From positions 1 to 64,000 of the forward strand of contig JAGVPB010000037.1 in the NCBI GenBank assembly GCA_020052415.1: a DNA stretch of 64,000 nt, in the 5' to 3' direction. A program made the position numbers and the translations under genes. Source of the DNA: Bacteroidales bacterium. GTDB taxonomy: Bacteria; Bacteroidota; Bacteroidia; Bacteroidales; JAADJA01. Position 1 is the first letter of the stretch, and each line of letters opens with the position of its first letter. Positions 1-64,000 of this stretch are shown here, one piece after another. A model generated the notes under the pieces. It did no database searches. It saw nothing but the letters and a program-made list of their open reading frames with translations, and was not told the origin of the DNA.

Positions 1-1
1 A

Positions 2-1897
2 AGCGAAAAAAACATACTTAAGGTCATAAAACCACTGTTCCTCGACAACTTATGGAGGGAGTTCGAACAGGTAAAGGACAACCGGAATAAATTAATCGCA
101 TTCCACGAAAAAATTGCCGGGCTGCGTTTCCTCGATCCCGCCTGCGGTTGCGGAAATTTCCTCGTGATTAGTTATCGCGAATTGCGTTTGCTCGAACTTG
201 AGATCATAAAAGTTCTTCAAAAAGGTCAGATGGTTACCGACATTGCCGAAAAGATAAAACTCGATGTGGACCGCTTTTACGGCATCGAGATCGAAGAATT
301 TCCTTCACAGATCGCACAAGTGGCAATGTGGCTGGCCGACCACCAGATGAACATGAAAGTGAGCGAAACCTTCGGTGAATATTTTATTCGTCTCCCTTTG
401 CGCAAAAGCCCGCATATCGTTTGCGGCAATGCCCTGCGCCTCGACTGGCAAAGCCTCATAGAACCGATCCCATGGGAAAAAGGAGAACCCAAGTTCAATT
501 ATATTTTCGGGAACCCTCCATTTATGGGTTCAAAATTTATGAAACCCATACAAAGGAAAGAGGTGGTAGATTTATTTAATAATTTACCCGGTTCAGGAAT
601 CCTGGACTACGTTACAGCATGGTATGCTAAATCTGCACAATATATTTTACATTTTGCTTTCATAAATCATGAAATCAAATGTGCTTTCGTCTCAACAAAT
701 TCTATCAGCCAAGGCGAGCAAGTTGGCGTTCTTTGGAATGAGTTACTAAACAAGTATAAAATCAAAATTCATTTTGCTCACAGAACTTTTAAATGGAATA
801 ATGAAGCAAAAGGGGTCGCTGCTGTTTATTGTGTAATTATTGGATTTTCAAATTATAATATTTCTGAGAAGCCAATTTTTGAATATTCAGATATTAAAGG
901 AGAACCACATCAGATTATGGTTAGAAATATTAATCCATACTTATTAGAAGGAAATGATCTGTTAATAAAATCAAGGACTAAATCAATTTGCAATGTTCCA
1001 AGAATTAAATTTGGAAACCAACCAATTGATGGTGGAAACTTACTAATGTCTGCACACGAATTTGAAATTTATATTGAGAAAGAACCGGATGGTAAAAAAT
1101 TTATAAGGAGATACATAGGAAGTGAAGAATTAATTAATGGAATAAAAAGGTATTGTTTTTGGTTGAAGGATGCTCAACCTAAAGAAATTCACAACCTTCC
1201 TTTATTGATGAAAAGAATTGAAAATGTTGCAATTTTCAGGCAATCCAGCAAAAGGAAAGAGACACAAGAATTATCTTTAATTCCAACAAAATTTGCTTTC
1301 ATTTCCCATGAAGAAAGATATTATGTAATTATACCGAGTGTATCTTCTGAACGACGCAATTATATACCGATTGATTTTATGGGTAGTGATGTAATTGCCT
1401 CAAATCTATGTTTAATAATTCCCGGAGCAACAAAATATCATTTTGGCATTCTCACTTCTCATATGCACATGGCTTGGGTCAGATATGTCTGTGGAAGACT
1501 TGAAGGTAGGTTAAGATATTCAAATTCTATTGTTTACAACAACTTCCCCTGGCCCGAAAATACATCTAAAAAACAGGTAAAAGCAGTAGAGGAAGCAGCC
1601 CAAAAAGTATTGGATACCCGTGCAGAGTTCTACGCTAATTCCCTTGCCGTTCTATACGATCCCCTCACCATGCCCCCCGCCCTCGTCAAAGCCCACCAGG
1701 CACTCGACAAAGCCGCCGACCTCTGTTACCGTCCCCAGCCATTCATGTCTGAGTCAAAACGGATAGAATACCTCTTCGAACTCTATGATAAATATACGGC
1801 GGGGTTGTTTAAGGAGGAAAAGAAGAAAAGGAAGGAGCGTAGTAATTTACCACAAATAGATGAAGTTGGAGAAAGTGAAAAAACAAATAAAGCATGA
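2..1897 (+). CDS. Class I SAM-dependent DNA methyltransferase, MmeI/YeeA-like (type IIL/IIG restriction-modification); 5' end lies outside the window
   Basis: The frame is open back to base 2 (SEKNILKVIKPLFLDNLWREFEQ...). Motif I-like DPACGCGNFL and motif IV NPPF (FGNPPFMGSKFM) are present, with a C-terminal target-recognition-like region and NNFPWPE. Confidence 0.9.
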   Translation, partial: SEKNILKVIKPLFLDNLWREFEQVKDNRNKLIAFHEKIAGLRFLDPACGCGNFLVISYRELRLLELEIIKVLQKGQMVTDIAEKIKLDVDRFYGIEIEEFPSQIAQVAMWLADHQMNMKVSETFGEYFIRLPLRKSPHIVCGNALRLDWQSLIEPIPWEKGEPKFNYIFGNPPFMGSKFMKPIQRKEVVDLFNNLPGSGILDYVTAWYAKSAQYILHFAFINHEIKCAFVSTNSISQGEQVGVLWNELLNKYKIKIHFAHRTFKWNNEAKGVAAVYCVIIGFSNYNISEKPIFEYSDIKGEPHQIMVRNINPYLLEGNDLLIKSRTKSICNVPRIKFGNQPIDGGNLLMSAHEFEIYIEKEPDGKKFIRRYIGSEELINGIKRYCFWLKDAQPKEIHNLPLLMKRIENVAIFRQSSKRKETQELSLIPTKFAFISHEERYYVIIPSVSSERRNYIPIDFMGSDVIASNLCLIIPGATKYHFGILTSHMHMAWVRYVCGRLEGRLRYSNSIVYNNFPWPENTSKKQVKAVEEAAQKVLDTRAEFYANSLAVLYDPLTMPPALVKAHQALDKAADLCYRPQPFMSESKRIEYLFELYDKYTAGLFKEEKKKRKERSNLPQIDEVGESEKTNKA

Positions 1898-2769
1898 AAA
1901 CAAAAATCCCTGAAGAGCTTTTCCACTATTGTCCATTAAGTTCTCTATTTGGTATTGTTAAATCCAACATTTTACGACTTACCTGTTCAAAATATTCCAA
2001 TGACCCTCATGAGAATATAATTGGTGAAAATGTTTTAAAAGAAATACTTAAGGAGAATATATTGAACCAACAAAAAATTTTTATCACCGAAGTAATAAAG
2101 GAATTAGAAAGGGGAAGAGACTGGTCTATTTTTCACACACCTTATGTATTTTGTATGACAAAAAAAAAGGAAGATTTAAATCAATGGCGAATTTATGCTG
2201 ATAATGGTCGTGGTTTTTGCATTGGTTTAAAGCCTGCTTTTTTTGTTACTGGAATTTACATACAAAGTGATATTGATTCTTCTTTTAATTTTCCCTTAGA
2301 TCTTTATTATGACAAACTTTATATAAATAAATGTATTTACGAATCAGAGAAACAAAAAAAGTTTATTATTCAAATAATTGATCTGTTTACAAACTACCCT
2401 GAAATTAAGAATTTGGATAATGATAAGAAAGTTATTTCTTTTATCCAATACTTTAAACTAATTACCTCATTCTTCAAACATGAATCATATAAAGATGAAG
2501 AAGAATGGAGATTAGTTTGCTTTCCTGTATGTCAGCAATCATTTAATGAGTACAAATTCAAGATCGATTACCTGACTAAACGAAGTGTCATTGTTCCTTA
2601 CATGGAATTTCCTATTCAATCAACATTTGAAAATCCATTATTCTCAGATATTTTTATTGGTTCGAATGTAATTAATACTAGTCAGGAAATTGCAGATTTT
2701 ATTCAAAATAATAAAGCCAATTTTAGAAAATTAATAAGATCTAAAGTTAAAATCCAGGAAATACATTGA
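1894..2769 (+). CDS. DUF2971 domain protein
   Basis: N-terminal ELFHYCPLSSLFGIVKSNILRLTCSKYSNDPHE is typical of DUF2971. Overlaps the methyltransferase by 4 bp (ATGA). Confidence 0.75.
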   Translation: MKTKIPEELFHYCPLSSLFGIVKSNILRLTCSKYSNDPHENIIGENVLKEILKENILNQQKIFITEVIKELERGRDWSIFHTPYVFCMTKKKEDLNQWRIYADNGRGFCIGLKPAFFVTGIYIQSDIDSSFNFPLDLYYDKLYINKCIYESEKQKKFIIQIIDLFTNYPEIKNLDNDKKVISFIQYFKLITSFFKHESYKDEEEWRLVCFPVCQQSFNEYKFKIDYLTKRSVIVPYMEFPIQSTFENPLFSDIFIGSNVINTSQEIADFIQNNKANFRKLIRSKVKIQEIH

Positions 2770-2774
2770 TAAAT

Positions 2775-3974
2775 ATGGCCGATCCAAAACAACTTAAAAT
2801 TCTCAAAAGTGGGGTTGAAAATTGGAATAATTTCAGAAAAGACAATCCCACTTTAAAAATTGATTTAAGCAATGCAGACCTTAGCAAGGTAAAAATTAAC
2901 AATGCAAACTTAGTCTATGCAGATCTTGTCTATTCAAACCTAGTCTATGCTAACCTAAATGGGTCAGACTTTAGCAAGGCTAGCCTTAGCAATGCAAACC
3001 TTTGCGATGCAAATCTTATAGGAACCAATTTCAGTAGGGCAAACCTTAACGATGCGAACCTTAGCGGGGCAAATCTTAGCACAGCAAACCTTAGCCGGGC
3101 AAATCTTACGAAGGCAAACTTTAGCCAAGCAAACCTTAGCCACGTAAAACTTAGATGGGCATACCTTAGCGAGGCAAACTTTAGCGGGGCAGACCTTCAT
3201 AAGGCAAACCTTATGCAAGCTAGGTTTTATTTTACTATTTTTCTCCAATCGCAACTTTCAGAAGCTTCATTTCAAGATGCTCATCTTAATAACACAATTT
3301 TTTCTAACACCAATTTATCAAAAACTAAATTTCTCGAATCATGTATTTTTTATGATAAATGTTTTATTGATTATCACACATTAAGTAAATCCGGTAACCT
3401 ACCTGTTAATTTTTTACGCGGTTGTGGATTATCTGAAACATATATTGAATATATTCCTGCATTATTCAGTAAAGCCATACAGTTTTACTCCTGCTTCATC
3501 AGCTATTCTTCAAAAGACGAAGAAATTGCAAAAAAAATCCATGCTGACTTACAGGATAAAGGAATTCGCTGCTGGTTTGCACCCGAGGATTTAAAGATTG
3601 GCGACAAATTCCGGTCAACTATTCATGAAGCAATCAAAGTCTATGATAAATTGCTTCTTATCATTTCCGAAAATTCCATCAATAGCCATTGGGTCGAAGA
3701 TGAAGTTGAAAAGGCATTTGAAAAAGAAAGAAAACAAAATCGAACCGTATTATTCCCGATCACAGTTGATCAGAATATTTTTAATATTGATGTCGGTTGG
3801 GCCGATTCTATAAAAAACACAAGACATATTGGAGACTTCACCAACTGGAAAAACCATGACAGTTATAAAAAAGCATTTGATAGATTGGTCAGGGATTTAA
3901 AGCAAGAAAACCTCACTGCAATCACTAAAGGAAACATAAATACAATAGTCAATGGCCGATCCAAAACAACTTGA
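2775..3974 (+). CDS. Pentapeptide-repeat + C-terminal TIR domain protein (copy 1)
   Basis: Many A(D/N)L/F-x-x repeats, then FYSCFISYSSKDEEIAKKIHADLQDKGIRCWFAPEDLKIGDKF (TIR). ATG at 2775 (MADPKQL) is preferred over the TTG at 2766. Confidence 0.92.
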   Translation: MADPKQLKILKSGVENWNNFRKDNPTLKIDLSNADLSKVKINNANLVYADLVYSNLVYANLNGSDFSKASLSNANLCDANLIGTNFSRANLNDANLSGANLSTANLSRANLTKANFSQANLSHVKLRWAYLSEANFSGADLHKANLMQARFYFTIFLQSQLSEASFQDAHLNNTIFSNTNLSKTKFLESCIFYDKCFIDYHTLSKSGNLPVNFLRGCGLSETYIEYIPALFSKAIQFYSCFISYSSKDEEIAKKIHADLQDKGIRCWFAPEDLKIGDKFRSTIHEAIKVYDKLLLIISENSINSHWVEDEVEKAFEKERKQNRTVLFPITVDQNIFNIDVGWADSIKNTRHIGDFTNWKNHDSYKKAFDRLVRDLKQENLTAITKGNINTIVNGRSKTT

Positions 3975-5019
3975 AATTCTTAAAAGTGGTGTTGAAAATT
4001 GGAATAGATTTAGAAATGAAAATCCCCATTTAATAATTGATTTAAGCAAGGCAGACCTTATCACTACAGACCTTAGCGATGCATACCTTAGCAGGTTAAA
4101 CCTTACCGGGGCAAACTTTAGCAGGTTAAATCTTACCGGGGCAAACTTTAGCCGGGCTGAACTTTTCGATGTAGACTTTAGTGAGGCAGACCTTAGCGGG
4201 GTAAACTTTAGCGAGACTGAACTTTACGATGTAAACTTTAGCCGAGCAAACCTTTTCATAGCAAATCTTGTCGGTGCAATATTTTCCAGAGCAAATCTTA
4301 TCGGGGCAAACTTTAACGGAGCTATATTATTTTCTACTATTTTTCTCCATTCGTCACTGTCAGAAGCTTCATTCTTGAGTGCTAAACTTAGAAATACAAT
4401 TTTTACTGAAACTGATTTATCAAAGACTGAACAATTAGAATCATGCCAGTTTTTTGGTGAATGTTACATTGATTATCACACACTTAAAAAATCTTGTAAC
4501 CTGCCAGTTAATTTTTTGCGTGGTTGTGGATTATCTGATACTTTTATTGATCACATTCCCGCATTATTTAACAAAGCTATTCAGTTTTACTCTTGCTTCA
4601 TTAGCTATTCTTCAAAAGATGAAGAAATTGCAAAAAAAATTCACGCCGACTTACAGGATAAAGGAATTCGATGTTGGTTTGCACCCGAAGATTTAAAAAT
4701 TGGCGACAAATTTCGGTCAACCATCCATGAAGCAATTAAGGTTTATGATAAATTACTTCTGATAATTTCCGAAAATTCTATCAATAGCCATTGGGTAGAA
4801 GATGAAGTTGAAAGGGCATTTGAAAAAGAAAGAAAACAAAACAGAACTGTACTATTTCCAGTTACAGTTGATCAAAACATTTTTAATATTGATGCCGGTT
4901 GGGCCAATTCCATAAACAAAAGACATATCGGAGACTTCATTTACTGGAAAAACCATGACAGCTATAAAAAAGCATTCGACAGGCTGGTCAGGGATTTAAA
5001 GCAGGAAGGTCCAAAATAA
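3952..5019 (+). CDS. Pentapeptide-repeat + C-terminal TIR domain protein (copy 2, tandem paralog)
   Basis: Starts MADPKQLEILKSGVENWN, nearly identical to copy 1. The TIR domain is almost identical to copy 1 and the repeat region is more diverged. Confidence 0.92.
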   Translation: MADPKQLEILKSGVENWNRFRNENPHLIIDLSKADLITTDLSDAYLSRLNLTGANFSRLNLTGANFSRAELFDVDFSEADLSGVNFSETELYDVNFSRANLFIANLVGAIFSRANLIGANFNGAILFSTIFLHSSLSEASFLSAKLRNTIFTETDLSKTEQLESCQFFGECYIDYHTLKKSCNLPVNFLRGCGLSDTFIDHIPALFNKAIQFYSCFISYSSKDEEIAKKIHADLQDKGIRCWFAPEDLKIGDKFRSTIHEAIKVYDKLLLIISENSINSHWVEDEVERAFEKERKQNRTVLFPVTVDQNIFNIDAGWANSINKRHIGDFIYWKNHDSYKKAFDRLVRDLKQEGPK

Positions 5020-5047
5020 ATTGAAAAATCAAATTAAACAAGTTAAT

Positions 5048-5470
5048 ATGACACAAGAAGAATTTTTAAAAGAAAGAGTAGATGACCAAATAAAATGGTA
5101 TAGCCAAAGAGCTACGACCAATAAAAATTGCCACACTTGGTCAAAAAGCCTTATTATTGGATTTTCAGCAATCATTCCGCTTATTGCAGGCATCGAATTT
5201 AATACTGTTGCGAAAAATTTCCTTCTTGGAATTTTAGGAACTTTAGTAGCAATTTTATCCGGGTTATCGGGTCTATTGAAATTTCAGGAGAAATGGACAG
5301 AATATAGAACAACATCGGAAACATTAAAGCACGAAAAAATACTATTTCAAACCCAGACTGGCCCTTATGATAATGAATCTGATCCGTTTAAGATTCTTGT
5401 TCCAAGGATTGAAAATTTGATAAGTAAGGAACACTCTGCCTGGAGTCAGTATATAAGTAAAGAAAGTTAG
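5048..5470 (+). CDS. SLATT/DUF4231-like two-TM protein (predicted membrane effector)
   Basis: Two adjacent hydrophobic segments (LIIGFSAIIPLIAGI; FLLGILGTLVAILSGLSGLL) followed by KFQEKWTEYRTTSETLKHEKILFQTQTGPY, characteristic of SLATT/DUF4231. ATG at 5048 preferred over TTG at 5021. Confidence 0.8.
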   Translation: MTQEEFLKERVDDQIKWYSQRATTNKNCHTWSKSLIIGFSAIIPLIAGIEFNTVAKNFLLGILGTLVAILSGLSGLLKFQEKWTEYRTTSETLKHEKILFQTQTGPYDNESDPFKILVPRIENLISKEHSAWSQYISKES

Positions 5471-5489
5471 TCATTTCTCTTTTTTAAAT

Positions 5490-5912
5490 ATGCCGGCATT
5501 AAAAACGTACGATTTGTTAATTAGCCATGCTTGGAAATATAATGATGAGTATCATCGGCTTGTCTCTATGCTAAATACCGCTTCATTATTTCATTGGAGG
5601 AATTATAGCGTTCCAAAACATGACCCTAAAATTGATCCTGATTCTTATGCAGGGCGAAAAATACTTTTAGCAGGATTGACCAATCAGATTAAACCAGTCA
5701 ATTGTTTTTTGATACTGTCAGGCATGTATACTCATTATAGCTATTGGATTAATAGAGAAATTGAGATTGCCCAAAAATATCGCAAGCCAATAATTGGAAT
5801 AAGGCCAAGAGGTCAGCTAATTATACCAAAAGTCATTCAAGAAGCTGCCCTTGAAATCACTGGATGGAATACAGATTCCATCGTTTCAGCAATCAGAAGA
5901 AATTCGATTTAA
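5490..5912 (+). CDS. ThsB-like TIR (DUF1863/MTH538-type) protein 1
   Basis: KTYDLLISHAWKYNDEYHRLVSML...FHWRNYSVPKHDP is the DUF1863/ThsB_TIR type N-terminus. 20 bp after the preceding gene. Confidence 0.8.
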   Translation: MPALKTYDLLISHAWKYNDEYHRLVSMLNTASLFHWRNYSVPKHDPKIDPDSYAGRKILLAGLTNQIKPVNCFLILSGMYTHYSYWINREIEIAQKYRKPIIGIRPRGQLIIPKVIQEAALEITGWNTDSIVSAIRRNSI

Positions 5913-5923
5913 AGCAAAATATT

Positions 5924-6331
5924 ATGAGAAAAATATTTATCAGTTACGTTAAGGAAGATGAGCATTATTTATCTACCATTTTAAACTGGAAAAAACAGGA
6001 TCAAAATTTAAATATTGAATTCATCACAGATAGACTGCTAATAAAAAATCCATCTGATAATTCACTTAAAACAAAAACAGAAATCGAAGACTTGCTTAAA
6101 CCGCTCATTGATGCTTCCAATGCAATATTATTATTGGTTGGTAACGACACTCATAATAAGCCCTGGATAGAATGGGAATATAATTACGCTCAAAACCATA
6201 AATTGAAGATTGCATTAATGCAAATTCCAAACTCTACAGGTAATAAACCGAAACTGGTTCCAGAACAGGAAATGTTTAAAATGAATTTAAAGAATTTAAG
6301 GAAAATTATGATTAGTTGGAAGTGGTTATGA
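5924..6331 (+). CDS. ThsB-like TIR protein 2
   Basis: MRKIFISYVKEDEHYL...LIDASNAILLLVGNDTHNKPWIEWEYNYA. ATG at 5924 follows the previous stop by 11 bp. Confidence 0.75.
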   Translation: MRKIFISYVKEDEHYLSTILNWKKQDQNLNIEFITDRLLIKNPSDNSLKTKTEIEDLLKPLIDASNAILLLVGNDTHNKPWIEWEYNYAQNHKLKIALMQIPNSTGNKPKLVPEQEMFKMNLKNLRKIMISWKWL

Positions 6332-6361
6332 AAACAAGACAATATTTAAACAAGCTAAAAA

Positions 6362-6841
6362 ATGGAGGATAATAAATTCAACTTTGATTTTAAATGGGAC
6401 GTATTCAAACATATTGATTCCATACGTGAAGGAAGAACAAATTTTTTCCTTATTGCTGAAGCCATGATGGTGGCTGGTTATATGGCCTTATCATCAACTG
6501 AGTACTTTTTAAGGATTACTGTTGGAATATTAGGTCTAATCTATACGGCATCATGGTTCTTCGTAAATCTAAGACAAAGTAATAGACTAGATCATTTAGC
6601 AAAAAATAATCTACTTTATAATGAGTTTCTTTTAGAGGTTGTTAAGGCTGGCAAAGGAATCCCTGGAATACTTATAATGAATTATGTTTTGCCCTTATCC
6701 ACCACAGCTTTTTGGATAATTTTATTGATTAAGGCATGGATTGGTTTCCCAGGTTCGGCTGAGGTTCTACCTCAGACGAATATATCTATCCAGACTTTGC
6801 ATGAAATCCTCCGTTCCCATGTACTCTTTTTTAATTCGTAA
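6362..6841 (+). CDS. Small multi-TM protein, candidate membrane effector; the C-terminus reads into a REP-like repeat
   Basis: Hydrophobic segments NFFLIAEAMMVAGYMAL, ITVGILGLIYTASWFFV and PGILIMNYVLPLSTTAFWIILLI. Residues after about WIGFP are encoded by the palindromic repeat at 6753. Confidence 0.6.
   Translation: MEDNKFNFDFKWDVFKHIDSIREGRTNFFLIAEAMMVAGYMALSSTEYFLRITVGILGLIYTASWFFVNLRQSNRLDHLAKNNLLYNEFLLEVVKAGKGIPGILIMNYVLPLSTTAFWIILLIKAWIGFPGSAEVLPQTNISIQTLHEILRSHVLFFNS
6753..6803 (+). repeat. REP-like palindromic repeat, copy 1
   Basis: GTTCGGCTGAGGttctaCCTCAGACGAAtatatctatccagact; perfect CTGAGG/CCTCAG stem; matches copies at 6885 and 43765. Confidence 0.75.
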
Positions 6842-6884
6842 AATTTGTGGACAACCGAAATCCTCCGTGCTCTTTGCCCCTGTA

Positions 6885-6936
6885 CAGCTAAGGCTCTGCC
6901 TTAGTCGCCCATATCCTCCCAGACTCCAGCCTGTCA
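6885..6936 (+). repeat. REP-like palindromic repeat, copy 2
   Basis: CTAAGGctctgCCTTAG followed by catatcctcccagactccagcctg. Confidence 0.8.
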
Positions 6937-6974
6937 AAAAACAAATCCGCTATTCATAACCTGCCCCCTCCAAA

Positions 6975-7121
6975 TGAATGCGAAGCATTCACTGTGCGCC
7001 GGCCCGAAAATCCGCCATGCGGCGAGTGGCTTGCGGGGAAGGTTTGGATCGGATTTTCTTGACTTTTTTGGCCTGTCCCGCGTTTCTGCGGGGTTCTTTT
7101 TGTGGCAAGACAAAAAGAACC
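6975..7121. other. Block of four consecutive perfect stem-loops in intergenic DNA
   Basis: tgaatgc/gcattca (6975-6991), ccgc/gcgg (7012-7022), cccgc/gcggg (7077-7092), ggttctttttgt/acaaaaagaacc (7092-7121). Confidence 0.7.
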
Positions 7122-7279
7122 AAATATAAAACACTTCAAATGGCGTAAGTGTTCACGTTTGTCTCCCGTCCACTCAACAAAAAAATCGCCGCATTTCACA
7201 TCCGCAGGGGCTTTATTTATATAAAATGTCTTTGTCAATCACACTTTGAATAAACGTCCAAAATCTTTACTTCTGTCTT

Positions 7280-7447
7280 ATGAGTTTCAACAACAATTTT
7301 TATATTCCTGAAAGCATTTATTTTTTAACCTATTTCGCCGTTAGAGGAATTTATTTGGATTGGGTAAACAATGCGCAAGTCAACCATGCACAAAGCTTAC
7401 GAACGAGACTTGCCGGTTTGATTATGAATTCAGGTAACAGTACATGA
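7280..7447 (+). CDS. Short 55-aa ORF, possibly a remnant of an IS200/RAYT-like transposase N-terminus
   Basis: MSFNNNFYIPESIYFLTYFAVRGIYLDWVNNAQ; only a weak resemblance to the xIYFLTFTVVxWxD N-terminus of RAYT-type transposases. Confidence 0.2.
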   Translation: MSFNNNFYIPESIYFLTYFAVRGIYLDWVNNAQVNHAQSLRTRLAGLIMNSGNST

Positions 7448-7681
7448 ATTAATTGTTATAATTTTTAAATATTAATAAGTGAAATAGAAATCAATTGACT
7501 TTTCTATTATTATTATTTCAATTGCCATATCACTTATTGAAGATTTTGCTTACTTATCGCTTATTACGGATGCTACAGCAGAAAAATAGTTGGATTTTAT
7601 TTATCCGAAAAAATCGTAAAAATCAGATACAACTTTGGTAATTTAAATGTTGTCTTAGCTCAAAAGTGCAAATAAAATATT

Positions 7682-7689
7682 TACATTTG
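7682..7689 (+). promoter_or_regulatory. Bacteroidetes -7 box TAnnTTTG upstream of the CDS at 7739
   Basis: TACATTTG. Confidence 0.5.
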
Positions 7690-7738
7690 TGAATATATAA
7701 TAATTACTATAAAGCAATTCAATTTAAAATTAATTAAC

Positions 7739-9598
7739 ATGAAAAAACTCTACATTTTAACTACATTATTGAGTTTGTCGGTTTTTCTATTCGGACAAAC
7801 CTATCTTACTGAAGATTTCAGTTCAAACCAAATGCCACCAACCGGCTGGACGATTGATGGCTTACCTGCCCAATGGTCGGTAGAAGGAAGTAATACCGCC
7901 GGCGGAACAGCACCTGAAGCCATGTTTAGTTACATTAACCAAACTACTACTACGCGGCTTGTTTCTCCTGAGATAGACCTGACAGGGTTAACTTCTGTTA
8001 CTATTTCGTTTAAGCATTTTTACGATGATTATACCGGCGCTGGTCCGGCCATCGGACTGGCAACAAGGTCGTCAGGGGGAAGCTGGAACCAGGTATGGCA
8101 GGTGAGTCCTAACAATAATTTAGGTCCGGAAGACAAGACAATTGAAGTTACAAACGGTGATGTCGGCCAGGCTGACTTTCAATTTTGTCTGTACCTCAAT
8201 GGTAACCTGTATAATGTAGATTACTGGTACATTGATGATATTTCAGTTTTCACACCCTTCAACCTTGATGCTGCCCTTACTGAAGTTGATCTTCCGCAAT
8301 ACGTACAGTACGGTGCCGAACTTGAACTGACCGGAAAAGTGAAAAATATGGGTACTACCAATATCAACTCCTTTGATGTGGCTTACACAGTTGATGGCGG
8401 CAGCCCTGTGGTTTCTAGCTTTACAGGTTTAAATATTGCGTTGGGAGGTTTTTACAATTTTACACATGACACTCCAATTATGCTCCCGGATGCAGGTACT
8501 TATGAAATTGTTGTGACGGTTGAAAATGTGAATGGTGGTACTGATGATAACCTTGCAAATAATTCAATGACCAAATATGTGGGTGCTGTACCCTTCATCC
8601 CTTCGAAAAAAATATTTGCTGAGGAAGCAACAGGTACTTGGTGCGGATGGTGTGTCAGGGGAATTTGCTTTATGGATTATATGTCCGAAACATACCCCGA
8701 AACCTGGATAGGAGTGGCTGTGCATAATGGCGATCCTATGGTGGTGCCTGCTTATGATAATGCCATTCCTTCTATTATTCCGAATTTTCCCGGGTATCCA
8801 AGCGGAGCAATTGACAGGGCAGGTGACAATTACTGGGATCCGTCTGATTTTGAAACAGGCTATCTTGAACGTATAGAGGCAATTTCACCCGCAACGATTG
8901 ATATTGTTAATTTCTCATGGGACCCCATCACAAGGATCGTAAACTTCGATCTCCAGTCAGAATTTATTGTTGATATTAACAGTGAATTAAGGTTTTGTGC
9001 AGTTATGACCGAGGATAGTTGCTGGGGGACTTCAGCACAGTGGAATCAAACCAATTATTATGCCGGCGGAGCCAATGGCCCAATGTGCGGATTTGAAAGC
9101 TTACCCGGGACAATACCCGCTTCGCAGATGCATTATGATCACGTTGCAAGAGCCATTCTTGACACACCTTATGGTACAACGGGTAGTTTGCCTGCAACCA
9201 TCACAGCCGGCGAGGTACATTCCTATACTTATACCTATACACTTCCAACAACCTGGGTTTATGAAAAAATGCATTTCATTGGTATTTTGATTGATATGTC
9301 AACCGGGGAGGTTTTGAATGCAAATAATGTGATCAATTTTGGAACAGGTATCAATGTTACTGAAGCCGGCCAAACCATAAATGCCTTTCCAAATCCGTCA
9401 ACCGGAAAAGTAATGCTTTCCTGTGCCGATTATTCAGCAATTATGATTTATTCTTCTGACGGAACCCTGGTTCGCACAATAACAGAAAATGAATCTGATG
9501 CGGTTGATCTTTCAGACCTGAAAAATGGATTGTACATCCTTAGTATAATTGCTGATGATAATTCGGTCGTTAACAAGAGGATCAGTATTATTAAGTAA
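7739..9598 (+). CDS. Secreted Omp28-like/T9SS type A sorting domain protein (adhesion-type + CARDB-like + thioredoxin-like domains)
   Basis: Signal peptide; FAEEATGTWCGWCVRG motif; C-terminal NAFPNPSTGKVML...KNGLYILSII...VNKRISIIK. Confidence 0.85.
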   Translation: MKKLYILTTLLSLSVFLFGQTYLTEDFSSNQMPPTGWTIDGLPAQWSVEGSNTAGGTAPEAMFSYINQTTTTRLVSPEIDLTGLTSVTISFKHFYDDYTGAGPAIGLATRSSGGSWNQVWQVSPNNNLGPEDKTIEVTNGDVGQADFQFCLYLNGNLYNVDYWYIDDISVFTPFNLDAALTEVDLPQYVQYGAELELTGKVKNMGTTNINSFDVAYTVDGGSPVVSSFTGLNIALGGFYNFTHDTPIMLPDAGTYEIVVTVENVNGGTDDNLANNSMTKYVGAVPFIPSKKIFAEEATGTWCGWCVRGICFMDYMSETYPETWIGVAVHNGDPMVVPAYDNAIPSIIPNFPGYPSGAIDRAGDNYWDPSDFETGYLERIEAISPATIDIVNFSWDPITRIVNFDLQSEFIVDINSELRFCAVMTEDSCWGTSAQWNQTNYYAGGANGPMCGFESLPGTIPASQMHYDHVARAILDTPYGTTGSLPATITAGEVHSYTYTYTLPTTWVYEKMHFIGILIDMSTGEVLNANNVINFGTGINVTEAGQTINAFPNPSTGKVMLSCADYSAIMIYSSDGTLVRTITENESDAVDLSDLKNGLYILSIIADDNSVVNKRISIIK

Positions 9599-9616
9599 TT
9601 TCAGTGAATAATGCGT

Positions 9617-9650
9617 TAAAAAGGCTGCCGGATACGGGCGGCCTTTTTTA
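9617..9650 (+). terminator. Rho-independent terminator
   Basis: aaaaaggctgcc ggatacg ggcggcctttttt. Confidence 0.8.
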
Positions 9651-9713
9651 CTTTGGTGCTATTTATAAATTGTATAAATTACTTATGTGTAATTGATTAT
9701 ATGGAGGAATGTT

Positions 9714-9721
9714 TATTTTTG
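9714..9721 (+). promoter_or_regulatory. Bacteroidetes -7 box TATTTTTG upstream of the UGA-containing Omp28-like gene
   Basis: TATTTTTG 37 bp before ATG 9758, with a TTG at about 9693-9695 in the -33 region. Confidence 0.55.
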
Positions 9722-9757
9722 CCTTTGATTGAAAACTTTTAAATTAAAAATAATATC

Positions 9758-11641
9758 ATGAAAAAACTTTTTACAATTTTATTGGGAATTATTCTTGGCA
9801 TAAGCCTGAATGCCCAGCAAGTCAGCCGCGATATGGTCGTGGTTGAGGGTGGAACCGGATTTTGGTGAGGCTATTGTCCGGGCGCTGCATTAGGAGCAGA
9901 CGAACTCGTAGAAAACGGATTTAACGTAGCAGTCATTGAAAATCACAACGGTGATTCGCTTGCCAACGTTTATTCGAATGCAAGAAACACCTATTATAAC
10001 ATTACCGGCTATCCGACCTATTTTTTTGATGGTGTATTATCGGTCGTGGGTGGAAGCGGGACAACAAGCATGTACAGCTATTATGTTCCAAAAGTAAATC
10101 AGCGGAATGCAATCCTTTCCGATTTCACAATTGATGTTCAGTTTGTTGAAACGGACGGAACTTATACGGCTACAATAACATTGGATAATGTTGGCGGAAA
10201 TACGGGCACTGGGCTTAAGCTTCAGGTTGCAATTACAGAATCCCACATGCCGATCACCTGGGGACTTTCGGATGAAGTGAATTTTGTAAACCGGCTGATG
10301 GTCCCAAACCAGAATGGAACAGACCTGGACTTCAGTGGTGGAAACATACAGACCGTAGTTCTTAACTTTACAACTGCAAGCTTCTGGGATATTGACAATT
10401 GCGAAATAGTGGCCTTTATTCAGAAAAGCTCAAACAAGGAAATTTTACAGGGAACCAAAAAATCAATGGCAGTTCCACTTTATAACCTTGATGCACAGGC
10501 AAAAGCAATCAATTATCCTGTAGGCCAGCATTGCGGTAGTTCGGTTGAACCTGCTGTTGTAATTAAAAACATGGGTGCGGATGACCTCACAAGCCTTGAG
10601 ATAGAGTACAATATTAATGGTGGTTCTTCTCAAATATTTAACTGGACAGGAAATCTTGGTTTTAACCTTGCACAGGAAGTTATTTTACCTTCGATTACTT
10701 TTACTCCCCAGCCAAATAATTCTTTTGAGGTAACTGTCAGCAATCCGAACGGACAGCCTGATCCGAATCCTGATAATAATACCTTGTCCGAGAGTTTTCT
10801 GGCTGCTCCGCAAGTTAATACACCTTCGGTTAATTTTGAAATAAAAACAGATCAATATCCGTCAGAAACAACCTGGAAAGTAAAAAACTCTTCCGGAACG
10901 ATTTTGTATTCGGGCGGGCCTTATACTGGTGCAAATACGGTTTATACAGCCGTGTGGACATTAAGTGATCAGGAATGCTACACATTCACAATTTATGATG
11001 AATATGGCGATGGTATTTGCTGTGCTTATGGCAATGGTTATTATAAGCTGATGGATGCCGGCAATATTGTGTTTGCTCAGGGTGGTGAATTTGGAACAGA
11101 AGAAACCAAACCTTTTGAACGTATAGGGGAGAATATTGTGAATGCAGATTTTACTGCTGATCTCACCAGTATTTTCGAAGGCGAAAGTGTAAATTTCACT
11201 GACCTTTCAACAGGAGGTGTTAACACCTGGAACTGGACGTTTGAAGGTGGCACACCTGCATTTTCCAGTGAACAAAATCCCACTGTAGTTTATAATATTG
11301 AGGGTGTTTATGATGTTACACTGGCTGTTTCGAATGGGATCAACTCCAATACAACGGTAAAACAGGATTACATAACAGTTGATCATATTACAGGTACAGA
11401 TGATCTAAATGCTTCCGGTATTAATATATTCCCAAATCCTTCTACCGGAAGGATATTCATCACCGGGGCTGATAACACAGATTTGAATATTTATAATTCA
11501 ACCGGAATAAAGGTGGCTGCTTACAGCGATTTATCTGGTAATATGATAGATATATCTGATCTTGGAGATGGTATCTATTTTATCAATGTAGTGAGAGACG
11601 GTAAGACATTGCTTAATAAAAAGATCAGCGTACTTAAATAA
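9758..11641 (+). CDS. Omp28-like + CARDB-like + PKD + T9SS type A sorting domain protein with in-frame TGA (codon 37) at the first position of CxxC; candidate selenoprotein or recent pseudogene
   Basis: Manual translation: MKKLFTILLGIILGISLNAQQVSRDMVVVEGGTGFW[TGA]GYCPGAALGADELVENGFNVAVIENHNGDSLANVYSNARNTYYNITGYPTYFFDGV..., then open to the TAA at 11641. The ORF track starts at an internal Met (10046). Confidence 0.8.
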
Positions 11642-11662
11642 AGATTACTTTATATGAATTCT

Positions 11663-11692
11663 GAAAAGGCTGCCGCACAAGCAGCCTTTTTA
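11663..11692 (+). terminator. Rho-independent terminator
   Basis: gaaaaggctgc cgcacaa gcagcctttttag. Confidence 0.75.
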
Positions 11693-11740
11693 GTTATACC
11701 ATAAAAGGGATAAAACGGTACATTCTGCAAATTGGAATAA

Positions 11741-11793
11741 GTATAGGGGATATAGGGGAAATACAGATGGGCAAGCCCTTATATCCCCTATAC
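11741..11793. repeat. 14-bp perfect inverted repeat between convergent genes
   Basis: gtataggggatata (11741-11754) / tatatcccctatac (11780-11793), with gggc-aa-gccc in the loop. Confidence 0.8.
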
Positions 11794-11825
11794 CATTATT
11801 TCCTTATTTTTCATTTTGCTATAAT

Positions 11826-12422
11826 TTATCCAGTGAGAGGTATAATTCCCATTATTACATTGTGAATTTTCAAAACCTGGGGCACTACCATTTGCTTTTC
11901 ATCATTAAAAATAATAAAATCGGATAGTTCCATTTTTTTGTCCTGATCCCATTGATGTTTCATTCTTTTTTCAACATCAGTCCGGGTGATTTGATCCCTT
12001 TCTATGACGCGTCTAATGGCAAGCTCCGGTGGTGAAACAACGGTGATTATTTTATCGAATTCTTTATTAAATCCGCTTTCGAAAAGGATAGCGGCTTCCT
12101 GCAGGATATAGTGTTGGTTATTGTGCAGTTTTATCCAATACATAAGGCTTTGTTTAACCAAGGGATGTATAACTGAATTCAGGAATTTAAGGGCCTCATC
12201 ATCATCAAAAACAATAATGCCCAGCTTTTGTCTGTCAATGATACCGTCGGTGAGTATCTCCTTTCCAAATTTCAGTACTAAAGTTTGTCTGACATCCTCA
12301 TTCAATAAAAAAAATTTTGCTTCCTCGTCAGCATGAAATACTGGTACTCCAAGAGTTTCAAATATCCTGCAAACAATACTTTTTCCGGTACCGATATTCC
12401 CGGTTATTCCGACTTTGATCAT
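11826..12422 (-). CDS. coaE: Dephospho-CoA kinase
   Basis: MIKVGITGNIGTGKSIVCRIFETLGVPVFHADEEAK (P-loop); gene neighbourhood. Confidence 0.92.
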   Translation of the reverse strand: MIKVGITGNIGTGKSIVCRIFETLGVPVFHADEEAKFFLLNEDVRQTLVLKFGKEILTDGIIDRQKLGIIVFDDDEALKFLNSVIHPLVKQSLMYWIKLHNNQHYILQEAAILFESGFNKEFDKIITVVSPPELAIRRVIERDQITRTDVEKRMKHQWDQDKKMELSDFIIFNDEKQMVVPQVLKIHNVIMGIIPLTG

Positions 12423-13408
12423 TGCTTTAAGACTAAAAATTCCACATCTTCAGGTTCGATCCTAACAACTGTAATAAATGAAGGGCTTCTAACAATGTTT
12501 ACCTTAAGTTTTGCAGAAGAATCACCTTCGCTGTAACTGACATGCGCCAGAAACATATCATTGCTGACTCTGCTGAAATCCTTCAGACCAACATTGTAGG
12601 TAATTTTAACCTGATCAGGAAATGTTTTAATTTTTAACTCAGTATTCGGGCAAATAACAGGAATTTCGATGGTTGATTCTGTAAATTCTTCAGCCAGTAT
12701 ATAAACTTCGGCAACATCTGGAACCAGCTTAATGTTATGCAGGCCCTCAGGAATTGCAAGCCCGACCTTAACAATTTGCGGTTTATCAATATGCACAACT
12801 TCCTTCTCAATGGTTTCAATAAATTGGATATTATTGATTATATCTTTCTGACCTAAAATATTTACACTGTCAGGAACTGTTTTCAGGCTGTCGGTCAATC
12901 TGAACTGCTTTTCAAATCCCAGCCTGAGCTTTGGAATAATTTTTACTTTCCTTCCGGTCATAGCCTCAAACCTCAGGTTTATAAATTCAGGCGATACGGA
13001 AACATGTTCTTCAGATAGATTCAGCCTTTTGATAATATTCCCGGCATAATCTGAAGCCGGAATGCTTGCCCGAAAATAATCACCATCTTTTTTAACCTTA
13101 ACATTAGTCAGGTCTATTTTAATCGGAACCCTGCTGCTCATATATTTCATGGTCAGTAAAGCCACTCCACCGGATGAAATAGTGAATGAAAGGATGCTGT
13201 CCTGCCTGCCCGATAAAACATAATTACCGGGGTTGTTCTCAAAAATAACAGGGTAATCAATGGTAGTAAATGATTCCTTTGAAAGAACAATAAGAAACCA
13301 GATAAAAACAGAAATGCCTAAACATATAATAAAGACAATGAGCCGGTTCTTTGAAGTATTTAAACCAGATTGTGAAATTTTCCTGGAGGTTCCATCAAAG
13401 TCCTGCAT
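12419..13408 (-). CDS. YbbR-like/CdaR-family protein
   Basis: N-terminal TM plus YbbR-like repeats; located between coaE and yajC as in many Bacteroidetes. Confidence 0.8.
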   Translation of the reverse strand: MQDFDGTSRKISQSGLNTSKNRLIVFIICLGISVFIWFLIVLSKESFTTIDYPVIFENNPGNYVLSGRQDSILSFTISSGGVALLTMKYMSSRVPIKIDLTNVKVKKDGDYFRASIPASDYAGNIIKRLNLSEEHVSVSPEFINLRFEAMTGRKVKIIPKLRLGFEKQFRLTDSLKTVPDSVNILGQKDIINNIQFIETIEKEVVHIDKPQIVKVGLAIPEGLHNIKLVPDVAEVYILAEEFTESTIEIPVICPNTELKIKTFPDQVKITYNVGLKDFSRVSNDMFLAHVSYSEGDSSAKLKVNIVRSPSFITVVRIEPEDVEFLVLKQ

Positions 13409-13450
13409 TTGTTTTCAAAGGTTTAATCCAAACCGAATAAAAGTGGATTT

Positions 13451-13780
13451 CTATTTGGCGCCAATCTGTGCAGTGCTATCCATTGCAACGGCTGACTTTT
13501 CAATTCTGAGTTTCATCTGACTTTCAACTTCAATGGTAAAAGTTGTGTCCTGAATTTCGACGATCTTACCATGAATCCCGCCGATAGTAATGATTTTATC
13601 TCCTTTTTTCAGAGCTTCCCTGTACTTTTTCTGGTCCTTGCTTTTCTTCATTTGCGGACGAATAAAAAACAGGTAAAACACCAAAACTATGGCGATCAAA
13701 GGCAAAAAACTCATCCAACCACTCCCCTCCTGACCTTCAGCCGGAGGCATAAATAATAAGAAATTCAACATGTTATTCAT
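13451..13780 (-). CDS. yajC: Preprotein translocase subunit YajC
   Basis: LPLIAIVLVFYLFFIRPQMKKSKDQKKYREALKKGDKIITIGGIHGKI. Confidence 0.93.
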   Translation of the reverse strand: MNNMLNFLLFMPPAEGQEGSGWMSFLPLIAIVLVFYLFFIRPQMKKSKDQKKYREALKKGDKIITIGGIHGKIVEIQDTTFTIEVESQMKLRIEKSAVAMDSTAQIGAK

Positions 13781-13840
13781 TTTATATTTGTATTTAAAAA
13801 GGTTGCTATATTAAAATCCCGGTTAATATTGTTGCTGGAA

Positions 13841-14296
13841 TTAATTGGCTATAACCATTGCTTTGATCCATATCACTGTTTGAGGAGGCTGGCAATTGGT
13901 AACAACTGTAATTGACTTTTGTTGCATTCCTTTCTTGCCTTCACTGTCGAAAGTAACAGTAATTTCTTTTTTTTCCCCCGGTTTAACCGGAGTTTTAGGA
14001 AACTTTGGAATAGTACATCCGCAAGTTGTATTAACCTGTGAAATCAGCAGGTCGGCACTACCAGCATTGGTAAATCTGAATCCGAAGGAAGCTTTTTCGC
14101 CTGCGATCAGTTTCCCGAAATCATGTACATCCTTATCAAACTGAATCACCGGCAAACCTCCGTTATTCCTTCCTTCCGCAGAATTTGGATTGGTGACAAG
14201 GTCAGCCGGAAGCTTTCCCCCGCTGTCGCTATTGCATGAAATTAAAAATGCAGTCAACAATAAACCTGCAACAAACAATGTTTTCCTAACGCTCAT
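13841..14296 (-). CDS. DUF1573 domain lipoprotein
   Basis: DVHDFGKLIAGEKASFGFRFTNAGSADLLISQVNTTCGCTIPKFPKTPVKPGE. Confidence 0.88.
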   Translation of the reverse strand: MSVRKTLFVAGLLLTAFLISCNSDSGGKLPADLVTNPNSAEGRNNGGLPVIQFDKDVHDFGKLIAGEKASFGFRFTNAGSADLLISQVNTTCGCTIPKFPKTPVKPGEKKEITVTFDSEGKKGMQQKSITVVTNCQPPQTVIWIKAMVIAN

Positions 14297-14456
14297 ATCT
14301 CATTTTGAAGTCGCAAAATTAGAAAATAAATTCATACTTTCATGCGTTTGCCATTTCATGCTATAAATCACATATTCGGAGTAAGTATTGTTCAATTTAA
14401 CATATAATTGGTAATTTTGATCGGTCATCAAAAGCGTATTAAGTAATTATGGGTTT

Positions 14457-15863
14457 ATGAAAAAATCAGTATATATTATCATTGGTGTTGCAGTATTTCT
14501 GATAATTATTGTTTGGATTTTATTCGGCTCTGATGGTAAATCGGCCGAAACTCTTGAGGTTCCGGTAAAGCAGGGACAATTTAAAATTGCTGTCACTACT
14601 TCAGGAGAACTTGAGGCAAAAAAATCCGAAAAAATTTATGGTCCTGATAACCTGAATAATGTGAGAATATGGGAGGTTAAGATTGAAGATATTGTTCCGG
14701 ATGGAACCGTGGTTGACTCCGGTGATTATGTTGCATCCCTCGACCGGACAGAACTGGCAGGTAAACTCAAAGACCAGGAACTTGAACTTGAACAGATCGA
14801 AACACAGCATACCAAAACGATGCTCGATACTACACTTGAGATGAGAAGCCTGCGCGATGATCTGATTAACCTAAACTATGTTCTCGAAGAAAAGAAAATT
14901 CAACTTGAGCAATCAAAGTTTGAACCACCGGCTACGATACGTCAGGTAGAAATTGAACTTGAAAAAGCCGGGCGATCTTACGATCAGGCTGGCAAAAATT
15001 ATTCACTGAAACTGGAAAAAGCGAAAGCAACCATGCAGGATGTCACAGCACAGCTAACCAAGGCCCAGCGGAAATACGACGAGATGGCCAATTTGCTGAA
15101 ACAATTTACCGTATTTGCACCTAAATCAGGTATGGTCATTTATAAACGCGGCTGGGATGGGAAAAAGATGGGAATTGGCGCACAGATAAGCACCTGGGAT
15201 AATGTCGTCGCTACCCTGCCAAATCTTACCGAAATGATCTCTAAAACTTATGTAAATGAAATTGACATCAGCAAAGTGAAAGTGGGCCAGAAGGTAGAGT
15301 TAGGTATTGACGCCTTTCCTGAAAAGAAATTTACAGGAGTAGTTAAAGAGGTGGCCAATATAGGCGAACAAATGAAAAATACCAATGCAAAAGTATTTGA
15401 AGTGATGATACAGGTAAATGAATTTGATTCTGTTATGAGGCCGGCAATGACCACTAAAAATATAATTATAACCGATATAATTGACGATGTGTTGTTCATA
15501 CCGATAGAATGTGTTCACACCGGCGACAGCATTTCTTATGTGGTTGCAGGTAATGTAAGAAAACAAGTGATCGTGGGTAAAACAAATGAAAACGAGATCA
15601 TCATCAATGCCGGGCTTGAAAAGGATGACGATATCTACATCGTTCCACCCGAAGGTTATGAATCATACCGTATCCATAAACTACCGGATGAGGTCATTAA
15701 GCAATTCAGCATTAAACAACCGATAGTACAGGTGAAAGATGAAATTGAAATCAATAATGATACCCTCAACTGGCCTGACACGATGGTATTCGATAAACCA
15801 TTACCCAAAGAAAAAGGCAATGTTAAAAGGTTTTCGAAGCCTGACGGAGCCGTAAAAAATTAA
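14457..15863 (+). CDS. HlyD/MacA-like efflux periplasmic adaptor
   Basis: N-terminal TM, coiled-coil hairpin, adaptor-type repeats; followed by a MacB-like permease and a TolC-like protein. Confidence 0.8.
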   Translation: MKKSVYIIIGVAVFLIIIVWILFGSDGKSAETLEVPVKQGQFKIAVTTSGELEAKKSEKIYGPDNLNNVRIWEVKIEDIVPDGTVVDSGDYVASLDRTELAGKLKDQELELEQIETQHTKTMLDTTLEMRSLRDDLINLNYVLEEKKIQLEQSKFEPPATIRQVEIELEKAGRSYDQAGKNYSLKLEKAKATMQDVTAQLTKAQRKYDEMANLLKQFTVFAPKSGMVIYKRGWDGKKMGIGAQISTWDNVVATLPNLTEMISKTYVNEIDISKVKVGQKVELGIDAFPEKKFTGVVKEVANIGEQMKNTNAKVFEVMIQVNEFDSVMRPAMTTKNIIITDIIDDVLFIPIECVHTGDSISYVVAGNVRKQVIVGKTNENEIIINAGLEKDDDIYIVPPEGYESYRIHKLPDEVIKQFSIKQPIVQVKDEIEINNDTLNWPDTMVFDKPLPKEKGNVKRFSKPDGAVKN

Positions 15864-15875
15864 AGAGCAGCAATT

Positions 15876-17237
15876 TTGGAAAGGTATTTTTATATTATAA
15901 ACATTGCGGTTGAAGCGGTCTTTGCTAACCGTTTCCGTTCCATTCTTACCGCTCTTGGAATCATATTCGGAGTAGCAGCCGTAATCGCAATGATGGCAAT
16001 AGGAAAAGGCGCCCAGCAGGAAATCCTCGAACAAATTAAACTGGTTGGGGTAAACAATATCGTAATTAATCCCATAATTGAAAAAATACCTGCTGCTGAT
16101 GACAATACCCAGGAAGGGAAGCAGCAATCGGAAAAATTTTCTCCCGGTTTGACAATGAAGGATGCTGAATCCATTGCTGCTCTTATTCCTTCAGTTGACA
16201 AGGTTAGCCCTGAAGTGATATATGAAACTTCCATAATAAAAGATGGCATCCGTAGTTCTGCGATACTAACCGGTGTTTCACCCGACTTTTTTAAAGTTTA
16301 CAACCTCACTCTTCAGAAAGGGACGATGTTTACTGAAACCCATGTGAAAACAGGTAATGCAGTGTGTATCATCGGGCCTAAAATCGCTTCGAAGTTTTTC
16401 CCTGATGAGGAACCCATTGGGAAATATATTAAGTGCGGAAGCCTTTGGCTGAAAGTGGTAGGAGTGCTCGAAAATATAAGTGCATCCGGTTCAGGAAGCG
16501 AGGATTTGGGGATCAGCAATTATAATGTGAATATTTATGCTCCGATCCAAACCATTTTACTCCGATATAAGGACAGGTCGGCCATCACCTCAGCAGCTAT
16601 TCATGGCCAGGATGAATCGTTCGTTTTTTTTGGTGATGGTTTCGCATCTTTTAGTTCCAGCTCAAGCAGTGATGAAGAAACCAATTTCAATCAGATTGAC
16701 AAGATTGTTGTGCAGGTTAAGGAAAGCGGTTATATAAATTCTACTGTAAAAGTGTTAAAGGAAATGCTTTTGCGCAGACATGCAGGTGTGGAAGATTTTG
16801 AGATTAAAGTGCCGGAATTGCTTTTGAAACAGGAACAAAGGACTAAGGACATTTTCAACATAGTTTTGGGAGCCATTGCAAGCATTTCACTTATCGTTGG
16901 CGGCATTGGAATTATGAACATCATGCTGGCCTCAGTTATGGAGCGTATCCGGGAAATTGGCGTAAGAAGAGCCACCGGAGCGACGAAAAAGGAAATCGCT
17001 TTTCAGTTTCTTTCGGAAGCCACATTGATAAGTGTTACCGGAGGATTAATTGGAATTATCGTTGGAATTTTACTTTCAAAAGTCATCATGAAGGTAACGG
17101 ATATTCTTACAATTGTTTCACCATTATCTATAGTTGTATCTTTCGGAGTATCAGTTGCAGTCGGCATTTTATTCGGTTATATGCCGGCGAAAAGAGCCGC
17201 CGATCAAGACCCTCTGGAATCTCTAAGGCATGATTAG
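15876..17237 (+). CDS. ABC transporter permease, MacB/FtsX family
   Basis: FRSILTALGIIFGVAAVIAMMAIGKGAQQEILEQI; IGIMNIMLASVMERIREIGVRRATGATKKEI. Confidence 0.9.
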   Translation: MERYFYIINIAVEAVFANRFRSILTALGIIFGVAAVIAMMAIGKGAQQEILEQIKLVGVNNIVINPIIEKIPAADDNTQEGKQQSEKFSPGLTMKDAESIAALIPSVDKVSPEVIYETSIIKDGIRSSAILTGVSPDFFKVYNLTLQKGTMFTETHVKTGNAVCIIGPKIASKFFPDEEPIGKYIKCGSLWLKVVGVLENISASGSGSEDLGISNYNVNIYAPIQTILLRYKDRSAITSAAIHGQDESFVFFGDGFASFSSSSSSDEETNFNQIDKIVVQVKESGYINSTVKVLKEMLLRRHAGVEDFEIKVPELLLKQEQRTKDIFNIVLGAIASISLIVGGIGIMNIMLASVMERIREIGVRRATGATKKEIAFQFLSEATLISVTGGLIGIIVGILLSKVIMKVTDILTIVSPLSIVVSFGVSVAVGILFGYMPAKRAADQDPLESLRHD

Positions 17238-17278
17238 GAATTGGGATTTAGGATTTAGGAATTAGGATTTAGGATTTA
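17234..17278. repeat. Heptamer-period tandem array (aggattt unit)
   Basis: ttaggaattgggatttaggatttaggaattaggatttaggattt. Confidence 0.7.
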
Positions 17279-17288
17279 AAAAATATGT

Positions 17289-18779
17289 ATGAAGAAAAAG
17301 TGTTTCAGTAATTTTTTGAATATACAGATTTTAATTATTCTTATTGGAAGTGCGGTAGTGGCACAATCGCAGGAAAATGTAGTCCGGCTTACACTGCAGG
17401 ATGCCATTGAAATTGCTAAAAAGCAATCGCCGGATGCTCTGATGGCAAAGCACAAATTCAGGGCAAGTTACTGGCAATACCGTTCGTACCAGGCAAAATA
17501 CCTTCCGTCGCTTACTTTGAACGGTAGCCTTCCAAGTTTCGATAAATCAATCAACCGGATAAGGCTCGAAGAAGGCAGTATTTTTTCTCAAAGCAATGAA
17601 AACAGCCTGAGTGCGGGTTTATCAATCATACAGCAAATCGGATTAACCGGTGGAAATATTTCCATAAATTCAAGCTTTGAAAGACTCGACAATTTTATCC
17701 TGGATTCAACTTCCTACAATGCTACTTTATTAAATATTGCTTTCAGACAACCATTGTTTACTTTTAATACCTTCCGATGGGAAAGAAAACTGGAACCGAT
17801 GCTTTATGAGGAGTCCAGAAAATCCTATATCGAGGATATGGAGCAGATTTCACTTACCGCAACAAATCTATTTTTTAACCTTTTACTTGCTCAGATTCAG
17901 GAGCAAATTGTCCGGATCAATGAAGCCAATTATGATACTTTATATAAAATTGCCGAGGGACGTTTTAACCTTGGAAAAATTGCGGAAAATGATCTTCTTC
18001 AACTTGAATTGCAATACCTGCGGGCAAGCTCTGCTGTAAAAGACGCTGAACTTGACCTGGAAAATCAGCGCTTCCGATTCAAATCCTTTCTCCGAATTCA
18101 GGAAGAAAGCGAAATTGAACTGATCATACCCACACTGATTAACCCTTTTATGGTTGATGCTTCCCGTGCGATTATGGAAGCACGGGCCAACAGTTCTGTT
18201 GCGCTTGCTTTTACCCGTCGCTTAATGGAAGCTGAGAGTACTGTTGCACAGGCAAAGTACAATGGACGGTTCGACGCTGAATTATTTGCTTTATATGGAC
18301 TTTCGAATAATGACGAATATATCCGGTACCTGAACGATAATCCCTCCGACCAGCAGCATTTTGAACTTGGAATTTCCCTTCCGATCCTTGATTGGGGCGT
18401 GGCCCGGGGAAAAATAAAAATGGCCGAGTCGAACCAGGAAATTGTCAGAACAACCATAGAGCAGGAGCAGATTGATTTTAACCAGGAAATATTTCTGAAA
18501 GTTTCGAGGTTCAATATGCAGTATAACCAGGTGCTTATTTCAGCAAAAGCTGATACCGTTGCACAAAAGGGATACGAAATCACCAAAGCAAGATACCTTA
18601 TTGGAAAAATAAGCATTACCGACCTGAACATTGCTCAAACGGAATCCGATAACTCCAAGAGTAATTTTATAAATTCACTGGGAACCTACTGGCGAAACTA
18701 TTATGACCTACGCCGTATGACACTATATGATTGGGAAAGAAACGAGCCCATTATGGTGGATTATAAGGACTTGCTCTGA
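17289..18779 (+). CDS. TolC-family outer membrane protein
   Basis: LTLQDAIEIAKKQSPDALMAKHKF...; position after adaptor and permease. Confidence 0.88.
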   Translation: MKKKCFSNFLNIQILIILIGSAVVAQSQENVVRLTLQDAIEIAKKQSPDALMAKHKFRASYWQYRSYQAKYLPSLTLNGSLPSFDKSINRIRLEEGSIFSQSNENSLSAGLSIIQQIGLTGGNISINSSFERLDNFILDSTSYNATLLNIAFRQPLFTFNTFRWERKLEPMLYEESRKSYIEDMEQISLTATNLFFNLLLAQIQEQIVRINEANYDTLYKIAEGRFNLGKIAENDLLQLELQYLRASSAVKDAELDLENQRFRFKSFLRIQEESEIELIIPTLINPFMVDASRAIMEARANSSVALAFTRRLMEAESTVAQAKYNGRFDAELFALYGLSNNDEYIRYLNDNPSDQQHFELGISLPILDWGVARGKIKMAESNQEIVRTTIEQEQIDFNQEIFLKVSRFNMQYNQVLISAKADTVAQKGYEITKARYLIGKISITDLNIAQTESDNSKSNFINSLGTYWRNYYDLRRMTLYDWERNEPIMVDYKDLL

Positions 18780-18855
18780 TAACTGAGAGGATGTTCCAGG
18801 TTGCCCCGCAGAGCTGGATATTCGCTTCGCTGCGACTGGTTGCTGGTTGCTTGAT

Positions 18856-19065
18856 TCTGGGTTCTGAGTTCTCAGTTCACGGTTCTGTTTCCCATTGCCG
18901 ACTGCCGACTTCCTTTTATCTTATTGCTGGTAGCTTGTTACTTGTTCTCACTTCTCAGTTCTCAGTTACGTGTCTGTTACGGACTTCTAATTTCTAATAT
19001 TTAAGTACTCAATACTCATGCCCACACATCTAAATACTAATTACTAAATACTAATTTCTAAATTC
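18856..19065. repeat. Degenerate heptamer-period region (gttctca/ctaaata units)
   Basis: gttctgagttctcagttc..., cttctcagttctcagttac, taaatactaattactaaatactaa. Confidence 0.6.
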
Positions 19066-19103
19066 AAATATTCCTATTTTTACAGGCTTAAATTTTATTA
19101 ACT

Positions 19104-20240
19104 GTGCCGGACTGGAAAGTACAGATCAAAAACTATTTCGTTTTTAGCAAGACAGAAAGCCGGGGTATTTTTATCCTGCTTTCGATACTTTTCCTGCTTA
19201 TAATAATAAATTTCTTGCTACCATGGCTTATTACATCCGACAATATTGACTTTTCGGAATTTGAAAAAGAGATTGAACAGCTAAAGGAAGGGAAGTCAAG
19301 TAATGTGGTTGCCATTGATAAAGAATCAGCTAAGCTTGATGAGAATATTAATTATCCGGAAAGGTTAAAACCCTTCATGTTTGATCCGAATGGATTGCCA
19401 TCGGAAGATTGGAAAAAATTAGGTCTTGAAGACTGGCAGATTAAGGTAATCAAAAATTATGAAGCCAAAGGGGGTGTTTTTCGTGATAAGGATGATCTTG
19501 CCGGGATATACAGCATCAGTGAAGAGGAATTCAGAATTTTGGAACCTTTTATTTCAATTAAAGGAAATTGGAATGAACCGGGTGAAAAAATCGATACACC
19601 ATTGGAAATAAAACCTTCTGAATTTGATCCCAATACTCTGGGAAGAGAAAAATGGCTTGAAATGGGTTTGAAGGAAAATGTCGTAACTGCGATATTGAAT
19701 TACCGTGAAAAAGGAGGTAAATTCAATGTAAAGCAGGACCTGAAAAAAATCTATACGTTGTCCGAAAAAGAATACCTGGCACTTGAACCATTCATTATGA
19801 TTGCTGAGGTTGCACCTCCTGATGTCAAGGTTATTGAAAAAATTATCGTCGGATTAAATGATGCAGATACATTGGATCTGCAACAACTTACCGGAATTGG
19901 TCCTTCTTTCGCCAAAAGGATAGTGAAGTACCGCGATCTCCTGGGCGGTTTTTATGCGAAGGAGCAATTGATGGAGGTTTATGGCATGGATAGTATCAAA
20001 TATGTTGCAATTAAGGATTATGTTACGGTTGATCCGTCTTTGGTCAGGAAAATGAACATCAACACCATTTCAATTAAAGAAATGATAAAGCATCCCTACT
20101 TTGAATTTTATATTGCAAAATCAATTTTAAACTATCGTAACGAAATTGGAAAATATATAGATATCGCACAAATAAAGGAAGCAAAGCTTATTTATGATCA
20201 GCTTTTCACGAAAATAGAACCTTATCTAACAATAAAATAG
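19104..20240 (+). CDS. Helix-hairpin-helix (ComEA-like) domain protein
   Basis: Repeated HhH motifs, e.g. DLQQLTGIGPSFAKRIVKYRDLLGGFYAKEQLMEVYGMD; N-terminal TM. Start codon (GTG/ATG) uncertain. Confidence 0.85.
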   Translation: MPDWKVQIKNYFVFSKTESRGIFILLSILFLLIIINFLLPWLITSDNIDFSEFEKEIEQLKEGKSSNVVAIDKESAKLDENINYPERLKPFMFDPNGLPSEDWKKLGLEDWQIKVIKNYEAKGGVFRDKDDLAGIYSISEEEFRILEPFISIKGNWNEPGEKIDTPLEIKPSEFDPNTLGREKWLEMGLKENVVTAILNYREKGGKFNVKQDLKKIYTLSEKEYLALEPFIMIAEVAPPDVKVIEKIIVGLNDADTLDLQQLTGIGPSFAKRIVKYRDLLGGFYAKEQLMEVYGMDSIKYVAIKDYVTVDPSLVRKMNINTISIKEMIKHPYFEFYIAKSILNYRNEIGKYIDIAQIKEAKLIYDQLFTKIEPYLTIK

Positions 20241-20250
20241 CAATAAGTAA

Positions 20251-21621
20251 ATGGAGTTTATGACATTCCAACATAAAATCATTCGGTTATTTTTCTTAAC
20301 TATTACAGTTTTTTTAATATCCTGCAATTCGTTTTGCCAGGATGATAATATTGACGGATCTCTGATTTTTCAGCAAACACTGAAGACAGCTGACAGCCTC
20401 AACAGGCTTTGCTCAGAAACCTGGGATAGCGACAGAAAACTGGCCCTGTATTATGCTGAACAGGCTCTTGAAATATCCGAAAGATCGAATTATGACATAG
20501 GTAAAGGCATTGCATTGAAGAACATAGGCAACATCAATCTCTTTACTGGAAAATATGATGAAGCCATTGTCTTTTATGAAAAAGCCATTGAGATTTTTCA
20601 AAAAACCAGGCATGAAAAAGGCATCGCAGGTTGCAATAATAACATAGGAATGGTGCTCGAACGTAAGGGCGAATATGAGATGGCACTTCAATTTTATGAA
20701 AAATCTCTCGACTATGAAATTAATGTTCATAACACAGATGGTGCGGCAGTCACTTATGAAAATATGGGCAATGTCTATTTTTATCTGGGTAACTACAGCC
20801 AATGCCTGGATTATTTTAACAAGGCTGCAGCCTATTTTGATAAAGCTGAAAATACAGAGGGAAGGATAAAATTGTTGATAAATCTTGGTGCTGTTTATGA
20901 AGCAATGAATATGCTTGACAAAGCAATTTCAAATAATGAGAATGCCCTGACAGGGTCACGAAAAGCGGGGAATAAATACCTTGAGGCATCAGCGCTGCAT
21001 AATTTGGGATCGAATTATTTTGAAACCGGTGATTTAAATAAATCACTGAATTACTTTCAAAAAACATTAGTGGTCAAAGATGAACTTGAAGATAAAAAAG
21101 GCATAGCGGCGGCATTGAAAATGATAGGAAGAATTTATAATGAGAGAGAAAATTACGATCTGGCAATTGATTACTATTTTCAGGCGCTTAAAATCAGCGA
21201 GGAAATGGAAGATAAAAGGGCGATTGCTGAAACCTTTACTTTAATCGGTGAAAACCTTGAAAAGAAAGGACAACACAAGCAGGCAATAGAATTTTTCAGG
21301 CAGAGCCTTGATCTGGCGGCAGAGATAAACGCCAGAGCCGAAAAGTTAAACAATTACCAGCAATTTGTTCTCGCCTTTACCTCACTGAAAGAAATTGACA
21401 GCGCATCAAAATACCTCAACCTTTACAAAACTTTGAATGATTCCCTTACAGCCGGATTTATATCTGAATCTAAATCTGTTATGAACGTTAATAAATCAGA
21501 AATTGAAAAACAGCAGGATAAAATAATTTTATACAGAGGAGCACTATTCTTTTCCGGTTTGATAATCCTGCTTTTGATCGCATTCATGGTCTTTAGAACG
21601 AAGAAACATACCCGGATTTAA
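20251..21621 (+). CDS. Tetratricopeptide repeat protein with C-terminal TM
   Basis: TPR repeats (GIALKNIGNINLFTGKYDEAIVFYEKAIEIF...). Confidence 0.85.
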   Translation: MEFMTFQHKIIRLFFLTITVFLISCNSFCQDDNIDGSLIFQQTLKTADSLNRLCSETWDSDRKLALYYAEQALEISERSNYDIGKGIALKNIGNINLFTGKYDEAIVFYEKAIEIFQKTRHEKGIAGCNNNIGMVLERKGEYEMALQFYEKSLDYEINVHNTDGAAVTYENMGNVYFYLGNYSQCLDYFNKAAAYFDKAENTEGRIKLLINLGAVYEAMNMLDKAISNNENALTGSRKAGNKYLEASALHNLGSNYFETGDLNKSLNYFQKTLVVKDELEDKKGIAAALKMIGRIYNERENYDLAIDYYFQALKISEEMEDKRAIAETFTLIGENLEKKGQHKQAIEFFRQSLDLAAEINARAEKLNNYQQFVLAFTSLKEIDSASKYLNLYKTLNDSLTAGFISESKSVMNVNKSEIEKQQDKIILYRGALFFSGLIILLLIAFMVFRTKKHTRI

Positions 21622-21813
21622 AACTTGAATGCACTCCGAAAAGTGTTGCGTAACGTCATTTAGAAGGCGGAGCCTGAAGCAATCTGTTGATCTACAATGC
21701 ATACGGATTGCTTCACTACGTTCGCAATCACGAAGAATGATTTTTCGGAACAACTCAGAACACAGAACTGAGAACTGAGAATTTTTAGCTTACTTCCACA
21801 CTTCTGTTCCACA

Positions 21814-24315
21814 TCACCCGTTCCTGCGTTCTTCCGGCTTTTTCGTCCTTCTCAGATATTGATAATCGAGATAATATATGACTTTTAAGGAAAAGCTATT
21901 GGTCGCAGGAGAATGAACTGTAGCTCCAAGATTTGTGAAATAATCTCCAGCTATTTCGTTAGCCAATGTTCCGGCAATAATTGATTCATCACTTGTTTCG
22001 ATAAAGTTTTTCCAAACCACATTGATTTCACTACCCGGTGCGAAGTTCCAGCTATAAACCAGATCTATATTAAAAATGTTGACTCCCAGGTTCTCATTTT
22101 CCGAATAAAATGAATGAACAAGGCTTCCATTTTCCTGAAGGTCAAAAAACTCATTATATTTTAGAGTTATCCAGTAGTGCCGAAGTCTGAAATCAAGGGA
22201 GGATTTATTTGTAAATCGGTAATTTGCCTGCAACGAATTTTCAATGGTGATGATATCCCTTGATCCAAAAATAATTGCGCTATCGCTGTTTGAACCCCCA
22301 TAGTGCTTAACATGGCCAAAGTTATTTTTGTCATCATCGCCTGCGAATTCAAAAACAATCATCAGTTTGTCGTTAACTCTGAACCGGGGTTCAAGGCTTA
22401 ACCAGTAGTTGAATTGATCAAAGCCTTTGGAATATTTAATTCCGAAATCGGTATCAACCACAAAACGGTGCCGGTAATCGGGGGAGAATCCGGTATTAAA
22501 GTAAAAATGTGGAGGGCGTTCAAAATACCATCCTTTAACTCTGGGCTCAAAATAATCATTGTTTTCCAGGGGAGATATCATTCCATCGAACCATACCGTG
22601 AGATGATTTTTAAAGGTCGAATGGGTTTCATATTTTATAAATAATCCGACATATTTCCTTGGAAAGTATTGTTGTTCGTACGACAGACTCAATTCATTGA
22701 ACCAATCGAGTATCCTCCAGACAGGTTTGTAAATATTATAACTTAAGGTAAGATGGTCTGCAATATAGTTGTTGCGTTCAAGGTATCCCATATCGTTCTG
22801 ATCATATTTGTCGGATATTAAATCGTGTGAACCGTAACACGTAAAATTTCCACTCATTTTACCTGCAATGAGCATATATTTATAGCCGAATTCAGGATGA
22901 ACCTCATCCTTGTATTTTTGGCTCACTATTCCCTGTCCATATATAAAATAATTATTGGATTTGTCGGCCAATCTGATTTCGGAACCCGTGACATTGGCTG
23001 AGTATTCATTGGATGGCTTATAAACGTTGGTATTGAACAGGCTGACAAAGGAATTATTTTTCAATGCCTGATCAAGAACAAACATATTGAAATTGGTGAA
23101 TGGCTCTGTGAGAATTCGCCTGCTGGCACCTGTGACAGTGTCGGATACTTCTGCTTTAGTGTTCGCGGTCATACCGTTAAAAATACCCAGCGCAAGATTT
23201 TTTTTGTTTTTACCGGAAATTTTTGTGGCATTGATCAGGTTTGCTTCAGGAGGATTTTTCGTAATGACTTCGGAGGAAGCGATTTCATCAGCAACATGAT
23301 CATGGCCGGAAGGTTTAGATCCAAGTCGCCTTGTGTAAAATATATTGCCTTTATTGAATAATTCGGTACCTTCCGTAAAGAATGGCCGTTTTTCATCATA
23401 GTAAATTTCGAAAGGTGTAAGGTTATAAACTTTATCGTCGGATTGTACCTGTCCGAAATCAGGTATAAGGGTCATATCAAGGGTATAACTTTCGTTAATC
23501 CCAAATTTCAAATCAAGTCCATAGTTGTATGAGTATCCCCAGCTCTTGCTTTCAGGGTTTTTTTCAAGGTATCCGGCAACATAAGGAACAAAGGACAGTC
23601 TGAGCGGGGGGTCAATATTTTGGATACCATGAAGTTCTCCTGCCTGGTTGTTAATTCCATCTACTTCCCTATTGATGAAATTCCAGGTGGTATTCTCCTT
23701 GTATCGCATTATATTCCTGAATATCTGCAGCCCCCATACCTGCTTTTCAGTTTTCGGGAACCGAAGTGCTGACCAGGGTATTTTAAATTCTGCAATCCAT
23801 CCGCTGTCGCAGATTTTTATTTCGCTTTGCCATACTGCATCCCAGCTTCCGTCTTCTCCAAAACTTTGTCCTGACTTCATGTCAACCTGCACACCGGAAG
23901 CAGTTACAAAGAATCCGAAAGCTGCAAGATTATCATTGAAACAATCGAAGTACACTCCGAAATAATCTGCCATACTGATTTCATCTCTTTGACTTAACTC
24001 GGTGAAAATGCTGTCGGGACGGGGGTCGTATAGCATAGCACCCACATAGATTGCCATGTCGTTATAAATAAATTTCACTTCTGATTTATAGGTTGCAGGT
24101 TTTCCGTTGTAGGGAATGAACTGGTAAAAATCCGTAGCTACCGTTGCATTTTTCCAGGAGGAGTCTCCAAGAAGCGCATCAATTTCAGGCGCATCCTTTA
24201 CTCTTTCAGCAATAACTTTTTTTTTAGCCGGTTGTGCAGTAAGCTGAAATGAAATACCCGTCAGATAAACTACCAAAAGTGCAACCTGAAAAATATTTTT
24301 CTGTTTTCCTGTCAT
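21814..24315 (-). CDS. DUF5916/carbohydrate-binding family 9-like outer-membrane associated protein
   Basis: VKDAPEIDALLGDSSWKNATVATDFYQFIPYNGKPATYKSEVKFIYNDMAIYVGAMLYD; C-terminal beta-barrel-like region. Confidence 0.8.
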   Translation of the reverse strand: MTGKQKNIFQVALLVVYLTGISFQLTAQPAKKKVIAERVKDAPEIDALLGDSSWKNATVATDFYQFIPYNGKPATYKSEVKFIYNDMAIYVGAMLYDPRPDSIFTELSQRDEISMADYFGVYFDCFNDNLAAFGFFVTASGVQVDMKSGQSFGEDGSWDAVWQSEIKICDSGWIAEFKIPWSALRFPKTEKQVWGLQIFRNIMRYKENTTWNFINREVDGINNQAGELHGIQNIDPPLRLSFVPYVAGYLEKNPESKSWGYSYNYGLDLKFGINESYTLDMTLIPDFGQVQSDDKVYNLTPFEIYYDEKRPFFTEGTELFNKGNIFYTRRLGSKPSGHDHVADEIASSEVITKNPPEANLINATKISGKNKKNLALGIFNGMTANTKAEVSDTVTGASRRILTEPFTNFNMFVLDQALKNNSFVSLFNTNVYKPSNEYSANVTGSEIRLADKSNNYFIYGQGIVSQKYKDEVHPEFGYKYMLIAGKMSGNFTCYGSHDLISDKYDQNDMGYLERNNYIADHLTLSYNIYKPVWRILDWFNELSLSYEQQYFPRKYVGLFIKYETHSTFKNHLTVWFDGMISPLENNDYFEPRVKGWYFERPPHFYFNTGFSPDYRHRFVVDTDFGIKYSKGFDQFNYWLSLEPRFRVNDKLMIVFEFAGDDDKNNFGHVKHYGGSNSDSAIIFGSRDIITIENSLQANYRFTNKSSLDFRLRHYWITLKYNEFFDLQENGSLVHSFYSENENLGVNIFNIDLVYSWNFAPGSEINVVWKNFIETSDESIIAGTLANEIAGDYFTNLGATVHSPATNSFSLKVIYYLDYQYLRRTKKPEERRNG

Positions 24316-24421
24316 AAGAAATTAATTCGCCAAAATTATGATAAAGATTCGTTGATTCAGGGTGCTTCGAAACAAAGCAATTAAAATTCAGGTCGAAAAG
24401 GGCTGGAAAATATGTTCCGGG

Positions 24422-24946
24422 TCATTTGATGAAGGACTTTGTAATGTTTAAATCAATATATAACCGGTAGTTTTCATCATCAAAACAAACAAAAAATATT
24501 TTTTTAATTTCATTTCCTGTTTTAATGAACGAATTTATTTCCGATAATGCAATATTCGCGGCAAGGTCCTTTGGAAAGCCATAAATTCCGGTGCTGATAT
24601 TGGGAAATGCAATTGTTTTCAGATGGTAGTCTGAAGCAAGGTTAAGGCTGTTTCTATAACAGTTTTTCAGCAGCTTCTCCTCATTATTTGATCCACCACT
24701 CCAAACAGGTCCGACGGTATGAATTATATATTTTGCTGGCAGGTTGTACCCTTTGGTAATTTTTGCTTCGCCGGTCCCGCATCCATTAAGTGCACGGCAT
24801 TCTTCCAGCAATAGCGGACCTGCTGCCCGATGAATAGCTCCGTCAACACCTCCGCCACCCAAAAGGCTCCTGTTTGCAGCATTAACTATCGCATCTACCT
24901 TAAGTTTTGTTATATCACCCCGGATGATCTCAATTTCAGAACTCAT
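24422..24946 (-). CDS. Macro domain protein (O-acetyl-ADP-ribose deacetylase type)
   Basis: [46 protein letters not shown]. Confidence 0.92.
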
Positions 24947-24948
24947 AT

Positions 24949-26337
24949 TTATTCCGATTTTTTTACTATCAATTGTGAAGTTTGATATCCGGTCACCTTA
25001 ATGGGTATTCCTTTTTCAATATATCCGGTTTCTGCAGTTGCATCATAAATGTCCTCACCGATCATAACCTTTCCTGCCGGCCTGAGCATGGTATAGGCCA
25101 TGCCGGTTTTACCAACCATGCTTTTATAAACATTGTCGGAAGATGAAAAACCTTCATCTGAATTTTGAACCGAATCTAATGCAAAGTGGCCAAAGGTGGA
25201 AGATGTAAGTAGTTTTCTTCCAAAATAAAATGAAAGCATAATGGAAGTAAAGGCAGCAATAATAACGATAAAAAAAGACCTGATTAAACCGGTGAGTTCC
25301 ACTTTACCGAAATTAAAACCATCATTCCCGGTCATGCTTAAAGTCAGTCCGGCTACTATAAGAATAATACCGGCAATGCCAGGAACACCGAATCCGGGGA
25401 CGACAAAGATTTCAATTCCGAGAAGAACGAGACCGATAATAAAAATTATAATTTCCCAGTGTTCGGCTAATCCTTCGATATATAATGGAGCAAAATATAA
25501 AAGAGCTGCAACAATTGATGCTGCAAGCGGAAATCCGATTCCGGGTGTTTGCAGTTCGAAATAAATTCCTCCGATGATGATCATGATCAGTATTCCGCTA
25601 ACCATCGGATTGATTAGAAACCTAATGATCCTGTCGGAAACAGATAAGTGCTGCTCAATTATTTTATAATTTTTAATGTTGGCGATCCTGAATACCTCAT
25701 CCACAGATTCAGCAATTCCTTCGCAAAAATTGTATTTCAAAGCTTCAGTTGATGTAAAGGTTAAAACTTTACCTGTGTCAATTATACCTTCAATATATAT
25801 AGCCGGATCAACCATTGCCTGGGCTATGTCCGGATCCCGGCCACTCGCTTCGGCTGTCGAGCGCATCATCGAGCGCATATACGACTGGTATTTGTCGGGT
25901 AAAGGTTTTCCTGTTTGATCCACTACGGTCGCGGCGCCAATGTTCGCACCCGATCTCATATAAATGCTGTCGCAGGCTATGGAGATCAATGCCCCTGCCG
26001 ATGCAGCATTGTTATCAATAAAAACCCAAACCGGAATACTTGAATTTAAAATAGCCGTTCGGATGGAATCGGCTGCATCGAGCAAGCCGCCATAAGTATT
26101 CATGTGAATCAATATCAAATCGGTATTTAATTCCTTTGCTTCCGTAAATGCCTTTTTTGTCTTATGCCATACAGGAGGGGCAATCTCCTCCTTGATTTCG
26201 AATTTATAAACCATGAAAAGGCTATCCTGGCCTGCAGTTATTTTACCGATAAAAAATTGTAAAAAAACGAGCAGAAAAATTAATTTATAATTAAAACACA
26301 TTTTAACATTAAATTTTATAAACCATAAATAAGTCAA
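24949..26337 (-). CDS. NfeD-family membrane-bound ClpP-class serine protease
   Basis: [38 protein letters not shown]...; C-terminal NfeD region. Confidence 0.85.
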
Positions 26338-26705
26338 GAATTTTTCGCGTCATTGTGCTTCGACCTGTAAAGTTTTTTCCATGCCCTTTGTCTCCAGTAA
26401 TGCCTGCGCATATATTTACCCCAGTTGATATTTGTCCATAATCGTTCGTGTAAATAATAAAGCAGGATTTTAGATGTGAAATCAAAAATAGTTACCACGG
26501 TTGCACCTTCCATTACTTCAGCAAGTCCTTTTTCGGAGTACTGCCTGAAAATAACAAATGCGACCAGGAATGTCGCCAGTGATCCAAAAATGCGCCACGT
26601 AATCGCTTTGGTCAGGCTTCTGCCCGGAGTATCTTTCATCATGGCAGGTTCATCTCCCTGCGAACCAACTGAGTTTCTTGCTATTTCATTCATGGAATAA
26701 TTCAA
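26334..26705 (-). CDS. DUF2061 membrane protein
   Basis: RSLTKAITWRIFGSLATFLVAFVIF. Confidence 0.8.
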   Translation of the reverse strand: MNYSMNEIARNSVGSQGDEPAMMKDTPGRSLTKAITWRIFGSLATFLVAFVIFRQYSEKGLAEVMEGATVVTIFDFTSKILLYYLHERLWTNINWGKYMRRHYWRQRAWKKLYRSKHNDAKNS

Positions 26706-26728
26706 ATAATTATTTAATAATATAAATA

Positions 26729-27529
26729 TCAGGTACTCTCAGAAAAATGTAACCTGATTGCATCAAGCAATTCCTTGTAAACACCGGCATTTGCAACGAC
26801 AACCTCTTTGCCAAAGATAAAATTATCATTACCTGAAAAATCACTGATTTTTCCTCCGGCTTCTTCCACAATGATAGCCCCTGCTGCCACGTCCCATGGA
26901 CTTAATCCATATTCATAAAAACCATCAAACCTTCCACAGGCTGTATAAGCAAGGTCAACGGCGGCTGATCCAAGACGTCTTAATCCGTGGGTATGTTCCA
27001 TCAAAAATTTAAACAATTTCAAATACTCATCGAGGCGCCCGTAATCATAATATGGAAAACCCGTAGCTAATAAACTATCCTTTAGCCAGGCCGTATCTGA
27101 AACACGGATTTTGTGTCCGTTCAGAAATGCCCCGCCCAGTTTCCAGGCATAAAAGCACTCCTGCAGGTTAATTTCATAGATCACCCCTGAAATTACTTTT
27201 TCGCGCTCCATCAATGCAATGCTGATTGAATAAAGCGGAACTTTATGAATGAAATTTGTAGTGCCATCAAGGGGATCAATAATCCAGTTGTAGATATCCT
27301 TTTTTTGAAGTCCGGAATTTTCCTCGGCAATAAACCCGGCTTCGGGTAATATTTTACTCAATTCACCAACCAGTCTCTTTTCTGAATTTTTATCCACATA
27401 AGTGACAAAATTGTTCAACCCTTTGATCTCAATATCGGATAGGTCTATCTTTTTAACTTCTGCCCTTAAAAAATTCCCCACCACCCTGGCAACATTAGTC
27501 ACCTGCTTCGTTATCAGTTCAAGATTCAT
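26729..27529 (-). CDS. Inositol monophosphatase family protein
   Basis: WIIDPLDGTTNFIHKVPLYSISIALM; GLSPWDVAAGAIIVEEAGG. Confidence 0.92.
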   Translation of the reverse strand: MNLELITKQVTNVARVVGNFLRAEVKKIDLSDIEIKGLNNFVTYVDKNSEKRLVGELSKILPEAGFIAEENSGLQKKDIYNWIIDPLDGTTNFIHKVPLYSISIALMEREKVISGVIYEINLQECFYAWKLGGAFLNGHKIRVSDTAWLKDSLLATGFPYYDYGRLDEYLKLFKFLMEHTHGLRRLGSAAVDLAYTACGRFDGFYEYGLSPWDVAAGAIIVEEAGGKISDFSGNDNFIFGKEVVVANAGVYKELLDAIRLHFSEST

Positions 27530-27941
27530 AAAAAAGGTATGTAATTCATACTAATCCAGCGACCACAAATTAAGAATTTCTATGTAGTAATTGGATATGC
27601 AAATATACATAACTTATTCAAAGTTGGTACGGCAAATCAATTAACGGATATTCATGCCAAATGATATGATTAAACCATCATGAATTCATTTATAAAGCAA
27701 ATGTGATTTATTAAAAAGAAGGTTATGATTGAAGAAATATTAATTAATTCAATTCGTGATTGAATTCTCACTTTTCGTTTTAATTTGGGCACTTTCTAAA
27801 ATAATTTTGCCAAATCAATAATTACATATATATTTGTTTTTTGTGGTTGGATTCCAAATTTTTTATTTAGGATATGATTACTCTGTAAATTTCCTTATCC
27901 CTGAACAATTTTATTCAGTATTTGTAAAATTTTTATAAAGA

Positions 27942-30900
27942 ATGAAAAAGAAAGAAAATGAATTATCAATTAGCAGGAAAAAAAATGCAAATAAAGATTT
28001 AAAAGTAATTTCCGATATACAAGCGCTTGTCGGGGCATTAAAGCAAAGCGAAGAAAAATACAGGACTCTTCAGGACAATATACCCATAGGTTTGTATCAA
28101 ACTACACCTGACGGCCGGTTTACCTTTGTAAACAACTGGATTCTTAAGATGCTTGGATACAGATCGAAAAAAGAACTTTTAAATGTTAAAGTTCAGGATA
28201 CTTATGTTGAGCCTGATAAACGGAAAGAAATTATAACCACGCTTAACAAAAAAGGTTTTATTAACGACACAGAATTACTGCTCCGTTGTAAAGACAATTC
28301 AGTAATATGGGCTGTGATTAGTGCAAAGACGGTTTATGACGAAAATAAAAAAGTACTAAGTTATGATGGATACATTTACAATATAACTGAGAGAAAAAAA
28401 GCGCTTGAACGGTTAAAAGAAAGCGAGGAAATGTTTAGGACTATTTCGAACAACCTGAGCAATGCGTTGTATATTTTTAATCCTGAAGGCGATTTTATTT
28501 ATGTAAATCCCGCTGCGACCAAAATAACCGGTTATACCCGTCAGGAATTAATAAAAATGAAGTTCTGGCAGGTTTGTCATCCGGATTATATGGAAATGGT
28601 GAAAAAAAGAGGATTTACAAGAATTTCCGGGAAAGAGGTTCCCAAAACCTACGAATTTAAAATTCTCACCAAAAAAGGTAAAGAAAAGTGGCTTGAGATC
28701 TCGGCTACTCAAATAAAACTTAAGGATCAGCCTGTGGTTATCGGACTTGGAAAGGATATTTCCGAACAAAAGGAGACGATGGAACTTATTAAGAGAAATG
28801 AAAAGAAATATAAGGACTTATATTCATTTTTCAAAATGATGGCCGATAATGTACCTGATATGATTTGGGCAAAAGATCTTGAGGGAAAGTGCATCTTTGC
28901 CAATAAAGCCACCTGTGAAAAATTGCTGATGACAAAACGGGGTGAAGATCCCATTGGTAAAACGGATGCCTTTTTTGCAATCCGTGAGAAGAAAAAACAT
29001 CCTGAAAACAAGAACTGGCACACGTTTGGAGAGGTATGTGGCAATACCGACGAAGTTGTAATCAAATCAAAAAAAGCCTCGAGGTTTGATGAATTTGGTT
29101 ATATTCGTGGAAAGTTTCTTTATCTCGACGTTTCGAAGGCGCCATTCCTTGATGAAAACGGAGTGATGATCGGTACTGTGGGAAGTGCTAAAGATGTTAC
29201 TCAGGCAAAAAAAATTGAAGAGGAACGGCATAAGTTCGAAAAACTGCAAACTGTGATGTACCGGATCAGTCTTGCTCTCAGTACGACAAAAGATTTAAGA
29301 GAACTGATAGATGTAATCAGGGGAGAATTAGGTTCGGTAATTGACACAACCAATTTCTATATTGCACTTTACGATCCTGAAAAGGATGAATTGCATCTGC
29401 CATTCTTCAAGGATGAGAAAGACAAGTTTACTGGTTTTCCGAAGGGAAATTCGCTTACCGGCCAGATCATAATTAAGAAAAAATCAATTTTACTGAAGGA
29501 GAATGAAATCAGGGAAATGTCCGATGCCGGAATTGTTAAGCCTATGGGTACAATTTCAAAGGTTTGGCTTGGTGTTCCTCTGATGGCAAAAAATAAGATC
29601 ATTGGCGCATTGGTTGTTCAAAATTATCATGATGAAAATGCTTTTGGTCAGAAAGAGCTTGAACTCATGGAATACGTTTCAAGTCAGATAGGAATTGCCA
29701 TTAGTCAAAAACAGGCTGAAAATGAATTAAAAGAAAGTGAAAAAAGGCTCCGGCAGATTATTGACACAGTGCCCCACATGATTTATGCAAAGGATGGAAC
29801 GGGTACATTTATTCTGGCAAATAAAGCCACAGCCGATGCCTATGGACGTAATGTCAGCGATGTTGAGGGTCAAAAACAATCCGTTATTCACGGGCAAAAA
29901 GATGAAATAATGAAGTTTGAAGAAGATGAAAAGCGACTGCTGGATATCAATGTGCCTGTAATAAAATCTGAAGAAAAATTTACAGATTTTACCGGCGAAA
30001 CTCACATTCTTCAAACAATAAAGATTCCATTTCCGTCAGGCAATGGGCATAAAATGGGTCTGTTGGGAGTTGCGATTGATATCACTGACAGGAAGATCAG
30101 TGAGGTAGAACTTAAACATGCAAAAGAAAGGGCTGAAGAATCCGATCGTTTAAAAACTGCTTTTCTTGCAAACATGTCGCATGAGATCAGGACACCTATG
30201 AATGCCATAATTGGATTTTCTGAGTTGCTTAATGATCCTGACCTTTCTTATGAAACCCGTGATGAATTCATACGGTTGATAAGCGAAAACAGCAAAATGC
30301 TTTTAAATCTGATTGAAGATATCATAGATGTTGCTAAGATAGAGGCAGAGCAAATAAAAATTATTAAATCAACCTGCCAGGTAAACCAAATACTCGATGA
30401 ATTAGGTACTTTTTACCGAAATGAAGTAAATAAATCGCCGGATAAGAAAATAAAGATAAAAGTAAGAAAAAGTGTTCCGGATGATAATTTTGCAATAGTT
30501 TCCGATCCTTTGAGATTTAAGCAGGTGATGAACAACCTTATAGGTAATGCATTGAAATTTACCGAGAAAGGAATCGTTGAGTTTGGGTATGAAATTAAAA
30601 AAGACTTAATTCAATTTTATATAAAAGATACTGGAATCGGTTTGCAACGAGATAAACTAAATGTAATTTTTGAAAGATTCAGGCAGGGTGAAGAGAGTAC
30701 TACCAAGGAATATGGCGGGACAGGATTGGGTTTGACTATTTCGAGCAAGCTGATTGAATTGCTTGGAGGTAAAATATGGGTTGAGTCGGTTTTACATTCC
30801 GGAAGTACCTTTTATTTTACTCTTCCGCTTCATTTGGCAAAAGGTTCTGATAAATTGAAACCTTTTACTGATATATCCGATAAACATGACTGGTCCGGGA

Positions 30901-31256
30901 AAAATATTCTGGTTGCAGAAGATGAAAATTCTAACTTTGAGTTGGTTAAAGCAACATTGTTAAGGACAAAAGCCAACGTTATCAGAGTTAAAAATGGCAG
31001 GGAGGCTGTTGATTATTGTTTGGGTAATAACCTGGTAGATCTGGTACTAATGGATATAAGAATGCCTGAAATGAATGGATACGAAGCAACCGAATTTATC
31101 AAAGCCAAACAACCCGAAATTCCGGTTGTCTCCCTGACAGCTTATGCAATGGCCGATGACCGGGAAAAAAGCATTTTGGCAGGTTGTGATGATTATATTT
31201 CCAAACCAATAAAGCCAAACGATCTGATAGAAAAAATCAGCATTTATATTAAATAG
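27942..31256 (+). CDS. PAS/GAF hybrid histidine kinase with receiver domain
   Basis: [57 protein letters not shown]. Confidence 0.93.
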
Positions 31257-31291
31257 CTGATCGGTACTTTATAGGAAATTTCGTACTCATT

Positions 31292-34225
31292 ATGTTTAAG
31301 ATAAAATATCTTAAGTATTTGTTTCTTTATGTTGGGATTATAAATGCGATGGATGCATGTTGCATAAGTTTTCCGGCATTAATGGAAAATCCCGGTGAAA
31401 GAACAGAGATAGACAGCCTGTTAAAAATTCTTCCTGCCTCCACAACAACCGATCGCTTAGGTCTTCTCCTCGAAATTTCAAAGCAATACATTTCCTTTTC
31501 GATGGATTCATCCCGTGAATATGCCCGACTTGCACTCATGGAGGCAAAAGAGCTGAACGATACGCAAAATATTGCCGATGCTTATAAAATGCTGGGCAAT
31601 ATAAATTACTATCAGGGAAACTATAATGAAGTCCTGCATTTATACGATTCCAGCGCACGGTTTTATGATCTTTTACATGATTCAGGGAGTCTTGCAAAAG
31701 TGTGGAACAATCTCGGAATTATATATGCCAGCATGGGTGATTATGAAAAGTCGGTCAATTTCCACCTTCTTTCTATTTCATGTAAAACCAGGCTTGGCGA
31801 TTCACTGGGTATAGCCAATAGTTACAACAATATCGGTTCCATCTATTATGATCTGAAGGATTACGAAAAATCGCAGGAGTATTTTTTAAAGGCCCTTTTC
31901 ATTCTTGAAAAGAACAACTATACCGAATCCAAAGCAAATATTTACAACAACCTGGGACTCATCAATCAGGAATTACATCAGTATGAAAAATCCATAATGT
32001 TTTTCAATAAATCGCTTGCAATCAGCGAACTAATGAATGATAAAGATGTAATGGGTTCTGTCCATCACAATATTGGAAAAAGCAATTTTATGCTTGGGGA
32101 TTATCAGAATGCTCTTGACCATTACTTTAAGGCTATTGATATTTTCGATAGCGTTGGAATAAAAAATAGTCAGACACTGAATAACATCGGCCAGGTTTAC
32201 ATTGAACTCGATTATTACAGGCAGGCACAGAAATATCTTTTTAAAGCACTTGAAATTGCTAAAAAGAACAACCAGTTTATCTATCTAAGAGATATATATA
32301 ATAATCTGGCTGTCACTTGTGAAAGATTAAACCAATACAATCAGGCTTACCATTACTACATTCTGTTTAACACTTTCGATGATTCCGTTAAAAACCAGAT
32401 GTACTCCAGTAAAATTGAAAATATTTATAACCAGAACGAGTTAGAGAATAAACAAAAAGAAATTGAAAAGCTTAACATTGCCAATCAGTTAATGCTGGAA
32501 AAACGGGAAAACGACAGAAGGAAGCAAAGCTATGCAATGTATTCTTTTATAGCAGGAATAGTTGCGATATTTATCATAGCACTGATTCTATACAAATTAT
32601 TCAGACAGAAAACAAGGGCGAACCTTCTGCTCAAAAAGCAGAATGAAGAAATAAAAAGATCCGATAATGTCATCAAAAAAATTAATAAGGCCCTTGCCGA
32701 AAATGAGGATATGCTGAGGAGGATTTTTGATGCATCACCCTCTGCAATTATGGTGATGGATATGGAACTGAAAATTCTTGATTGCAATAATGCCAGTTTA
32801 AAGATGTTCACGGCTTCAAACAAGAGAGATATCATCAGCAAAAGCTTTAGTGGTTTTTTTGAAAACGGACAATCTGAAGCAAACGAAGATTTTACAAAGG
32901 ATTTAAACAGCCATCTGAATGATAAGTCACAATTTTCAATGGTTAAAATTGATGGACTCAAGTTTATGGCTGAATTATCAGGTGGAATTATAAAGGATGC
33001 TTCAAGTAATTCAACAGCTTATGTTGTAATTATAAGTGACATCACCGAGCGAAATCAGTTCATTGAAAACCTGAACCAGGCAAAAATTGAAGCTGAAGAA
33101 TCCGATCGCCTGAAAACTGCATTTCTTGCTAATATGTCGCATGAAATCAGAACCCCGATGAATTCAATTATCGGTTTTTCAAATTTACTCAGCGAAACCG
33201 AATTGGTAAATGATAAAAAGGAAGAATACCTTAAGCATATTTTGCAGAGCAGCAATATTCTTTTAAATCTGATAGACGACATTATTGATATTTCAAAAAT
33301 TGAGGCCGGACAGTTGAATATCAACCTTGTTGAGAGTAATGTGAATAAAATGATCAGGGAAGTTTTTTCTTCATTTACTGAAACAAAATCAAAAGGGGAA
33401 GTCGAATTCCGATTGCAGTTACCGCCTGAAACAGAACTGCTGACACTGAATACAGATTCATTAAGGCTAAGGCAGATTATAACAAATTTATTAGGCAACG
33501 CTCTTAAATTTACTGAAAAGGGAACCATTGATCTTGGCTATAGTATTAAAAGAACTGAAAATGAGAAACTGCTTGAATTCTATGTAAAAGATACCGGTAT
33601 TGGTATTCCGCTTGACAAGCAGACCATTATTTTTGAACGGTTCCGGCAGGTAGATGAGGCACGCACCCGGAAATTTGGCGGAACAGGTCTTGGGCTTGCC
33701 ATTTCAAAACGCCTTGTAAATCTTTTGGGAGGTACAATATGGGTAAAATCCGAAATCAATAAAGGATCTGCCTTCTATTTTACTTTGCCATTAAATGAAA
33801 GCGACAATGAACCGATTGTGAATATTGAACCATTTCAGGCGACTAAATATAATTGGAAGGGTAAAACAATATTGGTGGCCGAGGATGAGAATTCAAATTT
33901 TGAATTACTCAAAGCTTCTATTTACCGTACCGGAATTAAAATAATCAGGGCGTTCAATGGTGATGAGGCTGTTGAATTCGTGAAAAAGAAAAACGGTATT
34001 GACATTGTGTTGATGGACATCCGGATGCCAAGGATGAATGGTTATGACGCAACCCGTATAATCAAAGGGTTAAAACCCGAACTGCCTGTAATTTCAATCA
34101 CCGCCTATGCCATGTCGGAAGACAAAAATAAAAGTCTCGAAGCGGGATGCGACATGTATATTTCAAAACCGATCCGGCCTTCCAATTTATTGGCTATTTT
34201 AAATGATTTTATTCCTTTTTCCTGA
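31292..34225 (+). CDS. TPR-PAS hybrid histidine kinase with receiver domain
   Basis: TPR repeats, [38 protein letters not shown]. Confidence 0.93.
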   Translation: MFKIKYLKYLFLYVGIINAMDACCISFPALMENPGERTEIDSLLKILPASTTTDRLGLLLEISKQYISFSMDSSREYARLALMEAKELNDTQNIADAYKMLGNINYYQGNYNEVLHLYDSSARFYDLLHDSGSLAKVWNNLGIIYASMGDYEKSVNFHLLSISCKTRLGDSLGIANSYNNIGSIYYDLKDYEKSQEYFLKALFILEKNNYTESKANIYNNLGLINQELHQYEKSIMFFNKSLAISELMNDKDVMGSVHHNIGKSNFMLGDYQNALDHYFKAIDIFDSVGIKNSQTLNNIGQVYIELDYYRQAQKYLFKALEIAKKNNQFIYLRDIYNNLAVTCERLNQYNQAYHYYILFNTFDDSVKNQMYSSKIENIYNQNELENKQKEIEKLNIANQLMLEKRENDRRKQSYAMYSFIAGIVAIFIIALILYKLFRQKTRANLLLKKQNEEIKRSDNVIKKINKALAENEDMLRRIFDASPSAIMVMDMELKILDCNNASLKMFTASNKRDIISKSFSGFFENGQSEANEDFTKDLNSHLNDKSQFSMVKIDGLKFMAELSGGIIKDASSNSTAYVVIISDITERNQFIENLNQAKIEAEESDRLKTAFLANMSHEIRTPMNSIIGFSNLLSETELVNDKKEEYLKHILQSSNILLNLIDDIIDISKIEAGQLNINLVESNVNKMIREVFSSFTETKSKGEVEFRLQLPPETELLTLNTDSLRLRQIITNLLGNALKFTEKGTIDLGYSIKRTENEKLLEFYVKDTGIGIPLDKQTIIFERFRQVDEARTRKFGGTGLGLAISKRLVNLLGGTIWVKSEINKGSAFYFTLPLNESDNEPIVNIEPFQATKYNWKGKTILVAEDENSNFELLKASIYRTGIKIIRAFNGDEAVEFVKKKNGIDIVLMDIRMPRMNGYDATRIIKGLKPELPVISITAYAMSEDKNKSLEAGCDMYISKPIRPSNLLAILNDFIPFS

Positions 34226-35137
34226 TTCCTTTCCCTTATTTAATTGTTGAATCAAAATTCCGGCGACTATCAGCGTAAGCCCGGCAATTGTCGTCAACAA
34301 TATTTTTTCACCGATCACATTTCTGATGATGATCAGTGAAAGAAAAGGCGAAAGGTAAACGAGGTTCGAAACCTTTGCCGTATTTGAAGAGAGGGTCAAA
34401 GCTTTTAGCCATAAAACATAGGTGATACCCATTTCGAAAAGTCCGATATATAGCGCTCCCAAAAGCCCTTCCCACCGCACTGAAGAAAATCCTGAAAATA
34501 TCAAGCAGGGGATAAGGACATAGAATGTGCCGAAACAAAAGTTAAGAAACAGTTTGGCGACTTCATCTCTTTTATCCCTGACATTGAAAATCCAGTACAA
34601 TGCCCAAAATATGCTGCTTCCGGCGGCAAGCATTACACCAACCGGATTCTTAAATTCAAATGAAGTAAAACTGCCTTCCGTAGAAATGACAATTATACCG
34701 GTAAAGCTTATAACAACTGCGATAATACTCAACCAGGAAATCCTCTGTTTTAATAATGGAACCGAAAGCAGGACAAGGGTAATAGGCCAGATATAATTCA
34801 GTGTTCCGGCCTCCTGCGCCCGGAGCAGTGTATAGGCTTTAAACAAAACGATGTAATAGAGAAATGGATTAACCAATCCAAGAACAGCCGAACTAAATAT
34901 ATCTTTACGGGTGATTTGCAATAATAGGTGTGTTTTCTTTTGGAAGTGCATGATAATGTAAAGTGCCAGGCATGAAAATACAGAAGAAAAAAAGAGCAAC
35001 TGGAAATAGCCGATATAATTAAGACTTATCTTAAACGCTGAAGCCATCGTTGACCATAGAAGGATGGTTACAAAAGCATACAGGTAAGCCCGGTTTTGTG
35101 GCACCATTTTAAAATACTTTTTGTCATTAAAATGCAA
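34199..35137 (-). CDS. EamA/DMT-family transporter
   Basis: About ten TM segments, EamA pattern; convergent overlap with the upstream kinase. Confidence 0.85.
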   Translation of the reverse strand: MHFNDKKYFKMVPQNRAYLYAFVTILLWSTMASAFKISLNYIGYFQLLFFSSVFSCLALYIIMHFQKKTHLLLQITRKDIFSSAVLGLVNPFLYYIVLFKAYTLLRAQEAGTLNYIWPITLVLLSVPLLKQRISWLSIIAVVISFTGIIVISTEGSFTSFEFKNPVGVMLAAGSSIFWALYWIFNVRDKRDEVAKLFLNFCFGTFYVLIPCLIFSGFSSVRWEGLLGALYIGLFEMGITYVLWLKALTLSSNTAKVSNLVYLSPFLSLIIIRNVIGEKILLTTIAGLTLIVAGILIQQLNKGKESGKRNKII

Positions 35138-35230
35138 ACTTAATAGTTTTACGTTTTAACTTCAAAGTGATAAGTAAATATGAAAGTCGAAAAATTTATA
35201 GTTTTGCGTCAAATATAAGAACCGTTATTC

Positions 35231-36175
35231 ATGAAAAAACTGGCAGTTGTCGCATTTGGAGGAAATGCACTTTTACGGGCCGGACAGAAGGGAACCATTG
35301 ATGAACAGGAAACCAATGCCTTTGAGGCAAGTAAAAACCTGTTGAATTTATTAAATCGGAATTACAACATTGTGATTACACACGGCAATGGCCCGCAGGT
35401 TGGAAACATCCTGAATTCCGACCAGGCCGGCCATATATTGCATGGACTGCCGCTGATGCCGCTGGATATTTGTGTAGCATATTCTCAGGGATTTATTGGA
35501 TACATCATCGAGCAGCAATTGAGAAATGTGCTTGCAGCCAACGATTTGGACAGGGATATAATTACAATCATCACTCAGGTGCTTGTAAACAGGGATGATC
35601 CGGCTTTTGAAAAACCCTCAAAACCCATTGGCCCATATTATTCAAAAGAAGAGGCAGAAAAACTGATGAAGGAAACAAAGTCGGTTTATGTGGAAGATAA
35701 AAAAAGGGGGGGCTGGAGAAAAGTGGTGGCATCACCCAGACCATTGGTGATCAGCAATAAGAAATCTATTGAGCAACTTGCTCGCAACGGTCAGATAGTC
35801 ATTGCAGTCGGCGGTGGCGGAATACCGGCATTTTATGTTGAACCCAATAAGCTGCAGGGCATTGATGCAGTAATTGATAAAGACCTGGCATCGTCGCTGC
35901 TGGCGAAACAAATAGGAGCCGATAAGCTTTTTATTCTGACCGATGTTGCTAAAGTTTGCCTCAATTTCAATACGCCTCAGGAGAAATCCGTTGACAAGAT
36001 GACGATTGCTGATGCAAGAAGGTATCTTGCCGAAGGACAATTTGCAGAAGGAAGCATGGCGCCTAAAATCAGGGCAGCCGTTGATTTTGTTGAAAACACT
36101 GGTAAAGATGCGATCATCACTAAGACAACACTGCTTGGAATAGATGACGGAGGTACGAGGATAGTTATAGTTTGA
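35231..36175 (+). CDS. arcC: Carbamate kinase
   Basis: AFGGNALL, THGNGPQVGN, GPYYSKEEAE, GGGGIPA, DKDLASSLLA. Confidence 0.94.
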   Translation: MKKLAVVAFGGNALLRAGQKGTIDEQETNAFEASKNLLNLLNRNYNIVITHGNGPQVGNILNSDQAGHILHGLPLMPLDICVAYSQGFIGYIIEQQLRNVLAANDLDRDIITIITQVLVNRDDPAFEKPSKPIGPYYSKEEAEKLMKETKSVYVEDKKRGGWRKVVASPRPLVISNKKSIEQLARNGQIVIAVGGGGIPAFYVEPNKLQGIDAVIDKDLASSLLAKQIGADKLFILTDVAKVCLNFNTPQEKSVDKMTIADARRYLAEGQFAEGSMAPKIRAAVDFVENTGKDAIITKTTLLGIDDGGTRIVIV

Positions 36176-36196
36176 AACTAAGTATATGTTCGAAGT

Positions 36197-36378
36197 TATG
36201 AGCTCGGAGTTCACAGTTCACAGTTCAGTCCAATGCAACATGCCCTAACCTCCTTGCTCCCTGTTACCCACTCCCTACTCCCCGCTCCCCGCTCCCTGCT
36301 CCCTGCTCCCTGCTCCACGCTCCATGCCCCTCGCTCACACATCTAAATACTAAATACTCAATACTAAATACTTAACAA
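36197..36378. repeat. Heptamer-period region (gttcaca, ctccctg, taaatac units) upstream of argF
   Basis: cagttcacagttcag; ccccgctccccgctccctgctccctgctccctgctcc; ctaaatactaaatactcaatactaaatac. Confidence 0.75.
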
Positions 36379-37380
36379 ATGGCATTCAATCTTAGAAACA
36401 GGAATTTTTTAAAACTGCTGGATTTTACTCCGCAGGAAATCGGATTTCTGCTTGAACTTTCGGCAGATCTTAAAAAGGCAAAGTATAGCGGTACAGAACA
36501 GCCGCGGTTAAAGGGAAAAAACATTGCCCTCATTTTTGAAAAAGCATCCACACGAACAAGGTGTGCATTTGAAGTTGCTGCCTTCGATCAGGGTGCTCAG
36601 GTAACTTACCTCGGGCCTTCCGGTTCGCAAATCGGACAGAAGGAAACGATGAAGGATACTGCCCGTGTTCTTGGTAGAATGTACGATGGCATCGAATACC
36701 GCGGGTTCGGACAAAAAATCGTGGAAGAACTTGCTCAATATGCAGGAGTGCCGGTTTGGAACGGATTGACCGATGAGTTTCATCCTACTCAGATATTGGC
36801 TGATTTTCTGACCATGCAGGAACATTCTGATAAGCCTCTGAATAAAATTTCGTTCGCTTATCTTGGCGATGCCAGGAATAATATGGGAAATTCATTAATG
36901 GTCGGAGCGGCAAAAATGGGAATGGATTACCGTGCCGTAGCTCCAAAATCCGGCCATCCGGTCAATAAGTTAGTGGATCAATGTCTCGAAATCGCACAAT
37001 CAACAGGTGCAAAAATTACCATCACTGAGAACGTCGCTGAGGGTGTTAAAGGAGTTGATTTCCTTTATACCGATGTATGGCTTTCGATGGGCGAAAATCA
37101 GGCACTTTGGGAAAGCAGGATCAAAGAAATGCTTCCCTACCAGGTAAACATGGAATTGCTTAGGAAAACGGGCAATCCAAAAGTAAAATTCCTGCACTGC
37201 CTTCCTGCTTTTCACAATAGGGACACAAAGTCAGGTGAGGAGATTTATCAGAAATATGGAATAGATGGAATGGAAGTGACTGAAGAAGTGTTCGAATCAG
37301 AAGCTTCAATAGTTTTTGACCAGGCGGAGAACAGGCTGCATACTATAAAAGCTGTGATGGTGGCGACGCTGGGAAACTAA
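36379..37380 (+). CDS. argF: Ornithine carbamoyltransferase
   Basis: [20 protein letters not shown] (STRTR), [25 protein letters not shown]. Confidence 0.94.
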
Positions 37381-37416
37381 GGGAGTTCGGAGTTTGGAGT
37401 TTGGAGTTCGAAGTTT
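37381..37416. repeat. Heptamer-period short array (gagtttg unit)
   Basis: gggagttcggagtttggagtttggagttcgaagtttc. Confidence 0.6.
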
Positions 37417-37512
37417 CTGATTGACGGGAATGGGTTAAGTGTATTGACCGGGTAATGGTTTTTATTTTATATTTTTGATTTTATTAATGGTAAATTAGCA
37501 AAGGAGTTAAGT

Positions 37513-37896
37513 ATGCGGATTACAGGAGATAATAAACTCAGAAACCTGATTGTGGTTGGCGATAAAATATTGATCAAACCTGCGAAATATGATTCCAAAA
37601 GCAAGGGCGGATTATTGCTCCCTCCGGGGTATAAGGAAAAGGAGGATGTCCAGTCAGGCTATGTGATCAAGGTTGGACCGGGCTATCCTATCCCTATGCC
37701 TGCCGACGATGCCGATGAACCCTGGAAAAATGCTGATGAAAGAATACGGTATATACCATTGCAGGCAAAGGAAGGCGATCTGGCAATATTTCTTCAGAAA
37801 GGTGCGGTTGAAGTGATCTATGATAATGAAAAATATTTTATCGTTCCTCAATATTCAATCCTCTTGTTAGAGCGCGATGATTCCTTATTTGAGTGA
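37513..37896 (+). CDS. GroES-like co-chaperone domain protein
   Basis: VGDKILIKPAKYDSKSKGGLLLPPGYKEKEDVQSGYVIKVGPG. Confidence 0.8.
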   Translation: MRITGDNKLRNLIVVGDKILIKPAKYDSKSKGGLLLPPGYKEKEDVQSGYVIKVGPGYPIPMPADDADEPWKNADERIRYIPLQAKEGDLAIFLQKGAVEVIYDNEKYFIVPQYSILLLERDDSLFE

Positions 37897-37936
37897 ACAG
37901 ATTTTAGAAATAAATTAGGCTCGGGTTAATCAATCT

Positions 37937-38028
37937 TGCCACAAATTACACAAATTTTCGCAGATTAACTTTTTAAAGGGTTACTTTAACATAATAATCA
38001 TTCTGTGTAATCTGCGTTATCTGTGGCA
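37937..38028. repeat. Imperfect inverted repeat (tgccaca...cagatta / taatctgcg...tgtggca)
   Basis: Arms tgccacaaattacacaaattttcgcagatta and taatctgcgttatctgtggca. Confidence 0.6.
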
Positions 38029-38065
38029 AAATATAGCATCTGAGGGGTTGCAATTTCCAGGATAA

Positions 38066-38098
38066 ACAAAAAGCCCCTCGTTCTCAGGAGCTTTTTTG
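38066..38098. terminator. Hairpin terminator between convergent genes
   Basis: caaaaagcccctcgttctcaggagcttttttg. Confidence 0.6.
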
Positions 38099-38114
38099 TT
38101 AAATCTTGATATCT

Positions 38115-38642
38115 TTAATCTGCCTTAGCTAAAACAGGAAATCGAAGCTGAGCCACATAAAATCCTCCAAAGAAAACGATACTGAAGAACAGGTCGCCCA
38201 TGAGTCCGTTAAAAAGGAAGGGCAATGCAAGGGTATAACATTCGGTTAGCCCGGCGATGTTTTGGGTATAATAAGGGCTTCCTGCCCACATAGCAAAATT
38301 GGTTATAATAAAAAACAAAAGACTGGCGCTCACCGAAGCCAATACTACAGTTCCAGCCTTGATCTTCATTCGCAAAAGCATCCCAAGCCCGACAACGAGT
38401 GCAAAACTGATGTAAACAGCTATCATCCATTGATGAAGGCCCAGGATCAGATCGCTCAGTAACATCGCTGCCAGTGGAATGATAAAAGCAAGATGTTTTT
38501 TCTGCAGATGAGCGCCACCAAACAATGCAATAGCTGCAATGGGTGTAAAATTCGGCCAGTGAGGGATCAAACGCATTACAGCGCCAAATAAAATCACTCC
38601 TGTTATAACCGCCAACTTTGTATTCATTTTAATATTCTTCAT
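38115..38642 (-). CDS. DUF6580-like putative membrane transport protein
   Basis: RLIPHWPNFTPIAAIALFGGAHL. Confidence 0.75.
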   Translation of the reverse strand: MKNIKMNTKLAVITGVILFGAVMRLIPHWPNFTPIAAIALFGGAHLQKKHLAFIIPLAAMLLSDLILGLHQWMIAVYISFALVVGLGMLLRMKIKAGTVVLASVSASLLFFIITNFAMWAGSPYYTQNIAGLTECYTLALPFLFNGLMGDLFFSIVFFGGFYVAQLRFPVLAKAD

Positions 38643-38760
38643 CTCTGTTTTTTTTGGACAAGCAAAAATAGTAAAAACCTCTTAAGTATGAATAAAAACA
38701 AAAATCAGATTGAAAATGTTTTCCACATTGTATGGTTAATTTCGGAAGAACTTAGTCTTT

Positions 38761-38895
38761 AGTATTTGGTTCTCAGTTCTCAGTTCTCAGTTCTCATTAC
38801 TCAGTTCTCAGTTCCGCGGTCTGAGTTCCGGTTTTGTAACAGACATCTATTATCTAATATCTAATATCTAATATCTAATTTCTCATTTCTCAAGT
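38761..38895. repeat. Heptamer-period region (ttctcag, tatctaa units)
   Basis: ttctcagttctcagttctcagttctcatt; tatctaatatctaatatctaatatctaattt. Confidence 0.75.
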
Positions 38896-38912
38896 CTTTT
38901 ACATTTCATCCT

Positions 38913-39809
38913 TTACTCCACAACTATTTTCCCCCAGCCTCTTTCTTTCAGATTGTTATTCGTGAGTTTATAAAAATAAATTCCGGGTTTCAGCGAAGCA
39001 GCGTCAAGGAAAAAAGAATTGCCAGTGACATTTTCTTTTGTGATCACCCTTTGGCTTTTTTCATCATAAACTGCCAGTTCAAAAAAATCGGACCGGGGAT
39101 TTTCAAAATCAATCGTGAAAAAGTCTTTTGATGGATTCGGGTGGATAGATGTTCTGACTGGCCTGAACCGGGTTTCGGAAATGCCTTCGATAAATTCGTA
39201 AAAGCAGATGTCATCAAACATAAGCCCGCCAAGGTTTTCCGGATTACCATCACTGGTGAATATAAAACGGTATAAAACCGTATCACCGATTTGAAGAGGA
39301 AATATGGAACCGATGTCCGCCAGAAACATTTCAAAATATTTCCATTCATTTGAGTTCCCTGTCAGAACTGGTTTAACGTACCACTGGAAATTTGCCGGAT
39401 ATAGCGTGTCGCTTAACAGATCAATCCATGTGGAACCATTGTCAGGTGAAAACTCAATAGTGCCGAAGTCATTCAGTGTATCCGACTGAACAAAATAATG
39501 CCCTTCTAAAATCACAAGGTCATAATACATACCCCAGTTTACTTCATTCATAATTGTAAAAGCAGATATATTGGTGATCGGATAATTGCCGATTGTATCG
39601 GTAACAATAACATTAGGGAGAGAATGCGCATTCCCGAAACCGGGCTTTTGCGGATGCCCGATTTGCCACAGGTTTTCTGGGTAAGTTACTGTATCAATTG
39701 TAACTGCATCAATGTATTCCGGGTCTTCAAAATTCACACAAAAATTGATAAATTGCGCCTGAACCTGAATACTCAGAAAAATAGTCAAATAGAGAATTAG
39801 ATTTTTCAT
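38913..39809 (-). CDS. T9SS type A sorting domain secreted protein
   Basis: Signal peptide; SIHPNPSKDFFTIDF...LKPGIYFYKLTNNNLKERGWGKIVVE. Confidence 0.85.
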   Translation of the reverse strand: MKNLILYLTIFLSIQVQAQFINFCVNFEDPEYIDAVTIDTVTYPENLWQIGHPQKPGFGNAHSLPNVIVTDTIGNYPITNISAFTIMNEVNWGMYYDLVILEGHYFVQSDTLNDFGTIEFSPDNGSTWIDLLSDTLYPANFQWYVKPVLTGNSNEWKYFEMFLADIGSIFPLQIGDTVLYRFIFTSDGNPENLGGLMFDDICFYEFIEGISETRFRPVRTSIHPNPSKDFFTIDFENPRSDFFELAVYDEKSQRVITKENVTGNSFFLDAASLKPGIYFYKLTNNNLKERGWGKIVVE

Positions 39810-40322
39810 AATTGTTCGATTTAAGCGATTGAATTATTATTTGTGATTTCTCGATTTATTTGGTTGTAAAGTTATGAAATTATTAATCTTTCGGGACTTG
39901 ATTTTTTGGAAATTTATTTTCCACCAAAATTCAGCTTTTAAGGGGTTTCTACCTGAAACCAGTAACAGGCACCAAACTACTGTCTTTGAAATCCGTCATA
40001 ATTTCTCAAGTCACAAGGTCCCTGTCCGAATACTATGTGCTCTTATATAACTAAACGTAAAATGGGTTGGGTAAAGGTTAAGAAACCGGGGTGGATTTAG
40101 GGTTAGGGATAAGGATAAGGCCAATCCTTACCATTTCCTTTTCCCAAACCGGCCTCCTAACCCTAACCTTTCATCCCCTTAATGAATGCTATTCCCATGT
40201 TATTCTTCATGGTGCTGTTTAATAAAACTGAGAGACTAACGACTAACGACTAAATACTTTTTCTTTGGTACTTTTACCGGCTTAAATTTCATGCCCGGGA
40301 TAATGTTTTATAGGGCTAAAAA

Positions 40323-41678
40323 ATGAAAGACCTAACAACAGGTAACGAAAGTAAGCTGATCCTCCAATTTGCAATGCCGATGCTGCTTGGCAATGTTTTC
40401 CAGCAGATGTACAGCATCATTGACAGCATCGTGGTTGGAAAATTCATCGGCAAGGAAGCTCTGGCAGCCGTTGGTGCTTCGTTTCCTATCATATTCACCC
40501 TTATTTCACTTGTCATCGGTTTTACCATGGGAGCCACAATCATTACCGCTCAGTATTTCGGTTCGAAGCAGATGGCTAAAGTGAAAAGAACAATTGACAC
40601 ACTTTACATTTTTTTGTTTTTCGGCTCAGTGGCGCTTACGGTGATCGGTATTCTGCTCAGCGGTCCGATATTGCGGCTTATACAAATTCCGGAAGAAGTA
40701 TTTCCTCAGGCAAAACTCTATCTTAACATATATCTTTCAGGATTGATTTTTATGTTTGGGTTCAATGGAACCTCAGCGATTTTAAGGGGACTTGGCGATT
40801 CCAAAACACCCTTGTATTTTCTCATCATTTCCGTCATCGTTAACATTATTCTCGTCGTGCTTTTCGTGGTTGTCTTCAAGTGGGGAATTGCAGGTTCGGC
40901 TGTAGCGACGGTCATTTCACAGGCGGGCGCCTTTTTCACCGTCATGGTTTATTTGAACAAAACCCATCCGGTCATCAAGTTCTCAATTCGTGACATGACC
41001 TTCGACCGCGGCATCTTTCGCGACAGCATCCGCATCGGGCTGCCTTCGGGTTTGCAGCAAACCTTTGTTTCACTCGGCTTGCTGGCTATTACCTGGATTG
41101 TGAACCTTTTCGGTCTGAATGTGATTGCCGCTTATTCCATAGCCATGAGGATAGATTCGTTGGCGGCATTGCCGGCTATGAATTTCTCGGCGGCGCTTTC
41201 CACTTTCGTCGGGCAGAATATCGGCGCCCGTAAAAAGGAAAGGGTCAGAGCCGGGCTGATTGCAACTATCAGGATGACTTCCATCATATCCATTTCAATC
41301 AGCCTTCTTGCGATTCTTTTTTCAAAACCTTTGATGCGCTTGTTCACAAATGACGCCGATGTAATTGGTATTGGCTCGCACTATCTCATTATTGTCGGCT
41401 CGTTTTACATTTTGTTTTCTACCATGTTCGCCATAAACGGGGTAATGCGCGGCGCAGGCGATACGTTGATCCCCATGTTCATAACTTTGTTTGCTCTGTG
41501 GTTTGCAAGGATTCCCATAGCTTATTTCCTTTCGCAGAGGATAGGCGAAACCGGCATCTGGTGGTCAACACCCATTGGCTGGGGTATCGGAATGACCATG
41601 GGAATCCTGCATTACTTATCGGGGAGATGGAAGAAGAAGTCGGTGATAAAATTTAGTGAAACTCCAGATTCAGTGTAA
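40323..41678 (+). CDS. MATE family efflux transporter
   Basis: MLLGNVFQQMYSIIDSIVVGKFIGKEALAAVGASFPI. Confidence 0.93.
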   Translation: MKDLTTGNESKLILQFAMPMLLGNVFQQMYSIIDSIVVGKFIGKEALAAVGASFPIIFTLISLVIGFTMGATIITAQYFGSKQMAKVKRTIDTLYIFLFFGSVALTVIGILLSGPILRLIQIPEEVFPQAKLYLNIYLSGLIFMFGFNGTSAILRGLGDSKTPLYFLIISVIVNIILVVLFVVVFKWGIAGSAVATVISQAGAFFTVMVYLNKTHPVIKFSIRDMTFDRGIFRDSIRIGLPSGLQQTFVSLGLLAITWIVNLFGLNVIAAYSIAMRIDSLAALPAMNFSAALSTFVGQNIGARKKERVRAGLIATIRMTSIISISISLLAILFSKPLMRLFTNDADVIGIGSHYLIIVGSFYILFSTMFAINGVMRGAGDTLIPMFITLFALWFARIPIAYFLSQRIGETGIWWSTPIGWGIGMTMGILHYLSGRWKKKSVIKFSETPDSV

Positions 41679-41953
41679 TCATCTTGGTTTTTATCAGAAA
41701 ACGGAAGTGAATAGTTTTAATGGATTGCTGAAGTACACGGAACAGAAATCTTAAAATTAATATCTTCAAACTTTTTGGTATGTAACAAAAAATGAGGCTA
41801 AGTCTAAATCATAACATTATCGTGTAAATAAGTCAAGGATTAGGATACGGAGAAGGGAAAATAATATTTCGGGAACCTTATTTTATTGTGAATCTCCAAT
41901 TTGTCGGTTATTAGTTTGAAACAGCTGACAACACTTTAATATCTGAAATTGAG

Positions 41954-42406
41954 CTATTTTAATTCAAACTCTTTGTTTGAAATACGGTTTATGCCCTTTA
42001 TACGGCCAAAATCGGTATCGAACGAGATTATATTTTTAATTTTGTTCTTTTGCATGAAGGCTAATAAAAAACAATCATTGTAGTTTAACAGCCCATGATT
42101 GTCGCTTATCAACTTCATAATGTGGTGGTGGTATTTCTTAATGTCTTCGCTTATCCAAACGATAGCATCAGTGGTGTATTGTTTTTCAATTATTTTCAAA
42201 AAATGGGTTATCTCATTACTGCGACCTTTGTTTTCCATGCGTTTGCAAATCACGTTAATGGTTTCGTTAAGAACAACATCGGTAACAAGTATGTTAGCAT
42301 TGTATTTTTGCAAAGCAGTAAAAATTTCAAGAGATGTTTTATTCCACTTGTCAGATGTATCGAGTAGGGCAACAAAATAATTGGTATCTAACAATATGTC
42401 AGTCAT
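41954..42406 (-). CDS. PIN-domain (VapC-like) toxin
   Basis: MTDILLDTNYFVALLDTSDKW...LLNYNDCFLLAFMQKNKIKNIISFDTDFGRI; overlaps the upstream small antitoxin gene. Confidence 0.85.
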   Translation of the reverse strand: MTDILLDTNYFVALLDTSDKWNKTSLEIFTALQKYNANILVTDVVLNETINVICKRMENKGRSNEITHFLKIIEKQYTTDAIVWISEDIKKYHHHIMKLISDNHGLLNYNDCFLLAFMQKNKIKNIISFDTDFGRIKGINRISNKEFELK

Positions 42407-42635
42407 TGTAAAGATCTTCGGTTTCTTTTATGGCATCTCCACCAATGGCAAAGAGATTTATTTTTTTTACAAAATCTTTAACCGGGATCCCGATATTTTT
42501 CTTCTTAACCATACCTTTATCCAAGGGTATTAAAACCAACACCTCTGTAAGGGCTGCCAGGTTTTTGTCTGGTACTTCGAGCAGACGCACGTTGCCTTTG
42601 TCGTAAATACCTTTAACGGTAACATATTGGTCCAT
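42399..42635 (-). CDS. Putative antitoxin paired with the PIN toxin
   Basis: 78 aa; MDQYVTVKGIYDKGNVRLLEVPDKN; overlaps the PIN gene by 8 bp. Confidence 0.65.
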   Translation of the reverse strand: MDQYVTVKGIYDKGNVRLLEVPDKNLAALTEVLVLIPLDKGMVKKKNIGIPVKDFVKKINLFAIGGDAIKETEDLYND

Positions 42636-42792
42636 ATCCGTATATTTAATCTGGCAAAATTACAAAATTATAAACTGTTACAGTTCTTTTTCACATGGAT
42701 ATTCAAATTCCGGAGCTATTTCCGTCCCGATTATCCTGCACACCAACCCATTCATAAATCCGGACGAGCAGAGGTGGTGACTTGTGAATTGC

Positions 42793-43763
42793 CTAATAAA
42801 TAACAAGTTTTTCAAAATAATTCAATCTGTCTGACTCCAGAATTACATAATACAGTCCTGAGATAAAAATCGCGATGTCTATTTTCTTGCTGGTTGTAAC
42901 TACTAACCGGTGTCCATGTATTTCCGTTATCAACGGAACGGTAAACACCTGCTCCTACATATGTACCGGTATAAATAGTTGTTTCATTTGCCGTAAGAGC
43001 ATCAATCATATCCCAAACTTGACCTACACCAATTTGCGACCAGCTTGTGCCATTGTTTGTTGACCTGTAGATGTACTCATGCATGGTTCCTGCAAATATA
43101 GTTGTGCCTTTGATCACAAGTGCGCTGACAAGTTCCTGCATACCGCTGCCGGAAAATTGCTAGGTAACACCATTATCCGTTGACCGAAAAATTTTTTCAG
43201 GACTTGCATAAGCAAACAGAGTATTGCCGGAAATGGCCATGGTAGTTATGTCCAGATCTGTGAGACCATTGTTCGACTCTGACCAACTTAATCCATTGTT
43301 GACAGATTTAAAAACTCCTCCACGATTAGTGCCTGCAAAAATTGTTGATTCATTTTTTACTATTGTTTCTACATTTAATTCTGTCAGTCCATTATTAGAT
43401 TCCTGCCAGCTCAAACCGTAATTCTCCGAAATAAAAATGCCCATACTATAAACACCTGCAATAATTTTCTCTCCTGATTTAACAATAGCTGTAGGGTAAA
43501 TATTACATAATCCAATGTTTATTGGTGTCCAGTTATTGGCATTTTCATCAATCCGGTGTACTTTGTAAATTTCTGTACCAACAAATGTAAAATTCTCTTT
43601 TACTCCGAAGGACATTATATATGGAACTGATAAACCATAAAGGATGGAAGACCAATTTGCACCATTATCGGATGACTGGAAAATATTGTTGATATAGGCT
43701 GTGCTAGCCAGCAGAGTACCTTCTTCTGATTCAACAACATCAATATTAAAATTGGTAAATCCC
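42793..43763 (-). pseudogene. Decayed YCF48/BNR-repeat T9SS secreted protein
   Basis: Repeated STDNGxTW motifs; in-frame TAG at 43160-43162 (NGVT[*]QFSGSG); frameshift/deletion before the CTD remnant ISGLYYVILESDRLNYFEKLVIY*; 5' end cut at the REP-like repeat. Confidence 0.8.
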
Positions 43764-43764
43764 T

Positions 43765-43820
43765 AGTTCGGCATAGGCTCTGTCTAAGTCGAACATATCT
43801 ATTCAGGCTCCAGCCTGATA
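43765..43820 (+). repeat. REP-like palindromic repeat, copy 3
   Basis: gttcggcataggctctgtctaagtcgaacatatctattcaggctccagcctgataa; second hairpin CAGGC-tcca-GCCTG. Confidence 0.75.
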
Positions 43821-44106
43821 AATTCATTTTCCCGGTTTCCAATTACTTCCCTGCTCTCACCGCCGTAAGTCTTCCTTCATAAGCCTAAGCGTTGGTGCGA
43901 CTTGTGGCCGTTCCAACCCAGCCTTCCAATCCCAGTTCCCTTTTCAAATCATATATCATACATCAAATTTCATAAATCATAAATTCCAATCTTCGGGCAC
44001 ACTCCCACCTTTTAGGGACATCGTCCTGGCATCTTCAAAAAAACTACTCCAAAAAAATATTATTGAGCCAAATTTGCAACAAGTATTTTACCATTTCTTT
44101 CATAGA

Positions 44107-44319
44107 TTAATTATTATCGTAAACCGTATCAGAGTCAGAATATCCGTTTAAGAATTGTTCCTGTGCCGTTTGTTGAAATGTAAGATCGTCGTAAGCGTCC
44201 GGTTCATCAATTAATACGATCACTCTGACGTCCTTATTTGTTTTTATTTGGGCTTGCATTTCAGAAGGAATAAGGATATGCTGGGTTTTAATTCCGGTCT
44301 TAAATTCCACTGCTTTCAT
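44107..44319 (-). CDS. Small antitoxin-like protein without an obvious toxin partner
   Basis: MKAVEFKTGIKTQHILIPSEMQAQIKTNKDVRVIVLIDEPDAYDDLTFQQTAQEQFLNGYSDSDTVYDNN; acidic C-terminus. Confidence 0.5.
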   Translation of the reverse strand: MKAVEFKTGIKTQHILIPSEMQAQIKTNKDVRVIVLIDEPDAYDDLTFQQTAQEQFLNGYSDSDTVYDNN

Positions 44320-44529
44320 AACGACTGATTTTATTTAAAAAGATATTCAATCTGATAAAAAATCCCATAACTCCGAAACAGAATTTGTCCAATCAGCAAT
44401 TTTAAAACTCTTGCTACCTCAGATAATCAATTTTCATCTATCTCAATTAATTTCATCAATCCCGGCAATATCAATCAATATCAACCAATTTCCATCAATA
44501 TCAACAAATTTCCATCCGTTTCCCTATTT

Positions 44530-44594
44530 CCCCGCTCCCTGCTCCCTGCTCCCTGCTCCCTGCTCCATGCTCCATGCTCCATGCTCCATGCTCC
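44530..44594. repeat. Heptamer tandem array (ctccctg)n then (ctccatg)n
   Basis: ccccgctccctgctccctgctccctgctccctgctccatgctccatgctccatgctccatgctcc. Confidence 0.9.
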
Positions 44595-44642
44595 TCAAAA
44601 ATGAAATATTAAAATAACCTTCCCGTTAAATTCTGGAATCAT

Positions 44643-44650
44643 TATATTTG
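44643..44650 (+). promoter_or_regulatory. Bacteroidetes -7 box TATATTTG
   Basis: TAtaTTTG, 26 bp upstream of the CDS at 44676. Confidence 0.5.
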
Positions 44651-44675
44651 CGCCCGAAAATTATATTTTGAGATT

Positions 44676-47150
44676 ATGACAGTAAAAACCGGGATACTAT
44701 TCGTTTTGGCTTTATTATTATCCGTTGGCCTTAGTGCACAACACAAACTTACCGAAGCAGCCGACAGGGATTTCAGCGAGTTTAAATACTCTACAGCCGT
44801 TGATAAATACAAGAAAGCCTATTCAAAGGCAAAAGATAAAGATGAAAAAAACAGGATCCGTTTCCAGATGGCCGAATGTTACCGGATGATGAACGATACC
44901 AAACGGGCAGAGCCAACTTACAAAAGCCTTGTGCGGAATGGTTTTTATAAAAAGGAAACGATAGTTTTACTGCACTATGCCAATATGCTTAAAATTAACC
45001 AGAATTATGATGAGGCCATCATACAGTTCGAAGAATATATAAAACTTAAGCCGGATGATTCCCGGGGGCCTGATGGTCTGCAATCCTGCATACAGCAAAA
45101 GGACTGGTTCGAACATCCCACAAATCATCAGATATCGAACCTGAAACAGGTGAATTCGCGAGAAGATGATTTTAACCCATGTTTCGACAGTGAAAATTTT
45201 AATTCCCTCATTTTTACCTCAAACAGGGAAGGATCTTCAGGCAAAGCTTCTGATGAGTGGACGGGTTCAAACTTTACCGACCTTTTCTATACCCGTATTG
45301 ACCGCAAAGGAGAGTGGAGCACACCCGACCTGCTCGAATCGGAGGAAGTGATCAATACCGAAACCAACGAAGGCAGCCCCATGATGAACTCGGGATTCAC
45401 CACCCTTTATTTTGCAAGATGCGGCAATGTAAAGAATGTGGTCTCAGGTTGTCATATTTATAAAGTCACTAAAACAGGACGCACATTTTCCGATCCGCAG
45501 ATCGTTGAACTTGGCGGCGACAGCACTTCCCGTATTTTACATCCAACTTTAAGCGATGATGAAATGACCATTTATTTTACTGCTGACTTTCCAAATGGCC
45601 AGGGAGGCACCGACATCTGGTATGCGACCCGCGAAAACGTGAGTGAAGAATTTGGCAGGCCAAAAAATGCCGGGCCTGTGATCAACACACCCGACAATGA
45701 AGGATTCGCATTTTTAAGATCCGATACTGTTCTTTATTTCTCGTCCAATGGTCATATCGGTATGGGAGGACTTGATGTGTTCAAGACCACAAGAAACGGT
45801 GATAAATGGAGTATTCCTGTAAACCTTGGTTATCCTTTGAACACCAGCGCTGATGATTTCGCAATTATTTTTAATCCCTCGGCGGAAGAAGAGGGATATT
45901 TCTGTTCGAACCGTAAGGAATTTGAAGAAGAACGCGCTAAAGGAGGCGATGATATCTGGTACTTCATTGTACCTCCGATTGAATTTACCCTCGCCGGTAT
46001 TGTGAAGGACGACCGGACCCTTCAATTCCTTGAGGGCGCTATGGTAAGAATGGTTGGTTCGGATGGTTCGGTGATCGAAAAACAAACGAATACTCTTGGA
46101 AGATATGAATTCAGCAAGGAACAAATTCTGCCGCGGACCACTTATGAGCTTACCGTTTCGAAACCGCAGTACTTCAGCGCTTCCGGAACGGTAACAACAG
46201 TTGGGATAGAAAGGACAACAAATTTTGAACGAAATTTTTTGCTTCCTCCGATTCCCAAAGAACCGATCGTGTTGCCGGAGATTCTATATGACCTTGCAAA
46301 ATGGGATCTTTTGCCGCAATACCAGGATTCTTTGCAGGGCCTTATAAAAACCCTTGATGATAATCCGACCCTGATCGTTGAACTTGCTTCTCATACCGAT
46401 GCAAGGGATACCGATGAAAGAAATGATATACTGTCGCAGAAACGTGCCCAATCGGTTGTTGATTACCTCATCCTGCGGGGTATTGATCCCGACCGGTTGG
46501 TTGCCAAAGGTTACGGAGAGCGTGTTCCCAGGGAGATAAATCATAATTATTATCTCAATAATGTTCAGATTCTTGATTCAGGAACTGTATTGACTGAGGC
46601 CTTTATCAATTCTCTGCCTACGACTGAAAAGAAGGAATTTGCACATCAGCTTAATCGTCGTACTGAATTTTCAGTGTTGAGCAATGATTTTGTTCCGAAA
46701 GAAGTAATCGGTGAAGTCGTTCTTCCCAAAGTAATAGATATCGTTACCTCCCCTGAGAAAAAGGTAACAACCATAAAACTCCTGAAAGACAACAATGGTA
46801 AAAACGGAGTCCGGTGTGAAATCAATGGATATGGTACCGATGTTTATATTGACCCGAAACTGACCAAGCCCATGATCTCTCTTGAAAGTGCTCTCGCCCT
46901 TCTGAAGGAAGGTGCGATCAGCAAGGATGATTTTGCGGGTGATCCGAATGAGGTTCTCGCCAATTCAACTATTGCAGATGGAGCTGTATTTCTGGTAGAG
47001 GAAATGAAGATCGAAAAGAAATACATTACGATGTTTGAAGTCACGGTCAACTATAAGATACCGTCCGGTTTTTACTTTGACGAACCTACATTCTCGCTGA
47101 TCGGGAAGTACAAATTTGATGAAGAGTCAAAACAGATGATTTTTGAATAA
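44676..47150 (+). CDS. TPR/WD40-like/OmpA C-terminal domain protein (PorE-like, T9SS-associated)
   Basis: N-terminal TPR, PD40-like DDEMTIYFTADFPNGQGGTDIWYATR, CarD-like domain, OmpA-like LIVELASHTDARDTDERNDILSQKRAQSVVDYLILRGIDPDRLVAKGYGE. Confidence 0.88.
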   Translation: MTVKTGILFVLALLLSVGLSAQHKLTEAADRDFSEFKYSTAVDKYKKAYSKAKDKDEKNRIRFQMAECYRMMNDTKRAEPTYKSLVRNGFYKKETIVLLHYANMLKINQNYDEAIIQFEEYIKLKPDDSRGPDGLQSCIQQKDWFEHPTNHQISNLKQVNSREDDFNPCFDSENFNSLIFTSNREGSSGKASDEWTGSNFTDLFYTRIDRKGEWSTPDLLESEEVINTETNEGSPMMNSGFTTLYFARCGNVKNVVSGCHIYKVTKTGRTFSDPQIVELGGDSTSRILHPTLSDDEMTIYFTADFPNGQGGTDIWYATRENVSEEFGRPKNAGPVINTPDNEGFAFLRSDTVLYFSSNGHIGMGGLDVFKTTRNGDKWSIPVNLGYPLNTSADDFAIIFNPSAEEEGYFCSNRKEFEEERAKGGDDIWYFIVPPIEFTLAGIVKDDRTLQFLEGAMVRMVGSDGSVIEKQTNTLGRYEFSKEQILPRTTYELTVSKPQYFSASGTVTTVGIERTTNFERNFLLPPIPKEPIVLPEILYDLAKWDLLPQYQDSLQGLIKTLDDNPTLIVELASHTDARDTDERNDILSQKRAQSVVDYLILRGIDPDRLVAKGYGERVPREINHNYYLNNVQILDSGTVLTEAFINSLPTTEKKEFAHQLNRRTEFSVLSNDFVPKEVIGEVVLPKVIDIVTSPEKKVTTIKLLKDNNGKNGVRCEINGYGTDVYIDPKLTKPMISLESALALLKEGAISKDDFAGDPNEVLANSTIADGAVFLVEEMKIEKKYITMFEVTVNYKIPSGFYFDEPTFSLIGKYKFDEESKQMIFE

Positions 47151-47185
47151 TCAGATGGTAGCATTCCATTAGGATGTTTTAATAA

Positions 47186-48352
47186 ATGTCAGAACCTGAA
47201 AGATATAACCTCCGCGGCGTTTCTGCTTCAAAGGAAGATGTTCATCAGGCTATCAGCAAAATTGACCGTGGTATTTTCCCAAATGCCTTTTGTAAAGTAA
47301 TTCCTGACCTGCTGGGCGGTGATCCTGAATTTTGCAATGTCCAGCATGCGGATGGCGCCGGAACAAAATCTTCACTGGCTTATATTTACTGGAAAGAAAC
47401 AGGCGACCTCTCGGTGTGGAAAGGAATCGCACAGGATGCCATTGTGATGAATCTCGATGACCTGATCTGTGTCGGCGTCACAAATAATATCCTTATTTCA
47501 TCCACCATCGGGAGAAACAAAAAGCTGATCCCCGGAGAAGTGATCAAAGCCCTGATTGAGAGTACTGAAGAATTTCTTGAAAAGCTGCGAAGGCTGGGGA
47601 TTGGCATTTACTCCACAGGTGGCGAAACAGCCGATGTCGGCGATCTTGTCCGGACAATCATAGTAGATTCAACTGTAACAGCAAGGCTTAAACGTTCACA
47701 GGTAATCGAAAACCATATTCAGCCAAATGACGTCGTAGTCGGACTGGCTTCCTTTGGACAAGCCTCGTACGAAGATGAATACAATAGTGGTATGGGAAGC
47801 AATGGATTAACCTCAGCACGGCATGATCTGTTTTATAAATCATATTCTGAGAAATATCCTGAAAGCTTTGATAATTCAATTCCCCGGCAATTGGTTTATT
47901 CCGGCAGCAAATTGTTGACCGATCCTTCAGAGGTTGCAGATGTGAATATCGGTAAGCTGGTTTTATCGCCAACACGTACCTATTCTCCTGTAATTCGGGA
48001 AATATTAAAAGTTCATCGTCCTGAAATACATGGCATGATCCATTGCAGCGGTGGTGGCCAAACCAAGGTGCTGAATTTTATTGAAAATCTGGAAGTGATA
48101 AAAGATAATCTTTTTCCAATCCCGACTTTATTTAAGCTCATTCATAGTGAATCAGGAACTGATTGGCAAGAAATGTATAAGGTGTTTAATATGGGTCACC
48201 GAATGGAATTATATGTGCCGGAAACTATTGCTGAAGACATTATAATGATTTCGAAAACATTTAATATTGATGCGAAAGTTATTGGCTATTGCAAATCCTT
48301 TAATTGTAAAAAAATAGTTATAAAATCGGAATTCGGTGAATATAGATACTAA
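47186..48352 (+). CDS. purM: AIR synthase-like (phosphoribosylformylglycinamidine cyclo-ligase) protein
   Basis: HADGAGTKSSLAYIYWKETGDLSVWKGIAQDAIVMNLDDLICVGVTNN; GIYSTGGETADVGDLVRTIIVD. Confidence 0.85.
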   Translation: MSEPERYNLRGVSASKEDVHQAISKIDRGIFPNAFCKVIPDLLGGDPEFCNVQHADGAGTKSSLAYIYWKETGDLSVWKGIAQDAIVMNLDDLICVGVTNNILISSTIGRNKKLIPGEVIKALIESTEEFLEKLRRLGIGIYSTGGETADVGDLVRTIIVDSTVTARLKRSQVIENHIQPNDVVVGLASFGQASYEDEYNSGMGSNGLTSARHDLFYKSYSEKYPESFDNSIPRQLVYSGSKLLTDPSEVADVNIGKLVLSPTRTYSPVIREILKVHRPEIHGMIHCSGGGQTKVLNFIENLEVIKDNLFPIPTLFKLIHSESGTDWQEMYKVFNMGHRMELYVPETIAEDIIMISKTFNIDAKVIGYCKSFNCKKIVIKSEFGEYRY

Positions 48353-48371
48353 TTATTGATTGGAAAATTGA

Positions 48372-48569
48372 TTATTTACAAAGTGCTTTCATAACTTTTT
48401 CGCTACTTACATCCTCGGATTCCATTCCCATTTCAATAAGCATAGCCATGTAAGCATCTTCGACTTCGTGCACATCTACAGATTTTGCCCGTGTACCGAT
48501 TTTTTTTGCAAGATCGAGCCAGAACTTTACATCCTTTTTATTTTTTGCTTCTATGACAACTGCATCCAT
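48372..48569 (-). CDS. Small hypothetical protein
   Basis: 65-aa ORF MDAVVIEAKNKKDVKFWLDLAKKIGTRAKSVDVHEVEDAYMAMLIEMGMESEDVSSEKVMKALCK, with a caaaggta (reverse TAnnTTTG) just upstream. Confidence 0.6.
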   Translation of the reverse strand: MDAVVIEAKNKKDVKFWLDLAKKIGTRAKSVDVHEVEDAYMAMLIEMGMESEDVSSEKVMKALCK

Positions 48570-48905
48570 AATAAATACTTTTAATTTACAAAGGTAAACA
48601 ACTTAGTTTAAGAAAATGATACAGATTCACACATTTGAAGCAAGAAAAATTTTAGATAATAAATTTGCTTTATAAAAGAATAATTCGATAATCAACATCC
48701 CGACAAACGCGGTGGGTCTTAGGATCAGTGGCTTCCTTCTCAATCTCATTGATGTAGAGTTTTTGCATTTAAAATAAACGCTTAAAGGATTTTGGGAAAT
48801 CCCAAATTCGCTACCATAACTTTATAAGACTATAATGAATTGCAGTTTGTATCCGTTACATCCTGATAGAAATTATTCGATAACTTTGCAGCAAATAATT
48901 CAATT

Positions 48906-49175
48906 ATGAAACTCGTATTTTTTAATACACCCAAACCACGGCAGTTTAATTATCCAGCCCGTTACTACGATGAAGAAAAAGATAAAAGGGAACAGCGTAA
49001 AAGGGAACTTGGACTGACCGGTTCCGAAACGGCAGGTGATTTCAGGACGCAGTTGAATACCGGCTGGCAAAGGTTCAGGACAAGTGAAAGAGGCCGGCAG
49101 AAAAAAGCAAACATGAGTGTATTGATCTATATTTTTATTGTGATCATCCTGATTTACATAATTTTCTTCAGATAA
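48906..49175 (+). CDS. Small conserved-type membrane protein upstream of mutL
   Basis: MKLVFFNTPKPRQFNYPARYYDEEKDKREQRKRELG... with C-terminal TM; TAACTTTG at 48881-48888. Confidence 0.75.
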   Translation: MKLVFFNTPKPRQFNYPARYYDEEKDKREQRKRELGLTGSETAGDFRTQLNTGWQRFRTSERGRQKKANMSVLIYIFIVIILIYIIFFR

Positions 49176-49221
49176 ACTTATCAAATAACGAGCTTACCTT
49201 ATTTTATAACCAAAAAACCTG

Positions 49222-51069
49222 ATGCCGGATATCATTCACCTTTTGCCAGATTCAGTTGCCAACCAGATAGCAGCAGGAGAAGTCATTCAAAGGCCTGCTT
49301 CGGCTGTGAAGGAGTTGCTCGAAAATGCAATTGATTCGGGAGCCGATGAAATCACGCTTGTGATAAAGGATTCCGGCAAAAGCCTGGTCCAGGTTATTGA
49401 TAATGGCTGCGGGATGTCGGAAACGGATGCACGGATGAGCCTCGAACGGCACGCAACTTCAAAAATTAAAACGGCAAATGATCTTTTTGCTATTAAAACA
49501 CTGGGGTTTCGCGGTGAAGCACTGGCATCCATTGCAGCTATTGCACAGGTTGAAATAAAAACCAAACGGATTGAAGATGAACTTGGAACCGTGATCGTGA
49601 TTGAAGGCTCCAGCGTGAAAAGCCAGCAACACTGTGCATGTCATAACGGAACTTCTCTTTTGGTCAAAAACCTGTTCTATAACATCCCGGCAAGAAGAAA
49701 GTTCCTGAAGGGTGATAATACCGAACTGCGACATATAATTGAGGAATTTCAGAGGGTAGTACTGGTAAACCCCGGCATTAAATTTTCATTTTTCAACGGG
49801 AGCCGGCCATTGTTCCAGTTGGGTAAATCCAATCTAAAACAGCGGATAGTTTCGCTTTTAGGACAAGCATTTAATACACGGCTTCTTCCTGTTGAACAGT
49901 CTTCAAATATCGTTTCCATCAAAGGCTTTATCGGCAAACCTGAGTTTGCCAGGAAGACCCGTGGCGATCAATACTTTTTTGTCAACGGTAGGTTCATCAA
50001 ACATGCCTACTTCAATCACGCGGTTGACAGCGCTTTCAGAGAACTCATCCCTTCGGACGCTTTTCCCACTTATTTTCTGTATCTTACCATTGATCCGAAA
50101 GAAATTGATATCAATATTCATCCGACTAAAACCGAAATCAATTTTCAGAATGGACAAGTGATCTATGCCATGATGAGTTCGGCGGTTAAACAGGGATTGG
50201 GTAAATTCAATGTGGTTCAGTCCATTGATTTTGAACCTGAGCAATCTATTCAGTTCTCAATTCCCGGGAAAGATCAGGTAATCAAGCCCCCATTCATTAA
50301 AGTTAATCCCGATTATAATCCATTCGAAACTCCCCTGGTAAAGGGTTCGGATAGCCAAGGCAGCAACAGGTTCAAACCGAAAACGGAGGGATGGGAGAAG
50401 CTTTATGAAACGGAATTAAGTTCCAACCCTGTGGGAAAGCAGGAGATTGAAAAGGTGCCTGCAGGACAGGAAAAACTAATCAGCAATGACGAGGATGAAT
50501 CACCATCAGTTGAAATTATTTTTCAGGTACGAAACAATTATATTGTTTCTGCAATAAAATCCGGGTTAATGATCATTAACCAGCGTGGAGCCTTCGAGAG
50601 GATATTCTTTGAAGGTTATATGAGGTCTTTTGAAGCAGGAAAAGGGATGTCACAGCAACTGCTTTATCCAACTACCATCCAGTTTTCACCGGGAGATGCT
50701 GCAATATTAAAAAGTATCATGCAGGAACTCAGGATTCTTGGGTTTGACCTGGATGAATTTGGTGAAAACACATTTATCATCAATGGGGTTCCGGTTGATT
50801 TGAACAATCCTGCAATCAATGATGTTTTGGAGAATATCATTGAGAATTTTAAGACAAACCAAAGTGATTTGATATCTGATAAAAAAATTAATTTAGCCCG
50901 GCCATTGGCAATAAATATGGCTTTGAACCTGGAGAAAAAACTGGAAAGAGAGGAAATGATTTCAGTCATTGACAGGCTTTTTGCCTGCAAGGTTCCGGAT
51001 GTGTCGCCGGATGGAAGGCCAATTGTCAGAATTATAACATTAAATGAACTCGATCAGATGATGAAATAG
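49222..51069 (+). CDS. mutL: DNA mismatch repair protein MutL
   Basis: IAAGEVIQRPASAVKELLENAIDSGADEITL; GFRGEALASIAAI. Confidence 0.96.
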   Translation: MPDIIHLLPDSVANQIAAGEVIQRPASAVKELLENAIDSGADEITLVIKDSGKSLVQVIDNGCGMSETDARMSLERHATSKIKTANDLFAIKTLGFRGEALASIAAIAQVEIKTKRIEDELGTVIVIEGSSVKSQQHCACHNGTSLLVKNLFYNIPARRKFLKGDNTELRHIIEEFQRVVLVNPGIKFSFFNGSRPLFQLGKSNLKQRIVSLLGQAFNTRLLPVEQSSNIVSIKGFIGKPEFARKTRGDQYFFVNGRFIKHAYFNHAVDSAFRELIPSDAFPTYFLYLTIDPKEIDINIHPTKTEINFQNGQVIYAMMSSAVKQGLGKFNVVQSIDFEPEQSIQFSIPGKDQVIKPPFIKVNPDYNPFETPLVKGSDSQGSNRFKPKTEGWEKLYETELSSNPVGKQEIEKVPAGQEKLISNDEDESPSVEIIFQVRNNYIVSAIKSGLMIINQRGAFERIFFEGYMRSFEAGKGMSQQLLYPTTIQFSPGDAAILKSIMQELRILGFDLDEFGENTFIINGVPVDLNNPAINDVLENIIENFKTNQSDLISDKKINLARPLAINMALNLEKKLEREEMISVIDRLFACKVPDVSPDGRPIVRIITLNELDQMMK

Positions 51070-51130
51070 CTGAATAAAAATGCTAAATAGCAGAAGTAAA
51101 AAGTTAAATGTAAATTGTAATACTTAACCC

Positions 51131-51958
51131 ATGGAGCAATTCCGACCCACTGGATTCAGAATATTACCGCCGGTTGTTAAAAACCTGCTGATCATAAACG
51201 GATTGTTTTTTCTGGCTACCATCGCTACAGGAACAAAATTCGGTTTTGATCTTACCGATATGCTTGGCCTGCATTATTTTGCTGCTGACAAGTTCAAACC
51301 TTACCAAATCATCACATACATGTTCATGCATGGCGGATTTGCACATGTTTTTTTCAATATGTTCGCCTTGTGGATGTTTGGTAATGCCCTTGAAAATATT
51401 TGGGGGCCAAGAAAATTTTTAACTTATTACATTATTACAGGTATCGGTGCTGCAATTACGCACTATGTCGTATTTTATTTTGAGATTTCGCCTGTTCTGG
51501 CGGCCATCAACGATTATTTAAATAGTCCCTCCCCTGAAAAGCTGAACCTCTTCCTGAATTCAGGATATTTTAAAATAACTTCTGTAGAGGTACAGGATAG
51601 CTTTAACCTTTTTCGAAATGAGTATAATGATCTTCTGTCCACCAATCCTACCAAAGCCCTTCAACTCAGCCTCGATTTTATCTCCGAGTATAAAGTAGAT
51701 TTTCTGAATGCACCGGTTGTCGTCGGAGCTTCAGGCGCTGTATTCGGTATTCTTCTTGCGTTTGGTATGATCTTTCCGAACGCCTTGATATATATTTACT
51801 TTGCTATTCCAATTAAAGCCAAATATTTCGTTATTCTTTATGGAGCTATCGAGCTTTTTTCGGGGGTCTTTAACACTGGTAGTAATGTAGCTCATTTTGC
51901 TCATCTCGGTGGTATGGTATTTGGGTATTTCCTTTTACTGTTCTGGAAAAAGAGATAA
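51131..51958 (+). CDS. Rhomboid family intramembrane serine protease
   Basis: MFMHGGFAHVFFNMFALWMFG; VVGASGAVFGILLAFG; HFAHLGGMVFG. Confidence 0.92.
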   Translation: MEQFRPTGFRILPPVVKNLLIINGLFFLATIATGTKFGFDLTDMLGLHYFAADKFKPYQIITYMFMHGGFAHVFFNMFALWMFGNALENIWGPRKFLTYYIITGIGAAITHYVVFYFEISPVLAAINDYLNSPSPEKLNLFLNSGYFKITSVEVQDSFNLFRNEYNDLLSTNPTKALQLSLDFISEYKVDFLNAPVVVGASGAVFGILLAFGMIFPNALIYIYFAIPIKAKYFVILYGAIELFSGVFNTGSNVAHFAHLGGMVFGYFLLLFWKKR

Positions 51959-51975
51959 TCAGAAAAACCGGCATT

Positions 51976-52908
51976 ATGTATAGCAGCAACGATAGTAATT
52001 ATTACCGGCAAAATCCGATGGAGAACATTAAAGGTTTCTTCAGGAGTAAAAACATGCTGGTAAAGCTGATCCTGATCAATGTTGTTGTCTGGCTGGCGAT
52101 CATGTTTCTGGATGTGGTTTTTGACCTTTATAAAGTTGATTTTACAAAAGATGTTGTCGGTTGGTTCGCAGTACCTGCCGCACTTGATAAGCTTGTAACC
52201 CAACCCTGGACTCTGATTACCTATATGTTCCTGCATTTCGATTTCTGGCATATCCTGTTCAATATGCTTTGGTTGTATTGGTTTGGTAGGATATTCCTCG
52301 AATACCTGAACGAAAGGCAGTTGCTTACTACCTATATCATTGGCGGATTGGCCGGAGCCGTTTTTTATATATTGTCGTATAATCTTTTCCCAAAATTTGA
52401 AGACAGTTATCGTCAGTCTGTAGCGTTGGGAGCATCCGCATCGGTGATGGCTATTGTTGTTGCCATTTCATTATATGTTCCAAATTACAGGATGCACCTG
52501 CTGTTTATCGGACCTGTAAAAATTATCTATATCGCCTTGTTTTCGGTAGTTCTCGATGTTCTGATGATACGGTCCACCAATTCAGGTGGCCATCTTGCGC
52601 ATTTAGGAGGAGCGCTCTGGGGATTTTTCTTTATCTATATGCTTAAAAACAGGATTGATATCAGTAGCATATTCAGCCTATTTTCATTTAAAAGAATCAG
52701 AAATCCATTTAAAAGAAATAAAAAGGCAAAATTCAAAAAAGTATATACCAATACAAGAGTTAAAACCGATGAAGAATATAACCTGGAGAAAAAAATGACC
52801 CAGCAGAAGATAGATGAAATTTTAGATAAAATATCAAGGACCGGTTATGAGAACCTTTCGAAACAGGAAAAGGAATTGCTTTTCAGAACCAGCAGGAAAG
52901 GGAAATAA
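51976..52908 (+). CDS. Rhomboid family intramembrane serine protease
   Basis: MFLHFDFWHILFNMLWLYWFG; ALGASASVMAIV; GGHLAHLGGALWG. Confidence 0.92.
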   Translation: MYSSNDSNYYRQNPMENIKGFFRSKNMLVKLILINVVVWLAIMFLDVVFDLYKVDFTKDVVGWFAVPAALDKLVTQPWTLITYMFLHFDFWHILFNMLWLYWFGRIFLEYLNERQLLTTYIIGGLAGAVFYILSYNLFPKFEDSYRQSVALGASASVMAIVVAISLYVPNYRMHLLFIGPVKIIYIALFSVVLDVLMIRSTNSGGHLAHLGGALWGFFFIYMLKNRIDISSIFSLFSFKRIRNPFKRNKKAKFKKVYTNTRVKTDEEYNLEKKMTQQKIDEILDKISRTGYENLSKQEKELLFRTSRKGK

Positions 52909-53017
52909 CAGGTACCATACAGGTCGTATGGGCACTTCAGCCAACTTCAATTGAAAAGAAAGTTCAGAGAATATAATTTTACTGTCAGCGTTTATAAACA
53001 TACTATTTGATTAAGCC

Positions 53018-54154
53018 GTGCAAATAATACCTCAAAAGAAAAACATTTCATTCATTTCATGGGTTTTTCTTTTGCTGAACATTGCTGCAGTTGTACTCCT
53101 GCTTACCGTTTACATTTCCATTTACATAAATCCATCAAAATTTTCACTGATTGCCTTTGCCGGACTTGCATACCCCGTAATACTTGTGTTGAACATTGCG
53201 TTTGTTATTTTTTGGATTTTTATCAGGATTAAATATTCTTTGTTGTCCCTGCTTTTTATTTTAATTGGTTGGAATCACATTGGAAGGCTTGTGCAGATTA
53301 ATTCCAAAACAGAAATTCCCGAAGGAAAAAAATCTGTTAAAGTTCTGTCGTACAACATACAGAATTTTGTCAATAAAAACATTTCTGATACCAGGTACAT
53401 TACCGACTTTAAGAACCAGGCCAGGATAACGAAGTTCATAATTGATCAAAAGGCCGATATTATTTGTCTTCAGGAGATGCTTTACGACAGGGGTGATCAC
53501 AGGAATTTTGCCGTTGATTTCGGCAAGAAATGCAATACTACTAACTTCTATTACCGTAATTATTTTCAAACGAAGAAGAAAAAACTTGATGCCATTGCCA
53601 TTTTTACACGTTATCCAATGATTGATAAAGGCTTTCTGGAGTATGACAATAAAACAATCGGCATATATACCGATTTGCTGATGGGAGCCGATACGGTTAG
53701 ACTTTATAACCTTCACTTGGCATCCATACATTTCAGGAAGGAGGATTATGATTTTATTTCTGATTTGCAGAATCAGACGGATCAAAACGAAATTAAGGAA
53801 AATTCGCTCAAGGTATTATCAAAAATCAGGTCGGCTTATACTACGAGGGGACGGCAGGTTAAAATTCTTAAAGAGCATATTAATAAATGCCCTTATGCAT
53901 TTATTATCTGCGGCGATTTCAACGATACTCCTTCTTCTTATGTTTACAAAGCCCTACGTAAGGAGACCAAAGATGCATTTGTAGAAAGCGGGGGCGGATT
54001 CGGAGTTACTTTTGCGGGTAAAAGTTTCCCTTCATTCAGGATAGACTATATTCTTCACCATGATAAGTTTGAAAGTTATAGTTTTACAAGACACAAGATT
54101 GCTTTATCAGACCATTACCCGGTTTCATGTACGCTCGTAGAGGAGGAAGATTGA
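53018..54154 (+). CDS. Endonuclease/exonuclease/phosphatase family protein
   Basis: VLSYNIQNF, ICLQEM, ICGDFNDTPSSYVYKAL, LSDHYPV. Confidence 0.9.
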   Translation: MQIIPQKKNISFISWVFLLLNIAAVVLLLTVYISIYINPSKFSLIAFAGLAYPVILVLNIAFVIFWIFIRIKYSLLSLLFILIGWNHIGRLVQINSKTEIPEGKKSVKVLSYNIQNFVNKNISDTRYITDFKNQARITKFIIDQKADIICLQEMLYDRGDHRNFAVDFGKKCNTTNFYYRNYFQTKKKKLDAIAIFTRYPMIDKGFLEYDNKTIGIYTDLLMGADTVRLYNLHLASIHFRKEDYDFISDLQNQTDQNEIKENSLKVLSKIRSAYTTRGRQVKILKEHINKCPYAFIICGDFNDTPSSYVYKALRKETKDAFVESGGGFGVTFAGKSFPSFRIDYILHHDKFESYSFTRHKIALSDHYPVSCTLVEEED

Positions 54155-54265
54155 CCCGGAGTTAAAAATTGTCGTTTTATAAATACAATCCACTCTTTAA
54201 CTATGTTCAATTTCCATTTAATATTTTGTCTATTTTAGCTTTAATTTTTTTGTCAGCATAACAAT

Positions 54266-54970
54266 ATGAAACACATTGATTTTAATATTTATTTTACCAT
54301 TTTAATTTTCACCTGTATTCCGTCATTATTCGGTCAGTTACCGGCAGATTCGGTTCTTCTTCAACGCAATCAATTATTTATTGATTTTAATAATGCTGAA
54401 GATAGCATGAACACTCTTACCCGCAACAACTTAATGATTTTGAACGGTAAAGCCCGGAATCTGGTTGAAATGGATAATGCCATCATTAACCAATACCTTT
54501 ATTATGAAATTGAGAATAATAAGATTCTTACACATAAAGTGGAACAGCTGACTCTTGAGATCACCCTTCTGCAAAAAGAGGCCGAAGTCAACAGGCAATT
54601 AGCTGATGAAAGGAAATACTTTATGAAAACACTTCTGATTACATCAGCAGTAGTCGGTTTGTTATTAATTGTGGCAGTTATTTTATTTATTGACAGGCAG
54701 ATCAGGTTTCGCAGCATAAAACTTGAACTTGAACGAACCTGGCCTTTGAAAGAGGAGAGGCGTAAAGACGACCTGTCGCAACGTGAAATCAATGAATTGA
54801 ACAATAAAATTGAAGAGCAGAAATCGAAAAACCTGGCATTGACAAGTCAGATTGAAGAGCTTAACCGGTCAATCAAGGAGAAGGAAGAAAGTCTCGTAAA
54901 AGAGCAGAGTTCAAAAAAACAAATAGAGGAAGAAATCAGGAAACTGATATCACAGATTAAAAACCAGTAA
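54266..54970 (+). CDS. Hypothetical coiled-coil membrane protein
   Basis: Signal peptide, central TM, C-terminal coiled coil. Confidence 0.6.
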   Translation: MKHIDFNIYFTILIFTCIPSLFGQLPADSVLLQRNQLFIDFNNAEDSMNTLTRNNLMILNGKARNLVEMDNAIINQYLYYEIENNKILTHKVEQLTLEITLLQKEAEVNRQLADERKYFMKTLLITSAVVGLLLIVAVILFIDRQIRFRSIKLELERTWPLKEERRKDDLSQREINELNNKIEEQKSKNLALTSQIEELNRSIKEKEESLVKEQSSKKQIEEEIRKLISQIKNQ

Positions 54971-55074
54971 TTAAAGTTTAATCGTTGCAGTAGTAGTGGC
55001 AGTCGCAGTGGTAGCTGCAGTAGTCGTAGAAATCATTTTTTACCGGGAAAAAGATTCTTTTTGTTTAGCTTCAA

Positions 55075-55170
55075 ACTTTAAACTCAAAACTCAAAACTTG
55101 GAACTCAGAACTCAGAACTCGGAACTCGGAACTCGGAACTTCAAACTCCGAACTCAGTCCCCGGAACTCA
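55075..55170. repeat. Heptamer tandem array (ggaactc/agaactc units)
   Basis: aaactcaaaactcaaaacttggaactcagaactcagaactcggaactcggaactcggaac. Confidence 0.85.
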
Positions 55171-56548
55171 TCATATTCTCAATATCTTTTATGCTTTTAG
55201 GTATAGGTTTTCCCAATACTTTATTACCGGTTTCAGTTACCAGGATATTATCTTCAATCCTGATGCCTCCGAAATCTTTAAAGGACTCAGCTTTATCATA
55301 ATTAATAAATTCCGTGAATTTCTTTTCGCTTCGCCATTTGTCAATCAATGCAGGAATAAAATAAATACCCGGTTCAATGGTGAATACATAACCCGGCTGA
55401 TGTTCTTTACCCAATCTTAAGAAAGCCGTCCCGAACTGTTCGCTGCGTTTTACCTTATCGTTATAGCCGATATAGTTTTCACCCATTCCTTCCATATCAT
55501 GAACATCGAGGCCGAGCATGTGTCCGAGTCCATGAGGGAAAAACATGGCATGTGCACCTTTCGCAACCGCATCATCCACATTTCCCGACATCAGTCCAAG
55601 ATTTTTCAATCCTGAAGCAATAATTTTCGCTGCCATGAGATGAAGTTCTTTGTTTGTTATTCCCGGTTTTGTGGCTGTAATAGTCTTTTGGTTGGCCTCC
55701 AGGACGATTTCATAAATGTCCTTTTGCCTCTGGTTGAATTTGCCCCCAACGGGGACAGTCCGTGTGATATCGCTTGCATAGTGCATGGTCGTTTCAGCGC
55801 CGGCATCAGTTACGAGCATTCTTCCAAGAGTTAATGTATTGCCGTGATAGTGATTATGCAGCGTCTCACCATGAACGCTTAAAATAATCGGAAAAGAAAC
55901 GGGCCCGCCTTTCGCAAGTGAAATGCCTTCAATGGTACCGGCAATTTCTCTCTCAATCACGCCCGGTTTAGCCATACGCATCGAGGTAGTGTGCATTTCG
56001 TAGGCAATATCAACTGCTTTTTCTATTTCTGCAATTTCAAATTCATCTTTAACCGAACGCAATTTGATGATTCCTTTGATCAAATCTACTGAAACATGAT
56101 TTCGGATTTCACCGATAGGGATACCGAGCAGGTTACTGATCTGCATATAGGTTTCACCTCTGTATGGCGGTACAAAGTGTATTTTTCTGCCTTTGGACTT
56201 TGCTTCTGATATTATTTCGGGTAGCGCTTTGAGAGGAGCAGTGTTGTTTACTCCCGCTTTTGCAGCCTGATCACTCATCAGCGGTTGAGGCCCCATCCAG
56301 ATAATATCGTCAATGTCAACGTCATTACCGAAAATGTAATCTTTATTGTTATCAATATCAATTACTCCAGCAAGATCAGGATGATCAAGTCCGAAAAAAT
56401 ACAGGAAATTGCTGTCCTGCCTGAAAGCGTATGTATTTGCCGGATAATTATATGATGCCTCCGGATTTCCAAGGATCAGGATGATACCGCTTTTCACTTC
56501 TGATATCAGGCGGTTGCGGCGGTCGGTATAAATTTTTGCGTCGAACAT
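55154..56548 (-). CDS. pepP: Xaa-Pro aminopeptidase (M24B)
   Basis: MLVTDAGAETTMHYASDITRTVPVGGKFNQRQKDIYEIVL; HGLGHMLGLDVHDMEG; FTIEPGIYF. Confidence 0.9.
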   Translation of the reverse strand: MFDAKIYTDRRNRLISEVKSGIILILGNPEASYNYPANTYAFRQDSNFLYFFGLDHPDLAGVIDIDNNKDYIFGNDVDIDDIIWMGPQPLMSDQAAKAGVNNTAPLKALPEIISEAKSKGRKIHFVPPYRGETYMQISNLLGIPIGEIRNHVSVDLIKGIIKLRSVKDEFEIAEIEKAVDIAYEMHTTSMRMAKPGVIEREIAGTIEGISLAKGGPVSFPIILSVHGETLHNHYHGNTLTLGRMLVTDAGAETTMHYASDITRTVPVGGKFNQRQKDIYEIVLEANQKTITATKPGITNKELHLMAAKIIASGLKNLGLMSGNVDDAVAKGAHAMFFPHGLGHMLGLDVHDMEGMGENYIGYNDKVKRSEQFGTAFLRLGKEHQPGYVFTIEPGIYFIPALIDKWRSEKKFTEFINYDKAESFKDFGGIRIEDNILVTETGNKVLGKPIPKSIKDIENMMSSGD

Positions 56549-56691
56549 GGTTTGAAGATTGACTGAAGTTTAGAATGACTAAATTTACTAAAATTATAAA
56601 TGACTTGAATGATTAAAACTGTTGACGAATCAAATTGTTTGCTAAAATATTAATAATCTTTATTGGTCACCGGATTATTATTAAATTTGAG

Positions 56692-56699
56692 TCAAATTT
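56692..56699 (+). promoter_or_regulatory. Bacteroidetes -7 box TAAATTTG
   Basis: TAaaTTTG, 15 bp upstream of the ATG at 56714. Confidence 0.4.
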
Positions 56700-56713
56700 T
56701 AAAACCTTAAATT

Positions 56714-57550
56714 ATGAAAAGAGTTATTTTATTCATTTCGCTGATTCTTGGTTCTACGCCGATAAGCATCGGGCAGAATTTCTCAACCCTTGGTGAAATT
56801 TATAATTTCGAGGTAGGTGATGAGTTCCAGATTTTTTCGCGGGATATAAGTATGAATTACGGAAACAACGATACTGTTTATTATCTGACGCGAAATGTGA
56901 TAACCTCAAAATCCAGTATTGCCGATTCTTTGGTTTATGTTCAGAACACTGATATATTTACATGTGACTTTAGTCAGGCATTACCTGTGATCCTCGATAC
57001 CATCTTACTGAGTCATCCCGAAAACTTAGTCTTTCCTGTACCTGATTCTGTGATATTTGTTCCAAACTCATCCGATACAGTGTATTGGAATCAGGATAGT
57101 TACAACGGCAGGAAAATATGCGTTAATACATGGTCGCAACCCAATTCGTACACATCCATGTTCTTTGTTGATGGATGTGGTTTAGCAAAAGAGCGATACT
57201 TTAATACGTTGACCGGAATGGATTGTGATTCATTATTTTATTTCAAAAAAGGTAATGAGGAATGGGGACAGAAAGTATTGAATTCAATTAGTGAACCAAA
57301 AATTCAAGAAACTATTTACCTTTTTCCAAATCCTGTTGGGGACGAACTAACAATCAAATATCTTGAGTCAAATTTTAAAATTCAGAATGTTTTTTTATTA
57401 AACAATTTAGGTGCATCGGTTCCAATGAGGATCATAAATTATGGGAATGAAAAAATGCAGATTGATTGATCAGGCTTGATTCATGGCTTATATTTCCTGA
57501 GAATTTGTACCGATCAAAATACTTTCACGAAAAACTTCATCAAACTTTAA
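56714..57550 (+). pseudogene. T9SS type A sorting domain protein split by in-frame TGA at 57467-57469
   Basis: ...NEKMQID[TGA]SGLIHGLYFLRICTDQNTFTKNFIKL*; the same frame completes the T9SS CTD after the TGA and ends in TAA at 57548-57550. Confidence 0.75.
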
Positions 57551-57559
57551 CTTTCGACC

Positions 57560-58390
57560 ATGAAAACCCGTCAACCTGCTGTAGCAGGATCATTTTATCC
57601 TGGAAATAAAGCGGCCATTATAAATCTCCTTACCGGCGTGATGATTAAAGAAGCGCCGTTAATCGATAGAAAGCTATCGCAAAAAAAGATCATCGGTGCA
57701 GTAGTACCTCACGCTGGTTATATGTTCTCTGCCTACCAGGCGGTTCATTTTTTTGAAATTCTGAAACATTCGGAACAGCATTTCGACACTTTTTTTATCA
57801 TCAATCCCAATCATACTGGCTATGGCGCCGAAATTGCCCTTGATGAAAACGATTACTGGGAAACGCCTTTCGGAAAAGTTGAGATTGACAGGCAGTATTA
57901 TCCCCTCCTCGGGTTCAGTGAATCTTCATCGGCTCATAAGTATGAGCACTCCGGCGAAGTGATGGTCCCGATGCTGCAGCATTTCCTGGATTATTCCTTT
58001 AAAATCGTTCCGATAACCATGTCGAAGCAAAATCCTCAAAATGCAAAGATCATCGCCGAAGCAATTTTCACTGGCAATAAGGAATTGAAAAAGAAAATCT
58101 GCCTGATTGCCTCCTCGGACTTTTCGCATTATGTTGATCCGAAAGAAGGCAAGCGATTGGACCGTTATGTGATTGATGAAATTTTAAACTTGAATGCAGA
58201 AGGAATTTACAAACAAATAAAAGAAAAACAGATCACTGTTTGCGGCTATGGCCCGATCATGACGCTGATTGAGTATTCGAAACTAGTAACCGACAGTCCC
58301 ATCTCGCATATTTTAAAGATCGGCCACTCCGGTGAAGTGATCCCATCGGAGGAGGTAGTGGATTATGTGAGTATGATGGTGAATGAGTAA
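57560..58390 (+). CDS. AmmeMemoRadiSam system protein B (Memo-like)
   Basis: RQPAVAGSFYPGNKAAI; GAVVPHAGYMFSAYQAVHFFE; ASSDFSHYV. Confidence 0.92.
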   Translation: MKTRQPAVAGSFYPGNKAAIINLLTGVMIKEAPLIDRKLSQKKIIGAVVPHAGYMFSAYQAVHFFEILKHSEQHFDTFFIINPNHTGYGAEIALDENDYWETPFGKVEIDRQYYPLLGFSESSSAHKYEHSGEVMVPMLQHFLDYSFKIVPITMSKQNPQNAKIIAEAIFTGNKELKKKICLIASSDFSHYVDPKEGKRLDRYVIDEILNLNAEGIYKQIKEKQITVCGYGPIMTLIEYSKLVTDSPISHILKIGHSGEVIPSEEVVDYVSMMVNE

Positions 58391-58431
58391 AAATAATCGT
58401 TCAGGATACGGTATAATTCATCACACAAATT

Positions 58432-58459
58432 TTCACGCTAAGACGCTAAGTCGCAAAGA
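58432..58459. repeat. 8-bp-period repeat (acgctaag acgctaag tcgcaaag) upstream of hicBA
   Basis: tttcacgctaagacgctaagtcgcaaag. Confidence 0.6.
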
Positions 58460-58486
58460 ATAATTAATTTTGCTAAAAAGAAGTTT

Positions 58487-58675
58487 ATGAAAACAAAATA
58501 TATCTACTGGAAAGAAGGCAAATGGTGGATTGGCTATCTTGAAGAATATCCCGATTATTTGACACAGGGATCAACGCTTGAGGAATTAATAGATAATCTG
58601 AAAGATATATACCATGAACTGACAAGCGGTTCCATACCATCGGTGAGAAAAACCGGCACTCTGGAAATTGCATGA
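58487..58675 (+). CDS. hicB: HicB-like antitoxin
   Basis: MKTKYIYWKEGKWWIGYLEEYPDYLTQGSTLEELIDNLKDIYHEL; followed by hicA with a 4-bp overlap. Confidence 0.8.
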   Translation: MKTKYIYWKEGKWWIGYLEEYPDYLTQGSTLEELIDNLKDIYHELTSGSIPSVRKTGTLEIA

Positions 58676-58848
58676 AAAGAAGAATTTTGATAAAGAAATT
58701 GCAGGAAAAGGGTTGTGTATTAATCAGGCATGGTGGTAAGCATAATTGGTATTTAAATCCAAAAACGAACCGATCCCAGCCTGTTCCGAGGCACACTGAT
58801 ATAAATGAATACCTGGCAAAGCATATCCTTAAAATGCTTGGCGATTAA
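58672..58848 (+). CDS. hicA: HicA-like mRNA interferase toxin (58 aa, absent from the ORF track)
   Basis: MKRRILIKKLQEKGCVLIRHGGKHNWYLNPKTNRSQPVPRHTDINEYLAKHILKMLGD*; GCVLIRHGGKHNWY and PVPRHTDIN are HicA hallmarks. Confidence 0.88.
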   Translation: MKRRILIKKLQEKGCVLIRHGGKHNWYLNPKTNRSQPVPRHTDINEYLAKHILKMLGD

Positions 58849-58898
58849 CTTCCCCTTTATTTTTACCATTTATACTGAATAATTCACCTTTCAAACTT

Positions 58899-58928
58899 CT
58901 ACACGCAAAGGCGCGAAGACGCAAAGAT
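58899..58928. repeat. 8-bp-period repeat (acgcaaag gcgcgaag acgcaaag) downstream of hicBA
   Basis: ctacacgcaaaggcgcgaagacgcaaagat. Confidence 0.6.
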
Positions 58929-59070
58929 TTACTAAAGCTTATTGTTTAACTCCATGTTATAGAGCATCGCAACTGACAATCAAACAACCAATATAATCAA
59001 TTTTATTAAATTATGATTTGATCCCTTCATTGAGATCGTTTGAAATTAATAATACATTCGGATTTCTTCT

Positions 59071-59078
59071 TAAATTTG
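59071..59078 (+). promoter_or_regulatory. Bacteroidetes -7 box TAAATTTG
   Basis: TAaaTTTG upstream of the E2 gene. Confidence 0.5.
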
Positions 59079-59136
59079 CAAACTTTAAAAAACACCCTTT
59101 GTTTATCTCACAAAGCAAGTTTGAAAACGAAATATT

Positions 59137-60429
59137 ATGGCGATATTCGAAGTAGTAATGCCCAAATTAGGTGAAAGCATCATTGAAGCAACAATAACCA
59201 AATGGCTCAAAAAAGAAGGAGACATGGTTGCAGAGGACGATGCCATTGTTGAAATTGCGACCGACAAGGTAGATTCGGAAATTCCTTCGCCGGTAGAGGG
59301 TAAACTTAAAAAAGTTCACTACTCCGAAGGAGAGGTTGTTCCTGTGGGAGCTGTTATCGCATTAATTGATATGGATGGAAACGGTTCACCTGAAATACCA
59401 TCTCCGGAAATTAAATTACAGGAAGCTGAAAAAGCAAATAAACCTGAATCAAAGTTAGAAACAGTAATTATTCCAACAACTGGTAATGATGATGATCAAA
59501 GCGGAAGGTTTTACTCTCCATTGGTAAAAAGCATAGCCGGAAAAGAAAATATCAGCCTCAGTGAATTAAATTCATTACCGGGAAGCGGAAAAGACGGCAG
59601 GGTTACAAAAAATGATCTCCTGAAATTTATAGATGACAGAAAATCCGGGAAGTCACCTCAAATTTCTTCCGGCTCATCTGTTTCGAAGGCAATTGCATCA
59701 CCTGCAGTTATTGCCAGCGCCGGGGATGAAATCATCGAAATGGACCGCATGCGCCGCCTGATAGCCGATCACATGGTAATGTCCAAGCATACCTCTCCGC
59801 ACGTTACTATGTTTCATGAGGTAGATATGACACGGGTAGTTAACTGGAGAAATAAAATCAGGGAACAATTTGAAAAACGTGAAAAGGAGAAACTGACTTT
59901 TACGCCCATTTTTATTGAAGCTGCCACCAAAGCGCTCAGAGACTTTCCATTGGTCAATGCCTCTGTTGACGGCTACAGTATTATTAAAAGGAAGAGCATC
60001 AACATAGGTATGGCAACTGCTTTACCGAGCGGCAATCTTATCGTTCCTGTAATAAAAAATGCCGATCAGAAAAACCTTGCAGGCCTTGCGAGGGATGTGA
60101 ATGACCTGGCCAACCGTGCCCGGAGCAACAAGCTTAGTCCTGATGAAATTCAGGAAGGCACTTTTACAATAACTAATTTCGGTCAATTTGGAAATTTAAC
60201 CGGTGCTCCAATCATCAATCAGCCTCAGGTTGCGATACTTGGAGTGGGGACAATTCAAAAAAAGCCCGTTGTTGTTGAAACTGAATCCGGTGATGTATTC
60301 GCTATCAGGCAAATGATGATCCTGTCCCTTGCATTCGACCACAGAGTTGTTGATGGGTCTCTGGGAGGAATGTTCCTTCAGAGGGTTGCCAAATATCTTC
60401 AGGAATTCGATATCAGCCGGACAGTATAA
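59137..60429 (+). CDS. Dihydrolipoamide acyltransferase (E2 of a 2-oxo acid dehydrogenase)
   Basis: Lipoyl motif EIATDKVDSEIPSPVEG; catalytic region LSLAFDHRVVDGSLGGMFLQ. Confidence 0.93.
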   Translation: MAIFEVVMPKLGESIIEATITKWLKKEGDMVAEDDAIVEIATDKVDSEIPSPVEGKLKKVHYSEGEVVPVGAVIALIDMDGNGSPEIPSPEIKLQEAEKANKPESKLETVIIPTTGNDDDQSGRFYSPLVKSIAGKENISLSELNSLPGSGKDGRVTKNDLLKFIDDRKSGKSPQISSGSSVSKAIASPAVIASAGDEIIEMDRMRRLIADHMVMSKHTSPHVTMFHEVDMTRVVNWRNKIREQFEKREKEKLTFTPIFIEAATKALRDFPLVNASVDGYSIIKRKSINIGMATALPSGNLIVPVIKNADQKNLAGLARDVNDLANRARSNKLSPDEIQEGTFTITNFGQFGNLTGAPIINQPQVAILGVGTIQKKPVVVETESGDVFAIRQMMILSLAFDHRVVDGSLGGMFLQRVAKYLQEFDISRTV

Positions 60430-60669
60430 AGATTTGACAATTTTAAATTCTATAAGTCAATTTAATTTGCTTGTTTTCAGTTCCAATTAAGATTTCAAGT
60501 AAATTTGGGTCGTGAAAAAGACAGTAATTAAAGAAACTTTAGTCAAAACATAGTTTTATAAATTTTTACTAAATAAAAATATTAATGATCAAATCATTCC
60601 GGATAAATTAAAATAACCTTTACACTACTTGCAAAATAACATCCGGAATGATTTTTAAAATAACGACCA

Positions 60670-61494
60670 ATGGAACTTAATCTGACCCGCCCAATTGTTT
60701 TCCTTGACCTTGAAACCACCGGCGTTAATGTAGCTCTTGACAGGATAGTTGAAATCTGCCTGTTAAAATATTTACCAGGAGGTGCGTCAGAAGTACTCAC
60801 GGAACGCATTAATCCCACCATTCCAATTCCCGTACAATCTACAGCCATTCATGGTATCTGCGATGATGATGTTAAGGATAAACCAACTTTCGCGAAACAA
60901 GCGTCAGTTTTTTCGAAGTTTATTGGTAATGCAGACCTCTCAGGATATAATGTAATTAAATTCGATATTCCATTGTTGGTAGAAGAATTTTTAAGGGCAA
61001 ATGTTGATTTTGAGCTTAAAGGAAGAAGAATAGTTGATGTACAGAATATTTTCCACAAGATGGAACCCCGTACACTTTCTGCAGCATATAAGTTTTATTG
61101 CAGCAAGGAATTGATTGATGCACATTCAGCTGAAGCCGATACCATTGCGACACTTGAGGTTCTAAAAGCCCAACTGGACAAATATGAAAAAACTGCATTT
61201 CAGGATAAGAATGGAAATGTAAGTTATCCGGTGAAAAATGACATGCATGCCTTATCCGAATTTTCATACCAGAATAAAAATGCAGATCTTGTCGGTCATA
61301 TTATTTTTGACGATAAGGATGAAGAGGTCTTTAATTTCGGGAAATACAAGGGCAAGTCGGTCGCAAAAACCTTTGGAATAGAACCCCAATATTATGACTG
61401 GATGATGAAGAGCCAGTTTCCCCTTTCGACAAAAAAACTGATAACGGCTATTTATTTACGTGGATTCAATAAAGCTTCAGTAAGTCTTAAGTGA
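60670..61494 (+). CDS. DEDD 3'-5' exonuclease
   Basis: VFLDLETTGVNVALDRIVEICLL; DLSGYNVIKFDIPLLVEE; DAHSAEADTIATLEV. Confidence 0.9.
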   Translation: MELNLTRPIVFLDLETTGVNVALDRIVEICLLKYLPGGASEVLTERINPTIPIPVQSTAIHGICDDDVKDKPTFAKQASVFSKFIGNADLSGYNVIKFDIPLLVEEFLRANVDFELKGRRIVDVQNIFHKMEPRTLSAAYKFYCSKELIDAHSAEADTIATLEVLKAQLDKYEKTAFQDKNGNVSYPVKNDMHALSEFSYQNKNADLVGHIIFDDKDEEVFNFGKYKGKSVAKTFGIEPQYYDWMMKSQFPLSTKKLITAIYLRGFNKASVSLK

Positions 61495-61530
61495 TTCTAT
61501 CGTTTATCGCTCATGAAGAAGCATAAAAAA

Positions 61531-61661
61531 GAGGCTGTCTCAAAAGTCATTTTTTAACTCAATGGTCATGTTGAGCCTGTCGAAACATGATTGATTTACA
61601 GAATGATACACATTTCGACAAGCTCAATGTGACCATCCTTTTTGATTTTTCAGACAGCCTC
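61531..61661. repeat. Long imperfect palindrome between convergent genes (terminator/MITE-like)
   Basis: gaggctgtct (61531-61540) / agacagcctc (61652-61661); inner arms atggtcatgttgagcctgtcgaaacatg / catttcgacaagctcaatgtgaccat. Confidence 0.8.
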
Positions 61662-61682
61662 TATTTTATTAATGGTGAAGTT

Positions 61683-63350
61683 CTATTTCTTAATAACTTT
61701 AAGCATTTCAGTTCTCCCATCATAATTTACTTTTAACAGGTAAAACCCATCCGGTATATTTTGTGAACCATTTAATCTGATATAATTATCCGTTCCGGTA
61801 AATTCGAAACTCATTACTATCTTACCGGTAATATCCATTATTTCAGCGCTCACTCCTGTCATTGAATTGGCATTTGCTATGCTGATATTTATTTCGTCCG
61901 TAAACGGATTGGGGAAGATATTCACAGCAAGATTTGGAACCAGTTTATTATCTATTACCGTGAGTATGCTGTTTGCAAGTACATAATCCGGTATTCCGTA
62001 GCCCAGGTATGCATCTGGATTATTGGCCTGCGTACCGCTCATTTGAATGGCACTCATCAGTTCAGTATTTCTTTTATCAGGATTGGCCTGCCACAAACAA
62101 GCCACCATTCCGGCAGTAATGGGTGATGAAAAAGACGTCCCGCTTCCATAACTAACCTCACCCGTCCAGGGATCAATAATGGCTGAACCCTGTCCCTGTG
62201 CAACTACATTTGGTTTAATCCGGCCGTCGTAGGTAGGGCCGGTAGAGCTGAATCCGGCATAATTTCCCCCATCGTCAACCGCACCGATGGAGAACACACT
62301 ATCACCATCCGCGGGAGCGCCTATATATTGCCAGGATGATCCCCCTGAATTTCCTGCACTGTTTACCACAATCATTCCCTTACTGGCAGCCAAATCCGCC
62401 CCGATCGTCACGGGAGCGGTATTGCCATCCATATCTTCATAAGTATGGTTTTGTGACGGGTCATCAAATTCGGTATAACCCAGCGACGAATTTATGATAT
62501 CAGCGCCGACACTATCAGCAAATTCTGCACCTGAAACCCAGTTCAGTTCTTCGATCAGATATTCGGAATCACCATCTTCGGTCCTAACCAGCCAGTAATC
62601 AGCTTTTGGAGCAGATCCAACAATATTACCCGGCCAGTAAGCCCCCATGGTCGACAATACCATACATCCGTGGTAGTGCGAACCGAAAATATCCGGGTTC
62701 AAAGGATTTACAAAATCCCGAGATCCTAAAATCTGTCCATTGTTCCATAAACTATCAAAAGCATCAATAATGTCAACATTCATAAAACCGGCATCCAGAA
62801 CTGCAATGATTTTCCCTGCACCATTATATCCCATATCATGCAATGCATCACCATTGAGCATGTGTATTTGATTGTAGGCACCACCATAATCATAGCTGCT
62901 TAAGGATTTAAGCAATTCGTCTTCAGGTATTCCAGAGTATGTTTCTCTTTCAAAAAATGGCTTCGGAAACGTTCCCTGCCTTTTTTCTCCGTTTCCTTTT
63001 TCTACAGATTCCACATAAGGAAGCAGGCTAATTGCATCCAGTGCAGCCGGATCAGTCGTGTATATAGTGACCGAATTCATCCATTTTGAAACTGTAAGTA
63101 TGGTTACACCTGTATTCGCAACACCTTCAATATATTGAGGATTGACAGGTAAATCATTTTCGATAATGTCAATTCCAAACAATACCCGCCGGTCAATAGC
63201 GCGCTGGGTTAAAAAATCTTCCGGATTTTCAATAGAATAAGGGGAATTGTTCTTATCAGTAAATTTTACCCAATACTTGTCAGGACTGACTTGTGAAAAA
63301 ATTACCGCGGAAATAAAAACTGAAATTAACAACAAATAAACTTTCTTCAT
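61683..63350 (-). CDS. S8 family peptidase with T9SS type A sorting domain
   Basis: IIAVLDAGFMNVD, HYHGCMVLSTMG, YGSGTSFSSPITAGMVACLWQ; NIFPNPFTDEINI... Confidence 0.92.
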   Translation of the reverse strand: MKKVYLLLISVFISAVIFSQVSPDKYWVKFTDKNNSPYSIENPEDFLTQRAIDRRVLFGIDIIENDLPVNPQYIEGVANTGVTILTVSKWMNSVTIYTTDPAALDAISLLPYVESVEKGNGEKRQGTFPKPFFERETYSGIPEDELLKSLSSYDYGGAYNQIHMLNGDALHDMGYNGAGKIIAVLDAGFMNVDIIDAFDSLWNNGQILGSRDFVNPLNPDIFGSHYHGCMVLSTMGAYWPGNIVGSAPKADYWLVRTEDGDSEYLIEELNWVSGAEFADSVGADIINSSLGYTEFDDPSQNHTYEDMDGNTAPVTIGADLAASKGMIVVNSAGNSGGSSWQYIGAPADGDSVFSIGAVDDGGNYAGFSSTGPTYDGRIKPNVVAQGQGSAIIDPWTGEVSYGSGTSFSSPITAGMVACLWQANPDKRNTELMSAIQMSGTQANNPDAYLGYGIPDYVLANSILTVIDNKLVPNLAVNIFPNPFTDEINISIANANSMTGVSAEIMDITGKIVMSFEFTGTDNYIRLNGSQNIPDGFYLLKVNYDGRTEMLKVIKK

Positions 63351-63374
63351 CTCTTTTATTTTATTTTAGAATTG

Positions 63375-63382
63375 CAAAGGTA
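63375..63382 (-). promoter_or_regulatory. Bacteroidetes -7 box TACCTTTG
   Basis: caaaggta on + strand, just upstream of the S8 peptidase start. Confidence 0.5.
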
Positions 63383-63586
63383 AAAATAATAACCATCCGG
63401 GGATGTTTCATTTAATATTCATAATTAATAACCCATCGTGAGTTGATCATATTTTCATTTGAATCTGATACGCCATTCAAACGAATCAATCTTCATTTTG
63501 TTTAAAAAGTGTACCTGTTTAATATTTACTGCCAGTGGATTTACGAAAATTAATTTTCTTCACAGATTCAATTTATAATATAGAAG

Positions 63587-63594
63587 TAACTTTG
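63587..63594 (+). promoter_or_regulatory. Bacteroidetes -7 box TAACTTTG
   Basis: TAacTTTG upstream of trmD. Confidence 0.5.
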
Positions 63595-63613
63595 CACAAA
63601 TGTGTTTTAAACA

Positions 63614-64000
63614 ATGCGATTGGATATACTCACAATATTCCCGGAAATGTTTGAAGGTGCATTTTCACTTTCAATAATTAAACGTGCACAAACAAAAGGG
63701 CTGGTTGATATTCATATTGCCAACATAAGGGATTATGCCACCAATAAGCACAAGCGTGTGGATGATTATCCCTATGGCGGTGGTTCAGGAATGGTAATGA
63801 TGATTGAGCCGATTGCCCTGTGCATCGAACACCTTCAATCCAAAACCTCCTATGATGAAATTATTTTCATGAGTCCCGATGGTAAGCTTCTTGATCAGAA
63901 AGCTGCAAACAATCTTTCAACATGCAGGAATCTCATGATTTTGTGCGGTCATTATAAAGGAATTGATGAGCGTATCAGGGAAAAATATATTACACGTGAA
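63614..64000 (+). CDS. trmD: tRNA (guanine(37)-N1)-methyltransferase, 3' end outside the window
   Basis: MRLDILTIFPEMFEGAFSLSIIKRAQTKGLVDIHIANIRDYATNKHKRVDDYPYGGGSGMVMMIEPI...LCGHYKGIDERI. Confidence 0.93.
   Translation, partial: MRLDILTIFPEMFEGAFSLSIIKRAQTKGLVDIHIANIRDYATNKHKRVDDYPYGGGSGMVMMIEPIALCIEHLQSKTSYDEIIFMSPDGKLLDQKAANNLSTCRNLMILCGHYKGIDERIREKYITRE

Follow-up and report, generated by a model that had tools for sequence, protein, structure and literature searches.

Omp28-related selenoproteins with a UxxC motif are, as a broad kind, not new. GOS_C was found in 2008 in Global Ocean Sampling data, with 74 Sec sequences displaying a thioredoxin-like fold and a UxxC motif (PMC2398784), and a 2026 review equates the model NF045500 (Omp28-related selenoprotein, Omp28_seleno) with it (PMC13188914, Table 1). 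Replacement of the first Cys by Sec, with a UGA codon followed by a hairpin, is also a feature of other bacterial UxxC selenoproteins with a thioredoxin fold (Trx, Prx-like and DsbG-like proteins). The published bSECIS rule for such hairpins consists of a G in the first two loop positions, a loop of 3-9 nt and a spacing of 16-37 nt; the same review notes selenoprotein genes outside this rule, which is common rather than obligatory (PMC13188914). HBP35 from P. gingivalis exhibits thioredoxin activity, reducing insulin disulfides with a need for both C48 and C51; it also binds hemin, independently of its CxxC, and complements an E. coli dsbA mutant (PMC2907840). HBP35 is secreted by the Por system, or type IX secretion system (T9SS) (PMC3120885).

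We examined a gene on the forward strand of the window, the 64,000-nucleotide stretch of Bacteroidales DNA that was analysed. The gene (9758..11641), delineated by ORF translation, Pfam/NCBIfam matches and a structural model, encodes a protein of 627 residues, whose residue 37 corresponds to an internal TGA that is almost certainly read as selenocysteine. As the earlier note had described, the frame begins at ATG 9758, meets this TGA at 9866-9868 (codon 37) and runs for another 590 codons to a TAA at 11639-11641. An ordinary ORF caller reports only a 531-aa ORF starting at GTG 10046. The predicted order of elements is signal peptide, thioredoxin domain, Omp28/HBP35-type beta domain, PKD domain and T9SS C-terminal domain. 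The signal peptide, MKKLFTILLGIILGISLNA, was predicted by eye at the N terminus (9758..9814). Homolog comparison places the putative Sec (U37) at the first position of a UxxC motif, the second Cys of which (C40, TGT at 9875..9877) is invariant in the alignment. The PKD domain (PF18911, 11171..11380) and the T9SS type A C-terminal sorting domain (PF18962 and TIGR04183, 11426..11626), both proposed in the earlier note, were borne out by Pfam and by TIGR04183, the latter at 36.4 bits against a cut-off of 23. The Cys paralog just upstream (7739..9598, forward strand) was confirmed as well; it is a separate gene with a T9SS tail and carries TGTWCGWC at the matching place, the TGA taking the first CxxC position. 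As for the claim that the gene has a promoter and a terminator of its own, both could be seen by eye: a candidate Bacteroidetes-type -7 motif, TATTTTTG, lies at 9714..9721 with a TTG near 9693-9695, and an inverted repeat followed by T, a likely terminator, lies at 11664..11690, although a consensus scanner gave no terminator by its rule.

The fold and the export signals of the protein were established by comparison. An AlphaFold2 model of the N-terminal domain (21 aligned sequences) showed a mean pLDDT of 95.7 and comprises a thioredoxin and a beta-sandwich domain (9815..10474), with a strand at E7-14, UxxC at 18-21, a helix at H21-33 and P67 in a GYPT loop, followed by the beta domain. From the thioredoxin fold, the Pro of this conserved loop (10013..10015) is expected to be a cis-Pro opposite UxxC. 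The best match among solved structures was HBP35 (5y1a; E 3e-14, TM-score 0.81), and the next was the Omp28 domain 2r2c. The window protein and HBP35 share a thioredoxin domain followed by a beta domain, and a T9SS tail in both, but HBP35 possesses Cys where the window protein would have Sec, identity is 19%, and the hemin role is not transferable. To our knowledge, HBP35 contains no PKD domain, whereas the window protein does. Pfam and structural matches also relate the protein to the Omp28 lipoprotein family (PF11551, NF033782; 2r2c). The match to PF11551 (9986..10465) passes marginally (35.9 bits, gathering cut-off 34.9), whereas that to NF033782 (31.7 bits) is far below the cut-off of 150, and the protein has a T9SS tail instead of the lipoprotein form. 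With GOS_C/NF045500 it shares the relationship to Omp28, a thioredoxin-like fold, UxxC, the existence of Cys homologs and a SECIS-like element, which has been reported for that family; the T9SS tail and the PKD domain set the window protein apart. The NF045500 score was 61.8 bits for the window protein and 57-75 bits for the four Sec copies in its genome, against a cut-off of 200; therefore, these proteins are relatives and not members. A search of 396 genomes of the phylum gave no true NF045500 member at E<=1e-25, a result that does not in itself show absence. In comparison with the Trx, Prx-like and DsbG-like selenoproteins, the window protein is distinguished by predicted T9SS export and an atypical apical loop.

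The genome of the window (G000) encodes the T9SS translocon protein SprA (TIGR04189, 2566 bits). Taking into account the fold, the activity and Por-dependent secretion of HBP35, and the presence of SprA, we propose a surface-bound or released selenol-disulfide oxidoreductase. The protein would be exported by way of its signal peptide and then the T9SS, and at the cell surface or outside the cell it would act as a thiol/selenol-disulfide oxidoreductase of the HBP35/Omp28 type, with Sec37 attacking and Cys40 resolving. A role as a disulfide oxidoreductase is probable, if by no means certain. The selenoprotein might instead be a peroxidase, a metal- or heme-related protein or an oxidative-folding factor. 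Selenols at the surface suit peroxide or metal chemistry. The hemin binding of HBP35 and its complementation of the dsbA mutant (PMC2907840) are also in line with such roles, but this hemin binding does not need the CxxC (PMC2907840), and UxxC together with the conserved GYPT loop constitutes a thioredoxin active site. We consider roles of this kind possible but somewhat doubtful.

Comparison also established that the UGA is conserved at the CxxC column. Among 109 distinct homologs, 22 have TGA in this column, a recurrence beyond chance, and the other 87 have a sense codon (86 TGT or TGC, one ACA); TAA and TAG do not occur. The TGA is kept in close and distant homologs alike. Both CxxC positions were invariant in the 21-sequence alignment when U was counted as C. 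Three further Omp28-like genes of this type occur in G000, at G000:C75:43678, G000:C39:5594 and G000:C56:13193, and all four, the window gene among them, are interrupted by a single TGA at this position. In the genomes of the same genus (n=17), most Omp28-like copies contained one TGA or none. Several homologs derive from independent public Bacteroidales MAGs; a pattern scan of contigs demanded Cys, and its Sec:Cys ratios are biased towards Cys.

The gene could be thought a pseudogene, or the product of a recent nonsense mutation, with its downstream part decaying or translated from the internal GTG 10046, and the 531-aa ORF of the standard caller is what such a gene would give. This is very improbable and is refuted by the conserved TGA column. 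The same TGA recurs in orthologs that are 60-75% identical and come from independent assemblies spread over several GTDB families, and an internal start would cost the protein its signal peptide and active site. In addition, the 590 codons after the TGA, when compared with the G009 ortholog, gave a dN of 0.26 and a dS of 2.7; to judge from these values, the region is evolving as protein, under purifying selection. A recent change from TGC to TGA, the second of the two readings offered in the earlier note, is excluded because the TGA has been kept across several GTDB families. A one-base sequencing or assembly error, which might be suspected in a draft MAG of 94 contigs, is hardly credible for a TGA that occurs in at least 22 distinct sequences, in many assemblies and in four G000 paralogs, and never as TAA or TAG.

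Reading the TGA as Sec, we examined the history of the residue in a tree of 124 sequences. The tree requires six Sec/Cys changes, at least three of them forced by well-supported branches, which points to repeated switching of the residue, in a direction that the count does not tell. The ortholog group of the window gene spans at least three GTDB families and is all Sec except for one tandem Thr copy. This copy (L023, G005:C167:10007-10675), situated beside L008 (G005:C167:7921-8580), has ACA at the Sec position and retains the second Cys. In the Sec copies L016, L020 and L160, other residues take the place of the usual TGTW preceding U (TDAVGU, TQTQU and TSLGU) and UxxC is retained. A distant copy, L029 (G010:C276:5935-6537), contains one TGA and one TAA and is possibly a decayed Sec gene.

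The Sec machinery, again established by comparison, is complete in G000 (4.67 Mb). The genes selA, selB, selC and selD all belong to a single cluster, arranged within 16 kb in the order tRNA-Sec, selA, selB, a YedF-like gene and selD. SelA was detected at 443.5 bits and tRNA-Sec at 58.8 bits (Rfam RF01852) with the anticodon UCA (ARAGORN); selB, selD and the YedF-like gene were assigned from inspection of their sequences. The YedF-like gene lies between selB and selD at L002 4218-4826 on the reverse strand. A general reassignment of TGA, for instance to Trp or Gly, which several genes with a TGA read through might suggest, is refuted by the normal use of TGA for termination in this genome (of the 48 chosen ORFs of the window, 18 end in it, and extensions past it are mostly short), and it also conflicts with the constant alignment of the TGA with Cys, not Trp or Gly, and with the presence of tRNA-Sec (UCA) along with SelA, SelB and SelD.

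SelA occurs in 43 of the 393 genomes of the order. The genomes of the order listed as having a TGA copy, at least 12, were SelA-positive in 12 of 12 cases, with p=6e-13 against all 393 and, for the TGA copies among the matches listed, p=1e-6 against the 91 homolog-bearing genomes (33 SelA-positive); both p-values ignore phylogeny. No TGA copy was present in any of the genomes of the genus without a SelA match (G002, G003 and G008). One genome counts against the link: G012, an 82% complete MAG, carries a TGA copy with only a weak and partial match to SelA (7e-5).

Pairing, covariation and motif counts revealed a SECIS-like hairpin after the UGA (9880..9906, forward strand). Its apical stem is formed by CTGC (9885-9888) and GCAG (9896-9899) and encloses the loop ATTAGGA (9889-9895); in the Sec genes, including the window gene, the TGA and the start of the loop are 20 nt apart. 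The window hairpin forms 8 of the 10 pairs of the family structure. Over all ten pairs, formation was 0.88 in 21 Sec genes and 0.69 in 81 Cys genes (p=7e-7, Mann-Whitney), with synonymous-codon nulls of about 0.69 and 0.66. Pair 21-33, in which both partners are third codon positions, reads A-T in 12 of the Sec genes and T-A in another 8, and so is formed in 20 of 20 comparable cases, versus 27 of 65 Cys genes (p=8e-7). A 7-nt loop of the form ANNNGNA was found in 17/21 Sec genes and 5/81 Cys genes (p=1e-11), and stem and loop motif together follow 16/21 Sec codons and 2/81 Cys codons, all of these counts being over related sequences that are not independent of one another. At other TGA triplets in all the DNA sampled, the stem and loop motif occurred 44 times in 40,947, some of these being further members of both families (see below for the second). 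Two TGA triplets of the window, in any frame, are followed by the motif, and only that at 9866 lies in an open frame. These motif counts are descriptive and partly circular, because the loop was first noticed in the same families.

With respect to the bSECIS rule, the 7-nt length and 20-nt spacing of the window loop fit, but ATTAGGA lacks the early G, and a literal scan with the published rule gave no conforming hairpin in the window gene. The scan is non-discriminating, matching 70/81 Cys genes and 18/21 Sec genes. The folding energy of the window RNA after the TGA is unremarkable (z about -1). The gene is followed by a covarying hairpin specific to Sec genes, but not by one of the published consensus type.

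The sel cluster, the conserved TGA and the Sec-specific hairpin support the reading of the earlier note, an Omp28-family selenoprotein of the T9SS. Two outcomes named there as refuting it, a genome lacking selA/B/C/D and close homologs without a conserved TGA or SECIS, were looked for and did not occur. As a whole, we regard it as highly probable that the gene encodes a selenoprotein whose Sec37 is inserted by means of the cell's own sel genes and the hairpin, and that the product is a T9SS-exported protein of the HBP35/Omp28 type. UGA codon 37 would be decoded as Sec by the tRNA-Sec, SelB, SelA and SelD of the genome, with insertion directed by the hairpin 20 nt downstream and its 7-nt ANNNGNA loop. 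The actual insertion of Sec, the export of the protein and its redox activity are what we infer from these comparisons.

The gene just upstream of selC in G000 (L002 8434-10278, contig G000:C79, reverse strand) encodes a protein of about 615 residues that bears a T9SS tail. The one TGA of the gene falls in MGCYCVD-U-GLTPPG (family motif MGC[FY]C[VL]xU-x-x-TPPG). Each of the 14 full or near-full homologs in the genus carries a single TGA there; none occurs in the three genomes that lack any match to SelA. Across the order, all 17 strong matches carry one TGA, and the 13 genomes concerned are all SelA-positive (13/13). The majority of copies share a contig with selA and sit at most a few kb from it. 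We found no Pfam/NCBIfam model over the Sec region and no Cys form among the strong matches. The gene apparently represents a second, undescribed selenoprotein family. Its loop, 23 nt after the TGA, has A at position 1 in 24/26, G at position 5 in 26/26 and A at position 7 in 26/26 cases. That this putative selenoprotein family, unrelated to the first, has the same ANNNGNA loop is an independent point in favour of the loop.

The statement in the earlier note that no example had been described was too strong, since GOS_C (PMC2398784) and NF045500 exist, but a prior report of the Bacteroidales branch was not found in the open-licence literature on Omp28, T9SS, Bacteroidota or Bacteroidales selenoproteins. 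What looks undescribed, as far as we could see, is a Bacteroidales branch that is divergent, bears T9SS tails, has changed between Sec and Cys several times and uses a SECIS loop at odds with the published rule. It is likely that an uncultured branch of the Bacteroidales has its own T9SS-exported surface selenoproteome, composed of Omp28/HBP35-like UxxC proteins and the Sec-only family adjacent to selC, both with an ANNNGNA class of SECIS missed by the standard rule. Sec use in Bacteroidales would then reach the surface layer exported by the T9SS, and a selenol there would have disulfides or oxidants outside the cell as its targets. Annotation pipelines take these Sec genes for truncated or missing ones, and the ANNNGNA loop provides a pattern for finding more selenoproteins. 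A non-standard loop common to two unrelated gene families tests the range of SelB recognition, and the repeated Sec/Cys switches in one family offer a natural comparison of the two residues.

Elsewhere in the window, positions 164-6841 hold a defence-like cluster with part of an MmeI-type IIG methyltransferase, a DUF2971 protein, two tandem pentapeptide-repeat/TIR proteins and two ThsB-like TIR proteins.
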